34,058 bases of DNA from Actinomycetota bacterium (GTDB lineage: Bacteria > Actinomycetota > Coriobacteriia > Anaerosomatales > JAUXNU01): positions 1-34,058 of the forward strand of contig JAUXNU010000199.1 in the NCBI GenBank assembly GCA_030682655.1, given 5' to 3'. A program made the translations under genes and the position numbers. The notes beneath the pieces are model-generated. The model saw nothing but the letters and a program-made list of their open reading frames with translations. It did no database searches and was not told the DNA's origin. How positions within the stretch are numbered: the first letter of the stretch is position 1; each line of letters starts with the position of its first letter. This document shows, in pieces, positions 1 through 34,058 of the stretch.

Positions 1-613
1 TACGGTGAAACACCACGATGGTGTCGTAGAGCGAGTAGCCGATGATCGTTAGCAGCGCCGCGATGGTGTTCGGTGTGACCTCACGCCCCACAAGCGCGAA
101 GATGCCGAGTGTGAGAACCACATCGTGGATGAGGGCGATGACCGCTGTGAGCGACATCTTGTACTCGAAGCGCAGTGACGTATACACGAGAATCGCGGCG
201 ATCGACAGAGAAAGCGCCAGCAGTGCCGCGTTGGTGATGTTCTTGCCCCACCCGGGTCCGATCGTCGTAACGTCTCCAGCGTCGGAGGGCAGTCCGAGAT
301 TCGTCACGACTTCACCGTAGACTTCGTTTGCGACATTCGGGTCGCTCTCGCTCGTGCGGATGATGAAGCCCTGCTCGCCTGCCTGTGTCTCCGTGGTCTG
401 GACCTGCACATCGGCCACGCCCGCCGCGTCAAAGGCAGAACGCACGTCCTCGATAGACTGGCCCTGAGTCTGGGTCAGACTGATGACGGTCCCGCCCTGG
501 AACTCGATGCCGAAGTTGAGCCTTATGAGGAGTATGGCGGCGATGCTGACAAGAACGAGCACCCCGGACGTGCCAAGGAGCCAGAAACGCGCGCCCATGA
601 AGTCGATCTGCAT
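1..613 (-). CDS. secF: Protein translocase subunit SecF (C-terminus beyond window)
   Basis: SecF pairs with SecD in the membrane. The complex uses the proton motive force to help pull exported proteins out of the SecYEG channel. I translated the minus strand from the ATG at 613, one base after the secD stop, and it stays open for 204 residues to the window edge. A first membrane segment (about residues 10-30) is followed by FGIEFQGGT, the family's FGIDFTGG motif. A periplasmic P1 domain follows, then membrane segments, and the frame is cut at GYSLYDTIVVFHR, the family motif usually written GYSxNDTxVVFDR. Both signature motifs and the position after secD make the identity firm. The remaining C-terminal membrane segments lie outside the window. 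The gene is almost certainly translationally coupled to secD. Confidence 0.96.
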   Translation of the reverse strand, partial: MQIDFMGARFWLLGTSGVLVLVSIAAILLIRLNFGIEFQGGTVISLTQTQGQSIEDVRSAFDAAGVADVQVQTTETQAGEQGFIIRTSESDPNVANEVYGEVVTNLGLPSDAGDVTTIGPGWGKNITNAALLALSLSIAAILVYTSLRFEYKMSLTAVIALIHDVVLTLGIFALVGREVTPNTIAALLTIIGYSLYDTIVVFHR

Positions 614-614
614 C

Positions 615-1931
615 CTACGCATCGGCCTCACCGCCCTTCATGCCGAAGAGAACTGGCATCTTCGACACCACCGACTCGGCGAGAACGATGACGATCGAAC
701 GCGTGAACAAGAACGCGACCATCAGGTCGATGCAGATACCGATGATCAGCGTTATCGCGAACCCGCGAACCGGACCGATGGCTACGGTGGCAAGCATGAC
801 CGCCGAAACGAGCGTGACCAGATCAGCGTCAAGACTCGTGAGCACAGCGTGTTTCGTGCCCGATTTCGCCGCCGACCGGTAGGTCTTGCCCATCCGGACC
901 TCTTCCTTGAACCGCTCGAAGATCAGGATCGACGAGTCGGCAGCAAGACCGATGGTGAGCACGATGCCCGCGACACCTGGAAGCGACAGCGCATACAGAT
1001 TGAACTGCGAGAGCAGAGCAAGCACGCCAAGGAAGATCGACGAGAAGGCAGCCAGGCTGAACCAGCTGAGTACGCCGAGCCCGCGATAGTACAGCGCCAT
1101 GAACAGGGCAACTATGCCCAGACCGACAAGTGCAGCAAGGACGCCCTGCTTGAGTGAGTCCTGACCCAAAGTCGGGCCCACGACGCGCGACTCGGAAAAC
1201 GTGAGTGTCACGGGCAGCGCACCAGTCTCGAGCACGGTCTTGAGGCCCTTCGCGTCTTCGGGTGTGAAGCTGCCCGAGATCGCGGTCTGGCCACCGGTGA
1301 TCGGCTCGTTCACACGCGGCGCCGACTGCACGACCCCGTCGAGCACGATGGCGACGAGCTGGTTGACGTGCGACGTGGTGTACTCGGCCCAGGTGTTCGT
1401 CCCCACGGCGCTCATGGTGACATTGACCTCGATCTTGCCCGTGGTCGAGTCGGTCCCGATGGCGGCGCTTGTAACCACCTCACCTGTCATGAACGGCGCG
1501 TAGGTACCCGGCTTGAGCGTGACCTTGTCTTCGCCATTCTGGATTGCGGCCACGGTCGTCGTGTCGGTGATGCTCGCGACGTCGACGAACTCAAGCTGAC
1601 CGGTAGAACCGAGGATCTTGAACGCGTCCTGAGCATTCTTGATGCCGGGCAACTGCACGAGGATCGAGTCCGCACCCTGCCTCTGTACGGTCGCCTCTGA
1701 CGCGCCGAGCTTGTCGACGCGGTTGCGCACTATGAGTTCGGCGCGATCCATGACTGAATCAGTCACCGCCGTCGATGTCGTCTCCTGAGCGGTCAGAATG
1801 ACCGACAGGCCGCCTTGGATGTCGAGTCCCTGTGTGATCTTGGACTGTGGAGGCCAGAATGCCACCCATGCCCCGATCACGAGGAGCACGATCACCGTGA
1901 TGGCGAGCGCGTTCTTCTGCTTTGGGTCCAT
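615..1931 (-). CDS. secD: Protein translocase subunit SecD
   Basis: SecD is the larger partner of SecF in the proton-driven part of the Sec export machine. The 438-residue protein has an N-terminal membrane segment (about 8-26), GLDIQGGLSVIL (family GLDLQGG), a long periplasmic P1 region, and a C-terminal block of about five membrane segments. The block contains GLAADSSILIFERFKEE, the counterpart of the usual AVDANVLIFERIREE. The acidic residue and FER core are kept, while Val-Asp-Ala-Asn has become Ala-Asp-Ser-Ser. At 438 residues it is shorter than the E. coli protein (about 615), as is common in Gram-positive and actinobacterial SecD. A purine-rich ribosome-binding site (AGGAAGG) precedes the ATG. 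It follows the HD-domain gene by 42 bases and precedes secF by one base. Confidence 0.96.
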   Translation of the reverse strand: MDPKQKNALAITVIVLLVIGAWVAFWPPQSKITQGLDIQGGLSVILTAQETTSTAVTDSVMDRAELIVRNRVDKLGASEATVQRQGADSILVQLPGIKNAQDAFKILGSTGQLEFVDVASITDTTTVAAIQNGEDKVTLKPGTYAPFMTGEVVTSAAIGTDSTTGKIEVNVTMSAVGTNTWAEYTTSHVNQLVAIVLDGVVQSAPRVNEPITGGQTAISGSFTPEDAKGLKTVLETGALPVTLTFSESRVVGPTLGQDSLKQGVLAALVGLGIVALFMALYYRGLGVLSWFSLAAFSSIFLGVLALLSQFNLYALSLPGVAGIVLTIGLAADSSILIFERFKEEVRMGKTYRSAAKSGTKHAVLTSLDADLVTLVSAVMLATVAIGPVRGFAITLIIGICIDLMVAFLFTRSIVIVLAESVVSKMPVLFGMKGGEADA

Positions 1932-1973
1932 TACTTCTTCGCCTTCCTGGCTGAGCCGTTCGTGTCTACCGCC

Positions 1974-2642
1974 CTAGAGCAGCTTGATTCCGTTGATCAT
2001 GAGCGCGAAATGCGCGTCTAGTGTAACTGCGGCGCGCCTGCATATCTGCATGCGAGACAGGAATATCTCGAAGTACTCCATGACCTGGCTTACCGCCGTG
2101 TCGATGTCGATCTCCAACGTGAGCTCCCGTGTGCCCTCATCCACGCGCAGGAAGCTGCGCTTGGCCGCGTAGTTCACCCGGTCGTGGATGTCGAACTGGG
2201 CGGGCTCGGCGTTGCGCACGCGCGTGTGGTGGACATCGGACTTGTCAGCCAGGATAGCTGCTGCTGCCACCGGCGTCGCCGGATCCCCATACTCCTCTTC
2301 GTGGTTGCCGACCGCGTTCATCACGATGGCAACCTCCCTGTGCGGCATGCCGAGGCGCTGCAATGCGTCCTTGGCCATGATCGCGGCAGAGATGCCGTGG
2401 TCCACGCGTCCGACGCAGTTGCCGATGTCGTGTATGAACCCCGAGATAGCCGCGAGTTCAGCGAGTCTCTCCTCGAACTCGAGACGGCGCATGATGTTGC
2501 CCGCTATGTGGGCGACTAGATTCGCGTGACGAAGGCCGTGCTCCGTGTAGCCGATGGCACCGAGGTACTGGTCGCTCATCTCCATGTAGGCGAGCAGTTC
2601 CTCGTCGCTCTGCACGTCCTGCAGCGTCACCGCTCGAGACAT
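1974..2642 (-). CDS. HD-domain phosphohydrolase-like protein
   Basis: This is a metal-dependent HD-superfamily protein of unknown substrate. In the 222-residue form used here the metal-binding set is visible: His39 in GLRHAN, the His71-Asp72 pair in FIHDIGN, His82, His114 in GNHEEE, and a later Asp133 in ILADKSD. The whole catalytic HD set is therefore intact, which fits a nucleotide phosphohydrolase or phosphodiesterase. I chose the ATG at 2642, one base after the yajC stop. The frame is open upstream to 2717, but that would overlap yajC by 74 bases. An ATG at 2651 is a possible alternative. It lies between yajC and secD, so it is co-transcribed with the Sec accessory genes. The substrate and any tie to protein export cannot be read from the sequence. 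Confidence 0.85.
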   Translation of the reverse strand: MSRAVTLQDVQSDEELLAYMEMSDQYLGAIGYTEHGLRHANLVAHIAGNIMRRLEFEERLAELAAISGFIHDIGNCVGRVDHGISAAIMAKDALQRLGMPHREVAIVMNAVGNHEEEYGDPATPVAAAAILADKSDVHHTRVRNAEPAQFDIHDRVNYAAKRSFLRVDEGTRELTLEIDIDTAVSQVMEYFEIFLSRMQICRRAAVTLDAHFALMINGIKLL

Positions 2643-2643
2643 G

Positions 2644-2925
2644 TCAGGCATCGCCGGCGTCGTCCCCCGCTCCGAGAACCTTGCCCACCGCATTCTTGTC
2701 GACTCTGATTTCCACACCGTCAGCGATGCGTAGCGTCACGACATCGTCGTCGATCCAAGTGATGCGACCGTGAAGCCCGCCGATCGTTATCACGTCCGAC
2801 CCGACTTCGAGCGACGCGATAAGCTCGCGCATCTGCTTCGAGCGCTGCTGCTGCGGTCGAACGACGAGCAGGTACATTGCCGCGACAATGACCACGAGGT
2901 AGATGGCCGTGCCGTAGACTCCCAT
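2644..2925 (-). CDS. yajC: Preprotein translocase accessory subunit YajC
   Basis: YajC is a small single-span membrane protein that associates with SecDF. The 93-residue product has an N-terminal membrane helix (about residues 6-20) ending in VVRPQQQRSKQM, the hallmark RPQxKRxK-type motif. A compact soluble domain follows (VGSDVITIGGLHGRI). I use the ATG at 2925 because it has a clear GGAGG six bases upstream; the frame extends to 2991 without such a site. The order tgt-yajC-(HD gene)-secD-secF is a common bacterial arrangement and supports the assignment. The acidic tail (GAGDDAGDA) overlaps nothing and stops one base before the HD gene. Confidence 0.94.
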   Translation of the reverse strand: MGVYGTAIYLVVIVAAMYLLVVRPQQQRSKQMRELIASLEVGSDVITIGGLHGRITWIDDDVVTLRIADGVEIRVDKNAVGKVLGAGDDAGDA

Positions 2926-3026
2926 GTGAACCTCCGATAGCTGAGGATTTGCGTGGCCCGAGCGCATGTCTGGCCTGGCCACAATGACCAATCATACCAT
3001 CGCGTCCGACGCGCCTGTAGGACGAA

Positions 3027-4148
3027 TCAGTAGTCGTCAGCGCCCGGCCCATCGAGCCACTCTTGCAGGAACCCCTCGTAGGTCCCGGCGAGAATCGACT
3101 CCCGTGCCCTCGCCGTGAGATCGAGCAGGAAATGCAGGTTGTGAACGGACAGCAACGTCGCGCCGAGCATCTCCTTCATCACGAAGAGATGCCGCAGGTA
3201 GGCGCGAGAGTATGAACTGCAGGTGGGACACGAGCACGACTCGTCGACGGGACCGAAATCCCGGGCATACCGCGCGTTCTTCAGATTCATCCGCCCGACC
3301 GAGGAGAACGCCGTCCCGGTTCGCGCGGTCCTCGTGGGCAGCACGCAGTCGAACATGTCGACACCGAGGGCGATGGCCTGAAGAACCGTCGTGGGGTTCC
3401 CAACACCCATGAGATAGCGCGGCCGGTCGGCAGGTAGGGCATCGCAGACCGGGGCCAGCGACTCGAGCATGAGATCGTGTGGTTCGCCTACCGAGTATCC
3501 CCCGATGCCGTAGCCGGCGAACCCGATCTCTGCCGTCCGCTCCACACTCTCCCGCCGCAGCTGCGCATAGACGCCACCCTGGACGATGCCGAAGAGCGCC
3601 TGATCTTCGCGCGTGTGCGCCGCACGACATCGTGCTGCCCAACCGACGCTGCGCCGCACCGCATCGGCGACGACGCTCTCCTCGGCAGGGTACGGCGGAC
3701 AGACGTCGAGCACCATCGCTATGTCGGCTCCGAGATCCTCCTGGACGGCCATGTTGTCCTCAGGCGTCCAGAAATGGTACTGCCCGTCGACGATCGACTG
3801 GAAGCGAACCCCGTCGTCCGTCAGCTTCAGTGTGTCGGCAAGGGAGAATATCTGGAACCCGCCCGAGTCGGTGAGTATCACGCGATCCCAGTTCATGAAC
3901 GCGTGAAGTCCGCCCGCGTCACGAACAACGTCCGTCCCTGGGCGAAGGAACAGGTGGTAGGCGTTCGCGAGTAGCACCTGTGCGCCTATCTCGTGCAGCT
4001 GAGGGGTCGTCACGCCCTTGACAGTCGCGCGCGTACCGACGGGCATGAACACGGGCGTCTGCACAGGGCCGTGCCCGGTCTCGAACATCGCGGCACGCGC
4101 CGAGGTACCCGAATCGGTTGCTTGCACTGTGAAATCAAAGAGTGGCAT
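3027..4148 (-). CDS. tgt: Queuine tRNA-ribosyltransferase (tRNA-guanine transglycosylase)
   Basis: Tgt swaps the guanine at wobble position 34 of GUN-anticodon tRNAs for preQ1, the first tRNA-bound step to queuosine. The 373-residue protein has the family's usual length. Visible residues are Asp94 in TDSGGFQ (general acid/base), Asp267 in FDCVLPTRTARTG (the nucleophile), and the zinc site Cys305, Cys307, Cys310 with His336. I start at the ATG at 4148, which gives the normal MPLFDFTV N-terminus. The frame runs on to 4343, but that part would overlap the divergent sigma gene. There is no clear ribosome-binding site; instead a -10 element ends seven bases before the ATG, which suggests a leaderless message. 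queA and queH lie beyond the sigma/anti-sigma pair. Confidence 0.97.
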   Translation of the reverse strand: MPLFDFTVQATDSGTSARAAMFETGHGPVQTPVFMPVGTRATVKGVTTPQLHEIGAQVLLANAYHLFLRPGTDVVRDAGGLHAFMNWDRVILTDSGGFQIFSLADTLKLTDDGVRFQSIVDGQYHFWTPEDNMAVQEDLGADIAMVLDVCPPYPAEESVVADAVRRSVGWAARCRAAHTREDQALFGIVQGGVYAQLRRESVERTAEIGFAGYGIGGYSVGEPHDLMLESLAPVCDALPADRPRYLMGVGNPTTVLQAIALGVDMFDCVLPTRTARTGTAFSSVGRMNLKNARYARDFGPVDESCSCPTCSSYSRAYLRHLFVMKEMLGATLLSVHNLHFLLDLTARARESILAGTYEGFLQEWLDGPGADDY

Positions 4149-4155
4149 GGCGCAG

Positions 4156-4161
4156 ATTCTA
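4156..4161 (-). promoter_or_regulatory. Candidate extended -10 element of a leaderless tgt promoter
   Basis: On the minus strand the sequence reads TGC TAGAAT followed by seven bases and the tgt ATG. TAGAAT matches the -10 consensus at five of six positions and carries a TGn extension. The distance puts the likely transcription start at or next to the A of the ATG. No convincing -35 or Shine-Dalgarno sequence is seen. Confidence 0.55.
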
Positions 4162-4193
4162 GCAGGAGCCCGGACTGCGCTATCCTCTCCATG

Positions 4194-4219
4194 TGAACCC
4201 GATGCTGATCGGCTTCGTC
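4194..4219 (+). promoter_or_regulatory. Candidate ECF-type promoter of the sigma/anti-sigma operon
   Basis: TGAACC (4194-4199), a 16-base spacer and CGTC (4216-4219) match the usual ECF promoter pattern GGAAC-N16-CGTC. It lies 16 bases upstream of the sigma-factor ATG, so the message would have a very short leader holding the GAAAGGA ribosome-binding site. ECF sigma factors often transcribe their own operon, which makes this the natural autoregulatory site. The spacing and the CGTC core are seen; the use is inferred. Confidence 0.5.
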
Positions 4220-4235
4220 TTACGAAAGGACGGGA

Positions 4236-4784
4236 ATGGCCGAGGAGCGCACCGAAAGCACGCTGATCGCCGCTGCCAAGCAGGCCGACACAGCCGCGTT
4301 CGAGAAGCTGGTGCGCGCGCACGGCGGGGCTGTCTACGCCCACGCCCTGCGCTTCTTTGGCGATACCGCCACAGCCGAGGACATCGTCCAGGAGGTGTTT
4401 CTCAGGGTGTACCGGTCGCTTGCGACGTTCGACGGGACCGCCGCTTTCTCGACGTGGCTCTTCAGGGTCACGCGCAATGCGTGCCTGGACGAACTGCGCC
4501 GGGGCAAGCGCCGCCCCGTGCCGGTCGATCCGGTGGACCTCGTGCTGCCTTCAACTCCCGACCATGCCTCATTCGTGATCGATGCGACCGTCGTCGAACA
4601 GGCCATGCGTGCCCTGCAGCCCGAGGACCGGGAGGCCCTTGGCGCGGTAGCGCTATTCGGAATGTCCTACGCGGAAGCGGGTGATGCCCTCGGGGTTCCC
4701 GTGGGAACCGTCAAGTCGCGCGCATTCCGCGCCCGACGCACCCTGGCGGTACTCCTTGGCATGAGCGGGGGTGATGGCTCGTGA
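4236..4784 (+). CDS. ECF-family RNA polymerase sigma factor
   Basis: This is a 182-residue sigma-70 family factor of the extracytoplasmic-function group, which redirects RNA polymerase to a small stress or envelope regulon. Region 2 is clear (AEDIVQEVFLRVYRSL, then FSTWLFRVTRNACLDELRR, residues about 49-88). After a short linker, region 4 carries the helix-turn-helix (GMSYAEAGDALGVPVGTVKSR, about 145-165). It has no region 1.1 or 3, as expected for the group. GAAAGGA stands five bases before the ATG. Its stop overlaps the GTG start of the next gene (GTGA), so the two are translationally coupled. The gene is divergent from tgt with an 87-base gap. The signal it answers is unknown. Confidence 0.95.
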   Translation: MAEERTESTLIAAAKQADTAAFEKLVRAHGGAVYAHALRFFGDTATAEDIVQEVFLRVYRSLATFDGTAAFSTWLFRVTRNACLDELRRGKRRPVPVDPVDLVLPSTPDHASFVIDATVVEQAMRALQPEDREALGAVALFGMSYAEAGDALGVPVGTVKSRAFRARRTLAVLLGMSGGDGS

Positions 4785-5845
4785 GCGCCAAGTGTATTGA
4801 GATCCAGCAGGTCCTTTCGATGACCCAGGACGGAGAGCCGGTCGGGCCGGATGACCTACGGAAGGCCCGCATGCACTGCGCGGAATGCGCGGAATGCGCG
4901 CAGTTTGAGACCACGCTCAAGACGGTGCGAAGACTCCGCCCTCAGGCGCTGCCGGAAGAAATCGTCGTCCGTGTGATGGATGCGGTCGAAACCGAAGCGG
5001 CAGCCGAGCGAGCGCGAACTGAGGCAGCGGCGGCGGCGGCCGAGACAGCCGCAGCCGCTATCGCGCCCGAAGACTCCAGCGCGGCTCCGGCCGCTGCCAA
5101 GCCCGCACCGTCTGGCATCGCCCTCCCCCGCACCCGCAAAGACTGGACGATGTGGGGAGGCTGGATCGCCGCGGCTGCCGTGCTCCTCGTCGCGGGAGGA
5201 ATCGCCGCCGTGCGCGGCGCGTACTTCATCGCGGCCCCGTCGACCGCCGAGTCTGGCAATGCTGTCAGATACTCCTCCGGAGCCGAGTCCACCGCTGAGA
5301 TCGGGCTGCCGCCCGAATCGGCTGCGGACGCCGCCAAGGATACACTCGGCTCGGTTCAGTCTTCGACCGGCTACATCGTCTTCGACGGTTGGGTCTTCCG
5401 CTCGATCGGAGCGACCCGTCCGCTGCGGTCGAACTCGCCAACGATCGGCATTGTCTCCTCGGGGCTGGACACAGGCGGAGCGATCGAGGAGCTCCCGGTC
5501 TTCGAGGGAACCACGAACAAGACGATCACCGTCCAGTCCGCCGAGGACAGCTTCCTCGGCTTCGAGCTCGTCTGGCGATCGTTTCGGGGTCAAACCTACG
5601 GGCTAAGGAGCGGAGTCATCTCGCAGTTCGGCGAGTGGCCGACTCTTCCATCAGGGGTGCCGCAGCCCGATGACGCCGACGGATCGCCGGTCTTCGAGCG
5701 ATCCATCAACGACGATACCGGAGTGGCGGTCTACCGTCGGGTAGGACAGAGCGAATCGTCCGGGTTCGCAGTGGCCCCGGGCACGTCCGCAGACGATCCG
5801 GCTGCAGGCAACCCCAGCTGGACGTGGTGGGAGCCGTTCAGGTAG
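4781..5845 (+). CDS. Membrane-anchored zinc-type anti-sigma factor
   Basis: This is the probable cognate anti-sigma factor, holding the sigma factor at the membrane until an external signal arrives. The N-terminal 40 residues hold His32-x3-Cys36-x2-Cys39, the HxxxCxxC signature of zinc anti-sigma domains, with an extra Cys33. An Ala/Glu-rich linker (about 72-110) and a single membrane helix (about 125-144, WGGWIAAAAVLLVAGGIAAV) lead to an extracellular domain of about 205 residues. I do not recognise this outer domain. It is rich in Ser, Gly and Trp, has no Cys, and ends in SWTWWEPFR. At 354 residues the protein is longer than typical anti-sigma factors because of this domain, which is the likely sensor. 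It starts with GTG overlapping the sigma stop. A short hairpin follows the stop. Confidence 0.85.
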   Translation: MSAKCIEIQQVLSMTQDGEPVGPDDLRKARMHCAECAECAQFETTLKTVRRLRPQALPEEIVVRVMDAVETEAAAERARTEAAAAAAETAAAAIAPEDSSAAPAAAKPAPSGIALPRTRKDWTMWGGWIAAAAVLLVAGGIAAVRGAYFIAAPSTAESGNAVRYSSGAESTAEIGLPPESAADAAKDTLGSVQSSTGYIVFDGWVFRSIGATRPLRSNSPTIGIVSSGLDTGGAIEELPVFEGTTNKTITVQSAEDSFLGFELVWRSFRGQTYGLRSGVISQFGEWPTLPSGVPQPDDADGSPVFERSINDDTGVAVYRRVGQSESSGFAVAPGTSADDPAAGNPSWTWWEPFR

Positions 5846-5863
5846 GGAGCGCGGTCCCGCTCC
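5846..5863. terminator. Short GC hairpin between convergent anti-sigma and queA ends
   Basis: GGAGCG, a six-base loop and CGCTCC form a six-pair stem right after the anti-sigma stop. No T-run follows on either strand, so it is at best a weak bidirectional terminator between the convergent genes. Confidence 0.3.
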
Positions 5864-5903
5864 AGCCCGGCAGCGGACAGCGCCGCCGCAGACGCAGGCG
5901 CGA

Positions 5904-6938
5904 TCAGAGAATCAGCATCGCGTCGCCAAAGGACAGGAAGCGGTACCTCGACTCCAGCGCAGCGCCGTAGACCTCCATGACGAGTTCCCGGCCCGCGAAC
6001 GCACTCACCATCATAAGGAGCGTCGATCTTGGCACGTGGAAGTTCGTCACCACGGCGTCAACGACACGGAACCTATGGCCGGGAAGAATGAACAGGTCTG
6101 TGAACCGCTCAACCGCCTCAATCTGGCCCGAGTCCTCGTCCCACGCGCTCTCAAGAGCGCGCACTGATGTCGTTCCCACGGCGATCACCCGTCCGCCCCG
6201 GGACCGGGCCTCGTTCACGAGTCCCGCTGAAGCCGGGGGAACGCGGAAATGTTCCCTGTGAATCACGTGTTGGGCAGGATCGTCCTCGGCCACCGGCCTG
6301 AACGTGTCGATTCCCACGTCGAGCTCGATCCGTGCGATCCGCGCTCCGCACGACTCGACCCGCGAGAGCAGTTCCTCCGTGAAGTGCAGTCCTGCAGTTG
6401 GCGCTGCGGCACTGCGCTCGTTCCGGGCGAAGATCGTCTGATACAGCTCCGGATCATCCACCGGGCGGGCGATGTATGGCGGCAGAGGAACCTCGCCAAG
6501 TCGGTGCACGGCATCGATGAAGCTGCCCGAAGGGACCTGGAACTGCACCAGCCGCCCGCCCGAGTCCGCGAGCATGTCCACGACAAGCCCGGTGAGCTCC
6601 CCCTCGCCGAACACGATGCGGGCACCAGCCTTCAGGCGTCTGCCCGGCTTGACGAGGCACTCCCAGGTGTCCTCGTAGGCCTCACGTAGGAGCAGGATCT
6701 CAACGGCGCCCCCGGTCTCGTCCTTGGCGCCCTTGAGTCGCGCGGGTAGCACCCGGGTCTCGTTCACGACGAGGACGTCGTTCGGCCGGAGGTACTCCGG
6801 CAGATCGGAGAAGATGCGGTGATCGATCTGCCCGCTCGAGCGGTCGAGGACAAGCAGACGGCAAGCGTCTCGAGGCTCGATCGGGGACTGGGCGATCAAC
6901 CCGCTCGGAAGCTCGTAGTCGAAGTCATCTGTTCTCAC
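5904..6938 (-). CDS. queA: S-adenosylmethionine:tRNA ribosyltransferase-isomerase
   Basis: QueA moves the ribosyl part of S-adenosylmethionine onto preQ1 in tRNA, making epoxyqueuosine, the step after Tgt. The 344-residue length is normal for the family. Typical segments are FDYELPSGLIAQSPIEPRD at the N-terminus, VNETRVLPARLKG, VPLPPYI, AAPTAGLHFTEELL, and near the C-terminus IAVGTTSVRALES and TNFHVPRSTLLMMVSAF. The start is a GTG at 6938 with GAGGAG about ten bases upstream. queH ends 53 bases upstream on the same strand, so the two probably form an operon with consecutive steps (QueA, then QueH). Confidence 0.97.
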   Translation of the reverse strand: MRTDDFDYELPSGLIAQSPIEPRDACRLLVLDRSSGQIDHRIFSDLPEYLRPNDVLVVNETRVLPARLKGAKDETGGAVEILLLREAYEDTWECLVKPGRRLKAGARIVFGEGELTGLVVDMLADSGGRLVQFQVPSGSFIDAVHRLGEVPLPPYIARPVDDPELYQTIFARNERSAAAPTAGLHFTEELLSRVESCGARIARIELDVGIDTFRPVAEDDPAQHVIHREHFRVPPASAGLVNEARSRGGRVIAVGTTSVRALESAWDEDSGQIEAVERFTDLFILPGHRFRVVDAVVTNFHVPRSTLLMMVSAFAGRELVMEVYGAALESRYRFLSFGDAMLIL

Positions 6939-6991
6939 GGATCACCGGCTCCTCTTCGGCTCGACCACAGGATATGACTGGTGTGTGGCGT

Positions 6992-7561
6992 TCACTTCCG
7001 TGCCTGCGCGCGAAGGTGCCGCCGCTCTTCCCGCTCACGGGCCGCCTCCGTGCTAGAGAACATGCACCCACAGTAATTCTGACGGTACATCCCACCGTCC
7101 CGAGCACGCTTCATCGCCTGGTGGTAACGGTCCCGGAAGTCGCGGTGAAGGTACGCCACGCCATGTGCTTGCGCCGCCTCCTCACCAGCATCGCGGATCG
7201 CGGCCCCGTCCTGATACGGACTCACTGTGAGGGTTGTGGCGAAGGCGTCGTAGTTCCCGGCAGCAGCTGCACGCGCTGTAAGGTCCATGCGAAGCCCGAA
7301 ACACGCCCGACACCGGCGCGAGCGGTCATCCTGGAGCCCGGCAGTTGCGCGCAACCACGACTGAGGATCTTGGGGTACCTCGATCACCGTGAATCCATGC
7401 GCCCCCGCGTAGTCGAGTAGGGTATCGCGCCGTCGAACCCACTCCCCCGCCGGATGGATGTTCGGGTTAGCGAACAGGACATCTGTCTCGTGCTCACGAG
7501 ACACAGCGTCGTACGGTTCGATCAGACATGGTCCGCAACACGCGTGCAAGAGCAGCTTCAT
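6992..7561 (-). CDS. queH: Epoxyqueuosine reductase QueH (DUF208 family)
   Basis: QueH reduces epoxyqueuosine to queuosine in tRNA. It is the non-orthologous replacement for cobalamin-dependent QueG. The 189-residue protein shows the family's cysteine pattern: HACCGPC at residues 6-12, RCRACFGLRM with Cys84 and Cys87, and YCGCMFS with Cys164 and Cys166. These bind an Fe-S cluster and a further metal centre in characterised members. It starts at an ATG and precedes queA on the same strand. With tgt it covers the last three steps of queuosine formation. No preQ1-making genes (queD, queE, queC, queF) are in the window, so preQ1 is made elsewhere or salvaged. Confidence 0.93.
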   Translation of the reverse strand: MKLLLHACCGPCLIEPYDAVSREHETDVLFANPNIHPAGEWVRRRDTLLDYAGAHGFTVIEVPQDPQSWLRATAGLQDDRSRRCRACFGLRMDLTARAAAAGNYDAFATTLTVSPYQDGAAIRDAGEEAAQAHGVAYLHRDFRDRYHQAMKRARDGGMYRQNYCGCMFSSTEAAREREERRHLRAQARK

Positions 7562-7605
7562 TGACTTCCATTCACCATCTCAATCGATCGCGACTTGCGC
7601 CCTCG

Positions 7606-7611
7606 ATTGTA
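7606..7611 (-). promoter_or_regulatory. Candidate -10 element for queH-queA
   Basis: The minus strand reads TACAAT (five of six matches to TATAAT) about 44 bases upstream of the queH ATG. This would give a leader of roughly 38 bases. No good -35 hexamer is visible at the usual distance. Confidence 0.4.
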
Positions 7612-7641
7612 GCGCCTGGGCCACGACGCGATACACATACG

Positions 7642-7667
7642 GGAAGGCGGTCCGGAGACCGCCTTCC
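7642..7667 (-). terminator. Stem-loop terminator of the first cold-shock gene
   Basis: A perfect 11-pair stem (GGAAGGCGGTC / GACCGCCTTCC) with a four-base loop lies 25 bases past the cold-shock gene stop. The trailing minus-strand sequence is only moderately T-rich. It also separates this gene from the queH promoter. Confidence 0.65.
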
Positions 7668-7692
7668 GAGAGCCACACATGTGAACCGGCTG

Positions 7693-7896
7693 CTACGCCT
7701 TCTTGACGTTGCTCGCCTGCAGCTTCCCGTTCTGGCCGGTAGTCACTTCGAAGGAGACCGCCTGGCCCTCGTCGAGGGTCTTGAAGCCCTCCTCGGCGAT
7801 CTCGCTGTAGTGCACGAACAAGTCGTCGCCGTCCTCACGCGTGATGAAGCCATAGCCCTTGTCCGGATTGAACCACTTGACGGTACCCTCTGCCAT
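7693..7896 (-). CDS. Cold-shock protein, CspA family
   Basis: This 67-residue single cold-shock domain protein is a nucleic-acid chaperone that melts RNA structure. Both RNA-binding motifs are present: [12 protein letters not shown] (RNP1) and DLFVHYSEI (RNP2). The start at 7896 gives the standard MAEGTVKWF and has AGGATGG upstream; the open frame runs to 7950, but that extension is not family-like. A 231-base leader region lies upstream, in keeping with the long regulated 5' leaders of cold-shock mRNAs. A second, closely related copy lies at 12512-12715. This one has more acidic and Lys-rich variants ([17 protein letters not shown]). Confidence 0.96.
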
Positions 7897-8127
7897 GCAA
7901 GACCATCCTTCCACCCCAGCCAAAAGGGTCAAGCTCGTGCGACGTTCCAATCACATCGCTTGTCCGACCCTTCCGTACCGGATCGGACGTGGTGCGGTGC
8001 AGTGCGAGCAGGCCGCCGCGTTTACCAGGGCTCAAGAGCCCACAACAATCGATTCTGTCACACAGAAACGAACTGTGGCAACAGAAGTAGAGCCCACGCC
8101 GTCGCACGCTCACTCCACCTGGCTCCC
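7897..8127 (-). promoter_or_regulatory. Leader and promoter region of the first cold-shock gene
   Basis: This intergenic stretch holds a possible promoter in which TTGCCA is followed, 18 bases on, by CAGAAT. It also has a perfect six-pair hairpin GGGCTC-TT-GAGCCC (8028-8041, read on the minus strand). Near the gene, AGGATGG with TTGC just before the ATG recurs at the second cold-shock gene. No reading frame here looks real. Confidence 0.4.
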
Positions 8128-8859
8128 CTACGCGTCGTTGCCCCTGTGCTGCCGGGCAACGACCACAGCAAGAGCTCCGACCGCGATGATGAGCAAGCCG
8201 GAGATGACCCACAGGATGATCGTGGCCGGCGAGGTCGATCTGGCGAGTTCCGGACGGGAGTATGTCACCTTCACCGGGAACTCCTCGCCGGGCTTCAGAG
8301 CGACCGGGGCCAGCGTGTACAGGCGCTCGCCCATCACGTTCGTCAGCGGCGATCCGGGGGCGTCCGGCTCCAGAGTCAGCCCCGTGACACTGCCCGGGAT
8401 GCGAACCGAGAACGAGACGTCTTTGCACGGCTCCGTTTGAACCCAATCCAGCACCAGGGAGTATTCGCCGCCACGAACGTCAAGCTGCTTGTATGTCGCG
8501 TCGATCTGCGCGGTTCGCGTTTCCTCGAGCGTGATCTCCGCCGAATCGCCACCCTCGCCCGGAACCCTCCGGAACTGTCGCCCAATGTCGCCGCCGAAAT
8601 CGTCCCCCAGGATCTCCCCGGACCAGTAGATCGTGCCCCCTTTGGGAATCGGGAGTCTGACGGTAGCCGGCAGCGGCGTCTCGGGAGGCAGGGCCAGCGA
8701 GACGATAACGACCGACGTTGTCTCCTCGGCCTCGGGAATGATCTGCACCTCGTACGTAAACATATCGGTCTTGAGCGGGACGGGGGACGCAAGCGGTGCT
8801 GCGCCAAGGAGCGCGCACGCTGCGGCGAGGACGACTAGAATCGGAAGGCGCTTGAGCAT
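8128..8859 (-). CDS. Exported, C-terminally anchored protein of unknown function
   Basis: I do not recognise this 243-residue protein. It starts with a signal peptide (MLKRLPILVVLAAACALLGAAPLASP). An extracellular part of about 180 residues follows, with alternating hydrophobic residues typical of beta-sandwich folds (for example VVIVSLALPPETPLPATVRLPIPKG) and a lone Cys in TEPCKDV. A C-terminal membrane helix (IILWVISGLLIIAVGALAVVVA) ends in a short basic tail. The layout is that of a type I surface protein. I use the ATG at 8859 because the signal peptide begins there; the frame is open to 8895. The gene stands alone, with a tandem promoter-like repeat upstream (8912-8937). Function and partner are unknown. 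Confidence 0.8.
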   Translation of the reverse strand: MLKRLPILVVLAAACALLGAAPLASPVPLKTDMFTYEVQIIPEAEETTSVVIVSLALPPETPLPATVRLPIPKGGTIYWSGEILGDDFGGDIGRQFRRVPGEGGDSAEITLEETRTAQIDATYKQLDVRGGEYSLVLDWVQTEPCKDVSFSVRIPGSVTGLTLEPDAPGSPLTNVMGERLYTLAPVALKPGEEFPVKVTYSRPELARSTSPATIILWVISGLLIIAVGALAVVVARQHRGNDA

Positions 8860-8911
8860 GGCTTGACCTTGTCTCCGGTGGCTGTGGCCGCGCACTGGAC
8901 GGCACGGTCTC

Positions 8912-8937
8912 CCTATTCTAGCGCACCTATTCTAGCG
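8912..8937 (-). repeat. Tandem 12-base repeat carrying two -10-like elements
   Basis: CCTATTCTAGCG occurs twice with a 14-base period (8912-8923 and 8926-8937). On the minus strand each copy reads CGCTAGAATAGG and contains TAGAAT, a -10-like hexamer pointing toward the exported-protein gene whose ATG is at 8859. A looser third copy (CCTGTTCTAGC) lies near 9035. Confidence 0.7.
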
Positions 8938-9046
8938 GAGAGTCCGTCGGAGTCGATGCCGGTACACGCTCCGCCGCCGACACAGTGTTCGCAAGCAAGA
9001 TCGCGCGCGTCATCGATCCGACTCCTCCGGGCAACCTGTTCTAGCT

Positions 9047-9640
9047 TCAGGGCTGCTCGTTCTTCACAATACCGAGCAGCTCTTTGAATTCATCGGTTCC
9101 TGCGCGCCCAACCGCCTCATACATCACCGATTCCGAAGAGGTCACGATGACACCCGCAGAACGCAGGCGGTCTAGCGTCGTATCGTGGTCGGCCGATCTT
9201 CGCGAACAGCACGCGTCGGCGACAACCTGTACCTGGTGACCGTTTCCGGCAAGACTGAGCGCGGTCTGCGCCACGCAGATATGTGTTTCCATGCCGACAA
9301 GCACGACCTGCTTGCGGCCTGTTGACGCGAGCGCCTCACGGAACTCCGTTTCGACATTGCAGCAGAACGCTGTCTTGTCCACGCCGATGATGCGGGCACC
9401 AGCCTCGGCAAGGCCAACGAAGACCTCCTCCAACGACTCGTCGGTCCCGCCCAACCCCTTTGGATACTGACGAGTCACGATGATCGGCGCCTCGACGAGA
9501 GACGCAAGACGTGCCAGACGGCCGGTGACCGCAATCACCTCCGACCTGCGCTCCATGACAGCGGCAAGCCGCGTCTGGATATCTATGGCGACGAGCACGA
9601 GGTCATCGCGGCTGATGATCGTCTGGTCCGGTGCAGGCAT
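9047..9640 (-). CDS. Isochorismatase-family cysteine hydrolase
   Basis: This is a 197-residue member of the isochorismatase-like superfamily, which includes nicotinamidases, ureidoacrylate hydrolases and many uncharacterised amidases. The catalytic triad is visible: Asp20 in LVAIDIQ, Lys89 in GVDKTAF and Cys122 in GMETHICVAQT. The compact length, and METHICV with the following region, resemble the YcaC-like hydrolases rather than nicotinamidase; the DxHxxxH metal motif of nicotinamidase is not seen. GAGAGGAG precedes the ATG. A minus-strand TAGAAT sits about 30 bases upstream. The substrate cannot be named. Confidence 0.9.
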   Translation of the reverse strand: MPAPDQTIISRDDLVLVAIDIQTRLAAVMERRSEVIAVTGRLARLASLVEAPIIVTRQYPKGLGGTDESLEEVFVGLAEAGARIIGVDKTAFCCNVETEFREALASTGRKQVVLVGMETHICVAQTALSLAGNGHQVQVVADACCSRRSADHDTTLDRLRSAGVIVTSSESVMYEAVGRAGTDEFKELLGIVKNEQP

Positions 9641-9670
9641 CCGCAGCTCCTCTCGGTGACTGGCTCCACG

Positions 9671-9676
9671 ATTCTA
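9671..9676 (-). promoter_or_regulatory. Candidate -10 element of the isochorismatase-like gene
   Basis: GGGTAGAAT on the minus strand ends 30 bases before the ATG at 9640. It belongs to the same TAGAAT type as the elements before tgt and the NifU-type gene. No clear -35 is seen. Confidence 0.4.
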
Positions 9677-9710
9677 CCCGAGAGAAGCCCGCGCACCACT
9701 GGATGTGGGG

Positions 9711-9716
9711 TATAAA
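9711..9716 (+). promoter_or_regulatory. Candidate -10 element of the superoxide reductase gene
   Basis: TATAAA (five of six matches) preceded by GGGG lies about 57 bases upstream of the superoxide reductase ATG. It is divergent from the isochorismatase promoter 35 bases away. A -35 hexamer is not obvious. Confidence 0.4.
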
Positions 9717-9773
9717 CCCGTTTCGAGGTCAGGGAGCTAACCCACCTCACCCGCTATGACACAAGGAGGCATC

Positions 9774-10121
9774 ATGAGCGACGCGCCGATTCTTGGAGCG
9801 GTCAACCACGTGACGGATCTGGACGTCGTCACTGATTTCGAGCGCAAGCACACCCCGTACCTGGAGGCAGAGAGCGTCGAGGGCGGCATGCGGATCACCG
9901 TCAAAGTCGGATACTACGCGCCTCACCCCAATGGTCCCGATCACTTCATCAACTGGATCGAGCTCGTCGTGGGCGACGCCACAATCGCGCGTTTCGACCT
10001 ATCGCCGGTAGCCACGCAACCGGATGCGTCGATCGTGGTGACCGTCGATCCCGGTACGACGATTCGGGCCGTGGAGCACTGCAACCTGCACGGGCTGTGG
10101 GTCGCCGAGATAGCGGTGTAG
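9774..10121 (+). CDS. Superoxide reductase, one-iron (neelaredoxin/desulfoferrodoxin-domain) type
   Basis: Superoxide reductase turns superoxide into hydrogen peroxide without making oxygen, typical of anaerobes. The 115-residue protein is a single iron-binding domain without the extra N-terminal desulforedoxin domain. The Fe(His)4Cys ligands are all present: His26 in RKHTP, His51 and His57 in HPNGPDHFINWIEL, and Cys103 and His106 in CNLHGLW. The catalytic Lys25 is kept, but the residue before it, normally the Glu of EKHxP that acts as sixth iron ligand, is Arg24. A Glu sits one position further out (Glu23). The ATG at 9774 follows a perfect AGGAGG; an upstream ATG at 9756 has none. It is monocistronic and convergent with the PEBP gene seven bases away. 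Confidence 0.93.
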   Translation: MSDAPILGAVNHVTDLDVVTDFERKHTPYLEAESVEGGMRITVKVGYYAPHPNGPDHFINWIELVVGDATIARFDLSPVATQPDASIVVTVDPGTTIRAVEHCNLHGLWVAEIAV

Positions 10122-10128
10122 TCGGCCG

Positions 10129-10743
10129 CTACTGCTCGAACGTCCCGCTCGTAGAAGCGCGCCCGGTCGCAACGGCCTCCGCTGCCGCCGTGAACTCGGC
10201 AAACGAGGGCTCGTCGGAAAGCTCGAGTTCGTCCACTTCGAGCGCGTACAGAACCGCTTCGTAGGTGTGTTCACCTGACCCGGCCGGCGGCTGCGGACCG
10301 CCGTACCCCACTTCGCCGAAAGTGTTCTTTGACTCGAGGGAGCCTGTGGGCATGAGCCGGAGTGATGCGTTCTCGGGCAGCGATGTCGTTCGTTCGGGAA
10401 TCCCGACTACCACCCAATGCACCCAATCATTGGCGATTGGATTCCGGTCCACTACCACGAGTGCGAATGAACGCGTCCCTGCCGGGGACTCCGACCAGCG
10501 AAACGGGAGCGACACGTTCAGTCCCCCGTCGATTCCCCTGCCAGCGAAGCGCACGGGAATCGACCCGTCGGATTCCAGGGCCGGGCAGCTCATCTCGAAC
10601 TCCTCGATATCCCGCTGGGCCGGTTCCGGTGTCAGCGTCGACACTGTCGGCGTTGACTGTGGCTCCTCGGCATGGCATGAAGTCATCGCAAGCAACGCGA
10701 GGACGACGCATGCGACCGCGAGGCATCGGAATCTCCTCGGCAT
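10129..10743 (-). CDS. YbhB/YbcL (PEBP) family lipoprotein
   Basis: This is a 204-residue bacterial homologue of phosphatidylethanolamine-binding protein. The family binds small anionic or lipid ligands, and the bacterial role is unclear. The core motifs are VVVDRNPIANDWVHWVVVGIP (family DPDAPxxxxWxHW) and GYGGPQPPAGSGEHTYE (family YxGPxPPxGxxHxY). The DPDAP box is altered to DRNPI. The N-terminus is a lipoprotein signal with hydrophobic VVLALLAMTSC and likely acylated Cys23, followed by a Thr/Pro-rich linker. So this copy is membrane-tethered outside the cell, unlike cytoplasmic YbhB. I use the ATG at 10743 with AGGGAGG eight bases upstream, not the GTG at 10752. Confidence 0.92.
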   Translation of the reverse strand: MPRRFRCLAVACVVLALLAMTSCHAEEPQSTPTVSTLTPEPAQRDIEEFEMSCPALESDGSIPVRFAGRGIDGGLNVSLPFRWSESPAGTRSFALVVVDRNPIANDWVHWVVVGIPERTTSLPENASLRLMPTGSLESKNTFGEVGYGGPQPPAGSGEHTYEAVLYALEVDELELSDEPSFAEFTAAAEAVATGRASTSGTFEQ

Positions 10744-10799
10744 CTCGGACACCTCCCTTGGCGACTACGAGGTATCTACCCTCGCGCGGCGGGAGGCCG

Positions 10800-11150
10800 T
10801 CAGTCGACGGCGGAGACGTCCATCGGCTCGGGTGCTTCCACGCGCAACCGAGAGGCCGCCATCGCACCGAGACAGCAACCTATGCCAAGGGGCACGAGTG
10901 TGACCGCAGTGGCTGTGTGGCTCGCGAACTGCGTCGATGCGAATGCTCCGATCACCGCGTAGACAGCGAATCCCACAGGCATACCGGCCGCGACAAAGAG
11001 CTGCATAGGCTCTGCCTCGTGGCCGAGGGCCGCCTCGATGAGCGCCCGACAGCCTGCGGCGATCACCCCCGTCGCCATCCCCCCGATCATCAGGAAAGCG
11101 ACTACCCACAAGAACCAAAACATCAGACCAGCAATCTCATACATCCACAT
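10800..11150 (-). CDS. Small polytopic membrane protein of unknown function
   Basis: This 116-residue protein has three or four hydrophobic segments: about 3-28 (IAGLMFWFLWVVAFLMIGGMATGV), about 50-75, and about 80-98. It has short loops and an acidic C-terminal tail (EAPEPMDVSAVD). I recognise no family. The ATG at 11150 has GGGGGA seven bases upstream; a GTG at 11165 is an alternative. It lies 56 bases upstream of the PEBP lipoprotein and 111 bases downstream of the M48-like gene on the same strand, so it could be co-transcribed with either. The composition is normal for the window, which supports real coding. Confidence 0.65.
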   Translation of the reverse strand: MWMYEIAGLMFWFLWVVAFLMIGGMATGVIAAGCRALIEAALGHEAEPMQLFVAAGMPVGFAVYAVIGAFASTQFASHTATAVTLVPLGIGCCLGAMAASRLRVEAPEPMDVSAVD

Positions 11151-11261
11151 CGTGTCGTCCCCCACAACGTGAGTCCAACCCCCAGTGCTCTACTTACGCC
11201 AGGGTCGTACGGATACCTGCACGGAGAGGCTCAACAGTCGATGGATGGGTGCCGCTCCGCT

Positions 11262-12378
11262 TCACAGGGGGGATGCCATTCCCTCGATGCCAAGAACCTC
11301 CCGCAGCCGGTCGTAGCGGCGACGCTCAACTCTCTCGACCCGGGGGGAGCCGCTCGTCGAGACGTAGAATATCCCGTCGTAGGAAGGGTCGCTGTCGGCA
11401 ATCTCATTGCTGCTCGTGACCGCGACGCGCAACGCCGAAAGCATCGGACCGGGATCCTTCAGGAGCAGCATTCCCTCGGCGTCGGCCTTTTCGTAGCTCG
11501 TGCGGTGGAGTGCACGCCCCCAAGCCGTCACGATCCAGGCAGCGACCGTGATCGCGACCCATGTGATCGCAAGCACCGCTGCTGCGAAAACCGTCACGCC
11601 GATGGCACCCAGGCAACCCTCCGCACTGTCGGCATCTGAGAGTCCATCGAACAGGCAGCCGCAACCGTCTCCGGAGCAACCATCGGTGGCGCATCCGTCC
11701 GCCCCCCACGCGCACGCATCGGCCACCGGGCCCTTTCCGTCCTTGGCGTCCCGGATAGCTCTCAGGGGACCCATGAGCGCGGCGAGCGCGGTCCCGAACA
11801 GAATGTCACCGGCGATGATCCGCGCCACCAACGTCGCGATCACCGCACGTTGCTCGCCCTCGTCGAGCTCACCAAGGAACCCGTTCGTCACACCGATCAC
11901 CGGCCGGCTCCGGTTCGTGCCGATGGCGCACGCGTTGACTGCGGGAGTCTCGAGCAGCAACAGGCGGGGCGGCTCGCCGAGTCCCGCCGCGATCGTGATA
12001 TCACTGAGAGCGCGCTCCAAGGATGGCTGAGTGCCCGGCTGCAGGTCCGAACCGGAGAAGCGGGAGCCGCACCCAGTCCTCGGCATTCGAGAGCTGGACC
12101 GCAGCTGCCAGTGAGCCTGCGCCGAGCAAGGCGGCCAACGAAACCCCGAAAGCGATCGCTAGCCCGCGAAAGTAGTCCGGCGCATCGAGCGCCTCGATGA
12201 ACCAGCCCGCAAGGCCGATCAGGCATCCGGGGACTGCCACAAGGGCTGAAGCCAGGAGGAATGCGGAACCTGCGACGAATAGCATGACGAACATGGTGAG
12301 CTTCGCTCTGTTGCTGTCAACACGCACCCAGAGTGGCTCCATGCGCAGCTTCGCGTGAACCGGCGGTTGCGTAGACAC
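11262..12378 (-). pseudogene. M48 (HtpX-like) pseudoprotease, frame broken near 12062-12080
   Basis: Two overlapping frames together give one HtpX-like membrane protein. The first (from a GTG at 12378) supplies two membrane helices up to LSNAEDWV. The second continues as GSRFSGSDLQPG, and a single extra base joins them. The downstream part aligns with the htpX product in this window: NACAIGTNRSRPVIGV against NAFATGRNPQHAAIAV, and KADAEGMLLL against LADANGALIT. All zinc-binding residues are gone: the HExxH site reads TLVAR (residues 85-89 of the downstream frame), and the later Glu ligand is Tyr188. A loop with six Cys (125, 132, 137, 142, 144, 158) precedes two membrane helices. The protein is thus a catalytically dead M48 relative. 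The frameshift may be real or a sequencing error. Confidence 0.75.
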
Positions 12379-12412
12379 ACCCGACCCCTGGAGTCGCCTG
12401 ACTGGTGAAACC

Positions 12413-12418
12413 AGTATA
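12413..12418 (-). promoter_or_regulatory. Candidate -10 element of the M48-like gene
   Basis: The minus strand carries TATACT (five of six) 34 bases before the GTG at 12378. The next bases form a small perfect hairpin (ACTGGT-TTC-ACCAGT on the minus strand, 12401-12415) that would overlap the first transcribed bases. No good -35 is seen. Confidence 0.4.
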
Positions 12419-12453
12419 GGCACAGGCGAACGCCGCTTCCCCGGGGAGAAGCG

Positions 12454-12483
12454 GCACGGGCGGCCCCGAAGGACCGCCCGTGC
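12454..12483 (-). terminator. Strong GC hairpin after the second cold-shock gene
   Basis: GCACGGGCGG...CCGCCCGTGC with a TTCG-type loop gives at least ten perfect pairs, 28 bases past the cold-shock stop. A second hairpin (GCCGCTTC...GAAGCGGC, 12432-12455) follows directly on the minus strand. Neither has a T-run, so this is a tandem-hairpin terminator of the U-tract-less kind. Confidence 0.6.
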
Positions 12484-12511
12484 GTTAGTTTAGTAGCTAT
12501 GTTGTTCTGGC

Positions 12512-12715
12512 TTACCGGGGGCGAACGTTCGTCGCCTGCGGCTTGCCGTTCTGGCCCACGGACTCCTCAAAGGAGACTGCCTGGCCTTCGTTGAGGGTCT
12601 TGAAGCCCTCTACCTGGATCTCCGAGAAGTGGACGAAGAGATCGTCGCCACCCTCGCGCTCGATGAAGCCGTAGCCCTTGTCAGGGTTGAACCACTTAAC
12701 TGTTCCTTCTGCCAT
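12512..12715 (-). CDS. Cold-shock protein, CspA family (second copy)
   Basis: This 67-residue cold-shock domain protein is a close paralogue of the product at 7693-7896. RNP1 is [12 protein letters not shown] and RNP2 is DLFVHFSEI. Differences cluster at the C-terminus ([21 protein letters not shown]) and at IQVEGFKTL. The start at 12715 gives MAEGTVKWF; the upstream bases GAGGATGGATTTGC match the first copy's GAGGATGG-type site and TTGC-ATG junction. A 188-base leader separates it from the ruvB end, so it is probably transcribed on its own. The paired copies may differ in temperature or growth-phase response, but this cannot be seen directly. Confidence 0.96.
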
Positions 12716-12800
12716 GCAAATCCATCCTCTCGCCCCGTAGGGCACAAACAAGCGACGTGACCGTCGCCGCAGGAAATGCGGCATCACGTCGCAATCCTTG

Positions 12801-12817
12801 GGGGCCACCGTGACCCC
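12801..12817 (-). terminator. Weak hairpin between ruvB and the second cold-shock gene
   Basis: On the minus strand GGGGTCACGGTGGCCCC can form a GC-rich stem with one G-U pair and a tight loop, about 90 bases past the ruvB stop. It has no T-run. It could end the pdxS-ruvB transcript or shape the cold-shock leader. Confidence 0.25.
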
Positions 12818-12903
12818 TCAACATGGAAGCTTACCACTTGCACCGACTCGACGCCATACTGCGCACCCCAGCCGCCATCAGCGAGGTCACAGCGCGGCTC
12901 AAC

Positions 12904-13974
12904 CTAGAACAGCCCGTCCTGCCGAGGAGCGTCAACAGGCGCCGCAAGCCCGAGATGCTCGTAGGCGCGCGGTGTCGCCTGGCGACCCTTCGGTGTGCGA
13001 GCAAGGAATCCGAGTTGGAGCAGGAAGGGCTCGTACACGTCCTCGAGCGTGCCCGGCTCTTCCCCAACCGCCGCTGCAAGCGTGTTGAGCCCGACGGGGC
13101 GACCGCTGAACTTGTGAACGAGCGTCTCCAGGATAGCGACGTCCATCTTGTCCAGTCCGATGTGATCCACCTCGAAGAAGGCCAGTCCTTCGGCTGCGAT
13201 ATCCTCATCGACGCGCCCCTCATGGCGCACTTGCGCATAGTCCCTCACCCGCTTGAGCAACCGGTTCGCCAGACGGGGGGTTCCGCGAGACCTGCGAGAA
13301 ATCTCGGCCGCCCCGGCCGGCTCGATCTCCACGCCAAGGATCTGCGCCGAACGCACGACGATCGCCTTCAGCTCCTCGGCGGAGTAGTAGTCGAGGCGGA
13401 ACGCCATGCCGAAGCGATCGCGCAGCGGACCCGTGAGTAGTCCCGTGCGAGTCGTGGCCCCCACAAGCGTGAACCGCGGAAGCTCGAGACGGAGGCTTCT
13501 TGCGGCCGGTCCTTTGCCGATCACGATGTCCACCCTGAAGTCCTCCATCGCGGGATACAGGACCTCCTCGACGGCGCGATTCAACCTGTGTATCTCGTCG
13601 ATGAACAGGACATCGCGCTCCTCAAGGTTCGTGAGTATCGCGGCGAGGTCGCCTGCGCGCTCGATGGCCGGACCGCTCGTTGTCTTGAGCTTGACGCCAA
13701 GCTCGTTGGCAATGACCGTCGCCAAGGTGGTCTTGCCCAGACCCGGCGGACCCGACAACAGGATGTGGTCGAGCGGTTCGTCGCGCGCGGACGCAGCCTC
13801 GATCAGCACGCTCAGGTTCTCTTTGACCCGCGACTGGCCCAGGTAGTCATGGAGCCTCTTCGGCCGCAGAGAACGGTCGATCTCGAGGTCGTCCTCGGTG
13901 TACTCGGAACTCACAAGACGTTCGGACTCCTCAGCCCACGGCGCCTCGGCGTCGTTCTCCCAAACCGTACTCAC
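12904..13974 (-). CDS. ruvB: Holliday junction branch-migration helicase RuvB
   Basis: RuvB is the hexameric AAA+ motor that, with RuvA, drives Holliday-junction branch migration in recombinational repair. The 356-residue protein has Walker [10 protein letters not shown], Walker [11 protein letters not shown] and sensor/arginine-finger region [18 protein letters not shown]. The C-terminal winged-helix domain includes [26 protein letters not shown]. The N-terminal [14 protein letters not shown] is also typical. Its GTG start overlaps the ruvA stop (GTGA). The length is normal. It is the last gene of the pdxST-yebC-ruvCAB cluster. Confidence 0.98.
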
Positions 13975-14561
13975 GCGCCACCTCCAAGCCGCTTGAGCGC
14001 GTGCCGTAGCAGCGTCTGCGCGTCACCCGGTCCGTCGTAGCCGTTGAGCGCAGCCGCGATCTCTGCCGAGGAGAAACCCATCGCCATGAGGGCGCCGCGC
14101 GCTTCGGCGGCGGCGTCGTCGTCTGCCATCACGGAACCGTGCGTGTCCTTCAGGCCAACCGCGATGAGCTTGTCCCTCAGATCGAGGATGATGCGCTGAG
14201 CCGTCTTCTTCCCCACCCCGGGAATCGAACTCACAAGCACGGCGTCCTCGCGCGCTATGGCCTCGGCAAGCACACCCGGCGCGAAGCTCGAGAGTGCCGC
14301 GAGTGCGACCTTCGGGCCAACTCCGCTGACAGTGATGAGCTTCTCGAAGAGAGAACGCTCCTCGGCGTTCTCAAAACCGAAGAGTGACAGCTCGTCCTCG
14401 CGAACGTGCAGGTGAGTGAACACTGTGACGCTGTCGCCTTCGACAGGCAGCGCGGCCAAGGACCCGGTCGACATCGCGACGCGATAGCCGACCCCGCACA
14501 CGTCAAGCACGGCGCCTGTTGCCGTCTTCTCAACGACTCTCCCGGTGAGCATCGCTATCAT
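13971..14561 (-). CDS. ruvA: Holliday junction DNA-binding protein RuvA
   Basis: RuvA binds the four-way junction as a tetramer and loads RuvB. The 196-residue protein begins MIAMLTGRV (family MIAxLxG). It has two helix-hairpin-helix motifs, [15 protein letters not shown] and [19 protein letters not shown] (about residues 75-125). An acidic linker leads to the RuvB-contacting C-terminal domain ([19 protein letters not shown]). The ATG at 14561 overlaps the ruvC stop as ATGA, and the ruvA stop overlaps the ruvB GTG, so all three are coupled. The reading frame continues upstream past the ATG, but that part is antisense to nothing sensible and overlaps ruvC. Confidence 0.97.
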
Positions 14562-15073
14562 CCTGCCGCCTCCGCCGCCGCACGGACTCTCGCAGCGGCC
14601 CCACTGCCGCAATGATGCGCATGGCAAATCGCAGCAGCGAGCGCATCGGATGCGTGGTCCGGCTCTGGTTCGTGAGGAAGATCCAGGAGCACCCTGACCA
14701 TGTACTGTACTTGCGCCTTGTCGGCGGTGCCGGTGCCCACGACCGTGCCCTTGATCTGCACGGGACTGTACTCGCCCAGCCCAAGTCCGGCGCCAGCGAG
14801 CGCCAGCAAGGCGACTCCCCTTGCCTGGCCGGTCGCGAACGCCGACTTCGCGTTCGAACCGAAGAAGACGCTCTCCACCGCGCACTCCGTCGGCGCGTAG
14901 CGCACGATCACGGCGACGATCCCGTCGTGCACGCATGCGAGACGGGCAGGCAAGGGCTCCTTGGCAGACGTGCTGATGCACCCGTACGCCAGACAACGCT
15001 GTCTCGGACCCTGGGTCTCGATCACACCCCAGCCGGTGTTGGCCAGGCCGGGGTCTATGCCGAGAATGATCAC
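14558..15073 (-). CDS. ruvC: Crossover junction endodeoxyribonuclease RuvC
   Basis: RuvC is the dimeric resolvase that nicks Holliday junctions symmetrically. In the 171-residue form used here the acidic catalytic residues are Asp7 in ILGIDPG, Glu67 in CAVESVFFG, and Asp139 and Asp143 in PDHASDALA, the RNase H-fold set. I chose the GTG at 15073, which gives M-IILGIDPG and has GGGGGTC five bases upstream; the frame is open to 15100. It sits just before ruvA with an ATGA overlap. Normally yebC lies directly upstream; here 878 bases with an opposite-strand gene intervene. Confidence 0.96.
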   Translation of the reverse strand: MIILGIDPGLANTGWGVIETQGPRQRCLAYGCISTSAKEPLPARLACVHDGIVAVIVRYAPTECAVESVFFGSNAKSAFATGQARGVALLALAGAGLGLGEYSPVQIKGTVVGTGTADKAQVQYMVRVLLDLPHEPEPDHASDALAAAICHAHHCGSGAAARVRAAAEAAG

Positions 15074-15214
15074 GAGCGACCCCCACGAGATAGGTGACAA
15101 TCGAACATATGTTCAGGGTAGCGCAGGGCCGCGAGAGCGTAAAGGACGCGGCGCAGGACTGTGCGTAGAACCCTGGATTTGGCAGCTGGCACCTCCTCGT
15201 CGGATACTGACCTC

Positions 15215-15677
15215 ATGAAGACCTGTCCAACATGCGAGCGAGAATACCTCGACAGCTACGACAACTGTCCTTTCTGTGAGCGTGATCTCCTCCAATCGGT
15301 CGAACCGGTCGTGGACGGTAGACCGGAGCGTCGAACGCACATCAGTCCCACGGTCATAAGCCTTCGTTATGGCCTGTGGATCGTTGGTGGGCATCATCGT
15401 CTACCTCACACTCCAGCTCGTCTTCGCGAACCAAGCCCTGAGCGTGATGGGCTCCGCCGACCGCCAGTCCTGCTTCGTGAACCAGGCGACCGTCGAGCGC
15501 GCAGCGATGTTGTGGTCGGCAGACAACGATTCCGTTCTTCCTCCGGACGTCCGAATCATTCTGGGCGACTACCTGCTAGAACTCCCGTCCTGCCCTTCGG
15601 AAGGCACGTACACCTGGAGCAGGGACAGCGGCGACTACCGCTGTTCGATCCACGGTTCCCACCGCAATTCGAGGTAG
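15215..15677 (+). pseudogene. Zinc-ribbon / membrane / pilin-like protein with a one-base frameshift at about 15389
   Basis: Two frames combine into one protein of about 153 residues. The first begins MKTCPTCEREYLDSYDNCPFCERDL, a CPxC...CPxC zinc ribbon. It runs to ISLRYGLWIVGG, where dropping one G from the GGG at 15389-15391 leads into IIVYLTLQLVFANQAL and completes a membrane helix. The outer part (SCFVNQATVERAAMLW, then LGDYLLELPSCPSEGTYTW and YRCSIHG) resembles the C-terminal fold seen in some prepilin-like proteins. The start ATG at 15215 has no strong ribosome-binding site. It lies on the plus strand between yebC and ruvC, an odd place. The shift may be genuine decay or a base-calling error. 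The pilin likeness is pattern-based. Confidence 0.65.
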
Positions 15678-15697
15678 ACGCGGCCCCGGAACGAGTC

Positions 15698-15723
15698 GGA
15701 GCGCCCTGAAGACAGGGCGCTCC
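15698..15723 (+). terminator. Stem-loop after the zinc-ribbon/pilin-like gene
   Basis: A perfect 11-pair stem (GGAGCGCCCTG / CAGGGCGCTCC) with an AAGA loop lies 20 bases past the stop at 15677. It has no T-run. The position fits a terminator for this gene, and it would also face the yebC transcript on the other strand. Confidence 0.6.
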
Positions 15724-15882
15724 GATATCCCTGTGCGGGCGGGGGGCCACCCGCTTGGGAGCGACATCGGGCCATCATCGTCCGGACGACGTCGTCAAGC
15801 GGACGCCAAGAGGGCCGCATGGGTTCCAGTCGGACGGTGGCCTTCAGTGAGTTTCGCTCATCTTCGCTAATTCGTAAACAGC

Positions 15883-15905
15883 TCCTGGGGTGAACCCTCC
15901 CAGGA
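15883..15905 (-). terminator. Hairpin downstream of yebC
   Basis: TCCTGGG and CCCAGGA pair across a nine-base loop about 47 bases past the yebC stop. The minus strand then reads GCTGTTTACG, which is slightly T-rich. It may end or attenuate the pdxS-pdxT-yebC transcript before the ruv genes. The rest of 15724-15951 holds no convincing gene. Confidence 0.35.
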
Positions 15906-15951
15906 ATCAGTACGCAGGCATCCCACACGGAGAAGCAGGGAGGGTCGTCAC

Positions 15952-16704
15952 CTACTCGAAGGCGGCGGCTATCTCCTCGGTGAGCTCCATCGAATGGTAG
16001 ACGTTCTGGATGTCGTCATTGTCCTCGAGGGCATCAATCAGGCGCATGACCTTGCGTGCATCGACGAGCGACACCGCCGTCTCGTTGACGGGCTCCATCA
16101 CCAACTCCGCCCCCTTCACCGGTATGCCTGCAGCTTCAAGTGCGGCGTTGACGGCCATGACTTCTGCCGGCGCGGTCGAGACGATCCACTCGTCATCTCC
16201 CAGCTCCAAGTCCTCCCCGCCGGCGTCGGCAACGATGAGAATGAGTTCGTCCTCGTCAGGCGCGCCCGCGACATCCACCACTATCTGCCCCTTGCGCTCG
16301 AACTGAAAAGCGACCGATCCCGTCGCGCCCAGATTCCCACCCGCGCGCGTGAACGCGCTGCGCACGTCCGCAGCGGTACGATTGCGATTGTCGGTGAGAG
16401 CCTCGACGTAGATGGCTACCCCCGCCGGACCGTAGCCCTCGTAGACGACCTCCTCGTAGTTCGCACCCTCGCCCGCGCCAAACGCCTTCGCGATAGCGCT
16501 TTCGATCTTGTCTTTGGGCAGGGAGTACGATTTTGCCTTCGCGATCGCCGCGGCCAGCGGCGCATTGTTGTCCGGGCTGGGATCCCCACCGTCTTTCGCA
16601 GCGACGGTCACCATGCGAGCGAGCTTCGAGAACAGCGCGGACCGCTTCTTGTCCTGCGCGGCCTTGCGGTGCTTGGTCGTCGCCCATTTGGAATGTCCGG
16701 ACAT
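15952..16704 (-). CDS. yebC: YebC/PmpR-family protein
   Basis: This is a 250-residue member of the YebC/TACO1 family. It was long described as a transcriptional regulator of ruv and quorum genes and more recently linked to translation of difficult, proline-rich stretches. The N-terminus MSGHSKWATTKHRKAAQDKKRSALFSKL is diagnostic. YEGYGPAGVAIYVEALTDNRNRTAADVR and GSVAFQFERKG follow, and the C-terminal domain ends ALEDNDDIQNVYHSM. AAAGGGG precedes the ATG. It usually stands directly before ruvC; here a plus-strand gene is inserted between them. Confidence 0.97.
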   Translation of the reverse strand: MSGHSKWATTKHRKAAQDKKRSALFSKLARMVTVAAKDGGDPSPDNNAPLAAAIAKAKSYSLPKDKIESAIAKAFGAGEGANYEEVVYEGYGPAGVAIYVEALTDNRNRTAADVRSAFTRAGGNLGATGSVAFQFERKGQIVVDVAGAPDEDELILIVADAGGEDLELGDDEWIVSTAPAEVMAVNAALEAAGIPVKGAELVMEPVNETAVSLVDARKVMRLIDALEDNDDIQNVYHSMELTEEIAAAFE

Positions 16705-16779
16705 GCGGCTACCCCTTTCGCGCGAAGCACCGGATGCTCGCCAAGGACCGGCGGGCGTCCGTACGATCGCGACCTGCGA

Positions 16780-17358
16780 TCACGAGCCGACGACTTCGTC
16801 CGTGAAGTACCGGTGAACCCGTGGGTCGCCAGTGAGTTCTGGATGAAACACCGTGGCGAACATTCGACCTTCGCGGGCGGCCACGGTGACACCGTCGTGA
16901 CGGGCGAGCACATCCACTCCCTGTCCAACGCTCTCGATCCAGGGTGCCCGTATGAACACGCCTCTGAACTCTCCGTCAGGCAGATGTGCGACATCGAGAT
17001 CGACCTCGAACGACTCCACCTGGCGACCGAATGCGTTTCGGCGCACAACGACGTCCATGATCTCCAGGCCACTCTGCCCCGGCACGGCGTCGAGCACTTC
17101 CTTGGCCAGGATGATCGCTCCGGCGCATGTTCCCCACACGGCCATTCCGGCCCCAAGGTGCTGGCGGATGGGTTCGTAGAACCCGTAGGTCTCCATGAGC
17201 TTGCTGATGGCGGTGGACTCACCGCCGGGGACGATCAGCCCGCTCAAGTCTTCAAGCTGGTCGGGCAGTCTGACGGGGACCGCGGTGACGTCAATCGCCT
17301 CGAGCATCATGATGTGCTCGCGGAATGCACCTTGAAGTGCCAGAACGCCGATGCGCAC
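16780..17358 (-). CDS. pdxT: Pyridoxal 5'-phosphate synthase glutaminase subunit PdxT
   Basis: PdxT releases ammonia from glutamine and passes it to PdxS for one-step synthesis of pyridoxal 5'-phosphate. In the 192-residue form the class I glutaminase triad is Cys78 in WGTCAGAI, with His172 and Glu174 in VFHPELT. The oxyanion segment LIVPGGESTAI is also present. I start at the GTG at 17358, one base after the pdxS stop, which gives VRIGVLALQGAFREH, the normal N-terminus. The longer frame to 17454 overlaps pdxS. Confidence 0.97.
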   Translation of the reverse strand: MRIGVLALQGAFREHIMMLEAIDVTAVPVRLPDQLEDLSGLIVPGGESTAISKLMETYGFYEPIRQHLGAGMAVWGTCAGAIILAKEVLDAVPGQSGLEIMDVVVRRNAFGRQVESFEVDLDVAHLPDGEFRGVFIRAPWIESVGQGVDVLARHDGVTVAAREGRMFATVFHPELTGDPRVHRYFTDEVVGS

Positions 17359-17359
17359 C

Positions 17360-18256
17360 CTACCAGCCCCGTTCCTGCATCCGCTCGGCATCGGGAATCT
17401 CCGAGATGTTGATGCCCACCATCGCCTCGCCCAAGTCCCGCGAGACCTTGGCAATGATCTCTGGGTCCTCGAAGTGCGTAGTCGCTTCCACTATGGCCTT
17501 GGCGCGTTTGGCGGGGTCACCGCTCTTGAATATCCCGCTACCCACGAAGACGCCGTCGCAGCCGAGCTGCATCATCAAGGCGGCGTCTGACGGTGTGGCA
17601 ATGCCTCCTGCAGAGAAGTTCACGACGGGAAGCTTGCGGTTGTCGTGCACCCACTTCACGAGTTCGAACGGTGCCTGAAGGTCTTTTGCGGCCGCGAACA
17701 ACTGCTCTTCCCGAAGTCCCGCGACCCACGCGATCTCGTCTGTCACCGCACGCATGTGTCGCACCGCCTCGACCACGTTGCCGGTGCCGGGCTCGCCCTT
17801 CGTGCGAACCATCGCCGCGCCCTCAGCGATGCGCCGCAAGGCCTCTCCCAGATTCCGACACCCGCACACAAAGGGCACCGTGAAGTTCCACTTGTTGACG
17901 TGGTGCTCCTCGTCGACGGGAGTGAGAACCTCGGATTCATCGATGTAGTCGACGCCGAGAGACTCGAGGACCTGTGCCTCGACGAAATGTCCTATGCGGC
18001 ACTTGGCCATCACGGGGACGGACACCGAGCCCACGATCTCCTCGACCCGTGTCGGATCGGCCATCCGGGCCACTCCGCCAGCCGCACGGATGTCCGCGGG
18101 AACACGCTCGAGCGCCATGACGCCGACGGCGCCTGCGTCCTCGGCGATCTTCGCCTGCTCCGCATCGACGACATCCATGATGACGCCGCCTTTGAGCATC
18201 TCTGCAAGTCCGGTCTTGACCCTCAGCGTGCCGATCTCCTTGAAGTTCTCAGTCAC
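17360..18256 (-). CDS. pdxS: Pyridoxal 5'-phosphate synthase lyase subunit PdxS
   Basis: PdxS condenses ribose 5-phosphate, glyceraldehyde 3-phosphate and ammonia into pyridoxal 5'-phosphate, in a dodecamer coated by PdxT. The 298-residue protein matches the family end to end: [21 protein letters not shown], the substrate-binding Lys85 in [11 protein letters not shown], and [21 protein letters not shown] with GVFVGSGIF for phosphate binding. The start is a GTG at 18256. It leads the pdxS-pdxT pair, with yebC 75 bases further on. The DXP-dependent pdxA/pdxJ route is not seen here. Confidence 0.98.
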
Positions 18257-18400
18257 GAGCGCTCAAACCCCTTCAACCGCGATGGAATGGTGACATGCCA
18301 CGGATGCTTTGCGATGCGCGTGCAGCCTAGAGATTGTACCCATCGCCGTGCGACGCGGACAACCGCCGCGCCAGAGCACTACGGCGACGAACGATATGCG

Positions 18401-19480
18401 CTACTTCATCGAGATGTTCACATTGGTGGGGATGACCTGCATCCACGTGTTGCCCGCAGACAGCCGAATGGGGGCTCCATCGCGCGTGAAGAAGCGCGGA
18501 GGCGTCTTGCCGCCGGTCTTCCACACGCCATCATACCGCTGCCCATTTCGAAACACGCTGGCCCGATTCTCCCCTGACAGGGTGATATCGAGAGTCGCCG
18601 AACCGGCACTGTCATGACCGGCCGAAGATGTCTTGGCCCAGAGCACGACGACATTGCGCGCGGTCAGCTGCTTGCCCGTCTCGGCATCGGTGTGCGTTCG
18701 CCCGTTGTTCACCCGGGCATAGACATCTCGCTGGCTGTCATACGTCCAGACCGCGCGATTCGCATCCGAAAACGGCACGGTGATCTCGGTAATCGCCGCT
18801 GTCGTCTCGGTCTTCCTCCGCTCGAACATGAATGCCTCAACGCCTCCGGTGAGGGTCATCTTGCGTCGCTTCGCCTCTTCCCTGAGCTTGGCCATGTCCA
18901 AGAAGAGGTTGTGCGGGGCCGCCTTGGAGGTGCTGCGATAGTACGGGTAGGACACGCCGGCGTCCTCGCTCAGATTGTCTATGCCCGCCCTACGGATGCG
19001 CCCGTTGACTGTGGTGTTCGCTCCCGAGAAAGCAAAGAGCGCATTGTACTGCGGGACGATATGTAGGTCAGACAGACGAGCACTTCGAACCGGGCCGCGA
19101 ATGCCTTGCTGGTCCGAGTGGAAGATGCAGTTGAAGCGCGTGACGCCCCCCTCGACAAGCGACTCGTAGACCACGTCCGCCCGCTGCATCCCCGTCTGGG
19201 GTCGTGCCGCGGGGGAATTCTCGATCTTCACTGCGAACGGGCGCCTTCCCACCGTCTTCTCATCCGGTGCATCGAGTCCCGTCAGCGGCCATTTGAGCGG
19301 AGCCGGGGGCTTCTCGACAACGCGTTCGCTCGACGCAACGGGCCAGGCCGACGTGACCTCGACCGGTCCACCGTTGGACGAAGGAGAGAGGGCGTAGGCG
19401 ATTACCGCGCCGACAACCAGAACGAATGCCGCCATCGCAGAAATCACGGCGGCACGATGATTCTTCCAGAGTTCCTTCAC
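18401..19480 (-). CDS. DUF3048 (YerB-like) membrane-anchored protein
   Basis: This 359-residue protein belongs to the DUF3048 family, whose Bacillus member is the lipoprotein YerB; the function is unknown. After a short cytoplasmic part, a membrane helix (about 11-31) anchors an outer domain. Family stretches include FAVKIENSPAARPQTGMQRADVVYE, GGVTRFNCIFHSD, GPVRSARLSDLHIV and, in the C-terminal domain, GKTPPRFFTRDGAPIRLSAGNTWMQVIP. There is no lipobox Cys, so unlike YerB it is held by an uncleaved helix. The GTG at 19480 follows AGGGAGG. It lies alone between pdxS and the small plus-strand ORF. Confidence 0.93.
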   Translation of the reverse strand: MKELWKNHRAAVISAMAAFVLVVGAVIAYALSPSSNGGPVEVTSAWPVASSERVVEKPPAPLKWPLTGLDAPDEKTVGRRPFAVKIENSPAARPQTGMQRADVVYESLVEGGVTRFNCIFHSDQQGIRGPVRSARLSDLHIVPQYNALFAFSGANTTVNGRIRRAGIDNLSEDAGVSYPYYRSTSKAAPHNLFLDMAKLREEAKRRKMTLTGGVEAFMFERRKTETTAAITEITVPFSDANRAVWTYDSQRDVYARVNNGRTHTDAETGKQLTARNVVVLWAKTSSAGHDSAGSATLDITLSGENRASVFRNGQRYDGVWKTGGKTPPRFFTRDGAPIRLSAGNTWMQVIPTNVNISMK

Positions 19481-19604
19481 ACAGCCTCCCTTTGTTCACG
19501 CCGAAGTCTACGGCCCGCTATGGAGACGGGTCAACGCCGGTTTGCAGCCTTTGACGCCGAGCGGCTACAGTTAGGTCGTCAGTGCGACTGACTGCGAGGG
19601 ACAC

Positions 19605-19811
19605 ATGCCCTGCTACCTACTCCACACCATCGAGCAACCCGATCCGGGTGCCTACAGGGATCCCGACCTGAAGGACGTGGTCGGCTCCTTCCCCCAGCTC
19701 TTCTGCTCGCAGTGCACTCCGCCGCGCCCCTTGCTCGCAGGCGAGAGCGTCAAGTGTCTCGACCGCGAGGGGCCTTGTTGGAAGCCGCACGGCGAGGTCT
19801 GCGCACCCTAG
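19605..19811 (+). CDS. Small Cys-rich hypothetical protein
   Basis: I do not recognise this 68-residue ORF. It holds six Cys (3, 34, 37, 51, 58, 66), with CSQC and later CLDREGPC spacings suggestive of a small metal-binding or disulfide-linked fold, and no membrane helix. Support for coding: GAGGGAC five bases before the ATG, a plausible promoter upstream (TTGCAG, 18 bases, TACAGT), and a stop that shares CTAG with the convergent lgt stop, as at two other gene pairs here. Against: it is short, and a 92-codon frame lies opposite. It could be a species-specific zinc-binding peptide. Confidence 0.5.
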   Translation: MPCYLLHTIEQPDPGAYRDPDLKDVVGSFPQLFCSQCTPPRPLLAGESVKCLDREGPCWKPHGEVCAP

Positions 19812-20644
19812 TCGGAGCCCGAGGTCTTCGCCGGCTTCCCCGGCACTGCCGCCCCTCGCGTGTCTTCGGCGCGCAACGCACGCCAGATGAACCACACGCC
19901 AAGGACGACCAGCGGCGCACTCAGGAGTTGCCCCATCGTCAGGGGACCTAGAACGAGCCCGAGCTGGGCATCCGGCTCTCGCACGAACTCGACGAGAAGC
20001 CGAAACGATCCGTACATCAGCAACATCCAGCCGAAGATCGCCCCGGTGGGACGACGACGGCGTGCCATCACTGACAGAACGACGAACATCACAAGCCCCT
20101 CAAGCACAGCTTCGTACAGCTGCGACGGGTGTCGTGGGCTGGCGCCGGCTCCCGGGAACACCATAGCCCAGGACACGTCGGTCACTCGTCCCCACAGCTC
20201 ACCGTTAATGAAGTTCGCGAGCCTGCCAAAAAAGAAGCCGACTGGCGCTCCCACGGCAGCCATATCCGCGAGCCGTAGAAACGGCACGCCAACCCTGCGC
20301 GCGAAGAGGACTCCGGCGATGATGATACCGGCCAGCCCACCGTGGAAGGCCATACCTCCATCCCAGATCGCGAACACCCGGACGGGGTCGTCCAGGTAGT
20401 GGCGCCCACCATAGAAGAGAACGTAGCCGAGACGCCCTCCCAGGAGCACGCCGATCACGCAATAGAGCAACGCGTTCAAGACGTCGTCATCGGTCAGCCC
20501 GACTCCCCATTGCCGGCTGAGGCGCCTGAACAACAGCGCGGCCGCAATGAACCCCACAACGTATGCCAGTCCATACCAGTGCACATGCACCGGACCAAGA
20601 CGAAGAAGCACAGGATCTATGCTCGGATAGGTCAGGACGGCCAC
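19808..20644 (-). CDS. lgt: Prolipoprotein diacylglyceryl transferase
   Basis: Lgt attaches diacylglycerol from phosphatidylglycerol to the lipobox Cys of prelipoproteins, the first lipoprotein maturation step. The 278-residue polytopic membrane protein carries the signature GRLANFINGELWGR (about residues 140-153), the conserved His101 in GGMAFHGG, and YGSFRLLVEFVREPD near the C-terminus. The start is a GTG at 20644, two bases after the htpX stop, so the genes are coupled (lemA-htpX-lgt). A hydrophilic C-terminal tail of about 25 residues follows the last helix. Its stop codon shares CTAG with the convergent small ORF. A natural client is the PEBP lipoprotein at 10129-10743. Confidence 0.97.
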   Translation of the reverse strand: MAVLTYPSIDPVLLRLGPVHVHWYGLAYVVGFIAAALLFRRLSRQWGVGLTDDDVLNALLYCVIGVLLGGRLGYVLFYGGRHYLDDPVRVFAIWDGGMAFHGGLAGIIIAGVLFARRVGVPFLRLADMAAVGAPVGFFFGRLANFINGELWGRVTDVSWAMVFPGAGASPRHPSQLYEAVLEGLVMFVVLSVMARRRRPTGAIFGWMLLMYGSFRLLVEFVREPDAQLGLVLGPLTMGQLLSAPLVVLGVWFIWRALRAEDTRGAAVPGKPAKTSGSD

Positions 20645-20646
20645 TC

Positions 20647-21549
20647 TTACATCGCCTCGAGCCGCTTGATGCGATCTTCGATAGGCGGATGAGTGTCAAA
20701 GAGCGCGTTCAAGCCCCTTCCGCCCCGGTAGTCCTTGAGAGGGTTGTAGATATAGAGCGACTCAGTCGCCTTGTTCGCCACGCCAAGTCGATGAGTGTCG
20801 CCCGCGATCTTGCGCAGCGCACCCGCAAGTCCCTCGGGATAGCGCGTGATCAGGGCACCGTTCGCATCGGCCAAGTACTCCCGTTTGCGCGATATCGCCA
20901 TCTGGATCAGTGCAGCGAACAGCGGGGAGAGGATCAGAAGCGCAACGGCGACAAGTGCAAGAACCGCCTGGATCTGCCCGCCACCTTCGCTACTGCCACC
21001 ACGACGGCGTCCGCCGCCCCACCACCAGGAGCGGATCATCCACTCCGAAAGGAGGACGACCGTCCCCGCCATGACTGCGGCAAGCGTCTGCACGAGCGTG
21101 TCGTAGTTCTTGATATGCGACATCTCGTGCGCTATCACGCCCTCCAACTCCAGTCGATCGAGCTTCTCGACGAGGCCTCGCGTGACTGCGATCGCGGCAT
21201 GCTGAGGGTTGCGACCGGTCGCGAAAGCATTCGGCGCCTGGTCATCGATCACGTAGGCCTTGGGCACCGGGATGCCAGCAGCTATCGAGAGTCCCTCCAC
21301 GACGTTTACGAGATAGGGTTCCATCTCCCGATCCACAGGTCTGGCACGGCTGATCGATAGCACGATTCGGTCGGAGTACCAGTACGAACCCCACGTCATC
21401 GCGAACGCGACGACCACGGCTAGAACGAGACCACCGCTGCCCCAGTTCGACGCGTAGCCAAACGCCCAGCCCACCGCGAGGACGAGCGCCACGAACACGG
21501 CAACAAGCAACACGCTCTTGAACTTGTTCGAAGATATCTGGTCGTACAA
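20647..21549 (-). CDS. htpX: Membrane zinc metalloprotease HtpX (M48)
   Basis: HtpX degrades damaged membrane proteins. In the 300-residue form used here the zinc site is HEMSH (His141, Glu142, His145) with Glu224 in KREYLADANGA. Two N-terminal membrane helices precede the catalytic domain and two more follow it. A Gly/Arg-rich loop (GGGRRRGGSSEGGG) lies between. I start at the TTG at 21549, which has GGAGG eight bases upstream and gives YDQISSNKFKS, the usual N-terminus; the frame opens at 21567. It sits between lemA and lgt. The inactive M48 relative at 11262-12378 is its paralogue. Confidence 0.95.
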   Translation of the reverse strand: MYDQISSNKFKSVLLVAVFVALVLAVGWAFGYASNWGSGGLVLAVVVAFAMTWGSYWYSDRIVLSISRARPVDREMEPYLVNVVEGLSIAAGIPVPKAYVIDDQAPNAFATGRNPQHAAIAVTRGLVEKLDRLELEGVIAHEMSHIKNYDTLVQTLAAVMAGTVVLLSEWMIRSWWWGGGRRRGGSSEGGGQIQAVLALVAVALLILSPLFAALIQMAISRKREYLADANGALITRYPEGLAGALRKIAGDTHRLGVANKATESLYIYNPLKDYRGGRGLNALFDTHPPIEDRIKRLEAM

Positions 21550-21627
21550 CGTGTGCGCCTCCAACAATGACGTGCCGCGGTCCGCATGCGGACCGCGGCT
21601 ACGTATGACGAACCCGATTCCAGGAAC

Positions 21628-22191
21628 CTAGAACTGCACCTTGACCGGCTCTGCTGCGGCAGCCTCGATCTCGAAGTAGTCGCGAGCCGTGAAACCGAAC
21701 ATGCCGGCGATGAGATTCGCGGGGAACGACTGGATGGCTGTGTTGAAGCTCATCACCGAGTCGTTGTAGAACTGACGCGCATACGCGATCTTGCTCTCGG
21801 TGCCGGACAGCTCTTCCTGCAACATCTTGAAGTTCTCATTGGCCTTGAGCTCCGGGTACGCCTCGGCCACGGCAAACAGCGTCTTCAGGGTCGAGGTGAG
21901 CATGTTCTCTGCCTCACCTTGCGCCTTGACCGTGTCGGCCGACATGGCCATGTTCCGCGCCTGCGTGACCTTCTCAAACGTGCCGGACTCATGCGCGGCA
22001 TAGCCCTTGACCGTCTCCACGAGATTAGGGATCAGGTCATACCTCCTGCGCAACTGGACGTCGATCTGGGACCACGAGTTGTCGACGCGGTTCCGCAGTA
22101 CGACGAGCCGGTTGTACAGGGCGATCAGCGCACCTGCGATGACAAGCAGCAGCGCGAACACACCACCCACGCACACCACAGCGGCTCCCAT
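21628..22191 (-). CDS. lemA: LemA-family membrane protein
   Basis: This 187-residue protein has an N-terminal membrane helix (about residues 5-26) and a long helical bundle outside or inside the membrane. Family segments are [65 protein letters not shown] and [12 protein letters not shown]. LemA genes commonly sit beside htpX-type proteases, as here (78 bases upstream), and are thought to work with them in membrane stress, though the exact role is unclear. I use the ATG at 22191, with GAGGAGG upstream. The open frame extends to 22896, but that part is antisense to the rhomboid gene. Confidence 0.95.
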
Positions 22192-22281
22192 TGATGCCTC
22201 CTCACGTCCCGGGGCGCGAACCTCCGGGTCCATTGAATAGCCCGCGTGCGTTACACTTGCCCGCACGATGATGGTATCAGA

Positions 22282-22983
22282 ATGGACAGCCGAGTGATTC
22301 CCCTCCGCGACGAGAACCCAACCCGTCGGTTCCCATGGGTGACCATGTTGATCATCGCACTGAACGCGGCAGCCTTCGTCTATGAGATGAGTCTCCCCGC
22401 CAAGGAGCTTCAGGTGCTGATCGATGCCTGGGCGCTGACGCCGGCGCGCTTCCTGGACGGCCCATGGAATCGCGTGACCTGGCTCCCGGTGCTCACATCG
22501 ATGTTCCTGCACGGCGGCTGGATACATCTTGGGGGCAACATGCTGTACCTCTGGATTTTCGGCAACAACATCGAAGACCGTCTGGGTACGCTTCGTTTCG
22601 TTGGCTTCTATCTGGCGACCGGCATCATCGCGACTCTCGGCCAGGTCGCCTATGCGCCTGCATCGACTGTGCCCCTTGTCGGTGCCAGCGGCGCTATTTC
22701 CGGCGTACTCGGCGCCTACCTCGTACTCTATCCTCGCGCCCGGGTACTTACGCTCATTCCGGTGTTCTTCATTCTGGAACTCATCGCCGTACCAGCCGTG
22801 TTCGTTATCGGCGTCTGGTTCCTGATGCAGCTCGCCCAAGGAGTGGGTTCGATCTCGCAGCAGGCGACCGCGGCAGGTGTGGCCTGGTGGGCACACATCG
22901 GAGGCTTCCTCGCCGGAGCGGTGTTGATACTCCCGGCAGCCTACGCCGATCGGAAGACTCCCCGATTCAAGACCTGGCGCTAG
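22282..22983 (+). CDS. Rhomboid-family intramembrane serine protease
   Basis: Rhomboids cut proteins inside the membrane. In the 233-residue form the catalytic Ser136 lies in [10 protein letters not shown] and His205 in [11 protein letters not shown]. The supporting [18 protein letters not shown] (His77, His82, Asn86) is complete. Six membrane helices are seen, as in the basic bacterial fold, and the N-terminus is the common [17 protein letters not shown] start at the ATG at 22282; the frame is open from 22246. It is divergent from lemA, and its stop shares CTAG with the convergent zinc-ribbon gene. Substrates are unknown. Confidence 0.94.
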
Positions 22984-23363
22984 CGCGTGCGCCCGTCATC
23001 GTCACAGCCTATCTCTCTCAACATGTCGCTCACGTCAGTCACCTCGGCAAGTTGCTGACGGAAGTACTCGCAATAGGAGTCGATTCGCTCCTCGTCCGCG
23101 GTCTCGATCTCGATGTCCATGTCCCCGGCAAGGGCCATGATGCCGGCAAGCGGTGCGGCGCGGCCCCCTCCGTCCTCGGCCATCGCCTCGATCGCTGCCA
23201 TCAGGAAGCTCGGGACACGCACACTCACAGATATCTCCGCGCCGCACTCGGGGCAGGTGAAGACGACTTCGGCTTGCTCGGGTTCCCGGAGTACGACCGT
23301 ATCCACATCTTCGAGGGCGACCTCGACGGGACCGTCGACGGGGCATGTCACTACGAACTGCAT
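22980..23363 (-). CDS. Zinc-ribbon-type hypothetical protein (CpXC-like)
   Basis: This 127-residue soluble protein of unknown function resembles CpXC-like zinc-ribbon proteins. It begins [11 protein letters not shown] and has [12 protein letters not shown] about 30 residues later, so Cys7 with the later CPxC pair could form a metal site. The rest is acidic and helical, with single Cys residues in DSYCEYF and EIGCDDDG. I use the ATG at 23363 with GAGGAGG upstream, and TACAAT at 23401-23406 as a -10. The longer frame to 23522 overlaps azlC and lacks such support. It is convergent with the rhomboid gene, sharing stop bases. Confidence 0.7.
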
Positions 23364-23400
23364 CGTCCTCGCCTCCTCGGACGAATCCGACCCTGAGTAC

Positions 23401-23406
23401 ATTGTA
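23401..23406 (-). promoter_or_regulatory. Candidate -10 element of the zinc-ribbon gene
   Basis: TACAAT on the minus strand lies 37 bases upstream of the ATG at 23363, giving a leader of about 31 bases. It supports the shorter start chosen for that gene. No good -35 is visible. Confidence 0.4.
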
Positions 23407-23507
23407 CCGCGATGCGGAGCCGCACACCGCACTGTCTCGAACATGCACGCAAGAAACGCGCCACAATGTAGGTATCGGCACTGACTCGAGATTCTACCAG
23501 TGCTAGC

Positions 23508-24242
23508 ATGACCAACGTGCAATCCACTGGCAGCGATAACACAACTCGTTCGAAACGGTCGCGCTTCATGCGTGGCGCGCGCCTCGGATTCCCGATCTTC
23601 CTCGGCTACATGCCGGTGGGCATGGCGTTTGGCGTCATTGCCACAACGATCGGCTTCAGCATACCCCAGGCGACGGTCTGTTCCGCGACCGCGCTCGCCG
23701 GTGCCGGGCAGTTGATCGCACTCAGTCTCATGCGTGCGGGCGAAGGTGCCGTCGCCGTGGTCGCCGCGACTACCATCGTCAATCTCAGGTACCTGCTCTT
23801 CGCAGCAACTCTGTCACCTCACTTGCGGAGGACTTCCCTCTCGGGTCAGGCGGTCCTCGCATTCACACTCACCGACGAGACATTCGCCATCAACATCACG
23901 GACCGACGCTCGGGACTCTCAAGCGCAATGTCGATGGCGGGTGTCGGCGCGATCGCGTGGGTGGGGTGGGTCGGGGGCACGGTCATCGGGGCATCCGCGA
24001 CAGCGTGGATCGGCGATCCCTCACGGTTCGGAGTTGACTTCGCGATGCCGGCGATGTTCACCGCGCTGTTCATCGCCCTGGCCGAGGACCGCCGGCATGT
24101 CATCATCGGAATCGTCGCTGCCGCCATAGCAGTCATGCTTCCGGCCCTGGCGAGCCTTGGCCTTGATGTCCCCACAAGCTGGTTCATTGTCGTCGCGACC
24201 ATGGTCGCCGCGACAGCGGGGACGGTGCTGTTCCGTGAGTGA
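23508..24242 (+). CDS. azlC: AzlC-family branched-chain amino acid exporter, large subunit
   Basis: AzlC with AzlD forms a two-component membrane exporter for branched-chain or related amino acids (BrnFE in Corynebacterium, AzlCD in Bacillus). The 244-residue protein has about seven hydrophobic segments and the family stretch GARLGFPIFLGYMPVGMAFGVIA. ATALAGAGQLIALSL and TTIVNLRYLLFAATLSPHL (the conserved NLRY) follow, then LTDETFAIN. It starts at an ATG with a weak ribosome-binding site in the 144-base gap from the zinc-ribbon gene. The downstream azlD start overlaps its last eight bases. Substrate specificity cannot be told from sequence. Confidence 0.94.
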   Translation: MTNVQSTGSDNTTRSKRSRFMRGARLGFPIFLGYMPVGMAFGVIATTIGFSIPQATVCSATALAGAGQLIALSLMRAGEGAVAVVAATTIVNLRYLLFAATLSPHLRRTSLSGQAVLAFTLTDETFAINITDRRSGLSSAMSMAGVGAIAWVGWVGGTVIGASATAWIGDPSRFGVDFAMPAMFTALFIALAEDRRHVIIGIVAAAIAVMLPALASLGLDVPTSWFIVVATMVAATAGTVLFRE

Positions 24243-24561
24243 CCGCATCATATGGGGAGTGATCGTTGGGATGGCCGTGGCGAACTTCCTCGTACGCTTC
24301 GTTCCCATCGCGATCGTGTCGAGGGTCGAGCTACCGCGACCTGTGATGCGCTGGCTGTCCTTCGTCCCCGTATCGGTCATGGGGTCTCTGGTTGCGGGCG
24401 AGATCCTTCGCCCGGGCGGCAACCTCATGACCCCGTGGCAGAACCCGTATCTGCTCGCGGCGCTTCCCACTGCGCTTGTCTACCACAAGACACGAAGCTT
24501 CCTCGGCGCCACAGTCGCAGGCATGGTCATCTTCGTGGCGCTACGCGCACTCGTCGGGTAG
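24235..24561 (+). CDS. azlD: AzlD-family branched-chain amino acid exporter, small subunit
   Basis: AzlD is the small partner of AzlC. The 108-residue protein has about four membrane helices and family features: ANFLVRFVPIAIVSRVELPRPVMRWLSFVPVSVMGSLVAGEIL, then LLAALPTALVYHKTRSFLGATVAGM. I start at the GTG at 24235, which overlaps azlC by eight bases (translational coupling) and gives VSDRIIWGVIVGM. An upstream ATG at 24157 would sit deep in azlC. The stop TAG lies inside a -10-like TAGACT for the next gene. Confidence 0.93.
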   Translation: MSDRIIWGVIVGMAVANFLVRFVPIAIVSRVELPRPVMRWLSFVPVSVMGSLVAGEILRPGGNLMTPWQNPYLLAALPTALVYHKTRSFLGATVAGMVIFVALRALVG

Positions 24562-24564
24562 ACT
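24559..24564 (+). promoter_or_regulatory. Candidate -10 element of the DUF1015 gene
   Basis: TAGACT after GGG overlaps the azlD stop codon and lies about 67 bases before the GTG at 24631. No convincing -35 is seen, so the gene may instead be read through from azlCD. Confidence 0.3.
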
Positions 24565-24630
24565 GTCAGCCCGGGCAGCGCCAACAACATCCCGCCCCCT
24601 CCGCCGACGCACGACAGGAAAGGGATCCCT

Positions 24631-25935
24631 GTGGCACGCGTACGCGCATTCCGCGCACATACCTTCGCGCGAACCGTCGCGGACATAGACGACCTGACCG
24701 CTCCGCCATACGACGTCATCTCACCCGAGGAGCGCGAAGCACTGCTCTCGAAATCCCCGCACAACATCGTTGCTCTCGAGCTGCCCGAGGGCTCCCTCGA
24801 CCCGGCTGTGCCCGGCAACCGATACGAGACGGGGGCGGCGCGGTGGAAAGCGTGGCAAGCCGAGGAGATCCTCGTTCGGGACGCCGTCCCAACCCTCTAC
24901 GTGCTCGAACAGCGCTTCACACTTGGCGAACGAGAGGTCCGACGACGGGCATTCATCGTCGAGCTGAAACTGGAGCCATTTGACGCAGGCGTCGTGCTTC
25001 CGCACGAACGCACGTTGCCCAAGGCGCTCGGTGACAGGCTCAACCTCACCCGAGCATGCGCGGCGAACCTGTCGCAGGTCCTTGGCCTGTATCCGGACAG
25101 CGAGAGAGCCGCCGACGTCTTGTTCGAAGCCGTCATGGCCACCGAACCGGCGATGAGCGCGGTGGATGTCGACGGCGCAAACAGTACCGTCTGGTCCACG
25201 ACCGACCCGGCCACCATCGACGCGCTCTCGGTTGCGCTCGCCGACAAGCAGGTCTTCATCGCCGACGGCCACCACCGCTACACGACCGCGCTCGCCTATC
25301 GTGACGAACGCCGCGCGGCCGACGCAGCGGCTGGACGGACGCCTACCGATCCTGCCTACGACTGGGTGATGATGGCGCTTGTGAACATGGATGATCCGAA
25401 CCTCGTCGTGCTGCCGACACACCGGGTAGCGAACGCGCCTGGCGACTTCGACAACGACGCGTTCTACCAGGCGCTATCGGGACTCTTCGACATCTGTGAC
25501 CTGCCGCCGGGACATCCCGCTGGCGCCCTGGATTCGCTCGTTCGCCCGGGGTTCCTGGTTCAGGCTCGCGACGAGGCGCGGCCTCGCCTCGCGGAGCTGC
25601 GTCCTGACGTCGATCTCGACACCGTGATCCCCCTTCCGCGCTCGCGCGCCTGGAAGGAGCTCGATGTCGCAGTACTGCTCGAACTCGTGCTCGAACCAAT
25701 CCTCGGCATTCACCCCGACAAACCGGAAACGCTCGAGCGTCTCACTTTCGTCAAGGACGTCCATCAGGCCCTGAAGATGACGGCCGATCACGACGTTGCC
25801 TTCGTTCTGCGCGCCACACCCATGGACCAGCTGCGAGAAGTGGCGCTTGCCGGCGACATGATGCCGCAGAAGTCGACGTACTTCTACCCCAAGCTGCTTT
25901 CGGGTCTCGTGATGCGGGGCATGGCCGAGGACTAG
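24631..25935 (+). CDS. DUF1015-family protein
   Basis: This 434-residue protein belongs to the widely distributed DUF1015 family of unknown biochemical role, often near serine or phosphoserine metabolism genes in other bacteria. The N-terminal VRAFRAHTFARTVADIDDLTAPPYDVIS is diagnostic. The central IADGHHRYTTALAYRDE (about residues 210-226) is the most conserved block and may form an active site. FVKDVHQALKMT and PQKSTYFYPKLLSGLV are near the C-terminus. The start GTG at 24631 has GGAAAGGGAT upstream. It is convergent with the endonuclease III-like gene, and the two stops share CTAG at 25932-25935. Confidence 0.95.
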   Translation: MARVRAFRAHTFARTVADIDDLTAPPYDVISPEEREALLSKSPHNIVALELPEGSLDPAVPGNRYETGAARWKAWQAEEILVRDAVPTLYVLEQRFTLGEREVRRRAFIVELKLEPFDAGVVLPHERTLPKALGDRLNLTRACAANLSQVLGLYPDSERAADVLFEAVMATEPAMSAVDVDGANSTVWSTTDPATIDALSVALADKQVFIADGHHRYTTALAYRDERRAADAAAGRTPTDPAYDWVMMALVNMDDPNLVVLPTHRVANAPGDFDNDAFYQALSGLFDICDLPPGHPAGALDSLVRPGFLVQARDEARPRLAELRPDVDLDTVIPLPRSRAWKELDVAVLLELVLEPILGIHPDKPETLERLTFVKDVHQALKMTADHDVAFVLRATPMDQLREVALAGDMMPQKSTYFYPKLLSGLVMRGMAED

Positions 25936-26753
25936 GCCCTGCGCCCATCGCGCGCTCCGACGCCATCCACCACGAGCCACGTGAGGCGGGGGCAGACACC
26001 CCCGAGACGGCAGTCTCCGCATCGCGGAGCCTTGGGGCGACAGGTCTCACGACCGATCAGCCAAGCAGCAAGATCCACCGTTCCCGGTGATTCAGGGCAC
26101 GCGCAAGCCGCAGCAGTCTCGACCTCTGCGACTGTGTCGTGCTCGACCAGACCTGAACGCAAGAACACGCGACGCACGTGAACGTCGTAGGCAACCGCCC
26201 CGAACTCGCGCCCGACAAGTCCGACGCCAAAATGCCGCTGCAGGATCTCGACGGCCATCACGGCCTTCTTGCGCCCGACGCCATCGAAGGCCGACAGGCG
26301 CTCGGTCACCTCGAGCACGTGACTGCCGGGCGCCCAGATTCTCGACGCATCGCCCCCATACTCCTCAAGCAGCTTCCTGGCCGCCGAGGAGATCCACCTC
26401 GGAATCGTGTTCTTGAAGCGATGCAACATCGGAGGCGCCTGAACCGCCGCACGCACGGCATCCGGCTCCTCGGCCAGCCGGGCCAGACTCAGGTGACCCA
26501 GGCGCGCCCGCAGGAGGTAAGGCCCCGCCCACGCCCTTTCGGCGGGAATACCCTGTGTGAACAGCATGCCAAGGAGGAACGCCTCAGGTGAGTCTTCGAT
26601 GAGCCCGTTCGCTTCCGGGCTGTCGGTGAACGCAGCTCCGACCTGCGCGGCCCCTTGCGCCTGGAGCTCTCGCCCGAAAGCCACGATCTCACGCGCGACC
26701 GGCGAGATCGTGCCCCGTCCACCAGAGGCGGACGTTGAGTATCGCGACGACAC
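25932..26753 (-). CDS. Endonuclease III-like DNA glycosylase/AP lyase with Fe-S cluster
   Basis: This is a base-excision repair enzyme of the HhH-GPD superfamily. The helix-hairpin-helix reads AFDGVGRKKAV with the catalytic-type Lys162. The conserved Asp190 sits in AYDVHVRRVFLRSGL. The C-terminal 4Fe-4S ligands Cys238-x6-Cys245-x2-Cys248-x5-Cys254 match endonuclease III exactly. Compared with E. coli Nth (211 residues) this 273-residue protein has a longer N-terminus, about ten extra residues between the hairpin Lys and the Asp, and a short C-terminal tail. The start is taken as the GTG at 26753, three bases after the small upstream gene, but no ribosome-binding site is seen, so it could be further in. 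It may be bifunctional; base preference is unknown. Confidence 0.88.
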   Translation of the reverse strand: MSSRYSTSASGGRGTISPVAREIVAFGRELQAQGAAQVGAAFTDSPEANGLIEDSPEAFLLGMLFTQGIPAERAWAGPYLLRARLGHLSLARLAEEPDAVRAAVQAPPMLHRFKNTIPRWISSAARKLLEEYGGDASRIWAPGSHVLEVTERLSAFDGVGRKKAVMAVEILQRHFGVGLVGREFGAVAYDVHVRRVFLRSGLVEHDTVAEVETAAACACPESPGTVDLAAWLIGRETCRPKAPRCGDCRLGGVCPRLTWLVVDGVGARDGRRA

Positions 26754-26756
26754 AGT

Positions 26757-26987
26757 CTAGTACTTGAACGAGTCGTGCTTGATCCTGTGGATGAGCACCT
26801 CGCGCTCCTCGGGCGTGAACGCGTCACCGAACTCGTCAAGTGCCTTGACTCGTGCGCCAAGCAGCATTCCCCGGGCAATGCGGTGTGTGGCCCAGAGTAG
26901 ACACGTCACAGCGGCGCCACAGAACAGGTCTCGAACGAGGCCGTACAGGTCATCCCAGTCATCGTAGCGCGGAACGTAGTTCGACAT
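26757..26987 (-). CDS. Small protein with one membrane segment, upstream of the glycosylase
   Basis: I do not recognise this 76-residue protein. It has an acidic, Tyr/Asp-rich start (MSNYVPRYDDWDDLYGLV), a moderately hydrophobic stretch (about 23-43, CGAAVTCLLWATHRIARGMLLG) and a charged C-terminus (FTPEEREVLIHRIKHDSFKY). The ATG at 26987 has GGGAGGGG four bases upstream, better than the ATG at 27008. Its stop is three bases before the GTG of the endonuclease III-like gene, so the two are co-translated. Peripheral or single-span membrane association is inferred. Confidence 0.65.
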   Translation of the reverse strand: MSNYVPRYDDWDDLYGLVRDLFCGAAVTCLLWATHRIARGMLLGARVKALDEFGDAFTPEEREVLIHRIKHDSFKY

Positions 26988-27081
26988 GGCCCCTCCCAAT
27001 CTCGTCACTCCAACCGGTCAGATCGCTCCGGCGGCCCTGTGCTCGATATCCCCCACCTCAGCAGCGCTCAGACGCGCCGTA

Positions 27082-27339
27082 CTACTTGGCATTCGTCCGA
27101 TCGAGACGAGGGCCTTTCGTTAGGTAGAACCCGCAGAACATGCAGACGTCCTTCACGGCCTCGCTGCGGTCCACATCGGGGTCGAAGATGAGTGCTGCGT
27201 CGGTGGTCAACTCATACTGAGGTCGATCGCAGGCAGCGAACGCGCACTTCGTCGGGCAGTTGTCACCGATCTCCTCGGGATGCGGGCAGTTGCTCTGCAT
27301 CTCCTCATCGCAGCCCCGCTGTTCCCAACACTTTGCCAT
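27082..27339 (-). CDS. Two-CW-domain-like Cys-rich protein
   Basis: This 85-residue protein has eight Cys (4, 10, 18, 28, 32, 37, 66, 69). It starts MAKCWEQRGCDEEMQSNCPH, the CWE...C...CP pattern of two-CW proteins found in anaerobic Actinomycetota and Deltaproteobacteria. A second cluster, CPTKCAFAAC, and a final CMFC follow. The Cys spacing suggests one or two metal or Fe-S sites. Function is unknown; the family has been linked by context to signalling or redox proteins. AGGAGG stands eight bases before the ATG. It is divergent from the flavoprotein gene. Confidence 0.75.
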   Translation of the reverse strand: MAKCWEQRGCDEEMQSNCPHPEEIGDNCPTKCAFAACDRPQYELTTDAALIFDPDVDRSEAVKDVCMFCGFYLTKGPRLDRTNAK

Positions 27340-27484
27340 CCCGTGCCTCCTGACTGTTCATGCCGGTTGAGCGATGATACCATCCTCCACGTCCCGCGAT
27401 GCGTTCGTGGGCACGCGCATTCGGTGCCGGCACACCCTGTGCAGCAGGAATCGTGCCTCGTGTGCTGTATTCAACCATGGGGGG

Positions 27485-28585
27485 ATGCGCGTGCGTCGAC
27501 AGCTCAAAGACCTGCCCGAACACTACGACACTGTCGTGGCCGGCGCTGGACCGGCCGGCGTGATGGCTGCCAAAGAGGCCGCCCGCGCCGGACGCGTCCT
27601 TCTCGTCGAGGCGTCCTCCCTGCCTCGGGACAAGAGCTGCGGCGGCATGTTGAACGAGTTCGCGCAAGAGTTCATCGCCGGACTCGGCCCCGTGCCCGAA
27701 GATCTCATCCGGGATCCGGAACACGTCAACTTCCGTTACTGGGACTGGGACCGCGGTATCAAGAAACCGACGGCACTCCGCTTCCTCAATGTCGACCGCA
27801 AGGGGTTCGACGACTGGATGATGTCGTACCTGCCCGACAATGTGGACATCGTGCCGGACACCCAGCTCAACGGTCTCGCCGAAGAACCGGACGGCCTCTT
27901 TGTCTCCCTCAAGAACGGTGGTGTTCCCACCCAGGTACACTGCTCGAATCTCATCGGAGCCGACGGCGCACGTTCCGCCGTACGTCGGGCGCTCGGAATC
28001 GGCTCGGTCGCAACGTACGTGACGCTCCAGGACTTCGTGACGCTGAACGGAGAGCTTGAGCCCTATTTCGACTGCATCTACATGCGGGACATCGGAGACT
28101 GCTACGCCTACTCCTACATCGTGCCAAAGGGCGATACCGCCATCGTCGGATCCGTCTACTACCCGAAGACGAAGCGGCCCCACGAGAAGCAAGACCAGAC
28201 TATGCAGATGTTGCGCGAGAAGCTTCCGCAGCTTGGCGAGACAGTGAAGCGCGAGGCGTGTGTCGCCTTGTCGGTCCGCTCCCCCGCCGATATCGTGCCT
28301 GGCCGAGGACGTGTGCTCCTCGCCGGCGAGGCAGGGGGCTTCATGTCCCCCACCTCGGGAGAGGGCATCTCCTACGCCATGAACTCTGGCCAGCTAGCCG
28401 GACTCGCGATCGCATCCGGCAACTCCGAGAGCGCACTGGGGACATTCACCCGCGCAAGCGCACCAATCGCGCGCAACATCCAGCGCAAGCTGCGCTGGCT
28501 ACCCTACATGGAGTCCAAACTCGGCAAGTACTTCGCCGGATTCATCCCCGCGGCTATCGTCAGCCGGGTGACCAAGGGACTCTGA
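27485..28585 (+). CDS. Geranylgeranyl-reductase-family FAD-dependent oxidoreductase
   Basis: This 366-residue flavoprotein belongs to the geranylgeranyl reductase family, which saturates isoprenoid chains of lipids, quinones or chlorophyll in various organisms. The N-terminal FAD fold is YDTVVAGAGPAGVMAAKEAARAG. SLPRDKSCGGML is the family's Cys-Gly-Gly segment, and NLIGADGARSAVRRALG and GRVLLAGEAGGFMSPTSGEGISYAMNSG bind FAD. I use the ATG at 27485 (after GGGGGG); the frame is open to 27374. The C-terminus is basic and hydrophobic (LGKYFAGFIPAAIVSRVTKGL), perhaps membrane-associated. Menaquinone side-chain reduction is a plausible role, but it cannot be shown here. Confidence 0.88.
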   Translation: MRVRRQLKDLPEHYDTVVAGAGPAGVMAAKEAARAGRVLLVEASSLPRDKSCGGMLNEFAQEFIAGLGPVPEDLIRDPEHVNFRYWDWDRGIKKPTALRFLNVDRKGFDDWMMSYLPDNVDIVPDTQLNGLAEEPDGLFVSLKNGGVPTQVHCSNLIGADGARSAVRRALGIGSVATYVTLQDFVTLNGELEPYFDCIYMRDIGDCYAYSYIVPKGDTAIVGSVYYPKTKRPHEKQDQTMQMLREKLPQLGETVKREACVALSVRSPADIVPGRGRVLLAGEAGGFMSPTSGEGISYAMNSGQLAGLAIASGNSESALGTFTRASAPIARNIQRKLRWLPYMESKLGKYFAGFIPAAIVSRVTKGL

Positions 28586-28618
28586 CGCCAGGCGCGCGCA
28601 ACTCCTCCACCACTGGCC

Positions 28619-29194
28619 CTACCGCTCGAAACTCTCGAACATGCGGCTCGGAGTGGTGTCGGCCTGTCCCTGGTACTTGCTGCCGAGCCCGGGTGTCCCG
28701 TACGGACGCTCAACCGGAGTCGTCATCTCTGAGAAAGATATCTGCCCGATCGCCATTCCGGGCATGAGCACGATCGGCAGGTTCGCGACGTTTGAGAGTT
28801 CGAGTGTCAGACGACCGTCCCAACCCGGATCGACATACCCTGCGGTCGAGTGAATGAGTAGCCCCAGCCGACCGAGCGACGACTTGCCCTCCAGTCGAGC
28901 GACGATATCGTCGGGCAACACGATGCGCTCGATCGTGGTGCCGAGAACGAACTCCCCGGGGTGGAGCACGAACGGCTCCTCGGCGGATGCCTTCACCGGC
29001 TCCATGAGACCCTGCTGCTCCCGTGAGGGATCGATGTACGGATAACGCGAGTTGCGGAAGACCTGGAAACTAGTGCCAAGATGCACGTCTACGCTCGACG
29101 GCTGGATATCATCGGGATCGCAAGGCTCGATGCGGATGCGACCCGCGAGCATCTTCTCTTTGATGGATCGATCCGAAAGGACCACGTGTGTCAC
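28619..29194 (-). CDS. dcd: dCTP deaminase (possibly dUMP-forming)
   Basis: Dcd deaminates dCTP, supplying the dUTP or dUMP used for thymidylate. The 191-residue protein has the trimeric dUTPase-fold motifs: EGKSSLGRLGLLIHSTAGYVDPGWDG and the catalytic Glu in RLTLELSNVANLP. The C-terminal YGTPGLGSKYQGQ also fits. The HSTAGYVDPG form resembles the bifunctional actinobacterial and archaeal enzymes that go straight to dUMP, so that activity is likely but not certain. The start is a GTG at 29194 with AGGGGAGC upstream. It lies 74 bases after nrdJ on the same strand, joining dNTP production and pyrimidine balancing. Confidence 0.95.
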   Translation of the reverse strand: MTHVVLSDRSIKEKMLAGRIRIEPCDPDDIQPSSVDVHLGTSFQVFRNSRYPYIDPSREQQGLMEPVKASAEEPFVLHPGEFVLGTTIERIVLPDDIVARLEGKSSLGRLGLLIHSTAGYVDPGWDGRLTLELSNVANLPIVLMPGMAIGQISFSEMTTPVERPYGTPGLGSKYQGQADTTPSRMFESFER

Positions 29195-29268
29195 GCTCCC
29201 CTACATCCACGTGGCCACGCCCAAAACCCTCGGCGCGGCCACGATCTACCTCAACCAGCCCACCACAG

Positions 29269-31551
29269 CTACGCACACTTGCTGTAACCGCACGCGCGAC
29301 ACACAGCGCAGCCGCTCTCGTGCTCGAGCGAGCCCCCGCACTCCGGACATGCGCCTGACAGGTAGTCCCGGCTGTCGCCAGACTTGCTCACGCCCTTCCC
29401 GGCCTCGCCGGTCTCCATGAAGGTGAAAGCGTGCTCCATGACGATACCGACCGCGTCTGCGCAAGAGAGCACCTTTCCTCCCTCTGTCCAACTCGGGCTG
29501 GGGCATCGAATGCCACGGAGGTGCTTCATGATGGCATCCGGGTCCACGCCCGCGCGAAGAGACACCGAGATGAGCCGCGAGAGCGCCTCCGACTGCGACG
29601 ATGCACATCCGCCCGACTTGCCCATCTGCGTGAAAACCTCACACATCCCCTCCTCGTCCCAGTTCACTGTCACATAGAGGTTCCCACACCCTGTGAGTAT
29701 CTTCTCTGTGCGCCCCTGGGTGACCATCGGCCGAGGACGAGGCTCTATCTCCCCGGGCCGCGCGCTGCGTGCAGTCTCGGTACCGCCCTTGCCGGTCTTC
29801 CCGGTCGAGAGCACCTGGTTATCTTTGGAGCCGTCACGGTAGATAGTGACGCCCTTGACCCCGACCTCATAGGCCAGATCGTAGACTTCGCGAACGTCCT
29901 CGGCGGTGGCCTCATTCGCGAAGTTGACGGTCTTGGACACCGCATTGTCGGTGTGTTTCTGGAAAGCGGCCTGCATTCTGATATGCCACTCTGGGGCGAT
30001 GTCGTGAGCCGTCACGAAGATGCTCCGAACGTCCTCCGGCACATCGTCGACGTCGTGGACGGTGCCATGATCCGCGATGAGTGCCATGAGCTCCTGGCTG
30101 TAGAAGCCCCGACGCACTGCAATCTCCTCGAACGTCGGATTGACCTCGATGAGACGGTCATTGTCCATCACGGTCCTGATGTAGCTGACGGCGAAGAGGG
30201 GCTCCACGCCGCTTGAACAGTTCGCGATGATCGACAGGGTGCCGGTTGGGGCGATCGTCGTAACCGTGGCGTTTCGAACGCGCATTCCCTCAGGCGTGTC
30301 ATAGATCGAGCCCTCGAAGTTCGGGAAGACCCCGCGCTCCTCGGCAAGATTCGCCGACGCCTGACGTGCCTCCGCGGAGATGAAGCCCATCACCTTCTCG
30401 CCGAGGGCCACCGCGTCGGACGAGTCATACGGAATCCCCATCATGATGAGGATGTCGGCCCATCCCATGACACCGAGACCGACCTTGCGATTGCCGCTCA
30501 CGAGCTCTGCGATCTTCGGCAGGGGGTACTGGTTCACCTCGATGACGTTGTCGAGGAATCGTATGGAGCGGTGCACCACATCGGCAAGCCTGTCCCACTC
30601 TACCTCCGGTCCGCCCTCAGTGAACGTGACGAACTTCGACAAGTTCACGGAACCGAGATTGCAGGCCTCGTAGGGCAGTAGCGGTTGCTCTCCACAGGGG
30701 TTGGTCGACTCGATCTCACCAAGAAGCGGCGTCGGGTTGTCTCGGTTCATGCGGTCGATGAAGATGATCCCGGGGTCACCCGTCGCCCAAGCCATCTCAA
30801 TGATGAGCTCGTAAACCTCGCGCGCGTCGAACTGCCCGGCCACCTCGCCTGACCGAGGATTGCGAAGGTCGTACGCGGTGCCGGCCTTCACGGCCTCCAT
30901 GAACGACTCCGTCAGAGCAACTGAGATGTTGAAGTTCGCGAAGTCGCCGTCGGCCTTACACTTGATGAACGAGAGAATATCTGGGTGGTCGACGCGCAGA
31001 ACACCCATGTTGGCGCCTCTGCGTGTACCTCCTTGCTTGACCGCCTCCGTGGCTTGATTGAACACGCGCATGAACGACACCGGGCCACTGGACACGCCCT
31101 GCGTCGACCGCACCTGGTCGCCAGCCGGGCGCAACTGCGAGAAGGAGAAGCCCGTGCCCCCGCCAGACTTGTGGATGATGGCGGTGTCGCGAACCGCTCC
31201 GAAAATCGAGTCCATCGAGTCGCCAACGGGAAGGACGAAACAGGCCGACAGCTGCTGCAGGTCACGGCCAGCGTTCATGAGCGTCGGCGAGTTCGGCAAG
31301 AACTCTAACGACGTCATGAAATCGTAGAAGTCCTGCGAGCGCGTCGCCACGGCCGTGTCATCTGCACCGAAAGCGCGCTCCGCCGATGCAACGTTCTCGG
31401 CGACGCGGATGAACATGTCCGAAGGCTTCTCGGTTGCGTTGCCCTCTTCGTCCTTGGTCAGGTACCGCTTCTGCAGCACCTTGAGTGAGTTGGGCGACAG
31501 TATGTCATCGATGGCTCGTGTGTATTCGGTCGTACGTGCAGCGTCCGGCAT
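29269..31551 (-). CDS. nrdJ: Adenosylcobalamin-dependent (class II) ribonucleotide reductase
   Basis: NrdJ makes deoxyribonucleotides using a B12-derived radical, so it works with or without oxygen. The 760-residue single-chain enzyme has no N-terminal ATP-cone. Key parts are Cys104 in LSACFVLPVGDSM (redox partner), SGGGTGFSFS, and NPCGEQPLLPYEACNLGSVNLS with Asn284, the radical Cys286 and Glu288. QGGTRRGANMG and APTGTLSIIANCSSGVEP follow. Near the C-terminus a TSCPD-type domain (TGCGNLYVTVNWDEEGMCEVF) precedes a Cys-rich zinc-ribbon tail (CPECGG...CRACGYSKC) that likely shuttles electrons. GAGAGGGG precedes the ATG. The leader has a hairpin and a candidate NrdR box. dcd follows on the same strand. 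Confidence 0.97.
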   Translation of the reverse strand: MPDAARTTEYTRAIDDILSPNSLKVLQKRYLTKDEEGNATEKPSDMFIRVAENVASAERAFGADDTAVATRSQDFYDFMTSLEFLPNSPTLMNAGRDLQQLSACFVLPVGDSMDSIFGAVRDTAIIHKSGGGTGFSFSQLRPAGDQVRSTQGVSSGPVSFMRVFNQATEAVKQGGTRRGANMGVLRVDHPDILSFIKCKADGDFANFNISVALTESFMEAVKAGTAYDLRNPRSGEVAGQFDAREVYELIIEMAWATGDPGIIFIDRMNRDNPTPLLGEIESTNPCGEQPLLPYEACNLGSVNLSKFVTFTEGGPEVEWDRLADVVHRSIRFLDNVIEVNQYPLPKIAELVSGNRKVGLGVMGWADILIMMGIPYDSSDAVALGEKVMGFISAEARQASANLAEERGVFPNFEGSIYDTPEGMRVRNATVTTIAPTGTLSIIANCSSGVEPLFAVSYIRTVMDNDRLIEVNPTFEEIAVRRGFYSQELMALIADHGTVHDVDDVPEDVRSIFVTAHDIAPEWHIRMQAAFQKHTDNAVSKTVNFANEATAEDVREVYDLAYEVGVKGVTIYRDGSKDNQVLSTGKTGKGGTETARSARPGEIEPRPRPMVTQGRTEKILTGCGNLYVTVNWDEEGMCEVFTQMGKSGGCASSQSEALSRLISVSLRAGVDPDAIMKHLRGIRCPSPSWTEGGKVLSCADAVGIVMEHAFTFMETGEAGKGVSKSGDSRDYLSGACPECGGSLEHESGCAVCRACGYSKCA

Positions 31552-31590
31552 GACCCGCCCCTCTCAGCGTTCCTTCTCCCACCAGGCCGA

Positions 31591-31611
31591 ACGGGCCCAC
31601 CTGGGGCCCGT
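31591..31611 (-). promoter_or_regulatory. GC-rich hairpin in the nrdJ leader
   Basis: ACGGGCCC and GGGCCCGT form a perfect eight-pair stem across a five-base loop, about 40 bases upstream of the nrdJ ATG and downstream of the candidate promoter. In the mRNA it would sit between the start and the ribosome-binding site. No cobalamin-riboswitch core was recognised near it. Confidence 0.5.
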
Positions 31612-31622
31612 GGAATGCGCCT

Positions 31623-31675
31623 ATACAACATGTTGCGTTCAACCAGTGTAGACCATCCCATATGTGGTACGTCAA
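31623..31675 (-). promoter_or_regulatory. Candidate nrdJ promoter with NrdR-box-like palindrome
   Basis: On the minus strand TTGACG (31675-31670) and TACACT (31650-31645) form -35/-10 elements with a long 19-base spacer. Just downstream, CAACATGTTG (31626-31635) is a perfect palindrome. The 16 bases 31623-31638 match 12 of 16 positions of the NrdR box consensus ACACWATATATWGTGT as I recall it. A second, weaker palindromic centre (CCCATATGTGG, around 31661) lies about 31 bases away, three helical turns, as in paired NrdR boxes. Regulation by NrdR is inferred. Confidence 0.45.
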
Positions 31676-31775
31676 CGAAGTTGAGACGAACGGCGGGTAA
31701 CGCCGTCCAAGTGGCTTTGCGGCAGTTCCGAGCGCACTTTCTCGGCGTTTGAGCGGGCGGAACGCGCGCAAGAGA

Positions 31776-31806
31776 CTCAAGGGGTCGCACGAGGCGACCC
31801 CTTGAG
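31776..31806 (-). terminator. Stem-loop terminator after the NifU-type gene
   Basis: A perfect 13-pair stem (CTCAAGGGGTCGC / GCGACCCCTTGAG) with a five-base loop lies 24 bases past the stop. The minus strand then reads TCTCTTG, a weak T-rich tail. The rest of 31552-31830 is the nrdJ leader and promoter region. Confidence 0.75.
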
Positions 31807-31830
31807 TTCAGAGAGTGGTGTGAGCGCGGA

Positions 31831-32052
31831 CTAGACAGGCTCCACTCGAACGACTTCGGGTACTTCCTGCTTGAGCACACGCTCTACACCGTTCGAGAGC
31901 GTAAGCTGAGACATCGGACAACCGCGGCACGCACCCACTAGACGGACCTTCACCACACCGTCCTCGCCGACTTCCACAAGTTCAACATCTCCACCGTCGG
32001 CCTGAAGCGCCGGACGGATCTTGTCGAGTGCTGCCTGTACCTGCTCCTTCAT
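31831..32052 (-). CDS. NifU-type (Nfu) Fe-S cluster protein
   Basis: This 73-residue protein corresponds to the C-terminal NifU domain, which carries or transfers iron-sulfur clusters. The pattern [13 protein letters not shown], then [13 protein letters not shown] with Cys42-x2-Cys45, then [10 protein letters not shown] is characteristic. I use the ATG at 32052 with AAGGGAGC upstream; the frame extends to 32097. Fe-S clients in the window include the endonuclease III-like enzyme and QueH. It stands alone between the rRNA terminator and nrdJ with its own promoter and terminator. Confidence 0.93.
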
Positions 32053-32118
32053 CCGGAGCTCCCTTCTTCTCACCGACCGAGCATTCTCGGCCGGCACCTA
32101 CGTTCTGTGATGTCGCGG

Positions 32119-32127
32119 ATTCTACCA
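32119..32127 (-). promoter_or_regulatory. Candidate extended -10 promoter of the NifU-type gene
   Basis: The minus strand reads TGG TAGAAT (32127-32119), an extended -10 of the same form as the tgt promoter, about 66 bases upstream of the ATG at 32052. No consensus -35 lies at the normal distance. Confidence 0.45.
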
Positions 32128-32159
32128 TAATCCTGACCGAAAAGGTCGCGTTTCAACAA

Positions 32160-32191
32160 GCGAGCCCCGTGCCATGAGACACGGAGTTCGC
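32160..32191 (-). terminator. rRNA operon terminator downstream of 5S rRNA
   Basis: The minus strand forms a stem of about 12 pairs (GCGAACTCCGTG with CACGGGGCTCGC, with one A-C mismatch and a G-T pair) around an eight-base loop. It is followed by TTGTTGAAACG and lies 25 bases past the 5S end, as expected for the end of an rRNA operon. Confidence 0.65.
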
Positions 32192-32216
32192 GAGAACACT
32201 AAGAGCCGTTGGATGT

Positions 32217-32334
32217 GTTGAGCGGCGTCCTACTCTCCCACGGCCTGACGCCGCAGTACCATCGGCGCTGGAGAACTTAACTACCGAGTTCGGAATGGGA
32301 TCGGGTGTACCCCCTCCGCCATAACCACTCAACA
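32217..32334 (-). rRNA. rrf: 5S ribosomal RNA
   Basis: The minus strand reads TTGAGTGGTTATGGCGG at the 5' end. CCGATCCCATTCCGAACTCGG (the loop A/helix III core) and GGGAGAGTAGGACGCCGC follow toward the 3' end. Terminal helix I pairs TTGAGTGG-side bases with CGCTCAA. The length of about 118 is normal. It lies about 100 bases after the 23S 3' end with no tRNA between. Ends are estimated to within a few bases. Confidence 0.95.
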
Positions 32335-32435
32335 CATCCACCGGCTCTCGGTGGACGGCAAATATGCCGTTGTCAATAAGCCCCATAGGTGCGTCTGCAC
32401 CCTGAGAGCTGCATAGCGCTTGAAAATCTCGGAAT

Positions 32436-34058
<1,623 letters not shown>

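Follow-up and report, generated by a model that had tools for sequence, protein, structure and literature searches.

The described proteins closest to the gene studied here are HtpX, an M48B membrane zinc protease (3cqb; NCBIfam PRK04897), and the M48A proteins ZMPSTE24 and Ste24p, active enzymes with seven transmembrane (TM) helices around a chamber. In the M48C protein BepA, the edge strand takes part in chaperone-like client handling as well as in proteolysis, and a protease-dead mutant shows weakened chaperone-like activity (PMC8423444). Inactive metallopeptidase homologues, or pseudopeptidases, have been reviewed (PMC11266112), and a word search of that review returned no mention of M48; likewise, the literature searched contained neither a described bacterial M48 pseudoprotease family nor a paper combining HtpX and pseudoprotease.

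The stretch of DNA analysed here, hereafter the window (34,058 nt, contig JAUXNU010000199.1 of a bacterium of the class Coriobacteriia), carries an intact htpX gene and, separately, a gene for a protein of the same fold devoid of zinc ligands, which belongs to subfamily A of a pseudoprotease family described below. The relevant features are:

11262-12378, minus strand: subfamily A M48 pseudoprotease gene, GTG start at 12378, ca. 373 aa if read through
12067-12378, minus strand: N-terminal part, TM1 and TM2, first frame
11262-12065, minus strand: C-terminal part with M48 core, Cys loop, TM helix and C-terminal signature, second frame
11919-11942, minus strand: AVNACAIG, equivalent of HtpX PNAFATG, taken to adjoin the substrate-binding strand
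11820-11834, minus strand: TLVAR replacing HExxH (His1 to Thr, catalytic Glu to Leu, His2 to Arg)
11613-11720, minus strand: Cys/Gly/Asp-rich loop with six Cys, at the position of the TM3-TM4 linker of HtpX
11517-11624, minus strand: hydrophobic stretch of ca. 36 residues (TM4)
11493-11495, minus strand: Tyr at the third zinc-ligand (Glu) position, the adjoining Glu being invariant in subfamilies A and B
12904-13974, minus strand: ruvB, conserved upstream neighbour
12512-12715, minus strand: cold-shock protein gene between ruvB and the pseudoprotease gene
20647-21567, minus strand: intact htpX of the same conserved block, included for comparison and not as a proven partner
9756-10121, plus strand: conserved superoxide-reductase-like gene, downstream of the ruv block and oppositely oriented to it

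The initial annotation treated the interval 11262-12378 as a single open reading frame, but it consists of two frames that had been bridged silently. A 274-aa ORF at 12086-11262 (minus strand) supplies the C-terminal piece with TLVAR and the Cys loop, and the N-terminal quarter (TM1-TM2) lies in a separate upstream frame, from 12378 to ca. 12046, with the frame switch between ca. 12067 and 12046; searches and alignments used a read-through protein of ca. 373 aa. Orthologues from related genomes are intact single open frames and the other conserved window genes that were compared show no break in the sense orientation, indicating that the break is private to the window copy, both halves of which are 52-68 % identical to orthologues. 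It represents either an assembly error in the 221-contig draft or a recent lesion, neither of which we rank above the other. A subfamily B paralogue on contig C63 of the same genome (G000; L002:1138-2684), situated directly after hisI-hisE, is also split over two frames; it lacks the Cys loop and its site is dead (NLMTRLRKGD).

The window protein has TLVAR in the place of HExxH and Tyr in that of the third-ligand Glu, as had been noticed from the sequence initially, and the residue counts agree exactly (TLVAR begins at residue 85 of the 274-aa ORF and SYEKAD at 197). The dead site extends to the whole family (18/18 members of subfamily A, 14/14 of B and 7/7 of the divergent group C), and no member, including those of group C, contains HExxH; the nearest homologues with an intact motif are ordinary HtpX proteins. 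In the alignment of A and B, the catalytic Glu is Leu and His2 is Arg in all 32 sequences, the former His1 column contains Thr, Ala, Met or Pro in A and Asn in B, and the third-ligand column, where the Glu of ExxAD is missing from both subfamilies, contains Tyr or His in A and Ala or Ser in B. Residues E293 and D296 (numbering of orthologue L038) are invariant in A and B. The former catalytic helices are the best-conserved segments of the A and B alignment, with mean values of 0.71 and 0.78 vs. 0.46 for TM1-2 and 0.57 for the domain. This conservation, together with the fixed replacements, does not resemble decay and suggests that a surface or core has been repurposed. We infer that the former zinc site is a metal-free packing or salt-bridge site, with an Arg-Glu contact replacing zinc.

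Homology to M48 peptidases was recovered by several types of search. Pfam M48 (PF01435) matched the window ORF (E = 3.6e-7; 30.6 bits vs. a cut-off of 20.3) and all 17 orthologues at E ≤ 0.01; profile-profile comparison by hhalign of the family with HtpX from the window and related genomes gave 98.3 % probability (E = 2.1e-14, 192 columns), and the family profile matched the HtpX domain 3cqb with E = 1.7e-10 (HMM). The match of the window ORF to NCBIfam HtpX, 44.2 bits, is far below the cut-off of 355. Foldseek searches with an AlphaFold2 model of orthologue L038 (PHEU01000011; mean pLDDT 74, pTM 0.67) retrieved ZMPSTE24, 3cqb and Ste24p with probabilities of 0.96-1.0 (1.0 for ZMPSTE24) and E-values no better than 1e-3, none of the matches reaching E ≤ 0.001, and the orthologue model superimposed on 3cqb with a TM-score of 0.72 by target, an rmsd of 2.1 and 32 % identity. 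The M48 core fold proposed initially thus holds in profile and structure searches alike, with Foldseek E-values of only 1e-3. The alignment along the whole length with the htpX product of the window, also part of the initial annotation, was borne out in part, since plain BLAST aligns just 86 residues at 36 % identity but profiles align more. Residues N147, A148 and G152 (L038 numbering), from the putative substrate-strand region, are retained in all subfamily A and HtpX rows. A PF01435 scan of its own genome missed the window gene despite the above-cut-off score, and the gene was recovered with the protein query alone; absence in such family scans is therefore weak evidence.

The six Cys residues of the window protein, at positions 125, 132, 137, 142, 144 and 158 of the 274-aa ORF, lie where they were first reported, between residues 125 and 158. 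Nevertheless, the loop does not stand in place of the Glu ligand, as had been supposed, but fills the TM3-TM4 linker of HtpX, and it is followed by one hydrophobic stretch of ca. 36 residues, modelled as a single helix, and not clearly by two membrane helices. The loop occurs in all 18 members of subfamily A, so that in this subfamily it is conserved together with the dead site, and is missing from B and C. Across 17 orthologues, Cys makes up 12.9 % of the loop vs. 0.27 % of the remainder, a 48-fold enrichment. The loops of subfamily A have 4-8 Cys in 38-55 residues with variable spacing, are acidic and rich in Gly and Asp, and contain one His at most; three Cys columns, C231, C238 and C252 (L038 numbering), are invariant in the 17-row alignment. 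The loop keeps its position and its Cys content, but the number and spacing of Cys vary, so that a fixed metal site is no more than possible; in the L038 model the loop is disordered (pLDDT under 50). By comparison with HtpX, the loop probably lies across the membrane from the M48 domain, although TM3 is short and followed by Lys/Arg, which makes the topology uncertain. A modified Cys peptide of the SCIFF type (six Cys in ca. 45 residues) was considered and dropped, as the loop lies within a membrane protein.

Among 248 sampled genomes of the class, the family was detected at E ≤ 1e-25 in 50, every one of them from the order of the window, which is probably OPB41/Anaerosomatales; 19 genomes of this order and the other 179 genomes of the sample gave no match at this threshold. 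No relatives were found in viral contigs or plasmids. Subfamily A is present in 22 of the sampled genomes, and its absence from many genomes of the order indicates that it is dispensable. The named A orthologues, all from metagenome-assembled genomes labelled Coriobacteriia or Actinobacteria, are 55-75 % identical to that of L038. The next matches in the phylum (E ca. 1e-15 to 1e-20) are mostly of HtpX-like length, and the six examined were all ordinary HtpX with intact HExxH. In a tree confined to the pseudoproteases and HtpX, A (91/99) and B (93/96) each formed one group, the C members were long-branched, and all pseudoproteases separated from HtpX with full support; the family may thus descend from HtpX itself or from another M48 family. 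The dN/dS ratios between A orthologues were 0.08-0.32 where dS was unsaturated, and across the same genome pairs A had a dN ca. 2-3 times as high as HtpX; judging from these ratios, subfamily A is under purifying selection. In its sequence, subfamily A has the marks of a pseudoenzyme, catalytic residues lost with the fold and purifying selection retained.

In some B proteins (L030, L035 and L036) the C-terminus is extended by hydrophobic segments and ends in a zinc-ribbon-like element of four Cys (CxxC...CxxC). The more distant group C paralogues (L085:4555-6858, L088:4676-5740, L089:3779-5206, L090:2612-4978 and L091:5223-10536), two of them in tandem in L085, all lack HExxH, and several have AHLVAR-like motif helices and a RLREILG-type C-terminal signature.

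In most loci that cover the stretch, subfamily A is preceded by lemA-htpX-lgt-DUF3048-pdxS-pdxT-yebC-ruvC-ruvA-ruvB. Its start is 0-4 nt past the ruvB stop codon in 8 of 13 loci, suggesting cotranslation of ruvB and A; in the remaining loci the two are separated by a cold-shock gene, as in the window, or by other sequence. The cold-shock gene is likewise placed between ruvB and A in L045, L046 and L049, and farther away in some other loci. Genomes without A retain ruvB followed by different genes, and B is found after hisI-hisE in many loci. Superoxide reductase and isochorismatase genes follow A, often with other genes between; a linkage of A to them was rejected as mere neighbourhood, both being near ruvB with or without A. 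Neither of the downstream genes to which the initial annotation drew attention is conserved there, the small membrane protein (121 aa) appearing in none of 17 related loci and the PEBP lipoprotein in 3 of 17. A scan for promoters and terminators yielded nothing clearly above chance.

We favour, with a probability of about 0.6, the reading that the gene encodes a repurposed membrane pseudoprotease that would bind clients or partners without cutting them. The regulatory or scaffold role proposed from the start was a sensible inference in this respect, given an M48/HtpX fold with family-wide loss of the zinc site under selection. The dead, Cys-bearing form is kept by many relatives, which makes it likely that the protein still works, in a new role that does not involve cutting, and is not junk. 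In favour of this reading we count the dead site throughout the family, the M48 fold, purifying selection, the Cys loop, the operon placement and the precedent of BepA. By analogy, the weakened chaperone-like activity of the protease-dead BepA mutant would speak against it, as do the Foldseek E-values, none of which reached 0.001, the mean pLDDT of 74 of the model, and the dispensability of A within the order; in addition, the window gene and the B paralogue are split and may be broken in the source genome, and the operon placement may reflect steady expression instead of function.

These two frame breaks, together with the unbroken state of the other window genes compared, are what a decaying, functionless pseudogene in the source genome would leave. 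We consider this doubtful, since the relatives checked are intact and under purifying selection, the window halves retain their identity to orthologues, and the break could stem from faulty sequencing or assembly of the 221-contig draft. Doubtful to a similar degree is a metal or redox sensor, in which the loop would take a soft metal (Zn, Cu, Ni or an Fe-S cluster) or undergo a redox change and the M48 domain would relay it across the membrane. The conserved Cys content of the loop in A, with almost no Cys elsewhere and three invariant columns, and its acidic, nearly His-free composition are consistent with sensing; its variable Cys count and spacing and predicted disorder are not, subfamily B is maintained without it, and the only known metal-handling gene among the conserved neighbours of the window is that for superoxide reductase, which stays near ruvB irrespective of A. 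A broader version, an HtpX-derived class of membrane sensors in which a trans-membrane Cys loop would sense metal or redox state and the cytoplasmic domain would sequester or release clients, represented in one order of Coriobacteriia by several paralogues (ruv-linked, his-linked and tandem), appears improbable.

Some pseudoproteases regulate active relatives, and the pseudoprotease could be dedicated to regulating the cell's own intact HtpX, with which it shares its fold and which is encoded within ca. 10 kb in most loci covering that stretch. But ruvB and an HtpX-like match remain close in G045, G060 and G042, which do not have A, so that this linkage does not depend on A and such regulation is also improbable. 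By far the least credible alternative is a metal-dependent protease whose active site has been displaced, using for instance the shifted Glu (E293) and Cys ligands from the loop: the invariance of E293 and D296 in A and B would fit, but there is no His at either former His position, the catalytic Glu is invariably Leu, and B entirely lacks the Cys loop.

For a non-cutting binding protein, the following mechanism can be proposed. With the zinc ligands lost, the zinc site would have turned into one of metal-free packing or salt bridging, formed by the Leu and Arg that replace the catalytic Glu and His2 and by the invariant Glu adjoining the third-ligand position. The membrane-anchored domain would then hold clients or partners, uncut, through the retained substrate-strand region, and act as an adaptor, holdase or regulator in membrane protein quality control. 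Binding might be tuned by the Cys loop, which probably lies across the membrane from the domain as in HtpX and could hold a metal or change its redox state; this is the weakest step.

Dead HtpX-like paralogues have been multiplied and kept across many families of the order and sited after housekeeping operons, and they constitute a natural test of the role of the M48 membrane fold without proteolysis, with a bearing on BepA, Ste24 and HtpX. The pseudoprotease resembles HtpX in TM1-TM2, in the M48 core with a helix-loop-helix between the motif helices, and in the NA.A.G strand region, the D after the motif helix and the AD..G of the third-ligand helix; it differs in lacking zinc ligands, in its Cys loop in the TM3-TM4 linker and in a C-terminal signature of its own, FY...RLREVLG.EG. 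ZMPSTE24 and Ste24p are among the best overall Foldseek matches, but with a TM-score of only ca. 0.37 to the L038 model. The M48 fold is also shared with BepA, whose non-proteolytic client handling needs the edge strand (PMC8423444), although BepA is periplasmic and has a TPR domain and an active zinc site. With the inactive metallopeptidase homologues (PMC11266112), the pseudoprotease shares a retained fold and the loss of catalysis.
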